NCBI RefSeq assembly: GCF_013284055.1
Contig: NZ_CP054143.1
Span: forward strand, 248,001 to 312,000
Source of the DNA: Deefgea piscis
Lineage (GTDB): Bacteria; Pseudomonadota; Gammaproteobacteria; Burkholderiales; Chitinibacteraceae
Direction: 5' to 3'
Length of the DNA stretch: 64,000 nucleotides
Shown: positions 1-64,000 of the stretch, one piece after another
Position numbering within the stretch: the first letter of the stretch is position 1
Layout of the letters: every line of letters begins with the position of its first letter
Translations under genes and position numbers: made by a program
The notes under the pieces: model-generated
The model's input: only the letters and a program-made list of their open reading frames with translations
Database searches by the model: none
Told to the model about the DNA's origin: nothing

Positions 1-1338
1 GGCCGGGCAGTTGGCGAATTGGTCGCTCAAAAAGCCACTAAGCGAATTACCCCGGGGCGTGCAGCGAACGATCCAAATTACAACTATGTGGCCGCTAATG
101 ATCCGCGTTATGGCGCAACAGTGAATGGTGTCAGTGCAGCAGTAGTGACCATCGCTGGCGGGGTTGTTGCCGGGGCAACATGGCCTGTGATTTTGGCTGC
201 AGCAGGAATTTCAGTGGTTGCTAGCGTTGCTCTCCCATTTTTAATCGACAAAGTGATTTCATGGTTTTGGAAACCAGACGGCACGATTGAAGTTGGCTCA
301 ATGACTGAGTTTGTGCCAATCGACAATTCAACAGGCTTGCCCCTGAATGGCCCTTACTGGCGCGCTTATACGCAAGTCGGCCCTGCGGTCATTGGTGCTG
401 ATCCAGAAGCCGTTGGCCAACAAGCAATTTCAATTCGTTTTTCACCAGAAAATAACGCTGCATACAAAGGCTACCGCGATGTCTCTTGCTCCAAAACAAG
501 CAGCATCATCTACAAATGCGCCTTTAATGCCGTATATCGTCAGCCAAGCCAAACGGGTGATGAATTAACGACAGCATCTAGCTTGACCGTCGAGTACGTT
601 GCCAGTCCTCCCGCGCACAACGCTTGTCCAAAGGGAAAGTGGTTACGCGATAAAGAATGTGTTGCTTACGATTTTAAACCTCTCCCAGCTATTCCAGGGA
701 CAGGCACAGGACTTACCCCGGCTGATGCAATCAACAGATTGCCAGAAGCTGCATTAGACACTCAAGTTCATCCGCAGCAGTTGGCGGCAGCAGCCAATGC
801 GCTTTGGCGTAATGCGGCATTACAACCTGATTATCGTGGTTTGCCTTATGACGCAGCTGATCCGATTACCGAAGGTGATGTTGAAGACTGGCGCGTAAAG
901 AATCCCAATTCATATCCAAAAGTGCGCGATTTTGTATCGCCAGCAATGAATCCTAAATCTACACCGCAATTACCGATTCCACCCGTGACTGCCGTAACGA
1001 ATCCCGGCACGCAGCCCATTAATCCGCCAGCGGGTGCAACTAAAATTGATTTGGGGCCTGATCCGGTCATAGGATCACCAGAGCTGGAACAGACACCAAC
1101 AGGCAAAGAAATTTTTGCACCAATCAATGATGCGCTTGAGCCATTGAAAGGATTTCAAGTACCAAGTCATAGCGCTCAATGCCCGACTGGCGAGTTCAAT
1201 TTTTCGCTGATGGGTCACCCATTTTCAGGCTCGTTTGACGCCCATTGCCAACTGTTCGAGCAGCACAAAGAAGTGATGTCATCGGCAGCACTGTTGATGT
1301 GGGCTTTGGCCGCTCTTTTCATCGTCTTGGCTGCGTGA
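1..1338 (+). CDS. Inovirus pIII/TspB-like minor coat (adsorption) protein, 5'-partial
   Basis: This is probably the receptor-binding minor virion protein of a filamentous phage. The reading frame is open to base 1, so the gene starts outside the window; a TTG at 19 is only the first internal start-like codon. Over 439 visible residues there is a hydrophobic stretch around residues 45-75, a Pro/Thr-rich middle (about 330-370), a late cysteine pair region (CPTGEF ... HCQLFEQ), and a C-terminal membrane anchor that ends the protein (LLMWALAALFIVL). Cys-rich segment plus terminal anchor, directly followed by DUF2523 and Zot genes, is the layout of neisserial TspB and related pIII counterparts. 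Sequence conservation is low in this family, so the assignment rests mainly on position and architecture. Confidence 0.75.
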   Translation, partial: GRAVGELVAQKATKRITPGRAANDPNYNYVAANDPRYGATVNGVSAAVVTIAGGVVAGATWPVILAAAGISVVASVALPFLIDKVISWFWKPDGTIEVGSMTEFVPIDNSTGLPLNGPYWRAYTQVGPAVIGADPEAVGQQAISIRFSPENNAAYKGYRDVSCSKTSSIIYKCAFNAVYRQPSQTGDELTTASSLTVEYVASPPAHNACPKGKWLRDKECVAYDFKPLPAIPGTGTGLTPADAINRLPEAALDTQVHPQQLAAAANALWRNAALQPDYRGLPYDAADPITEGDVEDWRVKNPNSYPKVRDFVSPAMNPKSTPQLPIPPVTAVTNPGTQPINPPAGATKIDLGPDPVIGSPELEQTPTGKEIFAPINDALEPLKGFQVPSHSAQCPTGEFNFSLMGHPFSGSFDAHCQLFEQHKEVMSSAALLMWALAALFIVLAA

Positions 1339-1346
1339 GGTAAATC

Positions 1347-1634
1347 ATGTTTGGCATTTTGCTGTCGGCATTCAACGCCGTGATTGGTTGGGTTTTTCGC
1401 ACGCTGATTGTGAAGTTCGTCGTCGCGTTCGCGGTGTTTTATCTGGTGCAACTGATGGCTGAAAACCTGATTGATTTGCTTCCCGGCGTTGATGGGCTGA
1501 ATTCTGCATTTGGCGGTGTAGCGCCAACAGTGTGGTGGTATCTGGATGCGTTTGAAATTGCCGCTGGCATACAAATGGTGATCGCTGCCTATGTCACTCG
1601 CTTTCTAATTCGCCGTATTCCGGTCATCGGGTAA
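1347..1634 (+). CDS. DUF2523-type inovirus minor coat protein (pVI-like)
   Basis: A 95-residue, almost entirely hydrophobic protein with about three membrane segments (residues 1-20, 24-40, 65-88) and an Arg pair near the C terminus (FLIRRIP). It matches the DUF2523 family, which holds the gp6 position between the adsorption protein and Zot in many filamentous phages. In the virion it would cap the end opposite the site of assembly initiation together with pIII. It begins 8 bases after the upstream stop and ends 3 bases before the Zot start, so it is co-transcribed with both. Function is inferred from family and gene order. Confidence 0.8.
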   Translation: MFGILLSAFNAVIGWVFRTLIVKFVVAFAVFYLVQLMAENLIDLLPGVDGLNSAFGGVAPTVWWYLDAFEIAAGIQMVIAAYVTRFLIRRIPVIG

Positions 1635-1637
1635 ATC

Positions 1638-2717
1638 ATGCCAATTAATGCATACACTGGCCTGATGGGGTCGGGTAAATCTTATGAATGCGTGAGCAGC
1701 GTAATTCTTGAAGCAGTGCGCCGTGGTCGGCGCGTGATTACCAACGTGGCGGATATTGATAGCGATGCAATCCGCGCTTACTTACATGAAAAGCACGGCG
1801 ATGAACTGGAAAAGCTGGGCCATGTTGTTCACGTTTCTAATGACACGGTATCAAGCCCGGAATTTTTCTGCCACGGAACAGAGGCCGAAACCACGGTACA
1901 GCCGGGTGATTTAGTTTGTATTGACGAGGCTTGGCGTTTTTGGGGCTGCGATTGCAAGATCGCCCAAGAGCATAAGATATTTTTCCGCGAGCATCGTCAT
2001 TACGTCAGCCCGGTTACGAAGGTTTGCTGTGACCTCGTATTGATGGTTCAGGATATTACCGACTTGCACCGCATTTTGCGCGTGGTCGTTGAAATGACCT
2101 TTCGCACCGTCAAACTCAAATCTCTCGGTTTGAGCAAAGCCTACCGAGTCGAGGTCTATGAGGGTTACAAGCTCAACGCTAAAACTCGGGTGAACACGTT
2201 CCCCAAAAAATACGACAAAGCCATTTTTCCGCTGTATTCGTCATACACCGGAGGAACAGGGAAAGAACATCAAATTGATGATCGCCAAAACCTGCTCAAA
2301 GATTGGCGTCTGTGGGCTTTGGTCATCGGCACGATCATTGTTTTCGCAGTTGGCTTTTACAACATGTGGAAATTCTTTCACCCGGAGCCTGTAACACCGG
2401 GGGCAGAAGAGTCAGCGAAGGCATTGCCTGCTGTGACTCAGCAAAATCAAAGCAGCGGCGGCAAGGCGCAAAGTCAGTCCGAAGGTATGTCACGCTGGCG
2501 CTTGACGGGATATTTGCAAAAGCCGGATGGCACTTTGCTGGTCAGCCTGCACGATGGGAAACATTTTCGGACGATCAAAGCGACCAGCTTTGCTATTGAT
2601 GGCCTAACTACATCGGGCTATGTCGATGGCGAAATGGTTGCCTTCTGGTCGGGTAGCGAACTTGAAACTACGCCATTTGGTGCGGCATTGCCGACTGTCA
2701 CGGAGTCCAAGCAATGA
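1638..2717 (+). CDS. zot: Zot-like inovirus assembly ATPase (pI homologue)
   Basis: Inner-membrane assembly ATPase of filamentous phage, family of Zot/pI. The N-terminal cytoplasmic domain has a Walker A loop (GLMGSGKS, residues 8-15) and a Walker B-like LVCIDEAWRFWG with the DE pair at 96-97. A single transmembrane segment follows at about 225-242 (LWALVIGTIIVFAVGF), leaving a C-terminal periplasmic tail of about 115 residues that would contact the secretin. At 359 residues it is normal length for the family. The gene overlaps the secretin start by 4 bases (ATGA), which suggests translational coupling. The name zonular occludens toxin is historical; nothing here indicates a toxin role. Confidence 0.92.
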   Translation: MPINAYTGLMGSGKSYECVSSVILEAVRRGRRVITNVADIDSDAIRAYLHEKHGDELEKLGHVVHVSNDTVSSPEFFCHGTEAETTVQPGDLVCIDEAWRFWGCDCKIAQEHKIFFREHRHYVSPVTKVCCDLVLMVQDITDLHRILRVVVEMTFRTVKLKSLGLSKAYRVEVYEGYKLNAKTRVNTFPKKYDKAIFPLYSSYTGGTGKEHQIDDRQNLLKDWRLWALVIGTIIVFAVGFYNMWKFFHPEPVTPGAEESAKALPAVTQQNQSSGGKAQSQSEGMSRWRLTGYLQKPDGTLLVSLHDGKHFRTIKATSFAIDGLTTSGYVDGEMVAFWSGSELETTPFGAALPTVTESKQ

Positions 2718-3961
2718 AACGCCTTGCATTGATTTTGCTGTTTTTCACATCGATGGTGTTGGCTGCAGATCAGCCGCCTAAGTCACGGCTGTTCTTTGAT
2801 GCGTTGCCAGTCCTTGAGTTGGTCAAGCTGTATTACACCGAAATTGAACACAAGAATTTCGTCATTGATCCCAAAGCGCAGCAAATTGCCGACAAAGTGA
2901 CGGTGTCGTTTGATGCGAAAGAGCCGAAGCAATACCGAGCCTTGTTCCTCAGTGTGTTGGCCATGTCTGGCCTTGAAGTCGAAACTCAGAATGGCATGGA
3001 TTATTTGCGCTTGAGCACTAAAGCGGCCACGCCTGTTGAACCGAATGAAGTCTTTGTGTATCGCCCAAAATTCCGCGACATCACTTATTTTTCTGACTTG
3101 TTATCCAGCCTTTTTCAGAAAGGTCGATTTACCTTTCAGCGAGCAGTGCAAGCATCAACCACGGCCAGCCCGGGTCAAGCGCCAATTCAGGACGGTGGCA
3201 ATTCGGCGTACTCGCAAATCAATAAGCATCACGATCTATTAATCTTTAGCGGCCCTGCACAAGAAGTCAGCCAATTGCGCGGCCTAATTCAGCAAATCGA
3301 TTTACCAGAAGCACAGGTTCAAATTTCAGCGGTGGTTTATGAGTTCTCGACGACTGATACAGATTCGTGGGGCGTCGGCGCATTGCTCAAGTTGTTTGAT
3401 GGCAAGCTAAAAGTATCGCTGGGTATGTCGCCTGCAGCGGCCACAGGCAATGTCATGACACTGGCAACGGGCAGCTTGGATTTAGTGGCATCACTGGTAT
3501 CAACCGATACCCGCTTCAAAGTCATTTCGCGGCCACATGTGCGTGTGAAGGATGCGGCAGCGGCACGCTTTATGTCCGGTGATGATGTGCCAGTATTAGG
3601 CGCTGCCGTGTTAGATAAGAACGGCAACCCCATTCAATCTGTTGAATACAAATCATCAGGGGTCATTCTCGATGTTGCGCCGAATATCCGCGATGAAATT
3701 GTTGATCTGGCAATTACCCAGCAAATATCAAACTTTGCGGCTACCAAAACTGGCGTTAGTGCATCGCCCACGCTGATTAAGCGCGAAATCAAAACAAACC
3801 TCCTGGCCAAGCCCGGTGAAGTGTATGTGATCGGCGGCTTAACCAGCGCCAAATCCACCACCGAAAAATCACACCTGCCATTTTTTAGCCTGCCACTTGG
3901 CGAAGGCAAAGACCTGAACCAAACCGAGATTCTTGTGCTGCTGCAAGTTGACCGAGTTTGA
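2714..3961 (+). CDS. Phage secretin (pIV-like, type II/III secretion GspD family)
   Basis: Outer-membrane channel for virion extrusion. The 415-residue protein starts with a clear signal peptide (MKRLALILLFFTSMVLA, cleavage near residue 18). An N0/N1-like region follows, then the C-terminal secretin domain with recognisable family sequences (ISRPHVRVKDAAAARFMSGDDVPV, given here only by its ends at about residues 270-293; SSGVILDVAPNI; GEVYVIGGLTS). It is short compared with general type II secretins, as expected for phage pIV proteins. Many inoviruses borrow a host secretin, so carrying one makes this phage more self-sufficient. The start overlaps the end of zot. Confidence 0.9.
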   Translation: MKRLALILLFFTSMVLAADQPPKSRLFFDALPVLELVKLYYTEIEHKNFVIDPKAQQIADKVTVSFDAKEPKQYRALFLSVLAMSGLEVETQNGMDYLRLSTKAATPVEPNEVFVYRPKFRDITYFSDLLSSLFQKGRFTFQRAVQASTTASPGQAPIQDGGNSAYSQINKHHDLLIFSGPAQEVSQLRGLIQQIDLPEAQVQISAVVYEFSTTDTDSWGVGALLKLFDGKLKVSLGMSPAAATGNVMTLATGSLDLVASLVSTDTRFKVISRPHVRVKDAAAARFMSGDDVPVLGAAVLDKNGNPIQSVEYKSSGVILDVAPNIRDEIVDLAITQQISNFAATKTGVSASPTLIKREIKTNLLAKPGEVYVIGGLTSAKSTTEKSHLPFFSLPLGEGKDLNQTEILVLLQVDRV

Positions 3962-3989
3962 AACCGACTATTTAGAGGAGAAATACACC

Positions 3990-4211
3990 ATGAAGAAAAT
4001 GACAATTTCGCAATTTCACCGCTGGTTTATGTTGGATGGATCGCTTGGCGGATTGTGTGGCGTGGCCCTGTATGTGATGGCTTGCCAGCTTTTAAGTGCT
4101 CCAATTTCATGGTCAGCAATATCTTGGTTTTTTGTCCTGTGTGGTGGCTTGTACCTGATTGCACAGCTTGTCATCGATGAATTGAATTTTCGCAATATTG
4201 ACTCGGAGTAA
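3990..4211 (+). CDS. Small inner-membrane protein of the phage module, unknown function
   Basis: A 73-residue protein. I chose the ATG at 3990 because a strong ribosome site (AGAGGAG) lies just upstream; a longer frame opens at 3933 but overlaps the secretin gene. Two hydrophobic segments are visible (about residues 17-33 and 39-62), with a basic N terminus (MKKMTISQFHRW) and an acidic tail. I do not recognise a family. Its place after the secretin, in the same direction and with tight spacing to the next gene, makes it part of the phage late operon. It could be an assembly accessory or immunity-type protein, but nothing in the sequence decides this. Confidence 0.65.
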   Translation: MKKMTISQFHRWFMLDGSLGGLCGVALYVMACQLLSAPISWSAISWFFVLCGGLYLIAQLVIDELNFRNIDSE

Positions 4212-4217
4212 TACGAA

Positions 4218-4445
4218 ATGGCTATGGATCATATCGAAGAATTTGACATTCCCTTTGGCTCTCCGCCAATGGATGCACTTGATGTACCGCCGTTTCGTGA
4301 CGGACGGCCAATGAAAAAGGTGGTACTAGTTTGCCCAGAGTGCGGTGAAAAAGGTATCTGGATCGAACCGCCAGATACCACGCTGAAATTTGGCGATGCG
4401 GCTTCTGAGTGCGATGAGTGTGGTTATGGACTGGATTACTTGTAA
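4218..4445 (+). CDS. Small zinc-ribbon protein of the phage module
   Basis: A 75-residue acidic protein whose C-terminal half carries two CxxC knuckles, CPEC (near residue 39) and CDEC (near residue 66), about 24 residues apart, typical of a zinc ribbon. The N-terminal 30 residues are Pro/Asp-rich and look disordered. It starts 6 bases after the preceding gene, so it is in the same transcript. Small zinc-ribbon proteins are common in phages but I cannot name a family or role; nucleic-acid binding or a regulatory adaptor role is possible. Confidence 0.65.
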   Translation: MAMDHIEEFDIPFGSPPMDALDVPPFRDGRPMKKVVLVCPECGEKGIWIEPPDTTLKFGDAASECDECGYGLDYL

Positions 4446-4457
4446 GATTAGGAAACA

Positions 4458-4691
4458 ATGATGGCAACAAATAAACTGATCAACCGCAAGCGGCTATTGG
4501 AAATCATCCCACTGTCTGAGCGCACGATTTTTAACATGGAACAGCGCGGGGAGTTCCCGCGCCGTATCGTACTCACCAGTCGCAATGTGGCATGGGATTT
4601 AGCTGAAATCGAAGGCTGGATTGCAGAGCGTAAATTATCGGGCGCTCACCCTCTGCGCCCCTGCTTTGTACCTATAGTTGTGGCCGCTTGA
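4458..4691 (+). CDS. AlpA-family DNA-binding regulator / excisionase-like
   Basis: A 77-residue protein with the typical AlpA/MerR-like winged-helix pattern: recognition helix region LSERTIFNMEQRGEFPRRI (residues about 17-35), then a wing and the closing motif WDLAEIEGWIAERK. AlpA-like proteins act as transcriptional activators of integrase genes or as recombination directionality factors in P4-type elements. The element's integrase is encoded on the other strand about 2.3 kb away, which fits a control or excision role. The start has an AGGAAAC ribosome site; a second ATG directly follows the first, so the exact start is uncertain by one codon. The last ten or so residues look like a non-conserved tail. 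Confidence 0.85.
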   Translation: MMATNKLINRKRLLEIIPLSERTIFNMEQRGEFPRRIVLTSRNVAWDLAEIEGWIAERKLSGAHPLRPCFVPIVVAA

Positions 4692-4732
4692 TCAACACTT
4701 CATCAAAAATCAACATACGAATTGTTATTAAC

Positions 4733-6775
4733 TCATTGTGGAGTAGTAACTAAATTATCCCGCGAGGCTTCTAGGTCAAGCATAAATGCATATTCTTGGT
4801 AGAAGTCTCGTAGCGGCGTGAATACCCTTCTGTTACGCTGAAGTTCCTTAGCAAAATCCTCCGCATTATTTGATCGCTCCAACAAAAGCATTAAATGAAA
4901 AACTGAGAGGCTCCATGAATTTGAAAAAGGAAATGGCTTAGTGAAATCCATCTCCCCAGCACGAACAGCTGCCGCTTTAAACCGATCAAAATAATTATGC
5001 AATTGAGCAAGCTCGTTCTGTCTTGAAACATCTTTCGTTTCAAAAGTCACGCCACACCCCGTACGCAATAAATGCTGAAGATAAGGGCGATCATGCAAGC
5101 TATGTAGGTCACCTCGAGTAATTGAAATTTTAAAGACTTCTCGATCCAACTTATTAATTACATGCTGTACTTTTCCGCACCTTAAAGTTAATGATCCATA
5201 TTCAGTTAAAAATGCATGATGTCTCATCGCTTGAGCCTGTGGACGTACGATAGCCTGCCCTAAATCAGCAAGAGCTGTTATATCATCCCCCGATCTAGCT
5301 TTACGGGTTAACATTTTCGACTTTAACTCAAAGAAAATAATTACGTCCTTAGTTTCCAGTACAGCGTCACACTCTCCATCTTCCCCATCGATCTCATACT
5401 GTCCATAAAAAATTTCGATTCCTTTTTTGGTAAAAATGTCACGAACGAACTCTTCAAACAAAGGACCAACGACTTCATCGTCAAACATTTTTGTTGGCCA
5501 TTGTTTACGACACCAATCTAAGGATGCATTAATCACTGCACGTGCTGCGATAGGCCCCGGTTGCAAAAATAGCTTGTCCTGCGCAACTAACAATGGTCGA
5601 AAAGCGGCGTCAATATTAGTATCACGAGGAGGAAAACTAAGTTTCTGATTTGCTCCATGCTCATGAGCAAAAACTTCGCGCAAAAAAGACCTAGCTGAAT
5701 TAACATCAAGACCAGTAGCAAAAGCCAGCCTCATTGGATCAAGAATTGACTCAATTCCAATAAAATCATGAAAAACTCTATGTTTAATAATTTGCAGCAG
5801 CAATTTAGCAAGCGCAAGTACTTGCACTGCAGTCCGTCCAGTTTTCTTATTATTTAGCTGTGCAAGTTTCGGATGTTTTAGTAACCAGAAAATATAAGCT
5901 TCTGCATCTATAGGTTTCGCTTGAGTTAAAGTAAAAGCAGCATCATAAAGAGCAGATTTTTTCGTCAAATCTGGCAAATCTTGGATTCTCGCAAATTGTA
6001 ATTCTAATAATGAGATGCCAATATCTTCAAGAGTAAGTGCACAAGTAGCAAGTTCAATTAATAGATCAAGTTCATCTATGCCTACCGAAGGCGCTGGCTC
6101 ACAGGAAAAATAGCGTAGCCCAAGGTGATATAAATAAGCTAAAGGCATCTCTGGCTTGGCATTCAGCTCTACTGTTTTCCCAGTTCGCCCAACATGATAT
6201 CTTCCTGTAACCCCACTATATGTTTTACCAATACAGTCAACAATACTAAACGCTAAACTTCTACCCAATTCCTTTGCTAACCTAGAAACCTCAGACTTAA
6301 TGCGATTTCTATCAGAATCTGGAATAACAATTTCTCCAGACTGCGGCAATTCAATGCGATACCCGAGTTCACGCAGCCTCCTGATGGCATAAGAAAATTG
6401 CGAAAGACGGGAGTTAGAGCTCCATCGTTGATCGAGAGGATCGTCATAATCAAAAACTTTGGCATATTTAAGCCCAAGCTCCACCACGCGCTCCCAATCA
6501 ATTTGATTAGAAGGTGAACATCCTTCATCTAAACGTACTGCCTTAAGTGCCCTGATAACATCGGCGTATAGTTGCACTGGTTCAGCATCACACAGCCATC
6601 GCAATGCAAAATCAGTTTCAAGCTGTCTAACGATTAATAATGCTTCATACCTCTGGGTGAATGGGATGCAATTCAAAATTTGTTGTTTTAGTTCAGCCTC
6701 TGAAAAATCCACCTTCGCACTAGATAATCTATCAATTTTTGCATCAACGAGAGACTTAAAATCTGAAATATTCAT
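4733..6775 (-). CDS. PD-(D/E)XK nuclease-like protein, phage/island cargo, candidate defence gene
   Basis: A 680-residue protein I cannot place in a named family. Residues 430-545 look like a PD-(D/E)XK nuclease core: a helix with acidic residues (GPLFEEFVRDIF, Glu441/442), then a strand with Asp470 (GECDAVLE) and the E-x-K signature FFELKSK (Glu483, Lys485). This is the NERD/restriction-endonuclease-like arrangement. The roughly 420 residues before it are mostly helical, with no obvious ATPase or helicase motif. The gene is distinctly AT-rich (about 40 percent GC in the stretch I counted) compared with the flanking phage and core genes. It lies on the opposite strand from the phage operon, between the AlpA gene and the integrase, the usual position for accessory cargo. 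A defence role is inference from fold and position. It could instead be a repair or recombination nuclease. Confidence 0.6.
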   Translation of the reverse strand: MNISDFKSLVDAKIDRLSSAKVDFSEAELKQQILNCIPFTQRYEALLIVRQLETDFALRWLCDAEPVQLYADVIRALKAVRLDEGCSPSNQIDWERVVELGLKYAKVFDYDDPLDQRWSSNSRLSQFSYAIRRLRELGYRIELPQSGEIVIPDSDRNRIKSEVSRLAKELGRSLAFSIVDCIGKTYSGVTGRYHVGRTGKTVELNAKPEMPLAYLYHLGLRYFSCEPAPSVGIDELDLLIELATCALTLEDIGISLLELQFARIQDLPDLTKKSALYDAAFTLTQAKPIDAEAYIFWLLKHPKLAQLNNKKTGRTAVQVLALAKLLLQIIKHRVFHDFIGIESILDPMRLAFATGLDVNSARSFLREVFAHEHGANQKLSFPPRDTNIDAAFRPLLVAQDKLFLQPGPIAARAVINASLDWCRKQWPTKMFDDEVVGPLFEEFVRDIFTKKGIEIFYGQYEIDGEDGECDAVLETKDVIIFFELKSKMLTRKARSGDDITALADLGQAIVRPQAQAMRHHAFLTEYGSLTLRCGKVQHVINKLDREVFKISITRGDLHSLHDRPYLQHLLRTGCGVTFETKDVSRQNELAQLHNYFDRFKAAAVRAGEMDFTKPFPFSNSWSLSVFHLMLLLERSNNAEDFAKELQRNRRVFTPLRDFYQEYAFMLDLEASRDNLVTTPQ

Positions 6776-6970
6776 TTACAATTAACCAACCTTTTAAAAA
6801 AATTAATTGCCTTAAGTACACCAATTTCAATAAATAACAACAACTATAATCACACTTATTACTTATAAACATCACAAAACATAAGAATCAAAAACAACTA
6901 ATGCACCTGCTTAATCAAACAATCCGCATGCTTTATAAAAAACACCAGCTTAAGCTAAATACGTTAATTA
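6776..6970. other. AT-rich gap between cargo gene and integrase
   Basis: A 195-base, strikingly AT-rich stretch with no open frame. Both flanking genes are on the minus strand, so it must hold the promoter of the 680-residue cargo gene and the end of the integrase transcript. I see no strong hairpin terminator and cannot place a promoter with confidence. Confidence 0.4.
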
Positions 6971-8185
6971 TTATGCAAATCGATGAGTAACAACGTATTC
7001 ATCAATAATGTTTGCCCAATCTTGCAACATGGCCGTACGCTGTTCCCGGTACTCGGCCTTGTTGTAAACCGCTCTCACGCCCCGCTGTTCATGCGCTAGG
7101 CATTTTTCGATCCAGTCAGTGTTATACCCCGCTTCATGTAGCAGGGTACTCGCGGTTCTCCGCAGATCGTGCGGGCCAAATTTGGCAAGCGGCTTTCCTT
7201 CCTTCTGTGCCAGTTTGTACGTCAGCGACAGTACCTGATTCAGCGTTGCGCTGCTCATTGGCGTATCTGAGTCATACCGCGATGGCAAAATATAATCAGA
7301 GCCTCCCGCGAAAGTTTTCAGGGCAATGAAAATATCCAGTGCTTGCTTGGACAGGAAAACCAGATGCGGATTGCGCCGTTTCATTCGCGCTTTGGGAATC
7401 GTCCAAAGCGCTTCACTAAAATTAATCTCGCTCCACGTTGCATTAGTCAGTTCGCTTTTCCTCACCATTGTTAGCAACAGCAGCTTGGCCGCAGCTCTGA
7501 TCGATGGTGTCGTACCGATACGTTCGATGTATTGATACATCAAGCCGATTTCGTCGGGAGTTAATGCTCGGTCGCGTGGCTCAAACGTAGCAATAGCACT
7601 TGGCCGCACCAGATCAGCAGGATTTTCCACCTTCTGACCTCGCTCAATTGCCCACCGAAAAACCTGCATAACGACCTCACGCGCATGTACCGCCGTAGCT
7701 GGCGCGCCACGCTCAACAATGGAGTCAGTCAGCGCCCGCAAATCCTCGTGGGTGATTTCTGCCAACTTCTGATTGCCGAACTTAGGCTTTAGCTCACGCT
7801 CATACACTGCTCGGCGCATATCGCGGGTGGAGTCCGCCATCTGGTAGCCACGCAGCCATTTTTCCGCCCATGCACCGAATGTCTCAGCATCTTTGACTCG
7901 GGCTTTGCTTCGCGCTTTTTCTTTGGCTGGCGACTTACCTGCTGCAACTAGCTTTTTCGCCTCGCCCAACTGCTCTCGGGCTTCTGCCAATGTGATCCCC
8001 CCGACGCCATAGCGTCCGAAAGTGATGGTTTCCTGTCGGCCATTGACTGAATAGTTGTAACGGAACGAGATCGATCCGGCTGGTGTGACCGCCACATAAA
8101 GACCGTCGCGGTCGTTGACCTTGTAGATTTTGTCTTGTGGCTTGAGGCTGCGAATCTTGGTATCAGTGAGCATGGTTTCATTCAA
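6971..8185 (-). CDS. int: Tyrosine recombinase integrase, DUF4102 (P4-like) family
   Basis: Site-specific integrase that would insert and excise the element. Residues 1-90 form the DUF4102 arm-binding domain (LTDTKIRSLKPQDKIYKVND, DGLYVAV, GRYGVGGITLAEAR). Residues about 100-185 are the core-binding SAM-like domain. The catalytic domain holds Arg242 (TMVRKSEL), His339-x-x-Arg342 (PHDLRRTAST), His365 (LAHEQRG) and the nucleophile Tyr374 (VRAVYNKAEY), so all key residues are present. At 404 residues it is normal length. It is oriented away from guaA, just downstream of that gene, as in known guaA-associated islands. An internal ATG at 8173 (MLTDTK) is an alternative start that matches family N termini slightly better. 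Confidence 0.95.
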   Translation of the reverse strand: MNETMLTDTKIRSLKPQDKIYKVNDRDGLYVAVTPAGSISFRYNYSVNGRQETITFGRYGVGGITLAEAREQLGEAKKLVAAGKSPAKEKARSKARVKDAETFGAWAEKWLRGYQMADSTRDMRRAVYERELKPKFGNQKLAEITHEDLRALTDSIVERGAPATAVHAREVVMQVFRWAIERGQKVENPADLVRPSAIATFEPRDRALTPDEIGLMYQYIERIGTTPSIRAAAKLLLLTMVRKSELTNATWSEINFSEALWTIPKARMKRRNPHLVFLSKQALDIFIALKTFAGGSDYILPSRYDSDTPMSSATLNQVLSLTYKLAQKEGKPLAKFGPHDLRRTASTLLHEAGYNTDWIEKCLAHEQRGVRAVYNKAEYREQRTAMLQDWANIIDEYVVTHRFA

Positions 8186-8198
8186 TTTAAGGTTGAAA

Positions 8199-8398
8199 AT
8201 ACCATGATCAAAAAGCCTGCTTTTTGCTCGCTGGAAGCCTTATAAACAAAGGGGTCCAGCAATTTCGATACCATGAATAACAAAAAGACTTGGCATGGTA
8301 TTGGCAGCGGATCATGGCCTTGAAAAAAAAGAATACCATTAGCCGTGCCATGAAAAACTAATGCTTGGTGGTGCTAAATCTTGCCAGTCAATACCAAA
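8199..8398. repeat. ATACCATG repeats, possible integrase arm-type sites
   Basis: Several copies of ATACCA(TG) cluster upstream of the integrase. Exact ATACCATG occurs at 8199-8206 and 8268-8275, its reverse complement CATGGTAT at 8294-8301, with near copies ATACCATT at 8333-8340 and ATACCAAA at about 8391-8398. A related AAACCATG (minus strand) overlaps the integrase start region near 8172. Repeated short sites of this kind beside a DUF4102 integrase gene are typical arm-type binding sites, and could also serve integrase autoregulation. This is read directly from sequence; binding is inferred. Confidence 0.5.
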
Positions 8399-8405
8399 CT
8401 AAAAC

Positions 8406-8433
8406 GTGAAAAAGCCCGCATTTACGCGGGCTT
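8406..8433 (-). terminator. Rho-independent terminator downstream of guaA
   Basis: An 8-bp stem (AAGCCCGC / GCGGGCTT, 8412-8419 and 8426-8433) with a 6-base loop. On the minus strand it is followed by TTTTTC. It lies 48 bases past the guaA stop and insulates guaA from the integrase. Confidence 0.8.
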
Positions 8434-8480
8434 GAGGGGTGTTTGCTGCTACTTAGTGCCGGGCGTTGCCAGACGCGGGA

Positions 8481-8505
8481 TCATTCCCACTCAATCGTTG
8501 CTGGT
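8481..8505. other. Predicted attachment-site region at the 3' end of guaA
   Basis: The last codons of guaA (encoding ATIEWE and stop) are a well-known integration target for genomic islands with DUF4102 integrases. The integrase here starts about 300 bases downstream in the same orientation, so the right junction should lie in or just after these bases. The left junction is outside the window, so the direct repeat cannot be checked here and the crossover could also lie nearer the integrase. Confidence 0.4.
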
Positions 8506-10055
8506 GGTTTGCCGGATACATCGTAAACTACGCGGTTGATGCCGCGGACTTCGTTGATAATGCGGTTAGACACTTTACCCAACAAATCGTATGGCAATTC
8601 AGCCCATTTGGCGGTCATAAAGTCGCTGGTCACAACGGCACGCAGTGCCACTACGTAATCGTAAGTGCGGCCATCGCCCATTACGCCAACTGATTTCACT
8701 GGCAAGAACACCACAAACGCTTGGCTGGTAAGTTGGTACCAGTTTTTACCGCTTTTCTCATCTTGGGCGGCGCGCAATTCTTCGATAAAGATCGCGTCGG
8801 CACGTTTGAGTAGTTCGCAATATTCTTGCTTTACTTCACCCAAGATACGCACACCAAGGCCGGGGCCTGGGAATGGATGACGGTAAACCAATTCTGGAGC
8901 AAGACCCAAGGCAACACCGAGTTCACGCACTTCGTCTTTAAATAATTCACGCAATGGCTCAAGCAAAGAGAGTTTCATGGTTTCTGGCAAACCGCCCACA
9001 TTGTGGTGACTCTTAATTGCGTGCGCTTTACCGGTTTTAGCGCCAGCCGATTCGATCACATCGGGATAAATCGTGCCTTGGGCTAACCATTTAGCGCTTG
9101 GCAATTTGGCTGATTCGGCTTGGAATACTTCAACGAATTCACGACCGATGATTTTACGCTTGGCTTCTGGATCAGAAACACCAGCGAGATGGCCCATAAA
9201 CTGTGCAGTGGCATCAACGTGGATTACGCGAACACCAAGGTGCTCAGCGAAAGTTTCCATCACTTGTTTGCCTTCGTTCAAGCGCAACAAGCCGTTATCT
9301 ACAAACACGCAAGTCAGTTGATCGCCAATCGCGCGGTGAATCAATGCCGCGGCAACCGATGAATCCACGCCGCCCGACAAGCCCAAGATCACTTCATCCG
9401 TGCCGACTTGTTCGCGAATTTTTGCCACGGCTTGGTCGATGTAGTTCGGCATTGTCCAGCTTGGTTCAGACGCGCAAATATCCAATACGAAATGATTAAT
9501 CATTTCGCGGCCTTTGAGCGTATGGGTGACTTCTGGGTGATATTGCACCGCGTAGAAATTACGCGTGGTATCGGCCATTGCCGCGATTGGGCAAGACGCG
9601 TTGCTGGCGATGACTTCAAAGCCTGCTGGCATGGCAGTCACTTTGTCGCCGTGGCTCATCCAAACTTCAAGGCAAGTTTTGTCGCCGTGAACGCGGTCCG
9701 ACAAATCTTTAAATAATGGGTTAGCTGGGTTAACTTCGATTTCAGCAAAGCCAAATTCGCGCACCGTGCCGGCTTCAACTTTACCGCCCAAGCTTTGCGC
9801 CATCCATTGCATGCCGTAGCAAATACCCATCACCGGAATGCCAAGCTCAAACAATGCTGGGTCAGCTTGGTAATCTGACTCGTAAACCGAGTTAGGACCG
9901 CCGGACAAAATAATGCCCTTGGGATTAAATTCTTTAATAAAGTCGATCGACACGTCAAAAGAATGCAGTTCGCAATACACATGCGCTTCGCGCACACGAC
10001 GGGCAATCAGCTGCGTAACTTGTGAGCCGAAATCAAGAATGAGAATCTTATCCAT
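8481..10055 (-). CDS. guaA: GMP synthase (glutamine-hydrolysing)
   Basis: Last step of GMP synthesis: XMP plus glutamine and ATP to GMP, in the cytoplasm. At 524 residues it is full length. The start is placed at the ATG giving [12 protein letters not shown], which is the family N terminus; an in-frame extension to 10103 is not conserved. The class I amidotransferase domain (1-200) has the nucleophile motif GICYGMQ and a His-x-Glu in QYHPEVTH. The ATP-PPase domain follows with the P-loop GLSGGVDSS. The C-terminal dimerisation domain contains [16 protein letters not shown] and ends PPATIEWE. The downstream side carries the island integrase. No guaB is seen in the window. Confidence 0.98.
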
Positions 10056-10147
10056 ATCGAATTGTCCAATGGTGTGCGGGAAAACGCGGCATTTTACCAG
10101 CATTTAATACTTCCTTCCCAAGCTCTTTATCAATTGGGCGCTGGACT

Positions 10148-10212
10148 GCAAAAATACCTGTATTTTTGCCGCAATTGAGGCTTAAAACAGCGTTTCAAAC
10201 CTCAATTGCGGC
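10148..10212. repeat. Two adjacent perfect inverted repeats between dacB and guaA
   Basis: First, a 10-bp perfect palindrome with 2-base centre (GCAAAAATAC-CT-GTATTTTTGC, 10148-10169). It overlaps by two bases the second structure, a 13-bp perfect inverted repeat GCCGCAATTGAGG / CCTCAATTGCGGC (10168-10180 and 10200-10212) with a 19-base spacer. Neither has a clean T-tract on the dacB transcript. They could form an intrinsic terminator-like fold for dacB, a leader structure for guaA, or a repeat element. Confidence 0.6.
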
Positions 10213-10284
10213 ATCGTTGACGACAAAAATAGTGGGAACATCGGCGCCTGATGCCAAACACCACTCGCGCATGCTGGCTGAGGT

Positions 10285-11721
10285 TTAATTTAGCGCGGAG
10301 GTTTTACGTACTGATTGCAGTAATTCATCGAGTGCGGCCATGCCTGCGGGTGCGTTGTTATGATTAATCATCGCCACCACCGCCCACGTTTTGCCTTGTG
10401 CATCGCGGATATAGCCCGCTACGGCACGCACGTCTTTGAGGGTGCCGGTTTTAATATGCCCTTGCCCGGCGCTAGACTCATCTTTTAGGCGTTTTTTCAT
10501 CGTGCCATCAAGACCAACAATCGGTAATGAGGCGATAAATTCAGCCGCCAATGGCGACTGCCACGCGTCTTTCAGTAGTTCAGCCAAATGTCGGGCGCTG
10601 ATTTGCTCTTTACGTGATAAACCAGCGCCATTTTCCAGCACCAATTCTTGGTAATTGAACCCCTTACTTTGCAACCAACGAGCAATGACCGCATTGGCGC
10701 GCACCGCACTATGTGCGCCGTCTTGCGGCAAGCCTTGCACGGCACCCAGCGTTAAATACAATTGCCGCGCCATCATATTGTTACTGTATTTATTAATATC
10801 GCGAATGGTATTGGTGAGCGAATCAGATTGGCTACTGGCCAACAACACGCTCGAGCTAGGTGTAACACCCAGCTGCATTTTGCCGCTGATTTTGCCACCG
10901 GCTTCTAACCATAAATTACGAAACAACTGATAGGTATAGGTCGGCGCATCAAATACCGACATATATTTGTCGCCAATACACCCAGCAGGTACTTCACCCA
11001 CCAATTGCAACATTAATTGTGGCGTGGCTTGCCCAGTTCGAAATTGCACACGTTTTTGCCACGCATCACAACTGCCGCCAGCCGCAATCGCCAATTGATT
11101 ACTCAAGCGCACTTCTGGCCAATCGGGCTCAGCCGACACTCGAGCCCGTTCGCCATCACTGCGAATGCGTAAGCGAATAGACTTAAAGTTAGTCAGTAGC
11201 GCATCGGGTTTAACCATAAACGGCCGATCACTGGCCTCGCCATCATCGTCAAACGCCGGCTCTTTTTCATCAATCACAAAAGCACTACGATCTAGCACAA
11301 CATCACCGCGAATATCCTCGACGCCCGCCGCTTTTAAATCGCGCACCAATAACCACATTCGCTCGAGCGTCAGCTTCGGATCTCCCGAGCCTTTTAAATA
11401 CACGGGGCCTTCTAAGACGCCCTGTTTATTCGGTAAAGCATTGGCACGCAACTCAGTACGCCATTGCCATGCTGGCCCTAATAACTCTAAGCCAGCATAG
11501 GTAGTGATTAATTTCATCGTTGAGGCTGGATTGGATGGCACATCCGCCCGATAAAATTGCGCTTGCCCTGCGCCATCGAGCGGCAGCATCGCAATCGAAA
11601 TCGCATCCGCGGGAATTTTTGCCGCTTTTAAAGCATTGCTCACGCCAACCGGTAATGTCTGCGTTTGCGCCGCCCAGCTACTGTTCATGGCCAAGGCCAG
11701 CAAAGTGATCCATTTTTTCAA
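10285..11721 (-). CDS. dacB: D-alanyl-D-alanine carboxypeptidase/endopeptidase, PBP4
   Basis: Periplasmic class C low-mass penicillin-binding protein that trims and cleaves peptidoglycan cross-links. The 478 residues begin with a signal peptide (MKKWITLLALAMNSSWA, cleavage near 17). The three active-site motifs are intact: Ser67-x-x-Lys70 (STMK), Ser313-Asn-Asn315 (YSNN) and Lys424-Thr-Gly (HIKTGT). The long insertion between SxxK and SxN (about residues 80-300) is the typical PBP4 domain II/III insertion. It is alone in its transcription unit, between guaA and the small gene beside dnaX. Confidence 0.96.
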   Translation of the reverse strand: MKKWITLLALAMNSSWAAQTQTLPVGVSNALKAAKIPADAISIAMLPLDGAGQAQFYRADVPSNPASTMKLITTYAGLELLGPAWQWRTELRANALPNKQGVLEGPVYLKGSGDPKLTLERMWLLVRDLKAAGVEDIRGDVVLDRSAFVIDEKEPAFDDDGEASDRPFMVKPDALLTNFKSIRLRIRSDGERARVSAEPDWPEVRLSNQLAIAAGGSCDAWQKRVQFRTGQATPQLMLQLVGEVPAGCIGDKYMSVFDAPTYTYQLFRNLWLEAGGKISGKMQLGVTPSSSVLLASSQSDSLTNTIRDINKYSNNMMARQLYLTLGAVQGLPQDGAHSAVRANAVIARWLQSKGFNYQELVLENGAGLSRKEQISARHLAELLKDAWQSPLAAEFIASLPIVGLDGTMKKRLKDESSAGQGHIKTGTLKDVRAVAGYIRDAQGKTWAVVAMINHNNAPAGMAALDELLQSVRKTSALN

Positions 11722-11810
11722 CGTGAGATTCCTATCAACTCATAAAAAAAACCGCGCTTTGTGCCCAAGCTATGCGGGCTGATGTCAAAACGAAGTTCAG
11801 TTGGGGATAT

Positions 11811-12020
11811 TTAAATCGACTCAGGCGCTGCAGTAGCGCCGCTTTGCCGCGCTTGCCACGCGGCTAAATCCAACCGATATTGCTGCAGCTCTTCGGTATA
11901 CACATCAAAAATACAGGGATAGCAGCCACTACTGCAACACGCCTCAAGTGGCGGCTCTATCGGCGCTTCAGGCTTAGGATCGTGGCTTTCTGGTAATGCT
12001 TCAGGCGGATTCATCGTCAT
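11811..12020 (-). CDS. Small oxidoreductase-like (OXLD1-type) cysteine-rich protein
   Basis: A 69-residue protein starting at MTMNPPEA (12020); a longer frame to 12062 would overlap dnaX. The Pro/Glu-rich N terminus is followed by a compact block of cysteines, ACCSSGCYPCIFDVYTEEL, which matches the Oxidored-like (OXLD1) domain pattern of CC-x-GC-x-x-C followed by a Tyr and a helix. The biochemical role of this small domain is not established. It is divergent from dnaX with about 30 bases between starts, so the promoters overlap. Confidence 0.7.
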   Translation of the reverse strand: MTMNPPEALPESHDPKPEAPIEPPLEACCSSGCYPCIFDVYTEELQQYRLDLAAWQARQSGATAAPESI

Positions 12021-12050
12021 TTCATCTATCGCATCTGTTAGAATGTCGCT

Positions 12051-13745
12051 ATGAGCTATCAAGTACTAGCCCGTAAGTGGCGACCAAAAACTTTTGCCCA
12101 ATTGGTCGGGCAAGAACACGTGATTAAAGCGCTGGCAAATGCGTTTGCCTCTGAGCGCTTGCATCATGCCTATTTGCTCACCGGCACCCGTGGTGTGGGT
12201 AAAACCACGATCGCCCGGATTATGGCCAAAGCGCTCAATTGCGAAACCGGCATTACGTCTGAGCCTTGCGGCGTTTGCTCAGCGTGTACGCAAATTGATG
12301 CGGGGCGTTTTGTCGATCTACTTGAAATCGACGCGGCGTCCAATACCGGTATCGATAATATTCGCGAAGTCTTGGACAACGCGCAGTATGCACCGACCGC
12401 TGGCCGTTTCAAAGTTTACATTATCGACGAAGTGCACATGCTCTCCAAGTCGGCATTCAACGCCATGCTGAAAACACTGGAAGAGCCGCCCAGCCACGTC
12501 AAATTTATTCTGGCCACCACCGATCCGCAAAAAGTGCCGATTACGGTACTGAGCCGTTGTTTGCAGTTTTCATTACGGCAAATGACGCCGCAGCAGGTCA
12601 CTGGCCATTTGAATACGGTATTACAAGCTGAACAAATTGAATACGAAGCACTTGCACTCAATCTGATTGGTCATGCGGCCAGTGGTTCCATGCGTGACGG
12701 CTTATCTTTGCTTGACCAAGCCATCGCCTATGGCGCAGGTAAAGTTGAAGAAGCTGGCGTACGCGCCATGCTCGGCGCGGTTGATCAAAGTTATTTATTT
12801 GATTTGCTCACGGCACTGGTGGCCAAAGACGGTAGCACGCTACTCAAAACCGCCGATGCCATTGCCGAGCGGGGTCTCTCGTATGAGGCCGCTTTGCATG
12901 AATTAGCCGCTTTATTACAACAGATTGCACTGGTGCAAGCTGTACCCAATGCGCTGGCGGATGATTTACCGCTGCGCGAGCAAATTGTCGCCGCGGCGCA
13001 AGTCATTTCACCCGAAGACATCCAGCTGTATTACCAAATTGCGCTGCATGGACGACGTGATTTACCGCTAGCACCGGATGAATACGCCGGTTTTACCATG
13101 ACGATTTTGCGGATGCTGGCGTTTGCGCCAAGTAGCGCAGGCCATACGGCATTACCAGCCAATAATCAGCCACCCGCGGTACCGAGTACGCCAGCGCCAA
13201 CGAATCAGGCCTCAACAAATCAAGCACCAAATACGGTCGCAAACAATCTAGCGCCGAGCAATCCTGCCAGCGCCCCAGCTCGCAATGAATCACCACCTTG
13301 GCAGCAAGATGCCGCGCCTGCGGCCATGTCGATGCCCGCTCGCGCCAGTGCGCCTGTCAAGCCAGCTCAGTTTAATGGTGATTGGCGTGCGCTGGTGGTG
13401 CACCTCAAATTGGGTCAGGCAGGTATGCTCGCGCAGCACTCGGAGCTACTAAGCTACAGCGACATACAGTTCAATATTAAAGTTGAAGAAGTGCATCGCA
13501 GTGTGGCAACGCGTGATTATCAAGAAAAATTACGCAGCGCACTGAGCGAGCATTTTGGTCGCGATATCGCCCTCAATGTACAAATTGGCGAAGTTCAAAC
13601 TGAAACGCCTGCCGATATTCATTACCGTGAAAAGCAAGAGCGCCAAGATCAAGCCGTTGCGGCAATCAATAACGACCCTTTCGTGCAAACCATGGTGAAA
13701 GAATTTGGCGCAAGTATTGCATTGGACTCAATCAAACCCATTTAA
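12051..13745 (+). CDS. dnaX: DNA polymerase III tau/gamma subunit
   Basis: Clamp-loader ATPase and replisome organiser. The 564-residue protein has the AAA+ module at the N terminus: Walker A GTRGVGKT (45-52), zinc cysteines 64, 73, 76 and 79, Walker B DEVH (126-129), sensor 1 TT (156-157) and arginine finger SRC (168-170). A Pro/Ala/Asn-rich linker runs from about 365 to 440. The C-terminal domain (about 445-560) should bind the alpha subunit. It is shorter than E. coli tau (643), mainly in the linker. I saw no A-AAA-AAG slippery site in the linker, so a gamma product by frameshift is not supported. It heads a dnaX-ybaB-recR cluster. Confidence 0.97.
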   Translation: MSYQVLARKWRPKTFAQLVGQEHVIKALANAFASERLHHAYLLTGTRGVGKTTIARIMAKALNCETGITSEPCGVCSACTQIDAGRFVDLLEIDAASNTGIDNIREVLDNAQYAPTAGRFKVYIIDEVHMLSKSAFNAMLKTLEEPPSHVKFILATTDPQKVPITVLSRCLQFSLRQMTPQQVTGHLNTVLQAEQIEYEALALNLIGHAASGSMRDGLSLLDQAIAYGAGKVEEAGVRAMLGAVDQSYLFDLLTALVAKDGSTLLKTADAIAERGLSYEAALHELAALLQQIALVQAVPNALADDLPLREQIVAAAQVISPEDIQLYYQIALHGRRDLPLAPDEYAGFTMTILRMLAFAPSSAGHTALPANNQPPAVPSTPAPTNQASTNQAPNTVANNLAPSNPASAPARNESPPWQQDAAPAAMSMPARASAPVKPAQFNGDWRALVVHLKLGQAGMLAQHSELLSYSDIQFNIKVEEVHRSVATRDYQEKLRSALSEHFGRDIALNVQIGEVQTETPADIHYREKQERQDQAVAAINNDPFVQTMVKEFGASIALDSIKPI

Positions 13746-13754
13746 AAAAAATCA

Positions 13755-13806
13755 GCCAGCGAAACCAAGATAAGCAGCGAGCAAATCGCCCCATCTTTTC
13801 GCTGGC
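13755..13806 (+). terminator. Hairpin between dnaX and ybaB
   Basis: Inverted repeat GCCAGCGAAA (13755-13764) and TTTCGCTGGC (13797-13806) with a 32-base loop, followed by AGCTTTTCTC. It may attenuate readthrough from dnaX to ybaB, but the long loop and broken T-tract make it a weak terminator. Confidence 0.5.
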
Positions 13807-13839
13807 AGCTTTTCTCTTCATGATTAAAAAGGAAATCTT

Positions 13840-14172
13840 ATGTTTGGTGGTAAAGGCGGAATGGCTGGCTTGATGAAACAAGCGCAGCAAATGCAAGAGA
13901 ATATGAAAAAAGCCCAAGACGAATTGGCCAACGTAGAAGTTGAAGGTCAATCGGGCGCTGGCATGGTTAAAATCACGATGACCTGCAGCAACGTTGTTCG
14001 CCGCGTTGCCATTGACGACAGCCTATTGTCTGACGACAAAGACATGCTCGAAGATTTAATCGCTGCCGCATTTAATGATGCGCTGCGTAAAGTAGAAGCC
14101 ACTAGCCAAGCCAAAATGGGCGGTTTCACCGCCGGCATGCAATTGCCACCTGGCTTTAAAATGCCATTTTAA
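13840..14172 (+). CDS. ybaB: YbaB/EbfC nucleoid-associated protein
   Basis: A 110-residue small DNA-binding protein of the YbaB/EbfC family, a dimer that coats DNA. It begins [26 protein letters not shown] (N-terminal Gly/Lys then a long helix), followed by the strands with [14 protein letters not shown] and the closing PPGFKMPF tail, all standard for the family. It lies between dnaX and recR, its almost universal location, and has its own ribosome site (AAGGAAA). Confidence 0.97.
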
Positions 14173-14248
14173 TGGGCTCACATCGCCATAGCGTCGCGCG
14201 CAAGCCGTGAGCAATGGCGATCTTTACTCGTGATACGATGCAGCGCCC

Positions 14249-14277
14249 AAGGCGTTATCTCTACGAGATAGCGCCTT
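14249..14277. terminator. Hairpin upstream of recR
   Basis: AAGGCG-T-TATCTC / GAGATA-G-CGCCTT with a 3-base loop, one mismatch in a 13-bp stem. It lacks a T-tract, so it could be a processing or attenuation structure between ybaB and recR rather than a true terminator. Confidence 0.45.
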
Positions 14278-14368
14278 ACTAATACCAACAAACAGTTATC
14301 CACGCCATAACAACACCCGTGGTATTGCTATTTAGGCACCAACCACAAACGCCACCAGAGCAATACCT

Positions 14369-14965
14369 ATGCCTATTCCTGCCTCATTACAAAATCTGAT
14401 AGATGCATTGCGCGTGTTACCCGGCGTTGGCCCCAAATCGGCGGCACGAATGGCGTTTCATTTAGTACAGCGCGATCAAGTCGGCGCGTCGGACTTGGCC
14501 CATGCACTCGAAAATGCCTTGGGCACCCTCAAGCATTGTCGCCATTGCAATACCTTTACCGAGGCCGATACCTGCGACATTTGCTTGGATGAACAACGCA
14601 ATCATGCGCAATTATGTGTGATTGAAATGCCAACCGACTTAATGTCGATTGAGCAAACACGCAGTTATGAAGGTTTGTATTTTGTCTTAATGGGCCGTTT
14701 AAGCCCGCTCGATGGCATAGGCCCACACGATATTGCACTCAAACAATTACTTGAGCGCGCCAGTGATGGCCAAGTGACTGAAGTGATTTTGGCGACCAAC
14801 TTCACCACCGAAGGCGAAGCCACCGCGCATTATGTCGCTGAAATGCTGCGAGCGCGTGGTCTAAAAGTCAGTCGGATTGCCCGCGGACTCCCTGTTGGTG
14901 GCGAACTGGAACATGTTGACCCCGGTACCTTGGCGCAAGCACTGATCGAGCGCCGTGGCTTATAA
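14369..14965 (+). CDS. recR: Recombination mediator protein RecR
   Basis: RecFOR-pathway protein that helps load RecA at single-strand gaps. The 198 residues show the N-terminal helix-hairpin-helix ([17 protein letters not shown]), the zinc finger Cys57, 60, 69 and 72 (CRHC ... CDIC), and then a TOPRIM domain starting at [13 protein letters not shown] with the later GEATAHY. The C terminus with [20 protein letters not shown] is the conserved RecR ending. Length is standard. It is third in the dnaX-ybaB-recR cluster, separated from ybaB by about 200 bases. Confidence 0.98.
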
Positions 14966-14968
14966 GTC

Positions 14969-15709
14969 CTAAGCGCTCACCGACAACGACGACGCAGTAT
15001 CCACCACCCCCTCACCTCCAGCGGTATAGCCCGTTGCCAAATTCGATTGCGCTAAATCCCCTGGCGCCTCTTCTAGCGCACCTTCAGCGTCACGAATCGC
15101 CGCGCGGGCTTTTTTTTCGTCTTCAGCGGTTTTAGTTTCTAGGCCAATTAACACCTTAATTCGACCCAAGAGCACTTTAGCTTCATGCAAAAACTGCTGA
15201 TCTTCCCCTGTCACTCCGCCCTTGCTGCTGCTCGCCAAGTTCGCTTGCGCAGTCACTTGCGACAATACTGCTTTGGCTAATGCATCGGCCTGCGCAGTAC
15301 TTTGCGTTGCTAAATCTGCGGTGGGTTTTTCAACGGTGGTTTCTGCGGCTTTTTCCGCGCCCTGCCCCTCACTACCAGCCAAAGCCAAACCCTGGCTGAC
15401 ATCGCCCACCCCTGCGCCTGCGCCGCCATAGGCGCGAACGGCGGCAGCCAATTCTTTAGCCAAACGAATCGCCGCAGCCGGATTACCTTTACCAACCACA
15501 GCAAATTTCATCATCATATCGAGCTGCATTTTTAGCTCAGCGATTCTTTGTTTGGCCGCATCTTTACGCGAACGGCTCATCGATTCTGGCCATGCCGACA
15601 TTTTGCTCAGCGTCTCTTGCTGCCAAATTGGCTTGGTTTTCACTTTGCTTTGCTCATCGACATCATTGCGAATCAAGGTTTTGAAAATCAATGACGGATT
15701 AATTTGCAT
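14969..15709 (-). CDS. Hypothetical Ala/Glu-rich helical protein
   Basis: A 246-residue protein with no family I recognise. The N-terminal 100 residues contain a basic helical segment (SMSRSRKDAAKQRIAELKMQ) and a helix rich in Ala and Lys. A low-complexity Ala/Gly/Thr/Glu region follows (about 95-140), then predicted coiled or helical segments and an acidic Ala-rich tail. No signal peptide or membrane segment is visible. A GGAG ribosome site 7 bases before the ATG supports the start. It is convergent with recR, with only 3 bases between stops, and looks monocistronic. The pattern recalls small flagellum- or cell-envelope-associated helical proteins, but I cannot support any function. Confidence 0.7.
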   Translation of the reverse strand: MQINPSLIFKTLIRNDVDEQSKVKTKPIWQQETLSKMSAWPESMSRSRKDAAKQRIAELKMQLDMMMKFAVVGKGNPAAAIRLAKELAAAVRAYGGAGAGVGDVSQGLALAGSEGQGAEKAAETTVEKPTADLATQSTAQADALAKAVLSQVTAQANLASSSKGGVTGEDQQFLHEAKVLLGRIKVLIGLETKTAEDEKKARAAIRDAEGALEEAPGDLAQSNLATGYTAGGEGVVDTASSLSVSA

Positions 15710-15872
15710 CAGTAACTCCAGCGACGCTTGGCCATAAAAAAAGCGTAATCAATATCTCAACTCAACCACACATTCAAGATTCAAGCTTAAATCAGAAAAT
15801 TTCCGACATGCTCATTGTCTTTGCTTGCGGTTTATATCGGCAAATAGCCGCAAAAATCCAATTTTTAAGGAT

Positions 15873-15905
15873 AAAAAAACGCCACCCTAAGGTGACGTTT
15901 TTAAA
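15873..15905 (-). terminator. Terminator of the Bax-inhibitor-1 gene
   Basis: AAAACGCCACC / GGTGACGTTTT with a short loop. On the minus strand the only non-Watson-Crick pair is a G-U wobble, and the stem is followed by TTTTTT. It sits right after the stop at 15921. Confidence 0.8.
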
Positions 15906-15920
15906 CGCATTACGCGTGGA

Positions 15921-16610
15921 TTAATCACGGCTATTGCCAGTGAACGCCATAATGATACTGAGCAAATTAACAAAAATATTGTACACATTCAGGTACAAGC
16001 TCAATGTGGCGCTGATGTAATTGGTTTCACCACCATTCACGATACGGCTCACATCGTACAAAATATACGCCGAAAAAATCATGATTACGGCAGCAGAAAT
16101 CGTCAATGACAAAGCAGGAATCGCAAAGAAAATATTGGCGACTGCCGCCAACAAAACAATCACCATGCCGATAAACAAGAATTTACCCATAAAGGAAAAG
16201 TCTTTTTTTGTCACTGTTGCGATGGTCGCCAAGGTAAAGAAAATCGCGCCGGTGCCAATTGCAGCCATGCCGATCATTTCTGGACCATTGCTAAATTTCA
16301 TTGCCATTTGCAAAATTTGGCTGAGCCACAAGCCCATAAAGCCAGTCCAGCCCAACAAAATAAACACGCCAGCACTGCTTTCTTTGGTTTTTTCGATGGC
16401 ATAAAACGCCCCGAAGCTCACTAACATAAATAAGCCAAAACCTAAAAAGCCGCTCATACGAAACTGCATAGACATACCGAGCAAGGCGCCAGCGGCAGTT
16501 GGCAACATCGTCAAAGCTAATAAAAAGTAGGTATTACGCAGAACTTGATTGCGTTCTGCCGACAAGGCGCTATTGCCATACGTCGTGGTGTTGGTATTAA
16601 AAGATTGCAT
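15921..16610 (-). CDS. Bax inhibitor-1 / YccA-family membrane protein
   Basis: A 229-residue inner-membrane protein with about seven hydrophobic segments, of the BI-1 (TMBIM, UPF0005) family. Family signs include NTYFLLALTMLP-like TM1 after a polar N terminus, the mid-protein Gly-rich helices, and the late SAYILYDVSRIVNGGE motif with conserved Asp and Arg. The start is set at MQSFNTNT because an AGGAG ribosome site precedes it by 7 bases. Members are proton-sensitive calcium leak channels or interact with FtsH (YccA); which applies here is unknown. Monocistronic, with its own terminator. Confidence 0.93.
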   Translation of the reverse strand: MQSFNTNTTTYGNSALSAERNQVLRNTYFLLALTMLPTAAGALLGMSMQFRMSGFLGFGLFMLVSFGAFYAIEKTKESSAGVFILLGWTGFMGLWLSQILQMAMKFSNGPEMIGMAAIGTGAIFFTLATIATVTKKDFSFMGKFLFIGMVIVLLAAVANIFFAIPALSLTISAAVIMIFSAYILYDVSRIVNGGETNYISATLSLYLNVYNIFVNLLSIIMAFTGNSRD

Positions 16611-16708
16611 TTTGAATCTCCTGATTGATCGGTGTCGATACTGTATCACCTGCTAAGAGGGCGGCAAAGACAAAAAGTTTCAAACTTTCACATCGATTAT
16701 ACAAATAA

Positions 16709-17785
16709 TCAATTACATAACATCGGAAACGCTTGGGCCAAATTAGAGACTTCCAATTGATTGGCCTGACTTTGTTGCCAAACGGGGGAATGGTTGCGAT
16801 CAAATAATGTGGCATAAATGCCGGCGGCAAAGTCACCATAGCGTAAACAAGCCGCACTGACCTCGGTTTCTAATTGCACTGTCTGCACAAACGACAATGC
16901 CGCACAGCGTTTTTGCAAAGTCCACGCTAACCACAACGACGTGGGTGACGCGCGTTGCACTCGTAGTGCCGCGGCAGCGAGCCAAGCATCATCCAAAGTC
17001 GAAAAGTAACTCATGTGGTGTAAAGCATCGCTCAAACTACCGCTCGCACAAGCATGCAACAGCTCTTGATGCGCTGGTAAATTGCCTTCAGGCAGGATGA
17101 GCGCGACTTGTTGTGCCGCCTGCGTTAAATATGCACTCAATAAGGCCCGATCTAATTCAGGCTGCCCCTGCCAAGCTAAAGCGCTTAAATCCATTAAAAC
17201 TTGATGCCGACTTGATTCGGGCAAGGCCCATTGCGCGGCACCGCAATACAGCGCATCGCTGGCATTGATTGCCACGCCAGACAAAGCTAAAAAAGGACCA
17301 AAACCTGCCAGCTCGTTCAGCCAGCGACTCGCTGCCACATCCGGAAACAAACCAATCGCCGTTTCTGGCATCGCCAATTTACTGCGTTCAGTAACCACTT
17401 TATGACTCGCGGCAGCAAATAAGCCCCAGCCCCCGCCCATTACAATGCCATGCCCCCACGCCATCACCGGTTTGGCATAGTCACGAATCATTTGGCACAA
17501 TAAGTATTCTTCAGCAAAAAAAGCATCGCCTTGCGCCAATTCACCGGGCTGGGTCATCGCAGCATGCAAGGCTTTCAAATCACCACCGGCACAAAACCCA
17601 CGCTCACCGGCGCCAATCATGACCACCGCCACAATTTGCGCTTGATCACGCCAATCATTTAGCGCTGCACATATTTGCCGCACCATGCTTAAATTTTGCG
17701 CATTAATCCGCTCTGGCGCTGATAACGCTAAAATACCAAGCTGAGTGCCATTGTGGCCGGTCATCAGTCGCACGTGAACTGTCAT
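16709..17785 (-). CDS. 3-hydroxyisobutyryl-CoA hydrolase-like crotonase-fold enzyme
   Basis: A 358-residue enoyl-CoA hydratase/isomerase-superfamily protein whose length and motifs best match 3-hydroxyisobutyryl-CoA hydrolase (valine degradation). The oxyanion-hole segments are present: GERGFCAGGDLKALH (residues 61-74) and GHGIVMGGGWGLFAAASHKV (111-130). These are followed by the HIBCH-characteristic MPETAIGLFPDVAASRWL (139-156) with the catalytic Glu and Asp. The C-terminal 150 residues form the extra domain absent from short crotonases. The substrate could also be another beta-hydroxyacyl-CoA. No other valine-pathway gene is adjacent. Confidence 0.85.
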   Translation of the reverse strand: MTVHVRLMTGHNGTQLGILALSAPERINAQNLSMVRQICAALNDWRDQAQIVAVVMIGAGERGFCAGGDLKALHAAMTQPGELAQGDAFFAEEYLLCQMIRDYAKPVMAWGHGIVMGGGWGLFAAASHKVVTERSKLAMPETAIGLFPDVAASRWLNELAGFGPFLALSGVAINASDALYCGAAQWALPESSRHQVLMDLSALAWQGQPELDRALLSAYLTQAAQQVALILPEGNLPAHQELLHACASGSLSDALHHMSYFSTLDDAWLAAAALRVQRASPTSLWLAWTLQKRCAALSFVQTVQLETEVSAACLRYGDFAAGIYATLFDRNHSPVWQQSQANQLEVSNLAQAFPMLCN

Positions 17786-17888
17786 TCAAATATCCTTTTT
17801 ACTTAAAGCCTTTAATCAGACGTTATAACTCGCACAATCTGATTGAGACTATGCTGAATCCCTAACGTCAACCATTAGGAAAACCGCC

Positions 17889-18749
17889 ATGCTGACAACA
17901 ATATTCAGCATAACCTTGGCATTGTCAGTGGCCTCTGGCAATGATAACGAAGAACAATGGCAAGCCAGACTAGCAAAAGCTACACAACAAGAAACGCGTA
18001 ATCCATGGGCTGCGGCAGTCACATATTGCTATGCGGCGCGTTTAGGCATTACCGAAGCACAATATCGTTTAGCCATGTTGTATGCTTTTGGCTTTGGCGT
18101 GCCTGAAGACCGAGTCGCCGCCGCTAGCTTATTATCTATCGCTGCCGAACAAGGCCACCAAGAAGCACAAAAAATGCTCGAAACCATTCGCATCACGGGC
18201 CATCGTTTACCGCGCTGCGTTGAAGCGGATGTGGAGCCGGTCATGAGTAAATTACCGATCCAGAACGCCAAAATGAATGCCAACCAACAAGTTGTTGCCA
18301 ATATCATTAGCAAAGTCGCCACTTGGCACGGCGTTGATCCATCATTTGCACTGAGCATCGCCAAAGTTGAATCGGGCCTCAATAGCAGCGCGGTTTCGCC
18401 CAAATCGGCGATGGGCGTGATGCAGCTGATTCCCGAAACGGCCGCGCGGTTTAATGTCAAAGATGTCTTTAATACCAGCCAAAATGTAAAAGGTGGGGTG
18501 CGCTATTTGCGCTGGCTACTCGATCGCTACCAAGGCAATATCGCCTTAGTGGCCGCCAGTTACAATGCAGGGGAAGGAAAAGTAGATCACTACCGTGGGA
18601 TTCCGCCTTATCCAGAAACACAGCAATACGTGAAAAAAGTACTGCAACTCTACCCTTTTTCAGTTCACCAAACCGCTGCCGATCGCGACCGCGATATCAA
18701 TGTGTTTCCAGAACCAGCTAAAAGCAAAAAAACAAAGGTATATCGCTAG
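17889..18749 (+). CDS. Lytic transglycosylase (SLT domain) with Sel1-like repeats
   Basis: A 286-residue periplasmic murein lytic transglycosylase. A short signal peptide (MLTTIFSITLALSVASG) leads into Sel1-like repeats at about 40-95 (AAVTYCYAARLGITEAQYRL; LLSIAAEQGHQEAQ). The SLT goose-type lysozyme domain runs from about 140 to 265: catalytic Glu161 in AKVESGLNSSAVS, AMGVMQLIPETA, GVRYLRWLLDRY and SYNAGEGKVDHYRGIPPYPET. It resembles MltE/Slt-like or conjugation-associated SLT proteins. Divergent from the preceding hydrolase gene with about 100 bases between. Confidence 0.92.
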   Translation: MLTTIFSITLALSVASGNDNEEQWQARLAKATQQETRNPWAAAVTYCYAARLGITEAQYRLAMLYAFGFGVPEDRVAAASLLSIAAEQGHQEAQKMLETIRITGHRLPRCVEADVEPVMSKLPIQNAKMNANQQVVANIISKVATWHGVDPSFALSIAKVESGLNSSAVSPKSAMGVMQLIPETAARFNVKDVFNTSQNVKGGVRYLRWLLDRYQGNIALVAASYNAGEGKVDHYRGIPPYPETQQYVKKVLQLYPFSVHQTAADRDRDINVFPEPAKSKKTKVYR

Positions 18750-18894
18750 ACAGATTATTTTTTAAAGCCTAGCTGTATATACCTTATTGAGCAGCACTAA
18801 AAATTCAGACTTCCAAACCAGATTACTGGCTTACTTTTATAGCAAAACATTCAAGTCACTGAGCACGTTTAAACTGCAGCAGCACCAATTCGGT

Positions 18895-19125
18895 TTAATC
18901 TTCGTCTTGATCAAACGCGTCTTCAGTAGCTGCGGCATTGGCTTTTTCAATTTCTTTGCGCTGGCGCTGCGCTTCACCCAAAGCTTGCTCATAGGCATGA
19001 CGCTGCGCATCGGTCATTTCGGGCTTGAGCATTTCCAGCTCTTTGGCCGCTTGATACGCCGGCATCGGCTGCAATTGACTCACTAACTGAATCAGTGACG
19101 AGAACTGCTCTGGACTAACAGGCAT
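18895..19125 (-). CDS. Small hypothetical helical protein
   Basis: A 76-residue acidic, all-helical protein beginning MPVSPEQFSSLIQLVSQLQPMPAYQAAKE and ending in an acidic tail (DAFDQDED). A strong AAGGAG ribosome site sits 6 bases before the ATG. The middle (QRHAYEQALGEAQRQRKEIEKA) looks like a coiled coil. I do not recognise a family. It follows the dioxygenase gene by 21 bases on the same strand and is probably co-transcribed. Confidence 0.7.
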   Translation of the reverse strand: MPVSPEQFSSLIQLVSQLQPMPAYQAAKELEMLKPEMTDAQRHAYEQALGEAQRQRKEIEKANAAATEDAFDQDED

Positions 19126-19146
19126 CTGAATCTCCTTGAAAAATAA

Positions 19147-19920
19147 CTAGCAATCTACGCCGGGCTCAGTCGCAGATCGACTATTTTCTAGTGGCAAATT
19201 GTCACTGGCATGGTAGCTCATCACTAAAGAATACTTGGTTTTTTCGGTGCTATTGCGACTCGCGGCATGAAAAGTACGCGCATCAAATAACACCACATCG
19301 CCCGCACTAAGGCGCGGAAACTGCGCTTTAGCAATCCACGGCGCAGCCACTGGATGATCAGCAAGCAAAAATTCTCGCGAATCAAAAGCAGTTTCGGGCA
19401 AGGTCAAATTATGTGATGCGGGAATAAATCCCAAGCCGCCGTTTTCTGGATTTTCATCGCCCAAAGCCAACCAGCAAGACACCAACTGCGGCCGACTAAA
19501 ACGCCAATAGCGTAAATCACGATGCCATAACGTATCGCTGCTAAAGCTAGGTTGCTTGGTCATCAAGCTATTGTGGTGCACCTGCGTTAAGGTAATCCGC
19601 TCGCCCAACAACGGTCGCAATAACGCCAACAAGCGTGGATGCGTCGCCCATTGCCTAAAAATAGGCGAGCGCGCCACCATACCGCGTAAACGTCGAATCG
19701 TCTGACCACCTTGCGCGGCAACCGATTCGGGCGCACCGGGATACGCCAAGCTTGCTTCTAATTCAAATGGTGCTTCGCGCTTATCTAACGCAGCCATCGC
19801 CTCAGCGCGAATCTCGGCCACCTGCTCAGGTGCAGCAAACCCGCGCAAAATCACCACGCCTTGCTCGGCAAATACACGCTTTAACTGGGCAACATCAAAC
19901 GGCTGAGAAAATTCAAACAC
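19147..19920 (-). CDS. Phytanoyl-CoA dioxygenase (PhyH)-family protein
   Basis: A 257-residue non-haem Fe(II)/2-oxoglutarate dioxygenase-like protein. The iron ligands are visible as His133-x-Asp135 (LWHRDLRYW) and His218 (DARTFHAASRNS), and a basic residue just after (TEKTKYSLVMSYH) is suited to bind 2-oxoglutarate. The double-stranded beta-helix runs between them. PhyH-family enzymes act on many substrates, including halogenation, hydroxylation and phosphonate breakdown, and there is no neighbouring biosynthetic gene to point to one. The only partner is the 76-residue gene downstream. Confidence 0.85.
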   Translation of the reverse strand: MFEFSQPFDVAQLKRVFAEQGVVILRGFAAPEQVAEIRAEAMAALDKREAPFELEASLAYPGAPESVAAQGGQTIRRLRGMVARSPIFRQWATHPRLLALLRPLLGERITLTQVHHNSLMTKQPSFSSDTLWHRDLRYWRFSRPQLVSCWLALGDENPENGGLGFIPASHNLTLPETAFDSREFLLADHPVAAPWIAKAQFPRLSAGDVVLFDARTFHAASRNSTEKTKYSLVMSYHASDNLPLENSRSATEPGVDC

Positions 19921-20066
19921 GGCGCAAACTCGGAAAAATCAGTCAGAGCCCGATTGTACTTGAAGCACTGCCTTTGCTTGGTTAAATCCATAGAAATTTA
20001 TTGCGCAATGATTTTCATTTAGCCGTGTAAGTGGCATTTAATAGCGCAATTGAGCGCTAAAGTTGG

Positions 20067-21017
20067 TCAAATATTATTCTCCCATTTAGGCTGACGCCCG
20101 ATCAGAATAGGTGGCAGTTCCTTCAAATTGAGTGGCTTGCCCATTTCCTTATAAAACTGGTCCAGCGCCACCTTGTAAGTTGATAACGTTTCAGGAGATT
20201 GCCAGCGATTGGTTCTATTCTGAAATTCAGGATTTGAAGCAAGCTGGCTCGTGATGTTACGAATTTTTATGATGGCATCTCGGCCCCATGCCGTGCGTGG
20301 GCACACGATGCCACCAGTTAACAACTTGGCATTATCAATCGGTAGCGCCTTCAGTTTGGCGGAACTTAAATCTGCCGTATTGCGCTTGGCGTACATCCAC
20401 AATTCTTCATATTCAACGGTGTAATCCGCACGCCCTTGGGACAGCATTTTAAATGCATTGGAATTACCCTTGATTGAAGTGACATACGACAACCCTGAGT
20501 TTGCAGCACGTTTTGCCACTTTTTCATCAATATCATCAGAATAGCTGCGGCCTTTGTTGATCAAACCACGCAAACTAGGGCTATTCACCAGCGCAGCAAA
20601 ATCCACCTTACCCTCTTTAGTACGTGGAATTTTCGCAATGATCTCGTCCCTCACGATGACAGAGTGCGGCAAAACCTGCTCAATCGGCGCAGCATAAAAT
20701 CGCTTTTCATGCGCAGGCGTAATCAGACTTAAGGCAAAGCAGGCTTTGGGATTTTCTTCTTCCATAATGGCCTTGATTCTGATCGTGGGCGCCACCACAA
20801 ACGTTTGCTTATACTCTGGCATACGGTCAAAAACCATGCGACGTCGGATATCCGACATCCCTTCGGTGGGCTTGCCATCGACCAATATCATCCAAGGCGG
20901 CAAATCAAGTAGCAACCACGTAATCTCATCAACCACTGCTGCGCGTACTGGTGCCGCTGACAATAAACAGAGACTCAAAAACCAATATCCCGATTGCCTA
21001 ATCCATCTGCTCATCAT
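20067..21017 (-). CDS. TIGR02285-like periplasmic protein (extracellular solute-binding fold)
   Basis: A 316-residue exported protein with an N-terminal signal peptide (WFLSLCLLSAAPVRA, cleavage near residue 27). Sequences such as ITWLLLDLPPWMILVDGKPTEG and the later GRADYTVEYEELWMYAKR resemble the TIGR02285 group, a branch of the family-3 periplasmic binding-protein fold found in proteobacteria with no linked permease. Its ligand is unknown. No transporter genes adjoin it; a sensor kinase gene lies downstream, 80 bases beyond its start, but in a different operon. It may act as a chemosensory or signalling partner. Confidence 0.75.
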   Translation of the reverse strand: MMSRWIRQSGYWFLSLCLLSAAPVRAAVVDEITWLLLDLPPWMILVDGKPTEGMSDIRRRMVFDRMPEYKQTFVVAPTIRIKAIMEEENPKACFALSLITPAHEKRFYAAPIEQVLPHSVIVRDEIIAKIPRTKEGKVDFAALVNSPSLRGLINKGRSYSDDIDEKVAKRAANSGLSYVTSIKGNSNAFKMLSQGRADYTVEYEELWMYAKRNTADLSSAKLKALPIDNAKLLTGGIVCPRTAWGRDAIIKIRNITSQLASNPEFQNRTNRWQSPETLSTYKVALDQFYKEMGKPLNLKELPPILIGRQPKWENNI

Positions 21018-21100
21018 GATCTCTCTTGTATTTAAATCGACTAAGATCAGATTAGTACATACAAGAGAGTTCAGGTAGTATCAGATTGGTGACAGCTTTA

Positions 21101-22606
21101 TCAATCCTGCGGTAGCGTCACCATGGCTTGCAAGCCGCCTTGTGGATGATTACTCAACTCTAAAACGCCACCGTGGGCCTGAATAATATTGCGTGCAATC
21201 CCTAGGCCCAGACCATGCCCTTGATGATTATGCTGCCGACCATGATCTAGCCGAACATAAGGATCAAACAACGTCGCCAACGCCTCATCGGGAACGCCAG
21301 GTCCATGATCGCGCACCACAATCACCACCTTGCCCACGCCTTCCAGTACCGAGATCTCAACCCGCTCCCCGTAAAACAGCGCGTTGTCGATCAAATTACT
21401 TAAGGCGCGTTTGAGCGCCAACGGCTTAACCATCACCCATAAACCGCAGCGGCTATAGGCAATTTCATGCCCGGCCATGCGCGAATCTCTAACCATCCGT
21501 CCAAGCAGCGCATCAAGACGAATTCGGGTGCGATTTTCATGAATATCGCTGTCTTTAACGCTTTGCAAAGCGCCTTTGACCATCATATCGAGCTCGTCGA
21601 GGTCTTCATGAAACTCCAACCTGACCGCTTCATCGTCGAGCATTTCGGTGCGTAATTTCAGCCGCGTGATCGGCGTACGTAAATCATGTGATATCGCGGC
21701 AAAAAGTTTTTCACGGTCTTCTAAATAACGTTGAATCCGCTCGCGCATCGCGCCAAAGGCATGGGCAGTACGAATAAATTCTTCGCTACCTTCGGCCGGT
21801 AACGGCGGCGACTCGCCCTTACCAAACGCTTCGGCCGCTTCCGATAGCGCGGCTAATGGCCGCGTAATCCAGCGCACCACCACCCAAGTCAAAAGTAATA
21901 CCGTAAATAAAGTAATCAATTGCAATAGCCAACGCTCAGGCGGCATTGGATCGCTATTATCCAAAAAATAAGGATCGGGCATTAAGGTGGCCAAATACAG
22001 CCAATGTCCGGGCTCAATTTCAGTTTGAATCACCAACACCGGCGCTGGGCGCGGCGCCATCAACAAGGTGTTTTTAATCCAGTGATCGGGTAATTGCGAA
22101 ACAGTCATGCCATCGCTAGAAACCGCCAATTGATTCGGCCAAGCAAAGGCCAAACGCAAATCAGTTAACTGCGGTAGTTTTTGTTCAAATATTTGACGTA
22201 TAACCTGCAAAACCTGATTGGATAAAGGCTGCACGGCAATACCATGCACAGGGATCGGGCTATCATTAACCGTTACAAAAAACCGCGTCCCGCCCATTTC
22301 GCGTAATTGCTGAATTACTAGCGGCCGATAATTGGGCGGTAAACTTTGAAAAAAATGCACCGCACTCACCGCGCCGAGCGCAATATGGTCGGCCGCCGCG
22401 CTGACCTCTTGCTCGGACTTATTTTGCAAATAATTCGCCCAAATTGCATTGCCAATTAATTGCGACGCCAACACCCCAACGGCCATCACCCACAATAAAC
22501 GCGGCAATAATCGCGATGGCAAAATATGCTCTAACCAACGTGGCATGCTCATTAAACGGGCGCGTCGCGCCAATTCACGCAACCATTGCCACCGCCCTTT
22601 AAACAT
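21101..22606 (-). CDS. Sensor histidine kinase (EnvZ/GtrS-like)
   Basis: A 501-residue inner-membrane histidine kinase. TM1 (about 35-56) and TM2 (226-246) bracket a 170-residue periplasmic sensor domain. A HAMP domain (247-300) leads to the HisKA box with phospho-acceptor His307 (AAISHDLRTPITRLKLR). The HATPase has an N box (LSNLIDNALFYG), G1 (VRDHGPGVPDEAL) and G2 (GHGLGLGIARNII). Its start overlaps the response-regulator stop by 8 bases, so the two are translationally coupled. The pair follows a sugar-binding-protein gene in the same operon and lies beside a sugar ABC transporter. This parallels glucose-sensing GtrS-GltR systems of Pseudomonas, though the ligand here is unproved. Confidence 0.9.
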   Translation of the reverse strand: MFKGRWQWLRELARRARLMSMPRWLEHILPSRLLPRLLWVMAVGVLASQLIGNAIWANYLQNKSEQEVSAAADHIALGAVSAVHFFQSLPPNYRPLVIQQLREMGGTRFFVTVNDSPIPVHGIAVQPLSNQVLQVIRQIFEQKLPQLTDLRLAFAWPNQLAVSSDGMTVSQLPDHWIKNTLLMAPRPAPVLVIQTEIEPGHWLYLATLMPDPYFLDNSDPMPPERWLLQLITLFTVLLLTWVVVRWITRPLAALSEAAEAFGKGESPPLPAEGSEEFIRTAHAFGAMRERIQRYLEDREKLFAAISHDLRTPITRLKLRTEMLDDEAVRLEFHEDLDELDMMVKGALQSVKDSDIHENRTRIRLDALLGRMVRDSRMAGHEIAYSRCGLWVMVKPLALKRALSNLIDNALFYGERVEISVLEGVGKVVIVVRDHGPGVPDEALATLFDPYVRLDHGRQHNHQGHGLGLGIARNIIQAHGGVLELSNHPQGGLQAMVTLPQD

Positions 22607-23315
22607 GACTAATGGTCACCTCGGCCGAGAGCACATAACCCGCGCCGCGCACGGTTTTAATCAAATTGGGGTGCTTACCATCGTCTTCTAAACGTTGCCG
22701 TAAACGGCTCACTTGCACATCAAGCGAGCGATCCAGCGGCCCAGCATCACGGCCACGTGTTTCTTCGGCCAATTGGCTGCGATCCAAAATCTGCCCCGGG
22801 TGCTCTAAAAACATTTTCAATAACTGAAAATCCAAGCCGGTGAGCTTCACGACATCCCCATCGGGCGACATTAAATTACGCTCAACCGTATCGAGCGTAA
22901 AACCAACAAAACGATAGTAACGCCCAGTCCCAGAGCCCGTCTCAATACCGGTACGGCGATGAATGGCTTTGATGCGCGCCAGTAATTCACGGGGGTTATA
23001 TGGCTTAGCAATATAATCATCGGCGCCCAATTCAAGGCCGACAATTCGATCCGTCTCGTCCGAGCTGGCGGTCAGCATAATAATGGGCACATTGCTATTT
23101 TTTCGCACGGTTTGGCATAAAGCAAAGCCATCGGTGTCTGGCAGCATTACATCTAAAATCACCAAACTGAGCTCGTCTTTATAACGCTCAAATTCGCTCA
23201 AAAATGTTTCGCCATCGGGGGCAAGACGCACATCATATTGATTGCGCTCCAAATACGCTTTGAGCAATGTGCGGGTTTTTAAATCATCATCCACAATTAA
23301 AATCTTACGGCTCAT
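22599..23315 (-). CDS. OmpR-family response regulator (GltR-like)
   Basis: A 238-residue transcription factor. The receiver domain has the acidic pocket DDD (9-11), phospho-acceptor Asp55 (LVILDVMLPD), Thr/Ser switch (IIMLTASSDE) and Lys (DDYIAKPYNP). A winged-helix Trans_reg_C domain follows, ending LIKTVRGAGYVL. The start is set at MSRKILIVDDD behind an AGGACAGGG ribosome site; the frame extends 10 codons further upstream without conservation. It lies between the binding-protein gene (54 bases upstream) and the sensor kinase (overlapping). It probably regulates the divergent sugar transporter. Confidence 0.93.
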   Translation of the reverse strand: MSRKILIVDDDLKTRTLLKAYLERNQYDVRLAPDGETFLSEFERYKDELSLVILDVMLPDTDGFALCQTVRKNSNVPIIMLTASSDETDRIVGLELGADDYIAKPYNPRELLARIKAIHRRTGIETGSGTGRYYRFVGFTLDTVERNLMSPDGDVVKLTGLDFQLLKMFLEHPGQILDRSQLAEETRGRDAGPLDRSLDVQVSRLRQRLEDDGKHPNLIKTVRGAGYVLSAEVTISHV

Positions 23316-23369
23316 TCCCTGTCCTTTTGCATCGAGCGATCCCACGCGCGGCGGTATCCGCAGCGCCGA

Positions 23370-24620
23370 TTACTCATCTTTGCGATTAAGCGCTTTCACC
23401 ATCGCCGCTAAGCGCTGCTGCGTTTCGGCAACTGAAATCTTGTCATCTAAATAAAAAGTTTGAATCTGTGCCACTACCACATCTTTAAAGGTTTCATCGG
23501 CCGCCATTCGGTGCACCAAGCTTGGTGCTTGAAATGCCACCCCACGGGAAAAAGCGCGCCATGAAGCCTTACTACAACGATCCATACTGCTGATATCGAT
23601 ATCCCTTCGCACCGGTATCGAGCCTTTAATTCGGTTGTAACCGATTTGCACCGCCGGTGACACCATCAATTGTGCAAAGCGCTCTTGATTCACTTGCTTG
23701 GCATAATCCCCAGCAAACATCACCAAAGTATCAATGCTATAGAGATGAACGTCCTCGGTCTTGGGCACAACGCTACAGGCAAAATCAACGTCCAAGACCA
23801 AACCTTGCGCCACCAGCTCGCCTTTCATCCAGTCGCCCATCACCAACATCGCCGCTTGCCCGCTGGCAAATTGCTTGGCCACCTCAGTCCACGGCAGATC
23901 GCCCGTGGTTTTATGCGTATAGGTTTTCCATTCGCGTAAACGATTTAAAGCCTGAGCAAAGCGCGGGTCTAAATATGCTTGTGGATTTTTATGCACAAAT
24001 AAATCACGATAAAACGATACGTCGCCCTCGGCCAGCACCAGCGTTTCAAATAAAGTGGCCACTTGCCAAGCTTCACTGCTTTGCGCCAAAGGCGTAATCC
24101 CAGCGGCCTGCAATATTAAAGCAATCCGGCGAAAATCGTTAAAATCACGCGGCGGTTTTAATCCCAAGCGATCAAATATTTTTTTGTTATACAGCAAGGT
24201 ATTAATGCGATGAATCCCCAGCGGCACCGCCACCGTATGTTGCCGATGCTCGACCAGATTCCACACCGTGGGAAATAACTGGCTTTGCCAACGTACCGCC
24301 GCACTGTCTAATTCTAAAATCAGGCCTAGTTCAGCCCATTCATTAATCGCCGGACCGATCAACTGCGACACCGCTGGCGGCTTGCCCGATAACACGCGGC
24401 TTTTGAGCACCTTCATCGCGCCAACGCCTGCGCCCCCCGGAATCGCCGAGTCACGCCATTCAATATTTTCTTCCGCCATTTTTTGCCGCAAAAAATCTGC
24501 CGCCCGCCGCTCATTGGGCGAAGTCCACCAATGCAAAACATCCAGCGGTTCAGCGGCGTGTAGTGCACTACTGAGCAGCAACAAAATCAGACTGATCGCA
24601 GGGTATTTTATGATTTTCAC
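23370..24620 (-). CDS. Sugar ABC-type periplasmic binding protein linked to a two-component system
   Basis: A 416-residue family-1 extracellular solute-binding protein. I place the start at GTG 24620, which gives a proper signal peptide (VKIIKYPAISLILLLLSSALHAAEP); the longer frame to 24725 puts 35 polar residues before it. The mature part begins with LDVLHWWTSPNE, typical of sugar-binding proteins of the GtsA/MalE type, and has the hinge-region GQAAMLVMGDW. It is divergent from the complete ABC transporter, which has its own binding protein, and co-directional with the response regulator and kinase. That suggests it serves as a periplasmic sensor subunit for the kinase rather than for transport. 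This role is inferred from gene order only. Confidence 0.82.
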   Translation of the reverse strand: MKIIKYPAISLILLLLSSALHAAEPLDVLHWWTSPNERRAADFLRQKMAEENIEWRDSAIPGGAGVGAMKVLKSRVLSGKPPAVSQLIGPAINEWAELGLILELDSAAVRWQSQLFPTVWNLVEHRQHTVAVPLGIHRINTLLYNKKIFDRLGLKPPRDFNDFRRIALILQAAGITPLAQSSEAWQVATLFETLVLAEGDVSFYRDLFVHKNPQAYLDPRFAQALNRLREWKTYTHKTTGDLPWTEVAKQFASGQAAMLVMGDWMKGELVAQGLVLDVDFACSVVPKTEDVHLYSIDTLVMFAGDYAKQVNQERFAQLMVSPAVQIGYNRIKGSIPVRRDIDISSMDRCSKASWRAFSRGVAFQAPSLVHRMAADETFKDVVVAQIQTFYLDDKISVAETQQRLAAMVKALNRKDE

Positions 24621-24974
24621 TATTGATTCAAACACCTGTCGCAATTCTCCATGAATTAAGTCGACTATATCGTAAGCTTCCAAGGAAAAGCGTAATAAAA
24701 CATTTCTTTTTATGCCGATATGCAATCAGCGCAAACAAGGGGATTACATAGGATAATGCAGGCTTTGTCAGCATTTTGCCGTTTTTTGGCAATTTTCCTG
24801 TGATTTTTTGTAACGCACAAATCACAAGCCAATGTCATGTAACTCAACAAATTCAACAACATCAGCATAATTTTGCGAAAAATCCCCGTCGCTAGTGTCA
24901 CAAATTACTCGATGCTAATTTAGCGCCACCGAGACAAATAGATCACGGCATACACCACACGAGGATTTAATCGC
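24621..24974. promoter_or_regulatory. Divergent control region between the sensor and transporter operons
   Basis: A 354-base gene-free region separating two divergent binding-protein genes, so it must hold both promoters. It is AT-rich. A dyad TGTGATTT / AAATCACA (24799-24826, 12-base spacer, with inner TTGT/ACAA) is the most regular structure. GAGGATTTAATCGC just before 24975 supplies the ribosome site of the transporter binding protein. No -35/-10 pair is convincing enough to name. Confidence 0.5.
24799..24826. promoter_or_regulatory. Candidate operator dyad
   Basis: Inverted repeat TGTGATTT ... AAATCACA centred between the divergent operons. The half-site resembles that of CRP (TGTGA), but the spacing is too wide for a standard CRP site. 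It could bind the adjacent OmpR-type regulator or another factor. Confidence 0.35.
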
Positions 24975-26219
24975 ATGCGCACTCTGAACACACGTCATCT
25001 CTTACTAGCGACTTTATTGGCAGCAGGAACCGCCCAAGCAGGTACCGTGAATATCGAATCATGGCGAGTCGATGATAAAGCCCTCTGGGAAGAAGTGTTA
25101 ATTCCAGCGTTTCAAAAAAAGAACCCAGGCATTCAAGTTAAATTTACGCCAACGGCTCCCACTGAATACGATTCAAGCTTAACCGCCCGCCTTACCGGTG
25201 CTACTGCTGGCGATTTAATCACTTGCCGTCCATTTGATAAATCACTGGATTTATTTAAAAAAGGTCAGCTTGAAAAACTCGACGGCAAAGCCGGCATGGA
25301 AAACTTCCCCGCCTCTGCCAAAGTGGCATGGCAAACCGATGATGGCAAAGCGACGTACTGTATGCCAATGGCCTCGGTCATTCATGGGTATTTTTACAAT
25401 AAAAAAATCTTTAAAGATCTGAACTTGCCAGTACCCAAAACGCAAGCTGAGTTTTTTGCCGCGATGGAAAAAATCAAAGCCGCAGGCAAAACGCCAATCG
25501 CTTTAGGCACGGCTGATCAGTGGGAATCAAACCAAACGGTATTGACCAACGTCGGCGCCAATAACTGGAAAGGCGAAGAAGGCCGCAAAGCCTTAATCGC
25601 TGGTAAAGCCAAATTCACTGACCCACAATTTGTTGCTGCTTGGGAACAACTGAGCAAAATGGGCCCGCTGATGGGCAAAGGTGCTTCAGCCCAAACCTAT
25701 GCCGATAGCCAAAACTTGTTCGCCATGGGCAAAGCCGGTGTGTATCCAGCAGGTAGCTGGGACATCGCTTACTTTAATAAAGAAGGCCTAGACTTTGGCG
25801 CCTTCCCACCGCCAGTCGCCAAAGCGGGTGACCAATGCTATATCTCGGATCACACCGATATTGGTATGGGCGTAAACCCAAAAGCCAAAAACAAAGCCGA
25901 TGCGTATAAATTCTTGGCTTGGCTTGGTTCACAAGAATTTGCCGACCTTTACACCAATAAAGTCACCGGCTTTTTCTCACTATCGAATCATCTGATTTCG
26001 GTACAAGACCCAGTGGCCAAACAAATGCTCGATTGGCGCAAAACCTGCAAATCCACCATTCGCCTAAACGCGCAAATCATGAACCGTGGCACGCCAGCGA
26101 TGGAAAATGAATTGTGGAACGTCAGCTCGCAAGTGCTCAACGGCAAAATGGCACCGAAAGACGCCGCAGCGCAAATCCAAACTGGTTTTGCAAAATGGTA
26201 TGCCCCGCAGCAAAAATAA
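24975..26219 (+). CDS. Carbohydrate ABC transporter periplasmic binding protein
   Basis: A 414-residue family-1 solute-binding protein delivering a sugar to the two permeases downstream. The signal peptide is clear (MRTLNTRHLLLATLLAAGTAQA, cleavage near 22). The mature domain starts VNIESWRVDDKALWEEVLIPAF and has the expected features, including FNKEGLDFGAFPPP and a C-terminal GFAKWYAP. It is encoded first in a + strand operon with permeases and an UgpC-type ATPase. A strong terminator-like hairpin right after it would raise its expression over the membrane components, as in mal operons. The substrate is not determined; glucose, a disaccharide or a chitin-derived sugar are all possible. Confidence 0.9.
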   Translation: MRTLNTRHLLLATLLAAGTAQAGTVNIESWRVDDKALWEEVLIPAFQKKNPGIQVKFTPTAPTEYDSSLTARLTGATAGDLITCRPFDKSLDLFKKGQLEKLDGKAGMENFPASAKVAWQTDDGKATYCMPMASVIHGYFYNKKIFKDLNLPVPKTQAEFFAAMEKIKAAGKTPIALGTADQWESNQTVLTNVGANNWKGEEGRKALIAGKAKFTDPQFVAAWEQLSKMGPLMGKGASAQTYADSQNLFAMGKAGVYPAGSWDIAYFNKEGLDFGAFPPPVAKAGDQCYISDHTDIGMGVNPKAKNKADAYKFLAWLGSQEFADLYTNKVTGFFSLSNHLISVQDPVAKQMLDWRKTCKSTIRLNAQIMNRGTPAMENELWNVSSQVLNGKMAPKDAAAQIQTGFAKWYAPQQK

Positions 26220-26249
26220 TTGATCTGCCCTCACCCCAGCGTGAGTTTA

Positions 26250-26277
26250 GCTGGCGGCTTGCCGCCGGCTTTTTTTT
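26250..26277 (+). terminator. Terminator/attenuator after the binding-protein gene
   Basis: Stem GCTGGCGGC / GCCGCCGGC with a 2-base central TT and one G-U pair, followed by eight T. It is 30 bases past the stop and inside the operon, so it probably sets a high binding protein to permease ratio. Confidence 0.8.
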
Positions 26278-26278
26278 C

Positions 26279-26316
26279 GTAGGCGGGGTTATTGAGCGGG
26301 GCGACAACCCATCCAA
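26279..26316. repeat. Degenerate copy of the GTAGGGTGGGTT dyad element
   Basis: Sequence starting GTAGGCGGGGTTATTGAGCG and ending ACAACCCATCCAA. It is the same dyad as the two full elements downstream, with several substitutions. The GGGTGGGTT/AACCCACC ends can pair to form a hairpin. Confidence 0.6.
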
Positions 26317-26363
26317 TACATCCCCTGTGCTTGACCCGTCTTTTTTGATTTTTTGGAGTTGCG

Positions 26364-26444
26364 ATGCAGCGCTGGCATATCGTTTTATTTCTTGCGCCTG
26401 CGGTACTGATTGATTCGGCTCGTAGGGTGGGTTACGGAGCGTAA
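26364..26444 (+). pseudogene. Truncated permease 5'-end copy 1 (26 codons)
   Basis: ATG preceded by TTTTTGGAGTTGCG, then the same first 16 codons as the intact permease (MQRWHIVLFLAPAVLI versus MKRWHIVLFLAPAVLI). It diverges where the dyad element begins and stops after 26 codons (ending RRVGYGA). It is a duplicated, element-interrupted start of the downstream gene. If translated, it would give a single membrane-spanning peptide. Confidence 0.75.
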
Positions 26445-26460
26445 GCGACAACCCACCAAA
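26421..26460. repeat. GTAGGGTGGGTT dyad element, copy A
   Basis: CGTAGGGTGGGTTACGGAGC followed by GTAAGCGACAACCCACCAAA. The outer GGGTGGGTT and AACCCACC pair. This short dyad sequence is of a type widespread in bacterial intergenic regions. Here it interrupts the permease start copy. Confidence 0.75.
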
Positions 26461-26520
26461 ATACCACCACCGCCATTTCACGGCATTGATTTACGACCTT
26501 TTTTTATTTTTGGAGTTGTG

Positions 26521-26601
26521 ATGAAACGCTGGCATATCGTTTTATTTCTTGCGCCTGCGGTACTGATTGATTCGGCTCGTAGGGTGGGTTACGGAGCGTA
26601 A
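26521..26601 (+). pseudogene. Truncated permease 5'-end copy 2 (26 codons)
   Basis: Second copy, 157 bases after the first, with ATG and TTTTTGGAGTTGTG identical to the leader of the intact gene. The first 16 residues match the intact permease exactly, and it is then interrupted by the dyad element and stops. The whole unit from here to the intact start is 156 bases, so copies 1 and 2 form a tandem array ending at the real gene. Confidence 0.8.
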
Positions 26602-26617
26602 GCGACAACCCACCAAA
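26578..26617. repeat. GTAGGGTGGGTT dyad element, copy B
   Basis: Sequence identical to copy A over the dyad, inside the second tandem unit, 157 bases downstream. Confidence 0.75.
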
Positions 26618-26676
26618 ACACCACCACCGCCATTTCACGGCATTGATTTACGGCCTTTTTTATTTTTGGAGTTGTG

Positions 26677-27582
26677 ATGAAACGCTGGCATATCGTTTTA
26701 TTTCTTGCGCCTGCGGTACTGATTTATTCGGTCTTTAGCGCCTTACCTTTACTCGACACTTTGCGTCTTGGTTTTTACGCCACCAACGACACCGGTGCCA
26801 GCCATTTTTCGGGATTGAGTAATTACCTGACCATTCTCACCGATCCCGCTTGGTCAAGCGCGTTTTGGAATGCAATGGGCAATAACTTTAAGTTTTTTTT
26901 GATTCATTTACTGATTCAAAACCCAATTGGCTTGATCTTAGCCACGCTGTTGTCACTCAAAGGGCTCAAGTTCGCGCGGCAATACCGAACTTTTATTTTC
27001 CTCCCCACGCTGCTGTCGGTGGTGATTATTGGTTTTATTTGGCAGCTGATTTTGTCGCCATTGTGGGGCGTTTCAGAATCAATGCTCAATGCGGTCGGAC
27101 TGGGGGAGTATTTCCAGCCATGGCTCGGTGAAGAAGGCTCGGCGCTAATTACCCTCGCATTAATTTCGGTTTGGCAATTCGTTGGCATCCCAATGATGCT
27201 GATTTACGCCGCGCTACTGGCCGTGCCCGAAGACATTGTCGAAGCCGCCCACGTGGAAGGCGCGTCTGCTTGGCGTATTTTCTGGGAAATCAAACTGCCG
27301 CTGATTTTGCCCACGCTAGGGCTGGTGACGATTCTGACTTATGTCGGCAACTTTAATGCCTTTGATTTGATTTACTCGGTGAAAGGCGCGATTGCTGGGC
27401 CGAACTACAGTACCGATATTTTAGGGACTTTGTTTTACCGCACCTTCTTTGGCTACCAAAGCCAAATCGGCAGCCCAACCATGGGCGCGGCAGTGGCAAC
27501 GCTGATGTTCCTCGTCATCCTCTGTGGCGTCGGCGCTTACTTTTACTTCGTGCAGCGCAAGCTGACGCGTTACGAGTTGTGA
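26677..27582 (+). CDS. Carbohydrate ABC transporter permease (MalF-type)
   Basis: A 301-residue inner-membrane permease with six hydrophobic segments starting at residue 5. The EAA loop that docks the ATPase is present (EAAHVEGASAWRIFWEIKLP). The N terminus lacks the extra helices of MalF, as in most CUT1 permeases. I use the ATG at 26677 behind TTTTTGGAGTTGTG. This same leader plus 16 codons is repeated twice upstream in truncated form. It pairs with the second permease at 27744 to form the channel. Confidence 0.93.
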   Translation: MKRWHIVLFLAPAVLIYSVFSALPLLDTLRLGFYATNDTGASHFSGLSNYLTILTDPAWSSAFWNAMGNNFKFFLIHLLIQNPIGLILATLLSLKGLKFARQYRTFIFLPTLLSVVIIGFIWQLILSPLWGVSESMLNAVGLGEYFQPWLGEEGSALITLALISVWQFVGIPMMLIYAALLAVPEDIVEAAHVEGASAWRIFWEIKLPLILPTLGLVTILTYVGNFNAFDLIYSVKGAIAGPNYSTDILGTLFYRTFFGYQSQIGSPTMGAAVATLMFLVILCGVGAYFYFVQRKLTRYEL

Positions 27583-27594
27583 TGTGAAACATGA

Positions 27595-27624
27595 ACCACA
27601 GAGGCACAGAGACGCAGAGGAAAA
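27595..27624 (+). repeat. CACAGAGGCACAGAG-type repeat, copy 1
   Basis: ACCACAGAGGCACAGAGACG followed by CAGAGGAAAA. Its inverse lies 50 bases on (27671-27697), so the two together can fold into a long hairpin in the gap between the permease genes. Confidence 0.75.
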
Positions 27625-27670
27625 CCAGCCCCAGCCCTATCTCTATAAAGGCGCTGTTTAGATTTTGAAT

Positions 27671-27697
27671 TTCTCCGTGCCTCTGTGTCTCTGTGGT
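27671..27697 (-). repeat. CACAGAGGCACAGAG-type repeat, copy 2 (inverted)
   Basis: Reverse complement of the repeat (TTCTCCGTGCCTCTGTGTCT then CTGTGGT). It pairs with copy 1 across about 45 bases and lies just before the second permease start. Confidence 0.75.
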
Positions 27698-27743
27698 CGT
27701 TATTTGTTGCAATCTCATTTTAATCTCGTCATTAGGAATTTTT

Positions 27744-28583
27744 ATGACACGAAAGATATACAAACCACTCTCCGCCTTTGGCGTGCATTGCATGCTGGGT
27801 GGCTACACGCTGCTGGCTTTGTTTCCGATTGTTTTAATTTTAATTAACGCCTTTAAAACCAAAGCGGCGATTTTTGATAATCCGCTGGCTTTTCCCACCG
27901 CTGAAACGTTTTTTTTAGGTGGCTTTGAAAAGGTCATCGCTAAATCGCATTTCATGCTGTATTTCGGCAATAGCCTGACCGTCACGCTGGCCTCACTTGC
28001 GTTGATTTTGCTGTTTGGCGCAATGGCGGCTTGGGCGCTGTCGGAATACAAATTCCGTGGCAATCGTATGCTGGCGATTTATATGATGATCGGGATTATG
28101 GTGCCGATTCGCTTGGGCACAGTGTCGATTTTGGAGCTCATCGTGCAGCTCAATCTGATCAACACCCTAACCGCCTTGGTGCTGGTCTACACCGCGCAAG
28201 GCTTGCCGCTGGCGGTGATGATTTTGAGCGAGTTTATCGCGCAAATTCCAAAGGAACTTAAAGAAGCCGCGCGCTGTGATGGTGTTGGCGAATTTAAGAT
28301 TTTCTTCCAAGTGATCTTGCCACTAATCCGCCCTGCCGTGGCCACGGTCGCGGTGTTTACCATGATTCCGGTGTGGAACGATTTATGGTTCCCGCTGATT
28401 TTAGCGCCCGGTGAAGAAACGCAAACCGTCACGCTCGGTGTGCAGCAATTTATTGGTCAATACGTCACCGACTGGAATTCCGTCTTGGCCGCACTCAGCC
28501 TGGCAGTGATTCCGGTGCTGATTTTATACAGCATCTTCTCACGCCAACTGATTCGTGGCCTGACTTCGGGGGCGGTGAAATAA
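27744..28583 (+). CDS. Carbohydrate ABC transporter permease (MalG-type)
   Basis: A 279-residue partner permease with six hydrophobic segments and the EAA motif KEAARCDGVGEFKIFFQVILP. It ends IRGLTSGAVK, a normal MalG-like C terminus. The start is taken at MTRKIYKPLSAFG behind ATTAGGAATTTTT; the frame is open further upstream through the repeat but without conservation. The 160-base spacer from the first permease is unusually long for a CUT1 operon because it contains a repeat pair. Confidence 0.93.
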   Translation: MTRKIYKPLSAFGVHCMLGGYTLLALFPIVLILINAFKTKAAIFDNPLAFPTAETFFLGGFEKVIAKSHFMLYFGNSLTVTLASLALILLFGAMAAWALSEYKFRGNRMLAIYMMIGIMVPIRLGTVSILELIVQLNLINTLTALVLVYTAQGLPLAVMILSEFIAQIPKELKEAARCDGVGEFKIFFQVILPLIRPAVATVAVFTMIPVWNDLWFPLILAPGEETQTVTLGVQQFIGQYVTDWNSVLAALSLAVIPVLILYSIFSRQLIRGLTSGAVK

Positions 28584-28602
28584 GTTGGGTAAAAAATCTT
28601 GC

Positions 28603-28631
28603 ACCACAGAGGCGCAGAGACACAGAGAAAA
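28603..28631 (+). repeat. CACAGAGGCACAGAG-type repeat, copy 3
   Basis: ACCACAGAGGCGCAGAGACA then CAGAGAAAA. First member of the 93-base tandem duplication. Confidence 0.7.
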
Positions 28632-28694
28632 ACGCATGGCGATTTTTGAAGTTCTTAACGCTGGGCGGTGAAATAGGTGGGTAAAAACCCCTTC

Positions 28695-28724
28695 ACCACA
28701 GAGGCACGGAGACACAGAGAAAAA
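28695..28724 (+). repeat. CACAGAGGCACAGAG-type repeat, copy 4
   Basis: ACCACAGAGGCACGGAGACA then CAGAGAAAAA. Second member of the tandem duplication, about 92 bases after copy 3. Confidence 0.7.
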
Positions 28725-28848
28725 CGCTAATGCGGCTTCTAAAGTGCCCTGTGGACAAGACTGAAAGGAGTAACCCGAACTTGCATCATCGAGAACGATA
28801 AACAAACCAAGCAATTTGCTAGCCCAGAACACGGCAGCGAGCCAGTTA

Positions 28849-28878
28849 TTTCCTCTGTGTCTCTGTGCCGCTGTGGTG
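28849..28878 (-). repeat. CACAGAGGCACAGAG-type repeat, copy 5 (inverted)
   Basis: TTTCCTCTGTGTCTCTGTGC then CGCTGTGGTG. It is the inverse of copies 3 and 4 and can pair with either. Confidence 0.7.
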
Positions 28879-28931
28879 GATGTTTTTAACACGATCACGC
28901 GACCTAAATCATTGTTTTCAAGAGGTGCCTT

Positions 28932-30071
28932 ATGGCCAACGTAACACTAAATAATCTTTCTAAATCCTACGACGGCAAGGCCAAAGTATTGGATGGTATC
29001 AATCTAGATGTACAGCACGGCGAGTTCGTGGTGCTGGTCGGCCCGTCGGGCTGCGGTAAATCGACGCTGCTGCGGATGATCTGCGGTTTGGAATCCATTA
29101 CCGGCGGAGAACTCGCCATTGGTGACACCGTGGTCAATGATCTGACACCGGCCGAGCGTGGCATCGCGATGGTGTTCCAAAGCTATGCCTTGTATCCACA
29201 TATGAGCGTGTACAAAAACATGGCGTTTGGCCTCAAAATCGCCGGAGAAAACCAAGCGCAAATCGACGTGCGGATTAAAAATGCCGCCAAGATTTTAAAA
29301 ATTGATCATTTGCTTGAGCGCCTACCGCGCGAACTTTCCGGCGGCCAGCGCCAGCGTGTGGCAATTGGTCGGGCAATTGTGCGTGAGCCGAAATTATTTT
29401 TGTTTGACGAACCGCTATCCAATCTTGACGCCGCATTACGGGTACAAACGCGACTGGAAATCGCCAAATTGCACCGCGATTTAAACGCCACAATGATTTA
29501 CGTGACCCACGATCAAATCGAAGCGATGACACTCGGTGACAAAATTGTCGTCATGGAAGGCGGCCATATTCAGCAAGCCGGTACGCCGCTTGAACTCTAC
29601 CAGCAACCCGCCAATTTATTTGTCGCCGGATTTATTGGTTCGCCCAAGATGAATTTACTCAAAGGCGTAGTGCAAGCCATTTTGCCCGAAGGTTTATCGA
29701 TTACTTTGGCGGGTGGCATCGACATTATCGCACTCGTTGCCAATGACAGCGCACAAGTAGGCGATGCGGTCACAGTAGGTATACGCGCAGAGCATTTAAT
29801 TGAAGAGGCTCACAGCGGCATACCCCTAGTTGGGGTCGTTAATTTGGTGGAACATTTAGGTGAAGCCAATTATCTGTATCTCACGCTGGCCAATGGCGTC
29901 GATATCGTGGTTCGCGGCGATGGCGAACGCGAAGTCAAACTCGGTACGCCAATCAGCATTAGCGCGCCAAGTAATGCGTTTCATGTCTTTAATGCCGATG
30001 GTCAAGCGCTACGCCGCTTAAAGCCCGGCAATATGCAGTCATCGCGCCAGCAGCAAAAAATAGCTGCCTAG
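28932..30071 (+). CDS. Sugar ABC transporter ATPase (MsmX/UgpC/MalK type)
   Basis: A 379-residue ATPase energising the two permeases. Walker A is GPSGCGKST (37-45), the Q loop FQSYALYPH (82-90), the signature LSGGQ (135-139), Walker B LFLFDEPLSNLD (155-166) and the switch His in VTHDQ. The C-terminal third is an MOI/TOBE regulatory domain ending in a Gln/Lys-rich tail. It completes the binding protein, permease, permease, ATPase operon. The stop codon overlaps a GGGTCTGTT-type repeat. Confidence 0.95.
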   Translation: MANVTLNNLSKSYDGKAKVLDGINLDVQHGEFVVLVGPSGCGKSTLLRMICGLESITGGELAIGDTVVNDLTPAERGIAMVFQSYALYPHMSVYKNMAFGLKIAGENQAQIDVRIKNAAKILKIDHLLERLPRELSGGQRQRVAIGRAIVREPKLFLFDEPLSNLDAALRVQTRLEIAKLHRDLNATMIYVTHDQIEAMTLGDKIVVMEGGHIQQAGTPLELYQQPANLFVAGFIGSPKMNLLKGVVQAILPEGLSITLAGGIDIIALVANDSAQVGDAVTVGIRAEHLIEEAHSGIPLVGVVNLVEHLGEANYLYLTLANGVDIVVRGDGEREVKLGTPISISAPSNAFHVFNADGQALRRLKPGNMQSSRQQQKIAA

Positions 30072-30088
30072 GGTCTGTTAAGGTTTGG
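30071..30088. repeat. GGGTCTGTTxAxGTTTGG repeat, divergent copy
   Basis: GGGTCTGTTAAGGTTTGG, starting at the last base of the ATPase stop. Two bases differ from the copies near 39376 and 39429. Confidence 0.6.
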
Positions 30089-30100
30089 TTGCAAAGCCCC

Positions 30101-30126
30101 GCCCGCGACATGGACTTATCGCGGGC
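30101..30126 (+). terminator. Hairpin after the transporter operon
   Basis: GCCCGCGA / TCGCGGGC with a 10-base loop. There is no clear T-tract on either side, so it is only a probable terminator. Confidence 0.45.
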
Positions 30127-30178
30127 GTTATCAGCATCGAGCTAGCCTGCATTCAACGGCGGATTAAACCAGCAGCAA

Positions 30179-30949
30179 TTACAACTGAGCAAATTCAATT
30201 TCGCCCACGTCGTTAAACACATAATCGGGGCGATATGGGAATTCATTGAGCATGTCGAGCTTAGTCACGCCAGACAGCACCAGCGCGGTTTTCATACCAG
30301 CTTCAAGTCCGCCCACAATATCGGTGTCCATCCGGTCGCCGACCATCAAGCATTCTTCGGGATGAACGCCCAATTTACGACTGGCGATCATCATCATTAA
30401 TGAATTTGGCTTGCCGACGATATACGGTTTTTTGCCGGTGGCTGCCGAAATCGCCGCCAAAATCGTGCCAGCTGCTGGCTCGTAACCGCCCTCAACCGGG
30501 TCAATCATATCGGGATTGGTGCCAATAAATTTGGCGCCATGGTCGATAAAGTGCACGGCTTTTTTCAGTTGCTCAAAACTAAACGTGGTCGATTTGGCCA
30601 CCACCACATAATCGGGATTGGATTCGGACATCGAAAACCCAACGTTATACAACTCATTAATCAAGCCGCCACCGCCAATCACATACACTTTGGCGCCTTC
30701 TTTTTGGCTACGTAAAAACATCGCAGTGGCCATTGCGCTGGTAATAAAATTGTCTTCAGTTAGGCCATGAATGCCTAAGCTTTCCACTTTAAGTTTCAAA
30801 TCGAGCGGCGTTTGTGACGCATTGTTGGTCAAAAACAAAAACGGTACATTGGCCGAAAGCAATTTCTGTACAAAGGTATCTGCCCCCGGAATCATTTGCT
30901 TGCCGCGATAAATTACGCCATCCATATCAGAAATAATGCTTTTAATCAC
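30179..30949 (-). CDS. NagD-like HAD-IIA phosphatase
   Basis: A 256-residue haloacid-dehalogenase subfamily IIA phosphatase. Motif I DMDGV (Asp8, Asp10 from the GTG start), motif II LTNNAS, C2-type cap, then motif III (KPNSLMMMIA) and motif IV (CLMVGDRMDTDIVGG). E. coli NagD dephosphorylates nucleotides and sugar phosphates; the substrate here is not indicated by context, although it adjoins a sugar transporter. I prefer the GTG at 30949, which is behind GGAG and matches family N termini; ATG at 30967 adds six residues. Confidence 0.88.
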   Translation of the reverse strand: MIKSIISDMDGVIYRGKQMIPGADTFVQKLLSANVPFLFLTNNASQTPLDLKLKVESLGIHGLTEDNFITSAMATAMFLRSQKEGAKVYVIGGGGLINELYNVGFSMSESNPDYVVVAKSTTFSFEQLKKAVHFIDHGAKFIGTNPDMIDPVEGGYEPAAGTILAAISAATGKKPYIVGKPNSLMMMIASRKLGVHPEECLMVGDRMDTDIVGGLEAGMKTALVLSGVTKLDMLNEFPYRPDYVFNDVGEIEFAQL

Positions 30950-31182
30950 AGCGCAACTCCACACCATTAAAAAACAATAAGGCTACACCATGGGGCTGCG
31001 CAGTGCAGCTCGATTAATACGCTTTTTTGCGTTGCCCCCCCAATCAATCGATTAAAAAGCCATGCCATTGGGGCTAGATCAAACAAAAAGCTGCGACGCT
31101 CACGCGGCATGCGGGCAAAGTCGATGGCGGCAAGCCCACTTTTACAGATCGACTTATCTATGATGGCGCGTAAAATGCAGGC

Positions 31183-31779
31183 ATGAGCACCACACTAGCC
31201 AATGCGGTTGACGCAGAAATCATTATTAAAAAAAGTCGTTTTATCGGTTATGTCATTCCGGTGAGTAATCGCGCCCAAGCTTTAGATTTGGTGGCCGACT
31301 TTAAACAACAACACCCCGAAGCTCGGCATGTTTGCTGGGCCTTACTCGCTGGTGGTGAATCGGGAATGTCAGACGATGGTGAGCCATCGGGTACTGCCGC
31401 GCGGCCGATGATGCAAGTCTTGCAACATAAGCATTTAGATGGTGTTTTGGCGGTGGTGATTCGTTACTTTGGCGGCATTAAGCTCGGGGCCGGTGGCTTA
31501 ACTCGGGCCTACACCGATGCCATTGCGCGCCCTTTATTGGCCGCTGAATATATCGAAACCGTGCCAATGGATCTATTGCAAGTGGCGCTGCCGTTTGCCG
31601 AAGAAAATAAAGTTCGCCACTACTTGCAACAACACAACATTGACATTAGCAACAGCGATTTTACCCACACCGAAGTCATTTTAAGCTTAACGCTACCTCG
31701 CCATTTGCGGGAAACCACGCTCAATCAACTGCATCAACTCTGTCGCGGACAAACTCGCTTACTTGAAAGTGACAGTTAA
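31183..31779 (+). CDS. yigZ: YigZ/IMPACT-family protein
   Basis: A 198-residue member of the UPF0029 IMPACT family. The N-terminal domain has KKSRFIGYVIPV, the conserved HVCWALLAGGESGMSDDGEP (SDDGEPSGTA) and VVIRYFGGIKLGAGGLTRAYTDA. The C-terminal half is the DUF1949 ferredoxin-like domain. Bacterial members are linked to translation or stress but lack a defined reaction. A probable -10 (TATGAT) lies about 25 bases upstream. It is divergent from the phosphatase gene. Confidence 0.93.
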   Translation: MSTTLANAVDAEIIIKKSRFIGYVIPVSNRAQALDLVADFKQQHPEARHVCWALLAGGESGMSDDGEPSGTAARPMMQVLQHKHLDGVLAVVIRYFGGIKLGAGGLTRAYTDAIARPLLAAEYIETVPMDLLQVALPFAEENKVRHYLQQHNIDISNSDFTHTEVILSLTLPRHLRETTLNQLHQLCRGQTRLLESDS

Positions 31780-31858
31780 CTACCGTTCGTGCTAAATATA
31801 TTGATAGCCCCTCGCGTAGCGCGTAAGCTCGAAGTCCGCATTATGCAGGCGCAGTAAA

Positions 31859-32905
31859 ATGAATTCATCTGAAACCCAAGTTTTAGCCTTACTTGAGCGC
31901 AGTAAGCAGCTTACGTATAGCGAGCCCAACACTTCATTAGCACTGGCAACAGAAGCGGCTCAGCTGGCAAAAATGGGCTGCGCCCCGCGTCTGCAGATTG
32001 CCGCCTCTCATCAACAGATGAGCATGTTGTTTGCTTTTGGCCAAATCCATGAAGGCTGTCATGCCCTACTGCCCGCTTTAGTCATCGCCGAAGCCAATGA
32101 TTTAGAAGCCGAGCGCGGTGATCTATTGCATCATTTGGGCGTCGCGCACTACACCCTTGGCGAATACAGCACAGCGATTGATTATTGGTCTGATTGTCTT
32201 GATTTGGGCAATGCCCAGTTTGCCAATGAAACACGGATTAATGCGCATATTGGTTTAGGGCAAATCTATTTCGCCTGTAGCCGCTTTGCCGACGCACTGC
32301 GCCACCATCGCCAAGCCGAATATTGGATTAACGCGCAGACCGATCATGAATTGCAAGCTCGACTGTGTATTAATTTAGTGGCTGATTTATACGCGCTAGC
32401 GGATTTTACTGCGGCGCAAGTGGTACTCAATAAAGCCGAAGCCATTACCCGTACCATTCAGCATTTAGAATATCTTGGTGAGGTATTCTCCTATAAGTCA
32501 CTACTGGCTTTAGCCAGAGGTGAATACCAAGAGGCCAATGCCTATATCCAAGAAGGGCGTCATATCGTGCATTTTTGGGCTTGGGGTGAGATTAGCTGGC
32601 ACATCGTCCATGGTCGTACCCAGCAAGCACAAGGGCAACAGTCTGCTGCCGTGGCCAGCTTTATGAGTGCACTCGATATGTCAAAACGCATGGGTTGCGG
32701 GCATAAGATTTTTTTAATTCATCAATTTTTAGCCGGACTATTTCGTGAAATGGGCCAAGCCCCCGAAGCGGAATATCATCATCGGCTTTATCAAGAAAAT
32801 TTCCACCGATTGCTCGACCCACAGCTATTTGCGCGGCTAGCGCAACTTGAGCAACAATTACTGCAAAGTAATCCAACGACCCCGTCAATCTTTGTGCCAG
32901 CATAA
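31859..32905 (+). CDS. TPR protein A (paralogue of the gene at 34171)
   Basis: A 348-residue all-helical protein made of about seven tetratricopeptide-like repeats (for example GEYSTAIDYWSDCLDLG; INAHIGLGQIYFACSRFADALRHHRQAE; NLVADLYALADFTAAQVVLN). No signal peptide, membrane segment or output domain is seen. It matches the gene at 34171 in length, repeat layout and specific segments such as AHIGLGQ(I/L)Y and LRHHRQA/LTHHRKA, so the two are paralogues. Similar TPR stretches precede GGDEF or regulatory domains in other bacteria, but here no such domain follows. Function unknown; likely a protein-interaction scaffold. Confidence 0.8.
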   Translation: MNSSETQVLALLERSKQLTYSEPNTSLALATEAAQLAKMGCAPRLQIAASHQQMSMLFAFGQIHEGCHALLPALVIAEANDLEAERGDLLHHLGVAHYTLGEYSTAIDYWSDCLDLGNAQFANETRINAHIGLGQIYFACSRFADALRHHRQAEYWINAQTDHELQARLCINLVADLYALADFTAAQVVLNKAEAITRTIQHLEYLGEVFSYKSLLALARGEYQEANAYIQEGRHIVHFWAWGEISWHIVHGRTQQAQGQQSAAVASFMSALDMSKRMGCGHKIFLIHQFLAGLFREMGQAPEAEYHHRLYQENFHRLLDPQLFARLAQLEQQLLQSNPTTPSIFVPA

Positions 32906-32984
32906 ACAAATCAAACACAGTAAGGCATTGCGCCACCACACCGCGATATACTGGGTCTATTGACTGACTTTTTGGTGGCGAACA

Positions 32985-34139
32985 ATGCAAAACTTTAGCT
33001 TTCATAATCCCTGTCGTATCGAATTTGGTCACGACAGTATCGCCAAAATCAGCACATTAATTCCCCCGCAAGCGCGTGTTTTATTGCTCTACGGCGGCGG
33101 CAGCATTCATCGCAACGGCGTGTATGACCAAGTTTGCACCGCGCTTAAAGATCATCACTGGCAAGCTTTTTCTGGCATTGAAGCCAATCCTGAATACGAA
33201 ACCTTAATGCAAGCCGTGCGTTTTGGCCGTGAGCAGCAACTCGACTATATCTTGGCCGTCGGCGGTGGTTCGGTCATCGATGGCGCTAAATTTATTGCCG
33301 CAGCCATCCCGCATACTGGCGATTGCTGGCTGATCGTTGGCAATCGCACCCCACTACTGAGCGCATTACCGATTGGCGTGGTATTAACGCTCCCCGCCAC
33401 CGGATCAGAAAGTAATTTTGCTGCGGTGATTTCACGCCGTGAAACCAATGACAAACTCTCGTTTAAAAACCCTTTAGTGTTCCCCAGCTTTGCCATTCTT
33501 GATCCAAGCTGCACGCTGTCGTTACCGCCCCAACAAATCGGTAATGGCATTGTCGATGCCTTTGTGCACACCACCGAGCAATACCTGACTTATCCATGCG
33601 ATGCGCGAGTTCAAGATCGTTTGGCCGAAGGCATCTTGCAAACGCTAATCGAAGTCGGCCCGATTACCTTGAATGATCCCAATGATTATGCCGCCCGCGC
33701 CAATATGATGTGGGCTGCCAACCAAGCCTTGTTTGGCTTAGTCGGCGTTGGCCAAGCCCAAGATTGGGCCACGCATGCCATGGGCCATGAGTTAACGATT
33801 TTGTATGGCCTTGATCATGCGCGCACCTTGGCGATTATTTTGCCGGCGCTGTGGCGCTATCGTTTTGCCGCCAAACAAGCCAAATTAACGCAAATGGGAC
33901 GCCGCGTTTGGCAGCTTCACGGTGACGATATCAGCGTCGCGCAGCAAGCGATTGCCGCGACTGAGCAATTTTTTATTGCCATGGGTTTGCCGACACGATT
34001 GAGCGACTATCAAATCGACGCTGCTGAGGCCGCCGATCGCGTTGCCGAACAACTGATACGCCACAATCGCTTACAACTTGGCGAGAAAACTGACTTAACA
34101 CCCGAGGATTGCCGTGCCATTTTGCTGACAACAAACTGA
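32985..34139 (+). CDS. Iron-containing alcohol dehydrogenase (YqhD/butanol dehydrogenase type)
   Basis: A 384-residue group III NAD(P)-dependent alcohol or aldehyde reductase. The nucleotide motif GGGSVIDGAKFIAAA is at about 92-106 and YGGGSIHRNG is near 36. The metal ligands are seen in VDAFVHTTEQY (Asp, His) and HAMGHELTILYGLDHARTLAI (two His). It begins MQNFSFHNPCRIEFG, as in YqhD-like enzymes that reduce aldehydes with NADPH. It sits between two TPR paralogues on the same strand with gaps of 79 and 31 bases, so all three may be one transcript. Confidence 0.92.
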   Translation: MQNFSFHNPCRIEFGHDSIAKISTLIPPQARVLLLYGGGSIHRNGVYDQVCTALKDHHWQAFSGIEANPEYETLMQAVRFGREQQLDYILAVGGGSVIDGAKFIAAAIPHTGDCWLIVGNRTPLLSALPIGVVLTLPATGSESNFAAVISRRETNDKLSFKNPLVFPSFAILDPSCTLSLPPQQIGNGIVDAFVHTTEQYLTYPCDARVQDRLAEGILQTLIEVGPITLNDPNDYAARANMMWAANQALFGLVGVGQAQDWATHAMGHELTILYGLDHARTLAIILPALWRYRFAAKQAKLTQMGRRVWQLHGDDISVAQQAIAATEQFFIAMGLPTRLSDYQIDAAEAADRVAEQLIRHNRLQLGEKTDLTPEDCRAILLTTN

Positions 34140-34170
34140 TAGGCGTGTAAATAATAAATATAACAATGGT

Positions 34171-35208
34171 ATGCTGCTGATTCCGCCTAATGCGATATCA
34201 ATGATGACCCTTGTTGAACTTGAACGTAGCCTGAATCGTGCGCAAAAATTAGTCCATACCCAAAGTGCCGAGGCCTTACAACTGGCCTTAAATGCCAAAA
34301 CCATTGCGGCAAAATTAAACGCGGCCTTACCCAGTGCGCATGCACTGTTTTTATGCGCGCAGGCGTATTTTAACTTTGGTCAGTACCCTGAATCATTACG
34401 CGATTTAGCTGAATTAAATACACTCGCCAATCTCGAAAATATTGCTAGGTATGAGGGTGCACGCCTTAATCTATATGCTCGTGTTCAATATACCCTTGGT
34501 GCCTATCATCTAGCTCGTGATAGTTGGAATCGCTGCCTCACCTTACCCGACGAGGCCATCTCCCTTGAATCTCGCGTCCAAGCGCATATTGGTTTAGGGC
34601 AACTGTATTACGCCCATGAACACTACCAAACGGCGCTAACCCACCACCGCAAAGCGCAAGAGCTCGCCAGCCATGAAGACCATCATTTACATGCCAGTAT
34701 TTTAATTAATATTGCGGCAGATTTAATCGGTTGCGGGCAGCTAGACGAAGCCTATCGCAACTTAAAAAGTGCCCTGCCCTTAGTGAAAGCCGATCAAAGC
34801 TATCGCAATGAGGGTGAGATTTATATGAATATTGGCTTGATTCAATTCTTACGTGGCGATCTGGATCGCGCCACGATTAGCTTGATGGTGGCACTCAAAA
34901 TCAATCGCCTGCATCACCATCAATGGAGCGAAGCCAATACCATGCTGGTTTTAGGCCAATGCCAAACCGCCAAAGGTGACGTTGATTTAGCCATTGAAAC
35001 ATTGCATTCGGCGCTATATACCGCCAGTCATTTAGGGATTCGTCATCAGCAAGCCAGCATTCATGCTGCCCTAGCGCAAAGTTACACCGTCAAACACGAT
35101 CCCGAATCCGCCCTGCGCCATCAAGATCAACACCAGCATTTACGGCTGCAATTACGCAATGAAATTCATCAAGCAGAACTCGAGACGATGGAGCTGCCAT
35201 TTACCTAA
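34171..35208 (+). CDS. TPR protein B (paralogue of the gene at 31859)
   Basis: A 345-residue TPR protein with the same architecture as its upstream paralogue (VQAHIGLGQLYYAHEHYQTALTHHRKAQE; ILINIAADLIGCGQLDEAYRNLKSA; GLIQFLRGDLDRATISLMVAL). The start is uncertain: the ATG at 34171 has no ribosome site, and ATG at 34201 or 34204 (MMTLVELERSL) aligns better with the paralogue's N terminus. No output or localisation signal is visible. The pair flanking an alcohol dehydrogenase suggests a duplication, with the dehydrogenase gene lying between the copies. Confidence 0.8.
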   Translation: MLLIPPNAISMMTLVELERSLNRAQKLVHTQSAEALQLALNAKTIAAKLNAALPSAHALFLCAQAYFNFGQYPESLRDLAELNTLANLENIARYEGARLNLYARVQYTLGAYHLARDSWNRCLTLPDEAISLESRVQAHIGLGQLYYAHEHYQTALTHHRKAQELASHEDHHLHASILINIAADLIGCGQLDEAYRNLKSALPLVKADQSYRNEGEIYMNIGLIQFLRGDLDRATISLMVALKINRLHHHQWSEANTMLVLGQCQTAKGDVDLAIETLHSALYTASHLGIRHQQASIHAALAQSYTVKHDPESALRHQDQHQHLRLQLRNEIHQAELETMELPFT

Positions 35209-35500
35209 AATCAGCACGCGGCAGTGGCCTCACCATTTAAGGTCGTCAACCGCTCCTAGTGCCACCGGGGCGACGGTAGACGCATTGCGCGTGATGCTCA
35301 TGAATGCATCGATTAAGTGATGATTACAAGTCAGCAACAAACAAAACGCGTAAAAACCAAGGTAAAACCAGCAAAAAACCAGCTTAGTGTCAGTCAATTA
35401 CGGTTTTTTACGATACCCACATTAAATTTGCGCCTTTCATCGTGCATTTTTCCGTTAAAATTCACCCTTTAGCCGTAATTGCCTGCCGGAGACGCCCTTC
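35209..35500. promoter_or_regulatory. Leader region of the FAD/Fe-S gene
   Basis: A 292-base gap. The last 50 bases carry a plausible -10 (TTAAAATTC) and a CCGGAGACG ribosome site ahead of 35501. No hairpin or repeat is outstanding. Confidence 0.4.
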
Positions 35501-38500
35501 ATGATGGATCCCACCGCCGTGAGCCACGTGACCTCGCCTGAACGTTTGCGCGAAATTCCCTACAACTACACTTCTTTTTCCGATCGTGAAATTGTCATTC
35601 GCCTAATGGGTGAAGATGCATGGCGGGTACTGGATGAATTACGGCAAGAGCGTAAAACCGGCCGATCGGCACGGATGCTCTTTGAAGTATTAGGTGATAT
35701 TTGGGTCGTGAAACGCAATCCTTACGTCCAAGACGATTTGCTGGAAAACAATAAACGCTTACAACTGTTGGTTGAAGCGATGCATCATCGTTTGCACGAA
35801 ATTGAAAAGCGCCGCCAAAGTAATGAGCGAGTGAATATTTTACTCGCTCGCACACGGCAAGCCGTGGATGCGTTTGAACGCGAATTTCGTGACGTTGCCA
35901 TTTTGCGGAAAAAAACGCTTAAAAAAATGGCCGCCCACACCCGGCGCGACAATATCCAATTTGATGGTTTAGCGCGCGTTAGCCATGTGACGGACGCCAC
36001 CGATTGGCGCGTTGAATATCCATTTGTGGTGCTGTGCCCAGATACCGAAGCCGAAATGGCCCCCTTGGTCGCGGCCTGTATTGAGCTCGGGTTAACCGTG
36101 ATCCCACGTGGCGGCGGCACCGGTTATACCGGCGGCGCAGTGCCACTCACGCCACTCTCTGCGGTGATTAACACCGAAAAACTCGATCGCCATCAAGGCG
36201 TAGAGACGATGCGCATTGCTGGCGTGAATCACGACGTTTCCACCATTCATTGCGGCGCAGGCGTTGTCACCCGCCGCGTGATGGAAGCGGCGGAAGAAGC
36301 CGGTTTAGTGTTTGCAGTCGATCCAACTTCAGCCGATGCTTCTTGTATCGGCGGCAATGTGGCGATGAATGCCGGCGGTAAAAAAGCCGTGTTGTGGGGC
36401 ACAGCGCTCGACAATCTGGTGAGCTGGAAAATGGTCGACCCCGATGGCAATTGGTTGTTCATCGAGCGGATGGATCACAATCTGGGCAAAATCCACGATG
36501 CGCCGCAAGCGACGTTTTGCATCAGCAAGTTTAAACCCGATGGCAAAACCAAAATCGGCGAAGAAACCTTGGTAATCCCAGGGGCCAAATTTAGAAAAGA
36601 AGGCCTAGGTAAAGATGTGACCGATAAGTTTTTATCGGGTCTACCGGGGATTCAAAAAGAAGGTTGTGATGGCTTAATCACCAGTGCGCGCTTTGTTTTA
36701 CACCGCATGCCCAATCATGTTCGCACCGTGTGCTTAGAGTTTTTTGGTGAAGTAAGCCGCGCAGTACCGTCGATTGTTGAGATTAAAAATTATCTAGATG
36801 CCCATCCAACGGTTCAACTGGCGGGTTTAGAGCATTTAGATTGGCGCTATGTGCGCGCCGTGGGTTATGCCACCAAGGCCAAGAGTAAAGGCCGCCCCAA
36901 AATGGTGTTGATCGCCGATATTGTGTCGGACGATGAGCGCGCACTCGGCGAAGCCACCAGCCATGTGGTGCAGCTCGCCAACGCGCGTGGCGGCGAAGGG
37001 TTTGTTGCGGTGTTACCTGAGCAACGCAAAAAATTCTGGCTCGATCGCGCCCGCACGGCCGCCATTGCCAAGCACACCAACGCCTTTAAAATCAATGAAG
37101 ACGTGGTGATTCCACTACCACGTTTGGGCGACTATTCCGACGCGATTGAGCGCATCAATATTGAATTGTCGATTCACAATAAGCTCGAGTTACTCGACAA
37201 ACTGACGGCGTTTTTCCAGCAAGGACGCCTGCCGTTTGATACCAGCGATGCGCCAGTCAGCCACGATGTGCTCATTGGCGATCGCCGTGAATCGGCGCTG
37301 GCATTTATTGAGCGCTCACGCATTCACTGGCAATGGGTCGGTCGCAATTTGGATGATGCGTTTGAACTGTATCAAACCGCATTCCCAATGATGCCGCTAG
37401 AAAAAATCCTCGATCCGGATGAATTACCGCAAAGTGTATTTCATGCCCTGCGCGACTCAGTGCTGCGAATTTCATACAAGCGTGAATTACTCACTGATTT
37501 AGAAACGCTGTTTGGCGGGCGCACCGACAAATTAATTCTGGATGCGATTCACGCGATTCAGCAAAAAGTACTCAAAAGCCGCACCTGGATTGCGCTGCAT
37601 ATGCACGCCGGTGACGGCAATGTGCATACCAATATCCCAGTGAATTCTGACGATTACGAAATGCTGCAACGCGCACATCATGCCGTTGCCCGCATTATGC
37701 GCGTAGCGCGTGAGCTCAACGGGGTTATTTCTGGCGAGCACGGTATCGGCATTACCAAGTATGAATTCTTAACGCGCGAAGAGCTGGCACCGTTTGAAGC
37801 CTACAAGCAACGTATCGATCCAAACGGGCACTTTAACAAAGGCAAGCTCATGCCCGGCGCGGATTTGCGCGACGCGTATACGCCATCGTTTAGCCTGCTG
37901 GGCACTGAATCGCTGATTTTAGAGCAGTCAGACATCGGCAATATCAGCAATATGGTCAAAGACTGTTTGCGCTGCGGTAAATGTAAACCGGTCTGCTCAA
38001 CGCATGTACCGCGGGCGAATTTACTCTATAGCCCACGCAATAAAATCTTAGCCACGGGTTTGCTCACTGAAGCCTTCTTGTACGAAGAACAAACGCGGCG
38101 CGGTATTTCGCTCAAGCATTTTGAAGAACTCGGTGACGTGGCCGACCATTGCACCGTTTGCCATCGCTGTGTGAATCCATGTCCAGTTAAAATCGACTTT
38201 GGTGACGTGACCATTGCCATGCGTAATTTCTTACGCAAAGAAGGCAAAAAGAAATTCAATCCCGGCTCGGCGCTGGGCATGGCATTCTTGACGATGAAAG
38301 ACCCGGCCACCATCAAATTGATGCGCACTGTCATGATCGGCTGGGGCTATAAAGGCCAACGCTTGGCGCACACGCTGGCCAAACGCTTTGGCTTAATTAA
38401 AAACGTCACCAAAGCACCACCAGCGACGCTCGGCACGGCATCGCTCAAAGCACAGGTCATTCACTTTGTGAATAAACCGATGCCCGGCGGCTTACCGAAA

Positions 38501-39376
38501 AAAACCGCCCGCGCTTTACTCGATGTTGAAGACAGCAATGTGGTGCCAGTAATCCGCGATCCAAAACGCCTGAATGAAGACACTGAAGCGGTGTTTTACT
38601 TCCCAGGTTGCGGCTCAGAGCGCTTATTTAGCCAAGTCGGTTTAGCCACACAAGCCATGCTGTGGCATGTGGGCGCAACCACGGTGTTGCCACCGGGCTA
38701 CCTCTGCTGTGGGTACCCACAAACCTCGAGCGGTCAACAAGACAAGGGTGACAAAATTACGATGGATAACCGCGTGTTATTTCATCGGCTGGCTACCACC
38801 TTGAATTATCTCGACATTAAAACCGTGGTGGTGTCGTGTGGTACGTGTATGGATCAGCTGCAAAAATATCGCTTTGAAGATATTTTCCCCGGTTGCCGCC
38901 TGCTCGATATTCATGAGTATTTGCTTGAAAAAGGCGTCAAACTTGAGGGTGTGAGTGGTACCCAGTATATGTATCACGAGCCATGCCATACACCGATGAA
39001 AACCTATAAAGGCATCGATGTCGCTAATGAATTGATGGGACAACGTGTTGATCTCAATGATCGTTGCTGTGGTGAGTCCGGCACGTTTGCGGTCGCTCGC
39101 CCAGACATCTCGACGCAAGTGCGCTTCCGTAAGCAAGAAGAGATGGAAAAAGGCGCGGCTAAACTGCGTAGCGATGCCAATGACACGAAAGCCAAAGTGA
39201 AGATTCTGACTTCATGTCCGTCATGCCTGCAAGGTTTAAGCCGATATGATAATGATGCAGATACCACGGCTGATTACATTGTCATTGAAATCGCTAAAAA
39301 CGTGCTTGGCCCGAACTGGATGCCTGACTATGTCAAACAAGCCAGCCAAGGTGGTATTGAGCGCGTGTTACTCTAG
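35501..39376 (+). CDS. Large FAD/Fe-S oxidoreductase (DUF3683, GlcD-GlcF-like fusion)
   Basis: A 1291-residue single-chain enzyme. The N-terminal ~180 residues match the DUF3683 region. An FAD_binding_4 domain follows (about 185-330, with [16 protein letters not shown]), then the FAD-oxidase C domain ending [14 protein letters not shown]. Two 4Fe-4S clusters follow ([12 protein letters not shown] about residue 823; [12 protein letters not shown] about 885). Last are two CCG domains ([12 protein letters not shown] and [11 protein letters not shown]). This combines GlcD- and GlcF-like halves, so it probably oxidises a 2-hydroxy acid such as lactate or glycolate, passing electrons to quinone at the membrane. 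The true substrate of this family is not established to my knowledge. Monocistronic. Confidence 0.9.
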
Positions 39377-39393
39377 GGTCTGTTGACGTTTGG
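39376..39393. repeat. GGGTCTGTTGACGTTTGG repeat, copy 1
   Basis: Begins at the last base of the preceding stop codon. It is identical over 17 bases to the left arm of the inverted repeat at 39429. Confidence 0.75.
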
Positions 39394-39428
39394 TCCAATA
39401 CTGCGTTACAAACTAGGTAACCCATATC

Positions 39429-39490
39429 GGGTCTGTTGACGTTTGGTTTGCCAACCGCGTTTGCGCGGATAAGCAAACGTCAACAGACCC
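39429..39490. repeat. 17-bp perfect inverted repeat, GGGTCTGTTGACGTTTG element
   Basis: Left arm 39429-39445 and right arm CAAACGTCAACAGACCC 39474-39490 are perfect complements. The 28-base interior contains its own small hairpin (CCGCG-TTTG-CGCGG). It looks like a small miniature repeat element. Confidence 0.8.
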
Positions 39491-39495
39491 TAGCA

Positions 39496-39527
39496 AGAGG
39501 GCGCGATATTTCGGCGCCCTCTTTTTT
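39496..39527 (+). terminator. Rho-independent terminator before the HIT gene
   Basis: 9-bp stem AGAGGGCGC / GCGCCCTCT with a 9-base loop, then a run of T to 39527. It terminates the FAD/Fe-S gene transcript. Confidence 0.88.
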
Positions 39528-39575
39528 AACTTCTATTTTTTGCAACGATCAGTTCGATTGCGTAGAGGATTGCTC

Positions 39576-39989
39576 ATGCAGGCCAACTGTCTACTGTGTA
39601 CCACCGAAGGTGGCGAGTTAATGTGGCAAAATGATTTTGCACGAATTATTTTGGCCGATGAGGCCGGCTATCCGGGACTATGCCGCGTGATTTTAAACGC
39701 GCATCGGGTTGAAATGACCGATTTAACGCCGTCTGAGCGAACTCAGCTAATGAACCTCGTTTGGGAAGTCGAACGCATCGTTCGGCAATGCTTAAATCCG
39801 CATAAAATTAATTTAGCCAGCTTAGGTAATATGGTGCCGCATGTGCATTGGCATATTATTCCACGCTGGGAAAATGACCCGCACTTCCCCGCGCCAATCT
39901 GGGCGCAAGTACAACGCCAAGCTGAGCCGATGGTCAGCACTGATCAACTGGCACAATTAAAACAACAATTAATGCACATCGTTGTATGA
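39576..39989 (+). CDS. HIT-family nucleotide hydrolase
   Basis: A 137-residue histidine-triad protein. The catalytic HxHxH is at 89-93 (VPHVHWHIIPRW). It starts MQANCLLC, with a CxxC pair early that may bind zinc, behind an AGAGGA ribosome site; the frame is open 12 codons further upstream without conservation. HIT proteins hydrolyse AMP-lysine, dinucleoside polyphosphates or similar; the substrate here is unknown. Its stop overlaps the next gene's start (ATGA). Confidence 0.9.
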   Translation: MQANCLLCTTEGGELMWQNDFARIILADEAGYPGLCRVILNAHRVEMTDLTPSERTQLMNLVWEVERIVRQCLNPHKINLASLGNMVPHVHWHIIPRWENDPHFPAPIWAQVQRQAEPMVSTDQLAQLKQQLMHIVV

Positions 39990-41593
39990 ATATCCCACGC
40001 CCCACTGCCATAGATGCAGCAATCGCCACGCCACCATTTCAAGACGCCAGAAGCGCCAGAGATTGGCTGAAATTACTGCCTTTAATTAATGTGCCAGTGG
40101 CGCATGCCGAAATCCGCTCAGCCATCATGGCGCTCAATCACAGCCAAATTGCGGCTTTAGATCGCCTAAAAATTATTGAGCAATTTCGCGAAACCATCCA
40201 TGTATTACAAGATGGTTTTTTAAATCGTTATACCCAAAAAGCGCTGCCACTGACCGAGATCGAGCATCAATCGTGGCAAGAGGCGCTCACGCTATGGCAA
40301 GACTTAGAGCATAGCTATGCATCGATTTGGCAAGCGGCCATTGCCGGCCAAAGTGATGTCACCGAATATATGACTTTACTGGCTGAGCGTACTTTGTATT
40401 ACAGCTTACAAGTCAATATTTGTTATATTTTGGTGCACCGTGTGATTCCAGCAGCGCAATGGGCGCAGCAATTTAGTCATTACACCCAAGCACAGCGCTT
40501 GGGGGTCGCGCAGCAAAAAGCCAAAGATAGTTTAATTACAATTGGCGGCGTCACCACGCCAGAAAATATCTTTATCCATAGTTTATTACTGTCGGCAGCG
40601 AATCCGTTTCAATACAATTTGCGCAATTTAATGTGGATTTCAGCTTGTTTAGAAGTTTTTTCTAGCCGCTGCGCCTTAGAGCATATTGCCGAAACGCTAC
40701 CGAATCGCCCAGCTTTCACCATTGATTTTGAACACCCCGCTGCGCCAGAGCGCCGTGATCGGCCGAGTAAAGACAGCGAAATGGCCATCAGCACCTTGCA
40801 ATTGGCTCAAGCGCTAAGTAAACGCATTAAATTACTCCGCCGTGGCGAAATGCCAGAAAAAATCGGCTTAGGCACGACACTCAGCCTGCTGGCCGCAGAA
40901 ACACTACTCACCGATTTATATCGTCAATGGTGTGAGCATCCCGTTGAGCGCTGTTTACCACGTCGGGCAAGCCAAAAAACCGCTCAAATCGGTTTTGGGC
41001 TGAGCAATTTACACCAATGGATGGCAATAGGCCGCTTTACGCCACCACCGCAAGCTGAAACACAAATCAGCAGCGAAGAGTTAATGCAAATTCGTTTATT
41101 TGGCCAAACGAGTGCGTCTTCGCAATCGGCACCGGTAATTCGTACCCAGCCTTGGCAGGTGATTGATGAAACCGCCACTGGTTTACGTTTAGAAGCGCCA
41201 GCAGGCGACGAGCGCATTGCCTTACAACAACTATTGATTATTCAAGACCAGCAGCAGTATTTGATGGGGCAGATTCGTTGGATTTCTGAACAAGACCAAC
41301 AACTCACCATCGGCGTGCAATTGCTACCCGGTGTGCCACAAGCGGCATCCATTCGCGCCCAAGATGCGGCGCGCTTTGGGCAAACTGATTATATGTCGGT
41401 GCTATTAGTGCCGGCGCTAGTGGCCTTAAAAGTGCCCAACTCCTTGCTACTGCCTACCGGTTGGTTTCGCCAAGGTCGATTGCTCGAATTATGGGATGGC
41501 TACCGTAAAACGCGAATTCGCTTAGTCAGTATTTTAAGTCGCGGCGCTGATTTTGAGCGCGTCCATTTTGTGGCCTCTGGGACAATGGATTAG
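39986..41593 (+). CDS. Hypothetical protein with C-terminal PilZ-like segment
   Basis: A 535-residue protein with no family I can name. Residues 1-370 look mostly helical. The C-terminal ~160 residues look like a beta-rich domain, with an R-x(6)-D-E-T-A-T-G-L-R-L pattern (QPWQVIDETATGLRLEAP) that resembles the PilZ signature R-x-D-x-S-x-x-G. This suggests, without proof, cyclic di-GMP binding. No signal peptide or membrane helix. Translationally coupled to the HIT gene by the ATGA overlap. A GGDEF cyclase elsewhere in the window could supply the ligand. Confidence 0.6.
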   Translation: MNIPRPTAIDAAIATPPFQDARSARDWLKLLPLINVPVAHAEIRSAIMALNHSQIAALDRLKIIEQFRETIHVLQDGFLNRYTQKALPLTEIEHQSWQEALTLWQDLEHSYASIWQAAIAGQSDVTEYMTLLAERTLYYSLQVNICYILVHRVIPAAQWAQQFSHYTQAQRLGVAQQKAKDSLITIGGVTTPENIFIHSLLLSAANPFQYNLRNLMWISACLEVFSSRCALEHIAETLPNRPAFTIDFEHPAAPERRDRPSKDSEMAISTLQLAQALSKRIKLLRRGEMPEKIGLGTTLSLLAAETLLTDLYRQWCEHPVERCLPRRASQKTAQIGFGLSNLHQWMAIGRFTPPPQAETQISSEELMQIRLFGQTSASSQSAPVIRTQPWQVIDETATGLRLEAPAGDERIALQQLLIIQDQQQYLMGQIRWISEQDQQLTIGVQLLPGVPQAASIRAQDAARFGQTDYMSVLLVPALVALKVPNSLLLPTGWFRQGRLLELWDGYRKTRIRLVSILSRGADFERVHFVASGTMD

Positions 41594-41611
41594 CTTCCCC
41601 TGCCAACGGCG

Positions 41612-42379
41612 CTAAAACTGAATAATTTCCCCCTGAATTAAGCGCCGTACCGCAGTTGTGGGCAACAATGCCAAGATCTGCGCCATGGTTTGCTCATCTT
41701 CGCTGGGTTTTAAATGGGTAATTAACACCTCAACGCCGGCTGGCGCTGATTTTAACTCGCGGGCCAAAGTACTCGGGCAAAGGTGTTTGGCCAATTGCGC
41801 GAGTTTGGCATTGGATTCGGCAAATGCAGTTTCAATAATCAGCAGCTTTAATTCGCTAATCTGATTCACCGCCTGCCAAAATGCGGCCCCACCAATGGTA
41901 TCGCCACTCAACACCAGCGATGCCGTTAAATTGCTCACTTGAAACGCCAATGCCGCAACCGTGTGCTCGGCGGGCAATGCCGTGATGGCCAAATCATCAA
42001 TGCAATGCGTTTGCCCCACTTCAATCGGCACATATTGCAGCAAGGGCTGCTCAGCCGATGGAATCACACTAAAGTCGGGCCAAATTAGCCAATTAAAAAT
42101 ATGCGTTTTCAGCGTTTGAATCGTCGCGGCACAAGCATGCACAATCACTGGACGCGTCCGTGCCCCCAAAGTGGCGTCGAGCAATAAGGGCAAATAGGCG
42201 ATGTGATCTAAATGAGCATGCGTGAGAAAAACGTGTTCAATTTGCAATAATTCTGCGCTACTTAACTCAGCCACGCCAGTGCCGGCATCCAGCAAAATGG
42301 TTTGATTCAATAAAAAAGCGGTGGTGTGGTGGGCGCCACCAATACCACCACTACAACCGAGTACACGCAATGAAGTCAT
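41612..42379 (-). CDS. Metallo-beta-lactamase-fold hydrolase (class II cyclic phosphodiesterase-like)
   Basis: A 255-residue MBL-fold enzyme. Metal ligands are HAHLDH (His54, His56, Asp58, His59), the mid-protein His in LPAEHTV, Asp in LSGDTIGG, and the final His in LITHLKPSED. Layout and the HTTAFLLN/DAGTG start resemble class II 3',5'-cyclic-nucleotide phosphodiesterases. Its start is 3 bases from the FHA gene stop on the same strand, so the two are one operon. cAMP or another cyclic nucleotide is a reasonable but unproved substrate. Confidence 0.82.
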   Translation of the reverse strand: MTSLRVLGCSGGIGGAHHTTAFLLNQTILLDAGTGVAELSSAELLQIEHVFLTHAHLDHIAYLPLLLDATLGARTRPVIVHACAATIQTLKTHIFNWLIWPDFSVIPSAEQPLLQYVPIEVGQTHCIDDLAITALPAEHTVAALAFQVSNLTASLVLSGDTIGGAAFWQAVNQISELKLLIIETAFAESNAKLAQLAKHLCPSTLARELKSAPAGVEVLITHLKPSEDEQTMAQILALLPTTAVRRLIQGEIIQF

Positions 42380-42382
42380 AAT

Positions 42383-42982
42383 TTACCGAAAGAAAAACGC
42401 CATTCGAATGCCTAAAATCTCAATTAAATCTTCTTCGTTTAATCGCAGCTCTGCCACCTCAAGTGGCCGCCCATTCACCACAGGGCGTTGTTGCCCTTCG
42501 CTATGGGCAATAAAAAAACCCTGCTCTCGGCGAGAAATGACCGCCACTTGCTGCCCTACTTTACCCAAGGTATTACGCTCTTTATTGAGCAATAATTCAC
42601 GCCCAGCATTCGCGCCAGTGAGTACACGAATCACTGCCTGCTTGGGTATCGATTGAGTTGGTTCGATCAACGCAGATTGTTGCCGCGGTAGTTGGCGATC
42701 ACTGATAAATTGCAAACGATATTTGGCAATTTTAATTTCATCGCCATGATTTAAAGCATGGCGTTTAATTTTTTTACCATTCACCGATGTGCCATTGGTG
42801 CTTTGTTGATCTTCAATAAAATAATGATCTCCAATGCATTCGAGCACTGCATGCACACCAGAAACGGCTAAATGATCAATATGGATTGCATTATTTGATC
42901 GACGCCCAATTAAAGTGCGCTGGGCGCTTAAATTGAATTCTTTGACCGGTTTACCTTCAAAACTTAATACTAATTTAGCCAT
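42383..42982 (-). CDS. Two-FHA-domain phosphothreonine-binding protein
   Basis: A 199-residue protein. The N-terminal FHA domain has the full binding signature: IGRRSNNAIHIDH (25-37), VSGVHAVLE (39-47) and STNGTSVNGKKI. The C-terminal half (about 110-199: VLTGANAGRELLLN, NTLGKVGQQ, VNGRPLEVAEL) looks like a second, degenerate FHA domain lacking the key Arg-Ser pair. FHA domains read phosphothreonine. It lies between a cyclic-phosphodiesterase-like enzyme and a PP2C phosphatase, both on the same strand, with no kinase in the window. Confidence 0.9.
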   Translation of the reverse strand: MAKLVLSFEGKPVKEFNLSAQRTLIGRRSNNAIHIDHLAVSGVHAVLECIGDHYFIEDQQSTNGTSVNGKKIKRHALNHGDEIKIAKYRLQFISDRQLPRQQSALIEPTQSIPKQAVIRVLTGANAGRELLLNKERNTLGKVGQQVAVISRREQGFFIAHSEGQQRPVVNGRPLEVAELRLNEEDLIEILGIRMAFFFR

Positions 42983-43145
42983 AAATCCAAACTTCCAATG
43001 CAGTAAACCCAGTGCAGTATGCTGCCTGTCAAACTAAGTCGTGAAACCATCATTGTCTTGCATCGTGGCCTCGCCTTGCCATAAAACTGAGCGCCACGCA
43101 TAAAACCTTCCAAATCCTAAATCAAGGAGTGCTGTAAATAAACGA

Positions 43146-43973
43146 CTAACTTAACCAATCACCTACTTTTTTTAATAAGCCAGTTTGCGCGGAAAAATCC
43201 CGATTAACTTTTACCAAAATCACTGAAATATTATCTTTACCACCATGGGCATTGGCTAATTCAACCAAGGTACTGGCCATTAAATTTAAATTGCACTCGG
43301 GGGCGGCCATTTGCAAAGCGATCACGTCATCGGTCAGCATATCGCTCAAGCCATCAGAGCAAAATAAATACAGATCATCGATTTCAACCGCAAAATCATG
43401 AATCTCAGCCTGCACCTCAGGGGCCACCCCAACCGCACGCGTGACTAGATTTTTATGCGGCGCATGGCGCGCATCTGCAGCACTGATTAAGCCCGCATCG
43501 ATCTGCTCTTGCAACAAGGAATGATCGTGCGACAACTGCTGCAACTGCTGCTGCCGAAATCGATAAGCCCGCGAGTCACCGACATGCGCAATCGCCACCC
43601 GATTATCAAAAAATAAACCACTAACTAAGGTCGTTCCCATGCCAGCGCATTGCGGATGTTTTTCACCGGTTTGAAAAATCATCGCGTTTGAACGATCGAT
43701 CGCGATGGTGAGCATTTCAGCGGCAATTGCCGATAGATTTTGCGAATTTTTATTGTGTAGCGCGATCATGGCCAATTGCGCCTGCATCACTTCATGCATG
43801 ACCTCAACGGCAATGCTACTGGCCACTTCTCCGGCGTTGTAACCACCCATGCCATCGGCCAAAACTAAAAAACCCAATTCGGCATCGATGCGAATCGTAT
43901 CTTCATTGTGTGAACGCAAACGCCCCACATCAGTCAGGCCCGACATCTCAAGCGCCGTGGCTAAGCTGCGCAT
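43146..43973 (-). CDS. PP2C-type serine/threonine phosphatase
   Basis: A 275-residue PPM/PP2C phosphatase that reverses Ser/Thr phosphorylation. The family motifs are intact: LTDVGRLRSHNEDT (about 14-27), VLADGMGGYNAGEVAS, AHVGDSRAYRFR, LFCSDGLSDMLTDD and GGKDNISVILV, giving the acidic metal-binding residues. It is like Stp/PphA enzymes that oppose PknB-type kinases or act with type VI secretion. It is upstream of the FHA gene by 163 bases on the same strand, so a phospho-signal reader and eraser sit together. Confidence 0.94.
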   Translation of the reverse strand: MRSLATALEMSGLTDVGRLRSHNEDTIRIDAELGFLVLADGMGGYNAGEVASSIAVEVMHEVMQAQLAMIALHNKNSQNLSAIAAEMLTIAIDRSNAMIFQTGEKHPQCAGMGTTLVSGLFFDNRVAIAHVGDSRAYRFRQQQLQQLSHDHSLLQEQIDAGLISAADARHAPHKNLVTRAVGVAPEVQAEIHDFAVEIDDLYLFCSDGLSDMLTDDVIALQMAAPECNLNLMASTLVELANAHGGKDNISVILVKVNRDFSAQTGLLKKVGDWLS

Positions 43974-44498
43974 TGGCCGCTCCTGGCTGTATCGTCATAA
44001 CGGCAAACGGCGGCGACGAAATGACCAGACGTGATGAGCGTACACCATGCGGCATCCGCAAGTGCAATCATAGTGTATCGCCAGCCCAAGCTACGCCATT
44101 GAAGCAGACGAGGATGCAAGACCGCGATAGAGGCAAGATTCACAGAATTTACTTTCACAAAAATAGCACTCACCTCGGGGGTATATTCGCACAAACTATT
44201 AAATTATTGCTGTTCAAGCCTATACATTAATAATAAAACTAACGCAGTACGGCGAGCCATCATGACGGAAAGCGATCGCGCTAACGCTTTCTTTAATGAA
44301 CGCTGCCAGTGAGATCAGCTGCGAACTGTCGGTATTCACCACAAACTTCAATTAAAGCACTCAGTCAGCCCAATAGGACAAAGGCAATTGCCCGCGTTAA
44401 CCGCAAATCAACCTGCATACTACATATTGCATGCTCTGCCTGTGCTCTAGCAAACTCGACGTGTGCAATCGCTACGGTCTGTGGCTCAAACGCGGCAT
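43974..44498. other. 525-base gap without a supported gene
   Basis: Short frames cross this gap but none has a plausible start, codon pattern or family. A hairpin-like GAAAGCG ... CGCTTTC (near 44269-44292), followed by TTTAAT, is the only structure I noticed. It may contain the PP2C promoter and old degenerate coding sequence. Confidence 0.4.
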
Positions 44499-45200
44499 TT
44501 ATGGAATTTCGGCATACGGCATACGCCGTTGGATAATCGCCGCTTTCCGCAGTAAACGCCGATCTTTACGATTTTGGTCAAAATAGCGTGGATTGGTCAC
44601 CATTGAGGCGAGTTTCGCGGATTGCGCGGCAGATAATTTTTTCGCGTCGATCCGATAATAATGCTGTGCAGCCGCTTGCGCGCCAAAAACACCATCCCCC
44701 CACTCGATCACATTCAGATAAATCTCAAAAATTCGCCGCTTATCGAGCAAAGCTTCAATCATCACCGTGAGTACCGCTTCTTCCACTTTACGCAGTGGAT
44801 TGCGACTGCCAGATAAAAATAAATTTTTTGCCAGCTGCTGCGTAATGGTCGAACCACCAGCAACAATGCGGCCTTTTTTAATATTTTTTTCCCACGCCGT
44901 TTGCAGGCCTTCCCAATCAAAACCTTCGTGATCCAAAAATTTAGCGTCTTCTGCCGCCACTAAGGCGCGCTTTAAATGCGGCGAAATTTGCTCATAATCG
45001 ACCCATTCAAACTCAAGCTGCGCCGCTGGGTTTTCGGCCTGTAGCCGTTCCAACTGTGTTTGCATAAATGCGCTATCGCTAGGATTCACCCAGCGCCACG
45101 CCAAAATATGCAAAAACATCCACACATTCCATAATAAAACCAAAATCAGCAACGCCGCCAAACCGCGCCCAAGCCAGCCGAGAATCCCCGTTTTTTTCAT
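44499..45200 (-). CDS. mtgA: Monofunctional peptidoglycan glycosyltransferase
   Basis: A 233-residue GT51 enzyme that polymerises lipid II glycan strands. A single N-terminal membrane anchor (about 13-35) precedes the catalytic domain: the catalytic Glu84 in VAAEDAKFLDHEGFD, then GGSTITQQLAKNLFLSGSR, KVEEAVLTVMIEALLDKRRIFEIYLN and GVFGAQAAAQHYY. Length matches E. coli MtgA (242). It is monocistronic; a 14-bp inverted repeat lies immediately upstream. Confidence 0.96.
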   Translation of the reverse strand: MKKTGILGWLGRGLAALLILVLLWNVWMFLHILAWRWVNPSDSAFMQTQLERLQAENPAAQLEFEWVDYEQISPHLKRALVAAEDAKFLDHEGFDWEGLQTAWEKNIKKGRIVAGGSTITQQLAKNLFLSGSRNPLRKVEEAVLTVMIEALLDKRRIFEIYLNVIEWGDGVFGAQAAAQHYYRIDAKKLSAAQSAKLASMVTNPRYFDQNRKDRRLLRKAAIIQRRMPYAEIP

Positions 45201-45213
45201 TCTTTACCTATAG

Positions 45214-45258
45214 GTATATGAATGTAGGTATTGTTAATAAACAGCTACATTCATATAC
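45214..45258. repeat. 14-bp perfect inverted repeat upstream of mtgA
   Basis: GTATATGAATGTAG (45214-45227) and CTACATTCATATAC (45245-45258) with a 17-base spacer. It begins 14 bases before the mtgA start, close enough to be an operator or a leader hairpin, or it may be a small repeat element. Confidence 0.6.
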
Positions 45259-45299
45259 AGCATTAAATTTGGTGTTATTCAGATTCAGTATTGATGATT

Positions 45300-45530
45300 T
45301 TAAGTGCCTGCGGCACGGTTGTTTACAGTTGCAGTCCGGGCTGGTGGCCCTGTTTCTTTGTTTCTTTTGACTCGCCAAAGAACAAGAGGAAAAGAAAGGC
45401 ACCCCAGGCGCGCATCGTTCCCCGATGCCTTCGATTGTGGTGAGCCAAACGATAAAGTGGTTTGTCTCACTTCGCACGCAGTGCACTTGGATGGATTTTT
45501 AAACCCTAGATCGACGAGCGCGGCATAGCA
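45300..45530. repeat. Intergenic repeat resembling the GTTTCTTTGTTTC / GACTCGCCAAAGAA family
   Basis: About 230 bases containing CTGTTTCTTTGTTTCTTTTG then ACTCGCCAAAGAACAAGAGG and AAAAGAAAGGCACCCC. This is reminiscent of a repeat type often seen, and often mis-called as a small gene, in beta- and gammaproteobacteria. Frames exist on both strands here but lack ribosome sites. Confidence 0.5.
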
Positions 45531-45554
45531 GCAACACAAAATCTAAGTATTGCC

Positions 45555-46436
45555 TTAAATTTGTTCGCGCATCCATTGCAATACCGGCGCAACATTCGGC
45601 CGTAAACCCGTCCACAACTCAAACGCCTCTGCCGCTTGCCCAACGAGCATCCCCAAACCGTCGACACGAGTGTGTACGCCCGCTAAGCGCGCTTGCGCCA
45701 AAAATGGCGTTTCGCCCTTGCTATACATCATGTCGTAGGCCAAGGCTTTAGACGAAAAAATCGCATCGCCAATTGGTAAGCGCTCGCCATTTAAGCTCGC
45801 GGACGTGGCATTGATCACAACGTCAAATTGCGAACCATCGGCGACGACCACTTCATCAAGTAAATCATCAAAGCCCAGCGCCTGCAGCGGCAGCGATACA
45901 TCCTGAGCATGCAGCCAAGGCGCAGCCACTTCATCTAATAACCGTTGCGCTTTACTTTGCGTTCGATTGGCAACCGACAGCGATTTCGGTTGTTGCTGTA
46001 ATAGCGGTAACAATGCGCCGCGTGCCGCGCCACCGGCGCCGAGCAATAAGATTCGTTGCCCACGCAAATCAATATGACGCAAAAGATCGGCGACTAATCC
46101 CGCGCCATCGGTGTTGTCCCCTTGCCAAGCGCCGTTGACTTGTCGCACCAAGGTATTGACCGCACCGGCAGCAGCAGCGCGCTCAGTCAGTTGCTCGCCG
46201 ACCCAACGAAAAGCTTCTTCTTTAAACGGTACTGTCACATTCGCCCCACGGCCACCCGCATCCGCAAAGGCTTTCACCGTTGCCGAAAAACCATCTAAGG
46301 GCGCGAGTAACTGCTGATAGACAAAGCGACTTACGGCGGGATGATCTGCAAACTGAGCGGCAAATGCAGCATGAATTTGTGGGGATTTGGAGTGCGCAAT
46401 CGGATGACCAATCACAACATACGTCGGGTGAATCAT
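45555..46436 (-). CDS. aroE: Shikimate dehydrogenase
   Basis: A 293-residue NADP-dependent shikimate dehydrogenase, fourth step of the chorismate pathway. Substrate-binding motif [17 protein letters not shown] at the N terminus, catalytic Lys and Asn in [22 protein letters not shown], and the nucleotide motif [17 protein letters not shown] with NRTQSKA. The C terminus has [16 protein letters not shown] and [18 protein letters not shown]. The start is set at MIHPTYVV; a 41-residue upstream extension has no similarity to the family. It is slightly longer than E. coli AroE (272). Confidence 0.96.
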
Positions 46437-46619
46437 GGTGCAGAACCCATTAAAAAGTGAGGTGTCAGTGTTAAGCAAAAAAATGGCATCGCTGCTACGT
46501 CTGCCATACTGGATGCACGGTCTGTGATTTGAGCGCCTGCCTATAAAACCATTGGCCAATACGGCGTATACGCCTCACTGTCGCGAGCTTACAAACTCAG
46601 GCGCCGCTACCGCGCAAAA

Positions 46620-47072
46620 TTAACCCTGTGTCCAAGGTAGACCCGCCGCCTGCCAACCATTTTTACTCCCGCGATGACTCTGCGCGTCTTTGTCGCCTTC
46701 AAAACCTTCTAAAATATTCATTGCCGCAGTGTAACCATGCTCGGCGGCCAGTACCGCAGCCTCATGCGAGCGCGCCCCCGAGCGGCATAAAAATAGCACC
46801 ACCGCTTCTGGATCAACTGCGGCTTTGAGTTGCACCAAAAAGTTTGGATTATTTGCCATCGTCGGATAAGTTTTCCATTCGATCATCTCGGCGCCAGGCA
46901 CCACGCCCACAAACTGCCACTCGGCATGCGTGCGAACATCAACCAACTGCACACTGGGTAGACTTTGCAATAAAGTCCACGCTTCGCTAGGGGTGACGAT
47001 GCCAGCGTAAGGTAACCCTTGGCTCATGGCACGAGAACGCGCATTTTGCAAAATTTCATTATTTTGGCTCAT
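46620..47072 (-). CDS. Rhodanese-like sulfurtransferase
   Basis: A 150-residue single-domain rhodanese. The active-site Cys96 lies in VVLFLCRSGARSHEAA and the domain starts QLVDVRTHAEW. No signal peptide. The N-terminal 25 residues are an added helix. I use the ATG at 47072, behind AAGGGG, since the in-frame TTG before it is not needed. Function in sulfur transfer or stress is typical, but no partner is adjacent. Confidence 0.92.
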   Translation of the reverse strand: MSQNNEILQNARSRAMSQGLPYAGIVTPSEAWTLLQSLPSVQLVDVRTHAEWQFVGVVPGAEMIEWKTYPTMANNPNFLVQLKAAVDPEAVVLFLCRSGARSHEAAVLAAEHGYTAAMNILEGFEGDKDAQSHRGSKNGWQAAGLPWTQG

Positions 47073-47255
47073 CAAAATCCCCTTTTTTATACATTCATCG
47101 AGTGGTCTATTTTAGCGGCATGTCTTACGTTACAGCTACATTTATTGACGCACCAAATCAGTGCAGCAAACCAGTGCGCGCACTAAAAAAATACACAAAA
47201 GTAAGTCCGCGACAGCAAAAAGATGTGGCACAATAGATTGCATGTAAGATTTTGC

Positions 47256-47273
47256 TTGGCACACTTTGTGCTT
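47256..47273 (+). promoter_or_regulatory. Sigma-54 type promoter of glnA
   Basis: TTGGCACACTTTGTGCTT has GG at -24 and GC at -12 with exactly 10 bases between, as in the sigma-54 consensus (TTGGCACG-N4-TTGC). It lies about 80 bases before the glnA start. A similar TGGCACAATAGATTGC at 47224-47241 has 11 bases between GG and GC and so does not fit. Confidence 0.7.
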
Positions 47274-47352
47274 GTAATCACTGCAACAGCATTTAATGCC
47301 GTTTTATCCCACTTTTAATTTTTGTTCATACTCGTCCTACAGGAGCGACAAC

Positions 47353-48762
47353 ATGGCGGTAGCCGACGTTCTCAAGCTTATTAAAGAAAACGACATTCGT
47401 TTCGTTGACTTGCGCTTCACCGACACCATCGGTAAAGAGCACCACGTAACTGTTCCTTCTCACGTCGTTGATGAAGAATGGTTCGAAGCGGGTCACGCTT
47501 TCGATGGTTCATCGATCGCCGGCTGGAAAGGCATTCAAGCTTCCGACATGCTGTTGTTGCCAGATCCTGCAACAGCCAATATCGATCCATTCTTTGATGA
47601 GCCAACGCTGATCATGACTTGCGATGTGATCGAGCCAGCAACCGGCAAAGGTTATGACCGTGATCCACGTTCATTGGCCCGTCGCGCTGAAGCTTATTTG
47701 AAAACTACCGGTATCGGCGACACTGCTTACTTTGGTCCAGAACCAGAATTCTTTATTTTTGACAGCATCCGTTGGAACACGGATATGTCAGGCTCGTTCG
47801 TAAAAATCGGTTCAGACGAAGGCGCTTGGGCGACTGCTGACGAAGTTCAAGGCGGCAACTTAGGTCACCGTCCACGCGTTAAAGGCGGCTACTTCCCAGT
47901 ACCTCCAGTAGACAGCCATCAAGACATCCGCGCCTCTATGGTGTTGATCTTGGAAGAAATGGGCGTGCCAGTTGAAGTGTTCCATCACGAAGTTTCAAAC
48001 GCAGGTCAAAATGAGATTGGTACTAAATTCTCAACTTTGACACAACGCGCTGACTGGACTCAAATCCTGAAATACGTGGTGCACAACGTTGCCAACCAAT
48101 ACGGCAAAACAGCAACGTTTATGCCAAAACCAATCGTTGGCGACAACGGTTCAGGCATGCACGTTCACCAATCAATCTGGAAAGACGGCAAAAACTTGTT
48201 TGCTGGCAATGAATACGCTGGTTTGTCTGAAACTGCCCTGTTCTACATCGGCGGTATCATCAAGCACGCTAAAGCATTGAACGCGATCACCAACCCAGGC
48301 ACGAACTCGTACAAACGTTTGGTACCGCATTACGAAGCACCGGTTAAATTGGCTTACTCGGCTAAAAACCGCTCTGCATCGATCCGTATTCCTCACGTTG
48401 CGTCTGAAAAAGGCCGTCGTATCGAAGCGCGCTTCCCAGATCCATTGGCAAACCCATACTTGTGCTTTGCTGCATTGATGATGGCAGGCTTGGATGGTAT
48501 CCAAAACAAGATTCACCCAGGCGATCCAGCGGACAAAAACTTGTACGATTTGCCACCAGAAGAAGACAAATTGATCCCTACAGTTTGCTCTTCACTGGAC
48601 GAAGCTTTGGCCGCACTCGATGCAGACCGTGAATTCTTGACTCGTGGTGGCGTATTCACCAATGAGTGGATCGACTCTTACATCGAACTCAAAATGAACG
48701 ACGTAAATCGTTCACGCATGAACGTGCATCCAGTTGAATTTGATATGTACTACTCATTGTAA
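47353..48762 (+). CDS. glnA: Glutamine synthetase, type I
   Basis: A 469-residue cytoplasmic glutamine synthetase; dodecameric in this family. The start is [14 protein letters not shown] behind AGGAGCG; the frame is open 19 codons further upstream. Family motifs include [12 protein letters not shown] (50-61), [10 protein letters not shown] (128-137), the ATP-binding [12 protein letters not shown] (259-270), and the adenylylation site Tyr398 in NLYDLPPEE, marking the adenylylated GSI-beta type. A sigma-54 promoter lies upstream and ntrBC is 6 kb downstream, consistent with NtrC control. Confidence 0.98.
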
Positions 48763-48792
48763 TTTTTAGGGCGGATAGCTCCGCCCCAAAAA
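48763..48792 (+). terminator. First hairpin after glnA
   Basis: GGGCGGA / TCCGCCC (48769-48775 and 48780-48786) flanked by TTTTT and AAAAA, so it can act in both directions. It immediately follows the stop. Confidence 0.65.
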
Positions 48793-48800
48793 TTGAAGCA

Positions 48801-48838
48801 AAACCCGCACTCAGCCTCGCTGATGCGGGTTTTTTTAT
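48801..48838 (+). terminator. Rho-independent terminator of glnA
   Basis: AACCCGCA ... TGCGGGTT with an inner CAGC/GCTG extension, followed by seven T. Confidence 0.85.
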
Positions 48839-48940
48839 GGCTAACGATCGTAAGGCAAGGGTTCAACCGCGCCACCGGCGGCTATCGCTGCCGCACTAGC
48901 CACAAAGAAAGGTTTTTTTGCGCGCAAGACCGGATAAAAA

Positions 48941-48980
48941 AATGCCGCTCACTTGACTTAAGTGAACGGCATTGGGTTTT
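48941..48980 (-). terminator. Terminator of the periplasmic protein gene at 49006
   Basis: AATGCCG-C-TCACTT / AAGTGA-A-CGGCATT stem. On the minus strand it is followed by a run of T. It shares its sequence with the hairpin at 51796-51830. Confidence 0.8.
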
Positions 48981-49005
48981 TGTCGCGATTGAGGATTAGC
49001 CTCAA

Positions 49006-49980
49006 TTAATCATTCTTTTCTAGCTCGAAATAGAAAAATTCACTGGTACCATCATCGTTATCACTGGCGATTGCGCCTTTGATTTCGTCTTCTTCGCTAC
49101 TAATGATCGCCAAAGATTCCGCTTTGGTAATCACAACGCGACCGCCTTGGTCGAGCAAGGGTACTGACGTTGGCGTCAAATTAAGTACCACACCGTCTTT
49201 CAGTTTTTCCAATGGAATGACACCAATGAAGCTACCCAAAATTTGGCCATCGTTGTATGAGTCGCCAGTGGCTTCCACTGAGGCGGTGTAAACCAAACTG
49301 TTATTTTTCGCCCAGAAGTCGCCGCCAGACAGGCCCGCTTCAAAGTTCGCCACGACTGGCAAAGTCACTTTGAAAGTGTCTACTTTGCTGAAGGTTTCTA
49401 GTTTATTGAACATATATTCAATCAACTCATGCTGCTTCACAGCAAAAATCAGATTGCCGCCACCATTGCCACGGTTGAAGATGTACGCTTTGCCGTTGCC
49501 CAGTGCCACGCCTTCAATATTGAGTTCTGCAATACCCGCTGCCGTTTTCAGCTGCGTGTATAAGCTAGTCAGGCTACGCTCATGTTTGCTAATGCGATCG
49601 CTAGAAAGCAAAAAGCCCACCTCGCGATTTGATTTACTGCCCGAGCCTAGCGTTAAGCTCCAAGTTTGTTTGCCTTGGCGAAATTGCGCTAAGGCTTCAA
49701 AGTCAGGTTTTACTTTTTTATTGATCCGGCCCGTAACTGGGTCGATTGGATACTCCTTAATCAACTGTTTATCAGTGATATAGAAATTCTTATCGAGTTC
49801 AAACAGCCATTGAGCATCATCACCCACCGCATAGAAAAAACCATTGCGATAATTCAGGCCAGAAGCCGATGGCAGATCACGGTTGATGTGAGCTTGACCC
49901 AACTCCAGTGTGTAGCTTTCGGCATTGGCGTGCAGGGCAAAAGTAGCTGCGAGTGTTGCGGCGAGAAGATGTTTAAGCAT
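49006..49980 (-). CDS. Periplasmic hypothetical protein, DUF6929/phytase-like fold possible
   Basis: A 324-residue exported protein with signal peptide MLKHLLAATLAATFALHANA. The mature part contains repeating strand patterns (NYRNGFFYAVGDDAQWLFELDKN; IEGVALGNGKAYIFNRGNGGG; VITKAESLAIISSEED) that suggest a beta-propeller, perhaps a DUF6929-type protein. No catalytic motif is obvious. It is monocistronic, with its own terminator, and convergent with glnA. I cannot assign a ligand or enzymatic role. Confidence 0.65.
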   Translation of the reverse strand: MLKHLLAATLAATFALHANAESYTLELGQAHINRDLPSASGLNYRNGFFYAVGDDAQWLFELDKNFYITDKQLIKEYPIDPVTGRINKKVKPDFEALAQFRQGKQTWSLTLGSGSKSNREVGFLLSSDRISKHERSLTSLYTQLKTAAGIAELNIEGVALGNGKAYIFNRGNGGGNLIFAVKQHELIEYMFNKLETFSKVDTFKVTLPVVANFEAGLSGGDFWAKNNSLVYTASVEATGDSYNDGQILGSFIGVIPLEKLKDGVVLNLTPTSVPLLDQGGRVVITKAESLAIISSEEDEIKGAIASDNDDGTSEFFYFELEKND

Positions 49981-50923
49981 GGTGTCCTTACTCTATTAGA
50001 CGTAAAAATATAAAATTGGGTTGTTTTATCGCGCCAAATAATGACTCAAATATTACATTTTTTTACATAATTGTGTGTATTATTTCCATTGCTTTCTATA
50101 AAATCTTACTAATCGCTCATCAATACAACAGGGTGAGTTGATTTAAATTTTTAATCTAAATTAATGGCTTACGCCATACCTACGGTATTGATGTATTTTG
50201 CTTGAGCTCTTTTTTTGTAAAGCTTAGCGAGCAATACCTCTGACAATTCCTATGCCTCGTAAAGCAACAACCTCTGCATGATTGTGTTGGTTTGATGAAG
50301 AAAAATAGTCAGATTCCTGAATTAAATTCGCCAAGTAAGCAGTAGCAAGGCAAGATGCTGGGCGACCTGATGTAGATCCGCTCGTTTATAAATTAAAGCC
50401 CTAAATTATGACAATGAAATTTAATGGCATTAATCTGTATACGCTGCGCAAATCCGCAGCCAAGAGCCAAAACGACATGCGCAAATATTAAATATTGCGG
50501 GTGAATGGATGGTTTTGTTGGGTAAGAAAATGGCGTTGACCGACGACGCAGATTTGCTCGGCTATTGCACGAAGCGCATGTATTCGTGCCGCAAACGTTT
50601 GCTGATCAGCGTGCAGCAGCAGATTTTCTAGATGCGCATACAGCGCGTTTTGCCAGTGTGTCGTGGTAAAGGCTTTGCGCTCCTATCCAAATAAGATCTC
50701 GCGCCACTGCCACCATCAGCTGTACTACTAACGCTTACGCTATTCACTGATATTTTAACCGCAGGTAGATCGCCTTATCAGGCCGCCGCGAGTGGACGTA
50801 TTGAAGTGATCTGCAGAGCAATGTTGATGTTAAAAATCAGTTTGATCTGTGACTGCACAAATTAAATTCGATATCGCAGTTGTAATAGAACCACGCATTA
50901 TTTATTTAAACCAAGGGATTACT
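49981..50923. other. 0.9-kb gap with degenerate coding remnants
   Basis: No intact gene. The first 350 bases are AT-rich. From about 50500 to 50830 frames shift and stop repeatedly while stretches look protein-like; for example, 50575-50685 reads HEAHVFVPQTFADQRAAADF then LDAHTARF in one frame, ended by a stop. This looks like a decayed gene with frameshifts. I do not recognise its family. The last 100 bases hold the leader of the next gene. Confidence 0.45.
50510..50830 (+). pseudogene. Probable decayed gene remnant, family unknown
   Basis: Three frames each contain short protein-like stretches broken by stops (MVLLGKKMALTDDADLLGY in one, HEAHVFVPQTFADQRAAADF in another, SPYQAAASGRIEVICRAM in a third). 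The pattern is what several indels in a single older gene would leave. No name can be given. Confidence 0.35.
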
Positions 50924-51733
50924 ATGTTCAAAATTGGCACGGCTTTGGCAGCCGTTCTTGTCTTTCAATTGGCTCAAGCGGCATCACTAGAAGCTATTCA
51001 AAAAAGTGGCCAAATTGTCATTGGCGTAAAAGACTCTTCGCCGCCATTCTCACAACTCGATGTTAAAACCCGCGCCCTCAAAGGGTATGACATTGACTTT
51101 GCCTTGGGAATTGCCAAGCGCTTGAAGGTGAAGCCTGTGTTTAAAACCTTAGAGTCAGACGATCGTATTCCTTGGGTTAAAGAAGGTAAAGCGGATATTG
51201 TCATCGCGGATTTAGCGCGGAGCGCGGAGCGCGAGAAAGAAGTCGCTTTTAGTACCGGTTATTTTGTAACTGATACGCGCATTCTGGCCAAAAAAGGGCG
51301 CTTTAAATCTGAAAGAGATTTAGCAGGCAGCCAAATTGCGCTGACTTCGGCATCCAGCTCGGTCAAATTAATGCGCAAGTCCTTCCCCGATACTAAACTC
51401 GCTGAATTTGAAGATAAACCAGAAATGTTAAAGGCGGTATTGGCGGGGGTTGTCGACGGAATGTTGGGTGACGGGCCAGTGATGACCGCCACATTGGCGC
51501 AAATTCCTGCAGCACAGCGTAGTCAATTTGAGGTGAGTGATTTTGCGTTGGATACGAAAACCTTTGGTGTCGCTATGCCCAAAGACGAAAAAACACTACA
51601 AATTGCAGTGAATAATGCGCTCGTCGATATGGAGACCTCAGGTGAAGCTCAGGCGATCTTTAATCGCTGGTTTGGCCCGCAAAGTAGCCAACCAATGGGA
51701 CGAATTTTTAGAATTAGCCCAAGCCGAAATTAA
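50924..51733 (+). CDS. Family-3 amino-acid ABC binding protein (orphan)
   Basis: A 269-residue periplasmic solute-binding protein. The start MFKIGTALAAVLVFQLAQA is a signal peptide behind AAGGGA; a 25-residue extension upstream is not conserved. The mature protein begins SLEAIQKSGQIVIGVKDSSPPFS and has GYDIDFALGIAKRLKVK and IFNRWFGPQSSQP, typical for polar amino-acid binding proteins (glutamate/aspartate type). No permease or ATPase is adjacent, so it either serves a distant transporter or acts as a sensor. It sits near the nitrogen genes glnA and ntrBC. Confidence 0.9.
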   Translation: MFKIGTALAAVLVFQLAQAASLEAIQKSGQIVIGVKDSSPPFSQLDVKTRALKGYDIDFALGIAKRLKVKPVFKTLESDDRIPWVKEGKADIVIADLARSAEREKEVAFSTGYFVTDTRILAKKGRFKSERDLAGSQIALTSASSSVKLMRKSFPDTKLAEFEDKPEMLKAVLAGVVDGMLGDGPVMTATLAQIPAAQRSQFEVSDFALDTKTFGVAMPKDEKTLQIAVNNALVDMETSGEAQAIFNRWFGPQSSQPMGRIFRISPSRN

Positions 51734-51795
51734 CTCGCACCAATCGCTTCCTCAATTTAATACGGCTAAGAAAAAACCGGACCTCAGTGGCCTCG

Positions 51796-51830
51796 TGCCG
51801 TTCACTTAAGAGCAAGTGAGCGGCATTTTT
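51796..51830 (+). terminator. Terminator of the binding-protein gene
   Basis: TGCCGTTCACTT / AAGTGAGCGGCA stem with one mismatch and a TTTTT tail. The same hairpin sequence is found at 48941-48980 in inverted position. Confidence 0.82.
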
Positions 51831-51953
51831 ATTGCCATTGCTTCGCCACACAGCATCAAAACAACAATATATGACTTACTATACCCACAACTTTAATACA
51901 CGCTGACGCAAACTCATATCTATACTTATACAAAACATACCATACCGATAAAA

Positions 51954-53438
51954 ATGAACGCTCATACAAAAACCATGACTGCTGGCCTATTTTTGGTCAG
52001 CTACTTATTTGCTGGTGTGTTATCCATTCAACTCGGGACAATCAATCCTGGCAATATGGGCTTAATTTGGCTGGCCGCAGGGATTGGCTTATTTACCGTT
52101 TTGCAATTAGGCCGCATTGGCCTTGTCATCGTTTACGTTGGCAGCTTTGCCATCAATACACCGTATTTATTTCATGGCCACTGGCAACATCAAGTGGCCA
52201 GCATTTTAATCAGCGGCGGTATTTTTGCTGGGATTGACACATTGCAATCCTATTTAGCAGCACGCGCCTATCAAGCCCTAGCCAGCCAATACGGCAACAC
52301 CATGTGGCGACAACCCACGGTATTACCTAAGATCTGGCTCCGAGTCTGCTTTATTCCTGTTGCTGTGACCATGCCATTATTTATCGCATTGCAAACTTCA
52401 GCGGGCTTAATCCCAATAAACTTAGACTCCATCTTAATTCGCGGCATGATTTTAATGCTGGCAGATTCCTCAGGGCTTATTTTATTTGTCCCGCTCTACC
52501 CCTATCTGAAATCAGGCACTTTAATTAAAGAGCTATTAAAATCAATTTACTTTCTCATCATTATCCCGATCCCAATCATTATCAATTATTTCATTCTAGA
52601 TCGAACCTTAATTTTATTACTACCACTCATGCTGTATATTGCAGTGCGTTTCAAAATGGCGGCAACCAATGTCTCACTACTACTCATTACATTAATGTGC
52701 ATCGGTTTAACCGCAAAAGGCTATGGATTTGTAAACACACAAAATATTATTATTTCATTATTACAAATCCAAATCTTTGTGTTTTCTATTACATTAGCTT
52801 TACAATATTTAGCACAAACGCAAACACAAATTATGCATAACCAAGCTTATTTAGAGCAAGAGGTGAAGTCACGAACTGAAACACTCGCGCAACTCAATCA
52901 TGAATTAAGCATTCTTGCCACGACGGACGAGCTCACCCAACTAAGTAATCGTAGGGAGTGGCAATCCAAAGCTCACGCGAGTTTTTTAAATGCTTTGCGC
53001 TATCAAAAAAATCTGAGCTTAATGATGATCGACGTGGATCACTTTAAAAAAATTAATGATCAATACGGGCATTTATTTGGTGATCAGATATTAAAACAAA
53101 TCGCACAATTATGTATGCTCAATACCCGTGCCACCGATTTAGTCGCTCGCTGGGGTGGCGAAGAGTTTGTGGTTTTACTACCTGAAACCACGCTGGAGCA
53201 AGCTAAAATTGTTGCCGAAAAAATAAGGTACGCCATTGCCAGCAACGCATTTTCTCAGGCAGACAATCTACAACTCACCACGACAGTGAGTATCGGCTTG
53301 TCCAGCCTAGTTGCGCATGATCAATCGTTAGATGATTTACTCTCGCGCGCCGACAATACGATGTATTTGGCTAAAGCCAAGGGTCGCAATTGCATACAAG
53401 CTGATACATCTACAATAACGGACAGCAGTGTGGCCTAA
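51954..53438 (+). CDS. MASE1-GGDEF diguanylate cyclase
   Basis: A 494-residue membrane-bound diguanylate cyclase making cyclic di-GMP. Residues 1-285 have about eight hydrophobic segments, with the MASE1-type NPGNMGLIWLAAGIGLF. A short coiled linker follows (300-320). The GGDEF domain has TTDELTQLSNRREW, MMIDVDHFKKINDQYGH and the active-site GGEEF (401-405). An inhibitory I-site RxxD (RATD, 392-395) lies five residues before it, so product inhibition is likely. Monocistronic; no convincing ribosome site. Confidence 0.93.
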   Translation: MNAHTKTMTAGLFLVSYLFAGVLSIQLGTINPGNMGLIWLAAGIGLFTVLQLGRIGLVIVYVGSFAINTPYLFHGHWQHQVASILISGGIFAGIDTLQSYLAARAYQALASQYGNTMWRQPTVLPKIWLRVCFIPVAVTMPLFIALQTSAGLIPINLDSILIRGMILMLADSSGLILFVPLYPYLKSGTLIKELLKSIYFLIIIPIPIIINYFILDRTLILLLPLMLYIAVRFKMAATNVSLLLITLMCIGLTAKGYGFVNTQNIIISLLQIQIFVFSITLALQYLAQTQTQIMHNQAYLEQEVKSRTETLAQLNHELSILATTDELTQLSNRREWQSKAHASFLNALRYQKNLSLMMIDVDHFKKINDQYGHLFGDQILKQIAQLCMLNTRATDLVARWGGEEFVVLLPETTLEQAKIVAEKIRYAIASNAFSQADNLQLTTTVSIGLSSLVAHDQSLDDLLSRADNTMYLAKAKGRNCIQADTSTITDSSVA

Positions 53439-53500
53439 AATTATATTTGCGGATTGCCTAATTGTAGGCAAAATAGCAACTTCACCTTCATCTGATCATC

Positions 53501-53794
53501 ATGAGCTCACTCAAAAAACCGCGAATCACCATACACTATTGCACTCAATGCAGTTGGTTACTGCGCAGTGCATGGCTAGCCCAAGAGTTACTCTCAACTT
53601 TTGCTTTTGAATTAGGCGAAGTGGCATTACAACCGGGCACGGGTGGCGTATTTTTAATCCATTGCGATGAGGTTTTAGTCTGGGATAGAAAAATTGAAAA
53701 CGGTTTTCCTGAGGCTAAAATTTTAAAGCAAAGGATTAGAGATTTGATTGCGCCCGATAAAACCTTAGGACATTCGGATAAAACCAACAATTAA
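53501..53794 (+). CDS. SelW/Rdx-family thioredoxin-like protein
   Basis: A 97-residue Rdx (SelT/SelW/SelH) family protein. It begins IHYCTQCSWLLRSAWLAQELL with the redox CxxC in place of the Sec-containing CxxU of animal homologues. GTGGVFLIHCDEVLVWDRK then matches the family core, with the later FPEAKILKQRIRD. The family has a thioredoxin-like fold of unsettled function. It starts 62 bases after the cyclase gene. Confidence 0.92.
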   Translation: MSSLKKPRITIHYCTQCSWLLRSAWLAQELLSTFAFELGEVALQPGTGGVFLIHCDEVLVWDRKIENGFPEAKILKQRIRDLIAPDKTLGHSDKTNN

Positions 53795-53863
53795 ATTCAT
53801 TTGTATTACATTTCACCGCCCGCTGATTAGGCACAAAGCGCAGGCCTGTGATACCTTTCTGAT

Positions 53864-54340
53864 ATGCACTCAAAACGACTGATTGGCCTTCTATTTCTCT
53901 GCAATATGGCACATGCTGATATCTACAAATATGTAGATAGTAATGGCAATGTGACATTTACTAATTCACCCATTAAAGGTGCGGTACGCATCATGAGTGA
54001 ATCGCAACCGGTAGCCAACCCAGTTCGGCGAAATAACGAGAGCGTTAAATCGCCTCGAGTCGCGATTCCTTCTCCGGTGAATTTCCCTAAAGTGGATGCG
54101 GCAACCCAAAAAAGTCGCGATAGTAATCGTAAATTAATTTTAGAAGAAGAGCTGAGCAGTGAGCGCGAGCTATTGAGCAAAGCTAAAAAGAATTTGCAAG
54201 ATGCCGATGCCAATCGCTCCGCAGTTGAGCAAGCCAATCCTAAACTGTATCTAGAACGCATTGGTCGCCTACGCGAAGCCATTGTGATGCACGAAAAGAA
54301 CGTCTCCGCACTTCAAGCCGAGCTAACCCGAGTGCGCTAA
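53864..54340 (+). CDS. DUF4124 periplasmic protein with coiled coil
   Basis: A 158-residue exported protein. Signal peptide MHSKRLIGLLFLCNMAHA, then the DUF4124 motif DIYKYVDSNGNVTFTNSP. The second half is a coiled coil (residues about 90-158) with abundant Glu, Lys and Ala. DUF4124 proteins often precede ntrB/ntrC in betaproteobacteria, as here. Their role is unknown. Confidence 0.88.
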   Translation: MHSKRLIGLLFLCNMAHADIYKYVDSNGNVTFTNSPIKGAVRIMSESQPVANPVRRNNESVKSPRVAIPSPVNFPKVDAATQKSRDSNRKLILEEELSSERELLSKAKKNLQDADANRSAVEQANPKLYLERIGRLREAIVMHEKNVSALQAELTRVR

Positions 54341-54498
54341 TGCGCCATAAAAGGCGTAGCAGCACCAATATTGTGCAAAGATGAATCGTTTTAGCCGCTG
54401 AACATGCTAAAAAGCTGGCCTAAATTTTGCTTTAGGTCATCAATCTCTGCGCGACAATTCGTCTTTTTTAAATCAGCTGCTATCCGATGGAGCCGCAT

Positions 54499-55557
54499 AT
54501 GAGCCACCCTACTTTTGCTGGCCTCGATTATCTCGATGCGGCCGTCTTAGCGGTCGATCAGGACGGTTATATTCGCTACGCTAATCCGGCAGCGAATAGT
54601 TTATTTAATGTAAAGCCACACGAACAACAATCGTTAATCCATTGTTTTGGTGAGAACTCACCTTTAGTTTTTGCCGCACAAACGGCATTAGAAAAACGCA
54701 TTTCAATCACTGAGCACGAATTAGTGGTGTTTGGTATTGAGGGCGAAATGTATGTCACGCTCGATGTCACCCCTATTGAATCAACCGCGGCGGCAGTATT
54801 GCTAGAAATACGGCGCATTGATCAACAACGCCGCATTATTAATGAAGAGCGATTACAAGCACAGCAACAAGCCAATCGCGAATTAATTCGTAATTTGGCG
54901 CATGAAATTAAAAACCCACTGGGCGGCATTCGTGGCGCAGCCCAACTATTGGCGCATGAATTACCCGACCCGCAGCTCAAAGAATATACCGATGTGATTG
55001 TCGATGAAGTCTCTCGCCTACAAAGCTTACTTGATCGCCTCCTCACGCCACATCGTTTACCGCAGCTCAAAGAGTTGAATATTCATGAGGTGTTAGAGCG
55101 TGTACGTAGCCTTGTTTTGGCAGAAACGCCCAATGGCTTGGCGGTAAAACGCGATTACGACACCAGTATTCCAACTTTAATTGCCGATAAAGAGCAATTA
55201 ATTCAATCCGTGCTCAATATTGTGCGCAATGCCATCCAAGCCATGTCCAATATTGGTGAAGTGATCTTACGCACCCGCATTGCCCGTCAAGTCACACTCA
55301 ATCGCCAACGCTACCCTTTGGCCTTACGTATCGACATTAGTGATAACGGCCCCGGCATCCCTGAGCATTTGAAAGAAACGCTATTTTATCCGCTGGTTTC
55401 TGGCCGTCCCGGCGGCACCGGTATCGGCTTACATTTAGCACATACCTATATTGCTCAGCATCACGGCGTGATTGAATTTGAAAGCCGAGCAGGACACACC
55501 ACATTTAGCCTTTTCTTACCCCTTAACGCATGGCAAGACACAGGAAGCACATCATGA
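54499..55557 (+). CDS. ntrB: Nitrogen sensor kinase NtrB
   Basis: A 352-residue cytoplasmic PAS-HisKA-HATPase kinase that phosphorylates or dephosphorylates NtrC according to nitrogen status via PII. PAS domain about 8-100 (LDAAVLAVDQDGYIRYANPAA), phospho-acceptor His135 in RNLAHEIKNPLGGIRGAAQ, then N box NIVRNAIQAM, G1 DNGPGIP and G2 GGTGIGLHLAHTY. I set the start at ATG 54499 because GGAG lies 6 bases upstream; ATG at 54487 adds four residues. Its stop overlaps the ntrC start. Confidence 0.96.
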   Translation: MSHPTFAGLDYLDAAVLAVDQDGYIRYANPAANSLFNVKPHEQQSLIHCFGENSPLVFAAQTALEKRISITEHELVVFGIEGEMYVTLDVTPIESTAAAVLLEIRRIDQQRRIINEERLQAQQQANRELIRNLAHEIKNPLGGIRGAAQLLAHELPDPQLKEYTDVIVDEVSRLQSLLDRLLTPHRLPQLKELNIHEVLERVRSLVLAETPNGLAVKRDYDTSIPTLIADKEQLIQSVLNIVRNAIQAMSNIGEVILRTRIARQVTLNRQRYPLALRIDISDNGPGIPEHLKETLFYPLVSGRPGGTGIGLHLAHTYIAQHHGVIEFESRAGHTTFSLFLPLNAWQDTGSTS

Positions 55558-56954
55558 AACCAGTTTGGGTGATTGACGACGACAAATCGATTCGCTGGGT
55601 GTTTGAAAAAGCACTCAGTCGCGAGCAAATTACCCATACCACCTTTGCTTCTGCTACCGAGGCGCTGCTTCGCTTACAAACCGAGCGCCCACAAGCAGTG
55701 GTGTGTGATATCCGTATGCCCGGCGAATCGGGGCTCAGTTTTTTAGAGATGATGACACGCGAATGGCCCGATATTCCGGTGATTATCATGACCGCGCATT
55801 CCGATTTGGATAGTGCCGTTTCGGCCTTTCAAGGCGGAGCATTTGAATATTTAGCTAAACCATTTGATGTCGACCAAGCGATTGCGCTCATTCGCCGCGC
55901 CATGCAAGAGAGTGAAACGCTCAGCCCAAACCACGAAACGGGCTCTGCAGTCCCTGAAATGCTTGGCCAAGCGCCAGCCATGCAAGACGTGTTTCGCGCC
56001 ATTGGCCGCCTCTCGCACTCGGCCGCGACGGTGATGATTACCGGTGAATCTGGCAGTGGTAAAGAACTTGTTGCCCGCGCACTACATCGACATAGCCCGC
56101 GCGCTAGCAAAACATTTGTCGCCATCAATAGCGCGGCCATCCCTAAAGATTTATTAGAGTCTGAATTATTCGGTCACGAGCGTGGTGCATTTACTGGGGC
56201 CGACGCTAAACGCATTGGCCGCTTTGAACAAGCCGAAGGCGGCACGCTATTTCTTGATGAAATTGGTGACATGCCGTTTGATTTACAAACTCGTTTATTA
56301 CGGGTGCTGTCGGATGGTTTTTTCTACCGCGTTGGTGGTCATCAACCGATTAAGGCCAATGTTCGGGTCATTGCCGCAACACATCAAGATCTTGAGGATA
56401 GGGTCAAAGAAAAATTATTTCGCGAGGACCTTTATCATCGACTCAATGTGATTCGTTTGCGCTTACCGGCACTGCGCGAACGTAAGCAAGACATTCCGCT
56501 ATTGGCGAAGCATTTTCTCTCGCAGTCGGCACAAAACCTCGGCGTGGAAATCAAACGCCTGAGCGACGCCGCGATGCAGCAGCTAACTCAATATCATTTT
56601 CCGGGTAATGTGCGGCAACTCGAAAACATCTGCCATTGGATTAGCGTGATGGCACCGGGGCAATGCGTTGAAAGCAATGACTTACCCCCAGAATTGCGTG
56701 CTGCACCGCAAGTGACCAATCAACTCGTTGGCGACTGGCAGTCGTCCTTAGCTGCAGAAGTGCAACACCGCTTGCAACGCGGTGACAGCCGAATTTTAGA
56801 CAGCATGATGCAGGACTTTGAGCGCACCGTGATTGAGCAAGCCTTAGCTCAAACTGGGGGTAAACGAATAGAAGCCTCAGAATTACTTGGCTGGGGACGC
56901 AATACCCTCACCAGAAAAATCCAAGAGCTGGGAATCGATGAGCATAGCGCCTAA
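55554..56954 (+). CDS. ntrC: Nitrogen regulator NtrC (sigma-54 activator)
   Basis: A 466-residue activator of sigma-54 promoters. The receiver domain has phospho-acceptor Asp52 ([12 protein letters not shown]). The AAA+ domain has Walker A GESGSGKE, the sigma-54 contact loop ERGAFTGA and Walker [10 protein letters not shown], with the R finger region [18 protein letters not shown]-type helix-turn-helix closes the protein ([25 protein letters not shown]). The start [10 protein letters not shown] overlaps ntrB by ATGA. It probably drives the glnA promoter at 47256. Confidence 0.97.
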
Positions 56955-57024
56955 TTCCAGCGCGACGCAAAACCCACACACGCAATAGCGCGCTTTAGGC
57001 TGCAGACACTAAAGTGATATGCAA

Positions 57025-57060
57025 TAAAAAAGCCCGAGGATTTTCTCCTCGGGCTTTTTT
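57025..57060. terminator. Bidirectional terminator between ntrC and the STAS gene
   Basis: AAAAAGCCCGAGGA / TCCTCGGGCTTTTTT with a 5-base loop. The A-tract and T-tract on both sides serve both convergent genes. Confidence 0.92.
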
Positions 57061-57083
57061 GCAGCATGGCGGCATTGAATGAC

Positions 57084-57383
57084 TTAACGAATTTCGAAAA
57101 TTTTGCCAAAGTTCGCAATATCGAGCACTGACTTCACGGTGCCTTTACAATTGACCAACGTAATTTTCTTGCCTGCTGCACGCTCATTGAGTAACAGCAA
57201 CATCCCCAAGGCGGCTGAATCCATATAATCCACTGCCGAAAAATCGATCTCGATATCAGAGAGGCCAGGATGCTGTAAAGCCGAGGTCGTTGCGTGTTTA
57301 AACTCACGATGAAATTCAAACGTAAAATTGCCATTCAAAGCTAAGATGGCGCGGTTATTATCAAAGCGTACATTCACTTGCAT
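57084..57383 (-). CDS. STAS-domain anti-anti-sigma factor
   Basis: A 99-residue SpoIIAA-like protein. The phosphorylatable Ser56 lies in DYMDSAALGMLLLL, and the strand-helix pattern (INFRA-type start MQVNVRFDNNRAILAL) fits the family. It would bind and titrate an anti-sigma kinase. No kinase partner adjoins it; the PP2C protein at 43146 is distant and lacks evident linkage. Monocistronic. Confidence 0.9.
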   Translation of the reverse strand: MQVNVRFDNNRAILALNGNFTFEFHREFKHATTSALQHPGLSDIEIDFSAVDYMDSAALGMLLLLNERAAGKKITLVNCKGTVKSVLDIANFGKIFEIR

Positions 57384-57486
57384 AGACCTACTCCAAAAAC
57401 GTTGATGACTGTATGTACAATATAGTCTAGCCAGAGAGAAGACTTATGCAAAGCTTGCAATCAAAAAAAGCCCGCCAATCTACACA

Positions 57487-58263
57487 TTATTTTTCAACGA
57501 ATGCACGCTCAATCACATAATCACCCGGCTCACCGATTCGTTTAGACACTTTAAAGCCCAATGAGTCTAATAGATTACAAGTGTCTTCTAGCATCGCTGG
57601 GCTACCACACAGCATTGCGCGGTCGGTTTCAGGATTAAGCGGTGGCAAACCGATATCTTCAAATAATTTACCTGAAGTAATTAAATCGGTGAGACGGCCT
57701 TGATTGCGAAATGGCTCACGCGTCACAGTTGGGTAATAAATTAATTTATTGCGCACTTCTTCACCAAAAAATTCATTATTTGGCAATTCATGCTCAATAT
57801 AATCCGCATAGGCTAATTCGCTCACCGTGCGAACACCATGAATCAAAATAATTTTATCGAATTTTTCATACGCTTCAGGATCTTTAATCAAGCTCATGAA
57901 AGGCGCTAAACCGGTACCAGTACTGAGGTAATACAAATGTTTACCCGGTTTTAAGTCTGACAATACCAAGGTGCCGGTTGGTTTGCGGCTGACTAATAAT
58001 TTATCGCCTTCTTTTAAATGCTGCAGGCGCGAAGTTAATGGGCCGTTTTGCACTTTAATACTGAAAAATTCGAGCTCTTCTTCGTAATTGGCACTGGCAA
58101 TTGAATAAGCACGCATCAATGGCTTGCCATCCACTTCCAAACCAATCATCACAAATTGGCCATTTTCAAAACGCAGCGATTCATCGCGCGTTGTGGTAAA
58201 GCTAAATAAAGTATCATTCCAGTGACGAACACTTAGCACTGTTTCATGGGCAAACTTAGACAT
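57487..58263 (-). CDS. fpr: Ferredoxin/flavodoxin-NADP reductase
   Basis: A 258-residue FAD enzyme. FAD-binding RAYSIAS (51-57), the FSIKVQNGPLTSRLQ region, NADP-binding GTGLAPFMSLIKD and AMLCGSPAMLEDTCNLL. The C terminus YVIERAFVEK is the standard bacterial Fpr end. It transfers electrons between NADPH and ferredoxin or flavodoxin, and may supply Fe-S assembly and stress responses. It is on the same strand as etfA, which is upstream by 115 bases. Confidence 0.95.
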   Translation of the reverse strand: MSKFAHETVLSVRHWNDTLFSFTTTRDESLRFENGQFVMIGLEVDGKPLMRAYSIASANYEEELEFFSIKVQNGPLTSRLQHLKEGDKLLVSRKPTGTLVLSDLKPGKHLYYLSTGTGLAPFMSLIKDPEAYEKFDKIILIHGVRTVSELAYADYIEHELPNNEFFGEEVRNKLIYYPTVTREPFRNQGRLTDLITSGKLFEDIGLPPLNPETDRAMLCGSPAMLEDTCNLLDSLGFKVSKRIGEPGDYVIERAFVEK

Positions 58264-58378
58264 TTAACTTCCTTCAAAAACACTCACCACCAAGACGCAA
58301 AGGCACAGCAAAAAGCAGCAACGGGCTAACAAACTGGGCCGATTTATGTGCTATTGATCTCTGCGCTGGTTCAAATTA

Positions 58379-59317
58379 TTAAGCTTTCAACGCTGCTTCT
58401 AATTCAGGAATCACGGTAAATAGATCAGCAACTAAACCATAATCGGCCACCTGGAAAATCGGTGCATCCGCGTCGATATTTACCGCCACAATGACCTTAC
58501 TGTCCTTAATCCCGCCCACGTGCTGCGCTGCGCCCGAAACGCCAAAAGCCATATACAGCTCAGGCGCAACCACGGTACCGGTTTGACCAACTTGGCTATC
58601 ATTAGGGGCCATGCCAGCATCCACCGCGGCACGAGTGGCACCAATGGCCGCGCCGAGTACATCAGCCAACGGCGTGAGTGTTGCTTTAAAGCCTTCGGCA
58701 CTACCAAGTGAACGACCACCGCTAATTACCACTCGCGCTGTTGCCAGCTCTGGGCGATCAAGCTCAACCAAATCGCGGCTTACCCACGTGGTTTGTCCGG
58801 TCTCGCCGGTTGCCGTTAATGTTTCCAGTGCCGCAGCACCACCGGTCGCGGCAACGGCTTCAAACACCGTTGGACGAATCGTCAAAATCCGTAAACCGGC
58901 TGGGGCAACAACGGTGGCATTGATGTTGCCAGCGTACATCGGCCGCACAAAGGTCGTGGCATTAATAATTTGAATGACTTCAGACACCATCGCCACATCA
59001 AGCAATGCCGCAGCGCGTGGCAATACATTTTTACCAAAGCTGGTGGCTGCAGCGATTAATGCTGAATAATTGGCGGCGAGTTGCACCAATAAAGGAGTGA
59101 GGTTTTCTGCCAAGCCATGAGCATACGCCGGCCCATCCGCATGCAGTACCTTGCTCAGGCCCTCAATCTTTGTGGCCTCGCTAGCAATACCTGCCACATC
59201 ATTGCCCGTCACCAATAAATGGACTTCTTCGCCCAATTGGCTCGCAGCGCGAATCGCCGAGCGGGTAGCGGCTTTAATACCGTGGCTGTCTAATTCAGCA
59301 ATCACTAAAACGCTCAT
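58379..59317 (-). CDS. etfA: Electron transfer flavoprotein alpha subunit
   Basis: A 312-residue ETF alpha chain that holds the FAD. The C-terminal FAD-binding domain is complete: VISGGRSLGSAEGFKATL, YMAFGVSGAAQHVGGIKDS and VAVNIDADAPIFQVADYGLVADL. The N-terminal domain is shared with the beta chain. The start overlaps the etfB stop by 4 bases. It takes electrons from acyl-CoA dehydrogenases and passes them to ETF-QO, encoded divergently nearby. Confidence 0.97.
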   Translation of the reverse strand: MSVLVIAELDSHGIKAATRSAIRAASQLGEEVHLLVTGNDVAGIASEATKIEGLSKVLHADGPAYAHGLAENLTPLLVQLAANYSALIAAATSFGKNVLPRAAALLDVAMVSEVIQIINATTFVRPMYAGNINATVVAPAGLRILTIRPTVFEAVAATGGAAALETLTATGETGQTTWVSRDLVELDRPELATARVVISGGRSLGSAEGFKATLTPLADVLGAAIGATRAAVDAGMAPNDSQVGQTGTVVAPELYMAFGVSGAAQHVGGIKDSKVIVAVNIDADAPIFQVADYGLVADLFTVIPELEAALKA

Positions 59318-60060
59318 GGCAACACCTTCTCTGCTCGCAATGCAGCGACCAACTCGGTCACATTATTTAAAATTTTCCCCGGCTTACGTGCTGGCGGTTC
59401 AGCAATCTGTAATACCGTTAACACTGGTGCGCTGACGGCAAAATCGGCAGCAGGCACAGTCTCAATCGGTTTTTTCTTCGCCATCATCAAAGCGGGCAGT
59501 TTAATAAATCGAGGTTCATTCAGGCGAAGATCAACGGAAATCACCGCAGGCAATTGCAACGACACAGTTTCCTGACCACCATCGATCTCACGCACCACGG
59601 TAGCGCGGCCGTCAGCGAGCTGGATATTTGAAGCAAATGTCGCTTGCGACCAATTTAATAAGCCAGCCAACATTTGCGCGGTTTCAGCCGCGTCATCATC
59701 AATCGCTTGTTTACCGGTGAGCACCAAATCAGGCGTTTCACGCTGCGCGATGGCTTGTAAGTATTTAGCGGCGGTTAAAGGCTGCACCACACTCGGGGTC
59801 TCGATCAAAATGGCTCGATCCGCGCCCATTGCCAAAGCGTGACGTAATACATCTTGATTGGCGGCAGTGCCAACTGCCACCACCACCACTTCGCTGGCTA
59901 CACCGGCTTCTTTCAAGCGAACCGCGCCTTCGACGGCATTTTCGTCAAAAGGATTGATGCTCATTTTGACATTGCTAAGCTCGACATCCAAACCGTCTTG
60001 GGTTGGCCGTGGCCGGATTTGATAATCAACGACCCGTTTAATGCTGACTAAAATTTTCAT
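59314..60060 (-). CDS. etfB: Electron transfer flavoprotein beta subunit
   Basis: A 248-residue ETF beta chain. MKILVSIKRVVDYQIRPRP at the start, then KMSINPFDENAVEGAVRLKE and the AMP-binding VVAVGTAANQDVLRHALAMGADRA are typical. The start at 60060 is the family ATG; an extension to 60096 is not conserved. It is divergent from ETF-QO with 156 bases between, so the two share a control region. Confidence 0.97.
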   Translation of the reverse strand: MKILVSIKRVVDYQIRPRPTQDGLDVELSNVKMSINPFDENAVEGAVRLKEAGVASEVVVVAVGTAANQDVLRHALAMGADRAILIETPSVVQPLTAAKYLQAIAQRETPDLVLTGKQAIDDDAAETAQMLAGLLNWSQATFASNIQLADGRATVVREIDGGQETVSLQLPAVISVDLRLNEPRFIKLPALMMAKKKPIETVPAADFAVSAPVLTVLQIAEPPARKPGKILNNVTELVAALRAEKVLP

Positions 60061-60216
60061 GGTGCTTCCTGCAGGCTGCGAATTGACTACCATCAACGCG
60101 CGCGATTATAGAACAATTGCCATTTTGCAGAAGATTGTATTCGGCGGTAAACTATATGTAAAACACATTATTATTATAAACATATTCGATTTTACAGATA
60201 TAGAAGCGAGATTGAG

Positions 60217-61857
60217 ATGCAAGAACGCGACGTCATGGAATACGATGTGCTGATTATTGGTGCAGGCCCAGCGGGTTTAAGCTCGGCCATTGCGATAAAG
60301 CAGCTCAACCCCGAAATTTCAGTCTGTATTTTGGAAAAAGGCGCGCAAGTGGGCGCGCATATCTTGTCTGGCGCGGTGATTGATCCGGTTGCGCTCAATC
60401 AGCTGATTCCCGATTGGCAACACCGCGCGCCGCAATTGGCGACCGCAGTCAGCCAAGACGAATTCTTTTTACTCGATGAAGATACCGGCATTAAGATTCC
60501 ACAAATCTTACTGCCACCTCAATTACACAACGATGGCTGTTTTATCGTTAAGCTGGGCGAAGTCTGCGCTTGGCTTGCCAGCGAAGCTGAAAACCTTGGC
60601 GTTGAAATTTATCCCGGCTTTGCCGCCGCCGAAGTATTGTACGACGACGCAGGCGCCGTCATGGGCGTGGCCGTTGGCGATATGGGCATCAATAAATTAG
60701 GTCAACATAAAGCCGATTACGCGCTCGGCATGGCAATTCACGCTAAATACACGCTGTTTTGCGAAGGCGCGCGCGGCTCACTCGCTGGCGATTTAGAAAA
60801 CAAATTTGCTTTACGTAAAGACGCCGATCCGCAGCATTTTGGTCTTGGCGTCAAAGAAGTATGGCAAGTTAAACCCGAACACCATCACCTCGGCTTAGTG
60901 CAACACGCCCAAGGTTGGCCACTCGACAACAGCACCAGCGGTGGCGCGTTTATTTATCATTTGCCCGAGCATCAAGTGGCCATTGGTTATGTGGTGCATT
61001 TGAATTACCAAAACCCAACGCTATCACCGTTCGAAGAATTACAACGCTTTAAAACCCATCCAAAAATTCGTGGCACTTTCGCTGGCGCCAAACGCATTGC
61101 TTACGGCGCGCGTGCGATTGCCGAAGGTGGGCTGCAATCCTTACCCAAAATGACCTTCCCTGGCGGGATTTTGCTTGGCTGCTCAGCGGGATTACTCAAT
61201 TTCCCGCGCATTAAAGGCACGCATAATGCGATGCTGTCAGGCATGTTAGCCGCCCCAGCTATCGTAGAGGCCATTGCCAACGATCGGCAGCGCGATGAAC
61301 TGATTGCTTTTAATACCGCTTTTGCACAATCAAGTATTTGGCAAGAACTACAACAAGTGCGCAATATCAAGCCAGCGATCTCTAAACTCGGTACTTTGGC
61401 GGGTACGATGTATGCCGGTGCAGAGCTTTGGCTATCTAAGTTAGGGATCAATACCCCTTGGACATTACGCCATAGCACCCCAGACAATACCACGCTCAAA
61501 CGCCTTAACAGCGTTGCAGCGATTCATTACCCCAAACCCGATGGCGTACTGACATTCAATAAGCTCGATTCTTTAATGCTGGCCAATGTCTCGCACGATC
61601 ACGATCAACCCAGCCATTTACAATTACGCGATACCTTAATCCCGATTACCGTTAATCTGGCTCAGTATGGCTCACCAGAAAGCCATTACTGCCCTGCTGG
61701 CGTGTATGAAATTATTCAACACCACGACGCTCCGGCCTTGCAAATCAACGCGCAAAATTGCTTGCATTGTAAAACTTGTGACATCAAAGACCCACAGCAA
61801 AATATTCACTGGGTACCACCCGAAGGCGGCGGCGGACCTTTATACGGCGCCATGTAG
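60217..61857 (+). CDS. Electron transfer flavoprotein-ubiquinone oxidoreductase
   Basis: A 546-residue membrane-associated flavoprotein taking electrons from ETF to ubiquinone. The FAD-binding GAGPAGLSSAIAIKQ is at residues 15-29. ILSGAVIDPVAL and the FPGGILLGCSAGLLNFPRIKGTHNAM region are typical. The C-terminal 4Fe-4S motif is CPAGVYE then NCLHCKTCDIKDP, ending EGGGGPLYGAM. Length and layout match ETF-QO. It is divergent from etfBA, completing the system. Confidence 0.96.
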   Translation: MQERDVMEYDVLIIGAGPAGLSSAIAIKQLNPEISVCILEKGAQVGAHILSGAVIDPVALNQLIPDWQHRAPQLATAVSQDEFFLLDEDTGIKIPQILLPPQLHNDGCFIVKLGEVCAWLASEAENLGVEIYPGFAAAEVLYDDAGAVMGVAVGDMGINKLGQHKADYALGMAIHAKYTLFCEGARGSLAGDLENKFALRKDADPQHFGLGVKEVWQVKPEHHHLGLVQHAQGWPLDNSTSGGAFIYHLPEHQVAIGYVVHLNYQNPTLSPFEELQRFKTHPKIRGTFAGAKRIAYGARAIAEGGLQSLPKMTFPGGILLGCSAGLLNFPRIKGTHNAMLSGMLAAPAIVEAIANDRQRDELIAFNTAFAQSSIWQELQQVRNIKPAISKLGTLAGTMYAGAELWLSKLGINTPWTLRHSTPDNTTLKRLNSVAAIHYPKPDGVLTFNKLDSLMLANVSHDHDQPSHLQLRDTLIPITVNLAQYGSPESHYCPAGVYEIIQHHDAPALQINAQNCLHCKTCDIKDPQQNIHWVPPEGGGGPLYGAM

Positions 61858-62170
61858 TTCAACCCCACCCCACCCCGCACCATCCAGCCATTTGGCGGCA
61901 AATAACATCCTACGAGGATCATTGCCGCCGAATGCGCGCCAGCAAATAGCTTACACACACAAAACACACGCCGAAAAAATTAGCAATAAATTGTAATTTT
62001 TTGCATAAAAACTACGTAAAAATACTTATGCAGGCTTAATAACTATTGATACTATCCATTCGCAAAATGAAAGAATAAGATCAAAAATAGCATTTGCTAC
62101 TTCAGCATGCCTTGAATTTTGTAATTCGTCGTTACCACCCAGAACAATAGTTTTATCTAGGAAAGCCATC
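61858..62170. other. 313-base gap between ETF-QO and the yiaW-like gene
   Basis: No gene. A hairpin (GGCGGCAA ... TTGCCGCC, 61894-61929) with an inner ATCCT/AGGAT stem lies 40 bases after the ETF-QO stop. It has no T-tract, so it is a doubtful terminator. The rest is AT-rich and probably holds the promoter of the next operon. Confidence 0.45.
61894..61929 (+). terminator. Hairpin after ETF-QO
   Basis: GGCGGCAA / TTGCCGCC outer stem and ATCCT / AGGAT inner stem, no T-tract. Confidence 0.45.
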
Positions 62171-62683
62171 ATGACGCCACAAGGCTATCTATTCACTATC
62201 GCCGCCTGCCTTACATCAATGCCAGCACTTGCTTTTGCTCCAGGAATGGAAGAATCAATTGCCGATGTCATGGTCTGGGTGGTTATCGTCGCCGTTCCGG
62301 TGGCGGCAATTTATTTATTTTGGAAAGTCCACGTCTTACCCGAAGTAATTGCAGAAAAAAATCATCACCCACAAAAACATGCCATCCAAGTTTTATGCCT
62401 GCTGTCTTTGGTATTTGGTGGTTTATTGTGGCCATTGGCTTGGTTGTGGGCGTTCGCCAAACCCACCGCGTACAAAATTGCCTATGGCACAGACAAGCAT
62501 GACGACTTCTTTAAACATGCCGAACATCATGCAGATAAATCACTAGATTTGGCCGTGGTTGATGAAGAACTCACCATACTCAAACAAAAAATGGATGGCT
62601 TAAACCAAAAGCGCGAGCTGATTTTAAACCAGCAAACGCCAACCACCATCGAACAAAAAGCCGAAGGAAATAAAGATGCTTGA
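62171..62683 (+). CDS. yiaW: DUF3302 (YiaW-like) inner-membrane protein
   Basis: A 170-residue protein with a leading hydrophobic segment (residues 5-20, perhaps a signal), two further membrane segments (about 35-55 and 76-98), and a C-terminal coiled coil (about 130-160). It matches the DUF3302 family of E. coli YiaW, always paired with YiaV. It overlaps the start of the next gene by 8 bases. Its role is unknown; it presumably partners the HlyD-like protein. Confidence 0.85.
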   Translation: MTPQGYLFTIAACLTSMPALAFAPGMEESIADVMVWVVIVAVPVAAIYLFWKVHVLPEVIAEKNHHPQKHAIQVLCLLSLVFGGLLWPLAWLWAFAKPTAYKIAYGTDKHDDFFKHAEHHADKSLDLAVVDEELTILKQKMDGLNQKRELILNQQTPTTIEQKAEGNKDA

Positions 62684-63827
62684 ACTGATTATTGGCGGCT
62701 ACTGCGCCATCATTTGGCTGATTTTTATCAAACTCAAGCTGTTTCCTTGGAATATCAAAAGCCAAGTGGGCTCGGCCACTGGCGCGATTGTGTTGGCCGC
62801 GACCATTATTTTCACGATTAACGTTGTTACGCCGTCGTCAAGCGATGTACGCGTGATTAATTATGTGGCTGAAATTGTGCCACGAGTACAAGGCACAGTG
62901 ACTCGCGTTGCGGTTGAAGGCAATACCTTGATTAAAAAAGGGGATGTATTGCTTGAAATCGACAACACGCCATATCGACTCAAAGTGAAAGAGCTGCAAG
63001 CCAAGCTCGCTGATGCCACCGCATCGGCCAAAACTTTGTGGCAAGATTTAGATAGCGCCAAGAGCAATACTTTGGCCGCACAAGCCCATTTAGATTTAAT
63101 GAAAAAACGCTTAGCCCAATCGCAAGAATTGGCCAAAGCGGAGGCTGGCAATCAATACGACGTAGAAAACTTTGTCACCGAAGTGAAAAAGGCCGAGTCA
63201 AACGTTGCCAGTGCCAAAACGGCCGAAGCGAAGGTGCAAACCAAACTCGAAGGCGTAGTTGGCCCTGATATTGCCAGCGTGGCACAAATTAAAGCCCAGC
63301 TTGAAGCGGCGCAATACGATTTGGATTCAACCATTATTCGCGCGCCTGCAGATGGTTATGCGGTGAATGTGGCGGTACGCCCAGGTAATTTCTTAGCGGC
63401 AATGCCATTCCGACCCGCCATGAGTTTTGTTGAACACGAACAACGTATTTTGGCCTTCTTCGCGCAAAACGAGCTACGCTTTGTAAAACCAGGCGACAAA
63501 GCAGAAATCGCGCTCAAAACACTGCCAGGCGAGCTAATTTCCGCCAAGGTCGATTCGATTGTTTGGGCCACCAGCCAAGGTCAAATCCTTCAGTCAGGCA
63601 CGATTCCAAATAGCCCATCTGAAATCGTTCACGCGCCTTTAGCGCAGAAATACGCCGTAAAACTGCAACCCATCGCCAAAGAAGGTGAAACCCTGCCGCA
63701 CATTGCAATGGGCGCGCGTGGTGGCGGTGCAATTTATACCGAAAAACTCGCCCCACTGCATTTATTGCGAATGGTGATGATTCGTGCACAGTCTATCGTC
63801 AATTATCTTGTGCTGAAATTACACTAG
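62676..63827 (+). CDS. yiaV: HlyD/EmrA-family membrane-fusion protein (YiaV-like)
   Basis: A 383-residue periplasmic adaptor of efflux or secretion systems. An N-terminal membrane segment (about 27-52) anchors it. A biotinyl-lipoyl-like half motif (VAEIVPRVQGTVTRVAVEGNTLIKKGDVL) leads to a long coiled coil (about 105-190), then the second half (IRAPADGYAVNVAVRPGNF) and beta-barrel. It pairs with the DUF3302 gene upstream, as in E. coli yiaVW. The downstream OM lipoprotein suggests a tripartite pump, but no inner-membrane transporter is seen before the window ends. Confidence 0.92.
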   Translation: MLELIIGGYCAIIWLIFIKLKLFPWNIKSQVGSATGAIVLAATIIFTINVVTPSSSDVRVINYVAEIVPRVQGTVTRVAVEGNTLIKKGDVLLEIDNTPYRLKVKELQAKLADATASAKTLWQDLDSAKSNTLAAQAHLDLMKKRLAQSQELAKAEAGNQYDVENFVTEVKKAESNVASAKTAEAKVQTKLEGVVGPDIASVAQIKAQLEAAQYDLDSTIIRAPADGYAVNVAVRPGNFLAAMPFRPAMSFVEHEQRILAFFAQNELRFVKPGDKAEIALKTLPGELISAKVDSIVWATSQGQILQSGTIPNSPSEIVHAPLAQKYAVKLQPIAKEGETLPHIAMGARGGGAIYTEKLAPLHLLRMVMIRAQSIVNYLVLKLH

Positions 63828-63835
63828 GAGGGTGA

Positions 63836-64000
63836 ATGTTTAATTTGAAGACCTCACTCGCCGCCCTTAGCACGACGGGGCTCTTGCTCGGTTGTGCGGT
63901 TAGCTCGCCGCCAAACCAGCATGAGTTAATGCCTTTGGCACTCGGCAAAACGACACTCGCCAAGCAGTGGAAATACGCACAAAGCGCCGGCCAGTTTGAC
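63836..64000 (+). CDS. Outer-membrane efflux lipoprotein (NodT/OprM type), 3'-partial
   Basis: Only the first 55 residues are in the window. A lipoprotein signal peptide ends in the lipobox LLLGC (lipid-modified Cys near residue 20), then AVSSPPNQHELMPLALGKT, resembling the start of NodT-type outer-membrane factors. AGGAGGG precedes the ATG. Following an HlyD-like adaptor, it is most likely the outer-membrane channel of the same pump. The rest lies past base 64000. Confidence 0.65.
   Translation, partial: MFNLKTSLAALSTTGLLLGCAVSSPPNQHELMPLALGKTTLAKQWKYAQSAGQFD

What the first reader, a model, noticed from the sequence alone, without database searches (positions are those of the whole stretch)
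4733..6775. AT-rich PD-(D/E)XK nuclease-like cargo gene inside a filamentous prophage
A 680-residue protein with E441/E442, D470 and E483-x-K485 in a nuclease-like arrangement, no recognised family, opposite strand to the phage operon, much lower GC, and sitting between the AlpA gene and the integrase. Known anti-phage genes often occupy this slot in prophages and P4-like satellites. This is the best candidate in the window for an undescribed defence or exclusion function. The nuclease core is read from sequence; the defence role is inference. Its ~420-residue N-terminal region has no visible ATPase motif, so it could be a single-gene system.
Basis: partly seen in the sequence, partly recalled or inferred. 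Interest (0 to 1): 0.7.

Follow-up and report, generated by a model that had tools for sequence, protein, structure and literature searches.

The report
Solo nuclease cargo in filamentous prophage
A gene for a large DNA-cutting-type enzyme of an undescribed family has been dropped into a filamentous phage sitting in a bacterial chromosome; distant relatives often lie beside anti-phage genes on plasmids, so it is probably a one-gene immune system, but this has not been tested.

Summary
The ORF at 4733-6775 (-), 680 aa, is real. The PD-(D/E)XK reading holds: in 12 members E441 (11/12), D470, E483, K485 and Q515 (12/12) are conserved, E442 is not; the domain matches UPF0102/YraN by profile-profile comparison (97.6%; N-terminal control 0.3%). 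No library gives a confident match. Structure models were too poor to use. The gene is acquired cargo: in two filamentous prophages with 92-96% identical integrases AlpA and integrase almost touch or overlap, while here about 2.3 kb sits inside the integrase 3' end, flanked by a 12-nt imperfect direct repeat and a left-over integrase tail. The prophage lies in a ~20 kb island at guaA. Among 13 loci compared no other gene is common to all, so it acts as a one-gene unit. Of 13 relatives, 7 (of 9 whose neighbours were scanned) have a catalogued or candidate defence gene within 8 kb (SIR2-pAgo, Dsr1, Bil, Hma, GajA, others). Best reading: a stand-alone defence nuclease, distantly akin to GapS1, not Shedu. 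The defence function is inferred, not shown.

The parts
4733..6775 (-). PD-(D/E)XK nuclease-family protein, 680 aa (P0001)
   Evidence: 12-member alignment A8
5096..5503 (-). nuclease region, residues 425-560; E441 (5453-5455), D470 (5366-5368), E483 (5327-5329), K485 (5321-5323), Q515 (5231-5233)
   Evidence: conservation; hhalign to UPF0102/YraN; PDB profile hits
5519..6775 (-). N-terminal region, residues 1-419, no recognised domain; probable sensing or binding part (inferred)
   Evidence: no family match; only chance-level PDB profile hits
4699..4710 (.). left copy of a 12-nt imperfect direct repeat flanking the insert (TTCATCAAAAAT)
6998..7009 (.). right copy of the repeat (TTCATCAATAAT), inside the integrase 3' end
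4672..4710 (-). left-over integrase tail (IFDEVLIKRPQL, stop), resembling the end of the G054 integrase (MIDEWTIKRPQL)
6971..8185 (-). tyrosine integrase next to guaA; its last 8 residues differ from the relatives, by inference through the insertion
   Evidence: Pfam Phage_integrase
4458..4691 (+). AlpA-like small DNA-binding protein at the end of the phage operon (name from reading, no family search made)
   Evidence: relatives near the integrase in G054, G782, G767
1638..2717 (+). Zot-like assembly protein of the filamentous prophage (name from reading)
   Evidence: relatives in 6 of 42 other genomes of the family
2714..3961 (+). secretin-like protein of the filamentous prophage (name from reading)
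8483..8496 (.). right attachment repeat at the 3' end of guaA; its copy lies outside the window at G000:C1:236241

Best explanation
The gene encodes a one-protein anti-mobile-element (anti-phage or anti-plasmid) nuclease. Shown: a PD-(D/E)XK active-site signature (E441, D470, E483-x-K485, Q515) conserved in a divergent family; insertion as a single gene into the integrase/AlpA junction of a filamentous prophage; no partner gene conserved across the family's loci. Inferred: the ~420-residue N-terminal region, perhaps with the ~120 residues after the core, recognises a feature of an invading genome or of its replication, which releases the nuclease to cut nucleic acid, most likely DNA. The prophage carries it to protect its host, and so itself, from competitors. 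What is sensed and what exactly is cut is unknown; my guess is DNA of an incoming or replicating element.
For: Catalytic residues among the most conserved of 680. hhalign to UPF0102/YraN 97.6% against 0.3% for the N-terminal control. The six PDB profile hits of the nuclease region at E up to 10 are UPF0102 (E 0.012), ST1444, a DUF1887 protein and three Hjc chains (E 0.16-1.2); only the first is near significance, but all are proteins I recall as PD-(D/E)XK nucleases. Single members of 7 touch Pfam DpnII (E 0.00027) and NERD (0.013) and PADLOC Csx1 (0.00064). Distant match to an NCBIfam antiphage_GapS1 protein (hhalign 81.9%, E 1e-5 over residues 388-526). Neighbours of relatives: SIR2 and pAgo models next to the G1086 copy, Dsr1 next to the R. 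jaguaris copy, HmaC next to the Bradyrhizobium copy; BilC/BilD, AbiEii, a caspase-like protein, PDC-M30B; GajA. Own island: candidate PDC-S24 (Fic) and C3a187 (NERD-UvrD), 13-15 kb away. No gene other than the nuclease is common to the 13 loci compared. PADLOC families matched: 163 from 70 neighbour proteins, 43 from 97 control proteins.
Against: No functional test. Some loci have no defence neighbour that I saw: G1296 (between ntr-like core genes), G495 (in a polysaccharide cluster), Phaeobacter (annotation). Large plasmids carry defence genes anyway: one control region holds Hachiman HamA. The by-locus contrast is small and post hoc (6 of 8 against 1 of 8, p 0.02; against 2 of 8, p 0.066). 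One unknown gene of the own island has a relative near the Alteromonas copy, so a loose association is not excluded. No usable structure model. No relatives found in 50,697 phage records with two queries or in four scans of viral contigs. The family is rare: one further long relative each among 368, 397 and 384 other genomes sampled, none among 398 others of the order with the single protein; only a few candidates per genome were scored, so these are lower bounds.
Confidence: 0.62

Rival explanations
1. It is a recombination or repair nuclease serving the mobile element itself (Hjc- or RecB-like: branch cutting, end processing), not an immune protein.
For: Chance-level profile hits include Hjc Holliday-junction resolvases. 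Relatives sit on large, often conjugative plasmids, and one is near a Y-family polymerase gene.
Against: Related prophages lack it: closed junction in G054 and G782, and no copy in any of the eight related regions fetched. No replication or recombination gene is common to the 13 loci. Sporadic distribution. A ~420-residue extra region is large for a resolvase.
Confidence: 0.15
2. It is an abortive-infection effector that damages host nucleic acid (DNA or RNA) once infection is sensed, so the infected cell dies.
For: Neighbours of relatives include proteins of kinds that I recall as abortive effectors (SIR2-pAgo, Dsr1, caspase-like). The profile also touches a DUF1887 nuclease (Can2/Card1 type, recalled) at E 0.55.
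Against: Sequence cannot separate direct restriction from suicide; no antitoxin-like gene is common to the loci.
Confidence: 0.15
3. It is mainly a selfish or homing nuclease that drives its own spread as a single-gene element; any defence is incidental.
For: Lone insertion inside the integrase gene end with a 12-nt imperfect direct repeat; lone copy between ntr-like core genes in G1296.
Against: The repeat could be a short-homology footprint; only one insertion was resolved to the base; relatives sit in unrelated sites; I did not examine the flanks of the other copies for a shared target.
Confidence: 0.06

Closest known systems
GapS1 (NCBIfam NF047931, antiphage_GapS1)
   Same: One protein of about 500 aa with a long N-terminal region followed by a PD-(D/E)XK-like core; the profile alignment spans 137 columns including ~45 residues before the core.
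   Different: Of 12 members one hits the NCBIfam model, at E 0.0081; hhalign probability 81.9%, made with a single GapS1 sequence, and no alignment is reported outside that stretch. No paper on GapS1 came up in the library; its anti-phage activity is recalled and from the family name.
Shedu (SduA)
   Same: Works alike in outline: one gene, PD-(D/E)XK nuclease governed by an N-terminal clamp (PMC12904381, passages seen).
   Different: Pfam SduA_C (PF14082) is not among the families hit by the 7 members at E up to 1, nor PADLOC SduA; hhalign to a thin profile of two SduA proteins 0.1-0.8%.
UPF0102 / YraN family
   Same: Nuclease core with E, D and E-x-K/R in register.
   Different: The 14 YraN proteins used are 111-177 aa with E-x-R; this is 680 aa with long extra regions, rare and mobile.
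G297 SEC-C protein (L052:7543-9813) and G625 protein (L012:775-2205)
   Same: Uncharacterised large proteins sharing the core and, before it, about 130 (G297) or 45 (G625) residues (hhalign 96.3%; 95.6%).
   Different: Different ends (SEC-C-like motif in the first, by reading); not members of the full-length family.

Membership tests
PD-(D/E)XK nuclease superfamily | E in the first helix, D, then E/D-x-K on neighbouring strands, conserved in the family | tested here: met
   E441 11/12; D470, E483, K485, Q515 12/12; profile match to UPF0102
PD-(D/E)XK nuclease superfamily | alpha-beta-beta-beta-alpha-beta core fold | tested here: inconclusive
   Single-sequence models show helix 436-450, strands 454-487, helix 497-516, but mean pLDDT is only 34.9 and 40.1
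Shedu (SduA) | SduA_C domain (PF14082) | tested here: not met
   the profile comparison used two SduA proteins only
GapS1 | full-length match above the NCBIfam cut-off (320 bits) | tested here: not met
   one of 12 members, at E 0.0081; hhalign core match 81.9%
UPF0102/YraN | match above curated cut-off (109 bits) | tested here: not met
   13.7 bits for the window protein
Stand-alone anti-phage nuclease (functional kind) | no conserved partner gene | tested here: met
   13 loci including the window's, all-against-all, ATG ORFs of 80 aa or more, E up to 1e-6; exceptions shared by two loci only
Stand-alone anti-phage nuclease (functional kind) | blocks phage or plasmid, dependent on the active site | not testable with these tools
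   needs an experiment

The most novel reading that the evidence does not exclude
A previously undescribed family of one-gene immune nucleases that spreads as a lone, self-inserting gene: its PD-(D/E)XK domain both cuts invading DNA and opens target junctions, so that the gene hops into phage, plasmid and core-gene junctions without a transposase. The 12-nt flanking repeat here and the lone copy between ntr-like genes in G1296 would be its footprints.
Probability: 0.05. Interest if true: 0.85.

Novelty: new member of a known kind. Interest (0 to 1): 0.45.

Why it matters
It gives a concrete, testable candidate: a protein family without a confident match in the Pfam, PHROGs, NCBIfam or PADLOC copies searched, with named catalytic residues, a natural empty-site comparison, and relatives recurring near anti-phage genes, mostly on plasmids. 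It also shows a filamentous phage, whose genome is small, carrying a 2 kb gene of this kind. If confirmed it adds one more single-protein nuclease to the Shedu/GapS1 kind, with an unrecognised N-terminal region whose trigger would be the interesting part.

Tried and rejected
Pfam, PHROGs, NCBIfam and PADLOC scans gave no confident name (PHROGs with the window protein only). Both genome-contig scans and four viral-contig scans confirmed no relative; these scans start from short peptide patterns, so they miss distant members. PDB searches with the N-terminal region gave only chance-level hits. Profile hits of 17-33 bits in many genomes are mostly 100-200 aa YraN-type frames and were not counted as relatives. 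I first took the Fic and NERD-UvrD genes as cargo of the same element; Fic or its remnants also occur near guaA in other congeners and in G788, so Fic at least may be an older resident of the hotspot. Shedu membership was rejected. The promoter and terminator scan found fewer sites than shuffles.

Rows dropped: from the neighbour set I left out the family members themselves, cut CDSs, CDSs under ~100 aa, three frameshifted transposases and one type III effector gene; from the control set cut and short CDSs and three frameshifted transposases. The sets cover 8 plasmid loci; Acinetobacter, R. phaseoli S3, G1086, G495 and G1296 had no matched control, and the neighbours of Acinetobacter, S3, G495 and G1296 were not scanned with PADLOC. 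The alignment scans show only 25 families each (of 163 and 43), so not every match could be assigned to a locus: 6 of 8 (at least) and 1 or 2 of 8 combine with my own assignment, and a few control matches (PDC-S68, RecD- and DinG-type, mad3/mad8) were left as generic or unassigned.

Full report
Observation. The reading frame is there as described: 4733-6775 on the minus strand, 680 codons from ATG. Its GC is 0.402 and GC3 0.299, while guaA, dnaX, Zot, secretin and integrase have GC 0.49-0.52 and GC3 0.51-0.55. Other genes of the island are AT-rich too (Rep 0.418, two unknown genes 0.404 and 0.355). The gene is read against the phage operon and in the same direction as the integrase.

The protein. 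Pfam and PHROGs give nothing at E up to 5; NCBIfam and PADLOC give only weak hits, all but one over residues ~430-490. tblastn found relatives in 14 plasmid records, the best a 43% identical full-length protein on a Methylobacter plasmid; further queries added Phaeobacter, Acinetobacter and a second Rhizobium phaseoli lineage, and whole-genome searches added G495, G1086 and G1296. That makes 10 plasmid lineages and 3 genome loci beside the window. In the 12-member alignment (the broken Shewanella copy and the later-found G1296 left out; the annotated Phaeobacter protein is short at its N-terminus) 17 of 680 residues are identical in at least 11 of 12, among them E441, D470, E483, K485, K487, T490, G496 and Q515; E442 is not. 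The nuclease region aligns with 14 YraN/UPF0102 proteins at 97.6% probability with E, D and E-x-K/R in register, whereas the N-terminal region gives 0.3%. A PDB profile search with the nuclease region (E up to 10) returned six chains: UPF0102 at E 0.012, then ST1444, a DUF1887 protein and three Hjc chains at 0.16-1.2, all PD-(D/E)XK proteins as far as I recall. AlphaFold without relatives gave pLDDT 34.9 (whole) and 40.1 (domain), so the fold itself is not shown.

Setting. The integrase lies next to the 3' end of guaA. A 14-nt piece of that end (8483-8496) recurs at G000:C1:236241, about 20.2 kb away. A 14-nt match alone is modest: 13 of 1600 14-mers of guaA recur somewhere in the 100 kb examined. 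The 8-mer ATACCATG (either strand) occurs seven times in those 100 kb, four of them within about 300 bp of the two ends and three elsewhere. guaA 3' ends are a known integration site: GIsul2 inserts there at GAGTGGGA and also has an alpA gene (PMC9376610, passages seen). Congener G054 has a like repeat pair around its own prophage, the left copy with one mismatch. The segment holds a Fic protein (PADLOC candidate PDC-S24), a NERD-UvrD protein (PADLOC C3a187), two unknown AT-rich genes, a repressor-like gene, the filamentous phage genes, the nuclease gene and the integrase (phage gene names by reading).

Cargo insertion. Among 43 genomes of the family, five including the own one carry this integrase at E <= 1e-120. 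G054 has the same filamentous prophage (Zot 97%, integrase 96%) and G782 a related one (Zot 49%, integrase 92%); in both the AlpA and integrase matches end within a few bases of each other, and in G054 the integrase frame runs on into AlpA. G767 has AlpA (54%) and a 68% integrase about 470 bp apart; G788 has an interrupted integrase and no AlpA found. Four further fetched prophage regions with Zot relatives (G326, G774, G353, G785) showed neither this integrase nor AlpA, and the nuclease gene was found in none of the eight regions. In the window the nuclease gene fills the junction. The two insert edges carry TTCATCAAAAAT (4699-4710) and TTCATCAATAAT (6998-7009), and the left edge still encodes IFDEVLIKRPQL-stop, resembling the G054 integrase end MIDEWTIKRPQL; the window's integrase ends in a different tail. 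So the segment went into the 3' end of the integrase gene. No full-length copy of the nuclease gene occurs in the other 42 genomes of the family.

Neighbours of relatives. G1086: proteins matching PADLOC SIR2-pAgo models (E 3.9e-219 and 1.3e-211) directly downstream, which I read as a short-pAgo/SIR2 pair. R. jaguaris: a Dsr1-type protein ending about 100 bp upstream. Xanthomonas: BilC and BilD. Bradyrhizobium: HmaC. Methylobacter: GajA and the candidate PDC-M30B. Alteromonas: AbiEii. Shewanella: a caspase-like protein and an annotated TIR protein, with the relative itself split by an IS. That is 7 of 13 relatives, all within 8 kb. The window's own island adds two candidate genes 13-15 kb away. 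The rest: R. phaseoli R744 (a NucS-like protein, weak PDC-S11 match), R. phaseoli S3 and Acinetobacter (not scanned), Phaeobacter (none by annotation), G495 (polysaccharide genes; not scanned), G1296 (between genes that I read as ntrC and ntrY; not scanned). As a control I took regions of like size roughly opposite on the same eight plasmids (the one for R744 is longer than its test region): one has Hachiman HamA, one a SWI2/SNF2-type helicase. Seventy neighbour proteins matched 163 PADLOC families, 97 control proteins 43; many of these are redundant models of one protein type. By locus the contrast is 6 of 8 against 1 or 2 of 8 (p 0.02 or 0.066), post hoc, small and partly my own assignment.

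One gene. An all-against-all comparison of 398 ORFs in 13 loci, the window's included (G1296 was found later), shows only the nuclease gene in every locus; other shared genes are transposases or recombinases, a NucS-like gene in two Rhizobium loci, and one unknown gene shared by the window's island and the Alteromonas locus.

Kinship. A GapS1 protein from G440, fetched with the NCBIfam model, aligns over residues 388-526, that is the core and ~45 residues before it, at 81.9%; two unnamed large proteins align at 95.6 and 96.3%. Two SduA proteins align at 0.1-0.8%. It is therefore not Shedu by these tests, and is at most a distant cousin of GapS1. Shedu as described (N-terminal clamp, DNA-end binding, PD-(D/E)XK cutting; PMC12904381, passages seen) is a fair model for how it could work. 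Prophage cargo sites are a known source of defence genes (PMC9519451, passages seen).

Verdict. An ordinary kind of thing in an apparently undescribed family: most likely a stand-alone defence nuclease carried as prophage cargo. The nuclease signature, the insertion and the absence of a conserved partner are shown; the function is inferred. My paper searches (listings seen) turned up no description of the family, but they were few and the library is partial.

Noticed in passing
L077 (G054:C1:712300-728500), reverse-complemented 1570-5612: The related prophage in congener G054 carries different extra genes near its left end, including a 443-aa ATPase-like protein: another cargo region of this phage.
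   Followed up: partly
L053:8574-9374 and L004:13114-13941: An unknown 266-aa AT-rich gene of the same island has a 30% identical relative 1.3 kb from the nuclease relative on an Alteromonas plasmid.
   Followed up: no
L053:4477-6003: Fic gene matching PADLOC candidate PDC-S24; further copies or remnants lie near guaA in several congeners.
   Followed up: partly
L052:7543-9813: A 756-aa nuclease-like protein with a C-terminal SEC-C-like motif (by reading) in G297 shares the core.
   Followed up: partly
L006:4388-6244 and L057:1846-3540: NucS-like endonuclease genes near the relatives in two Rhizobium loci.
   Followed up: no
L104:8325-10391: In G1296 the relative sits alone between genes that read as ntrC and ntrY, a lone insertion in a core region.
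   Followed up: partly
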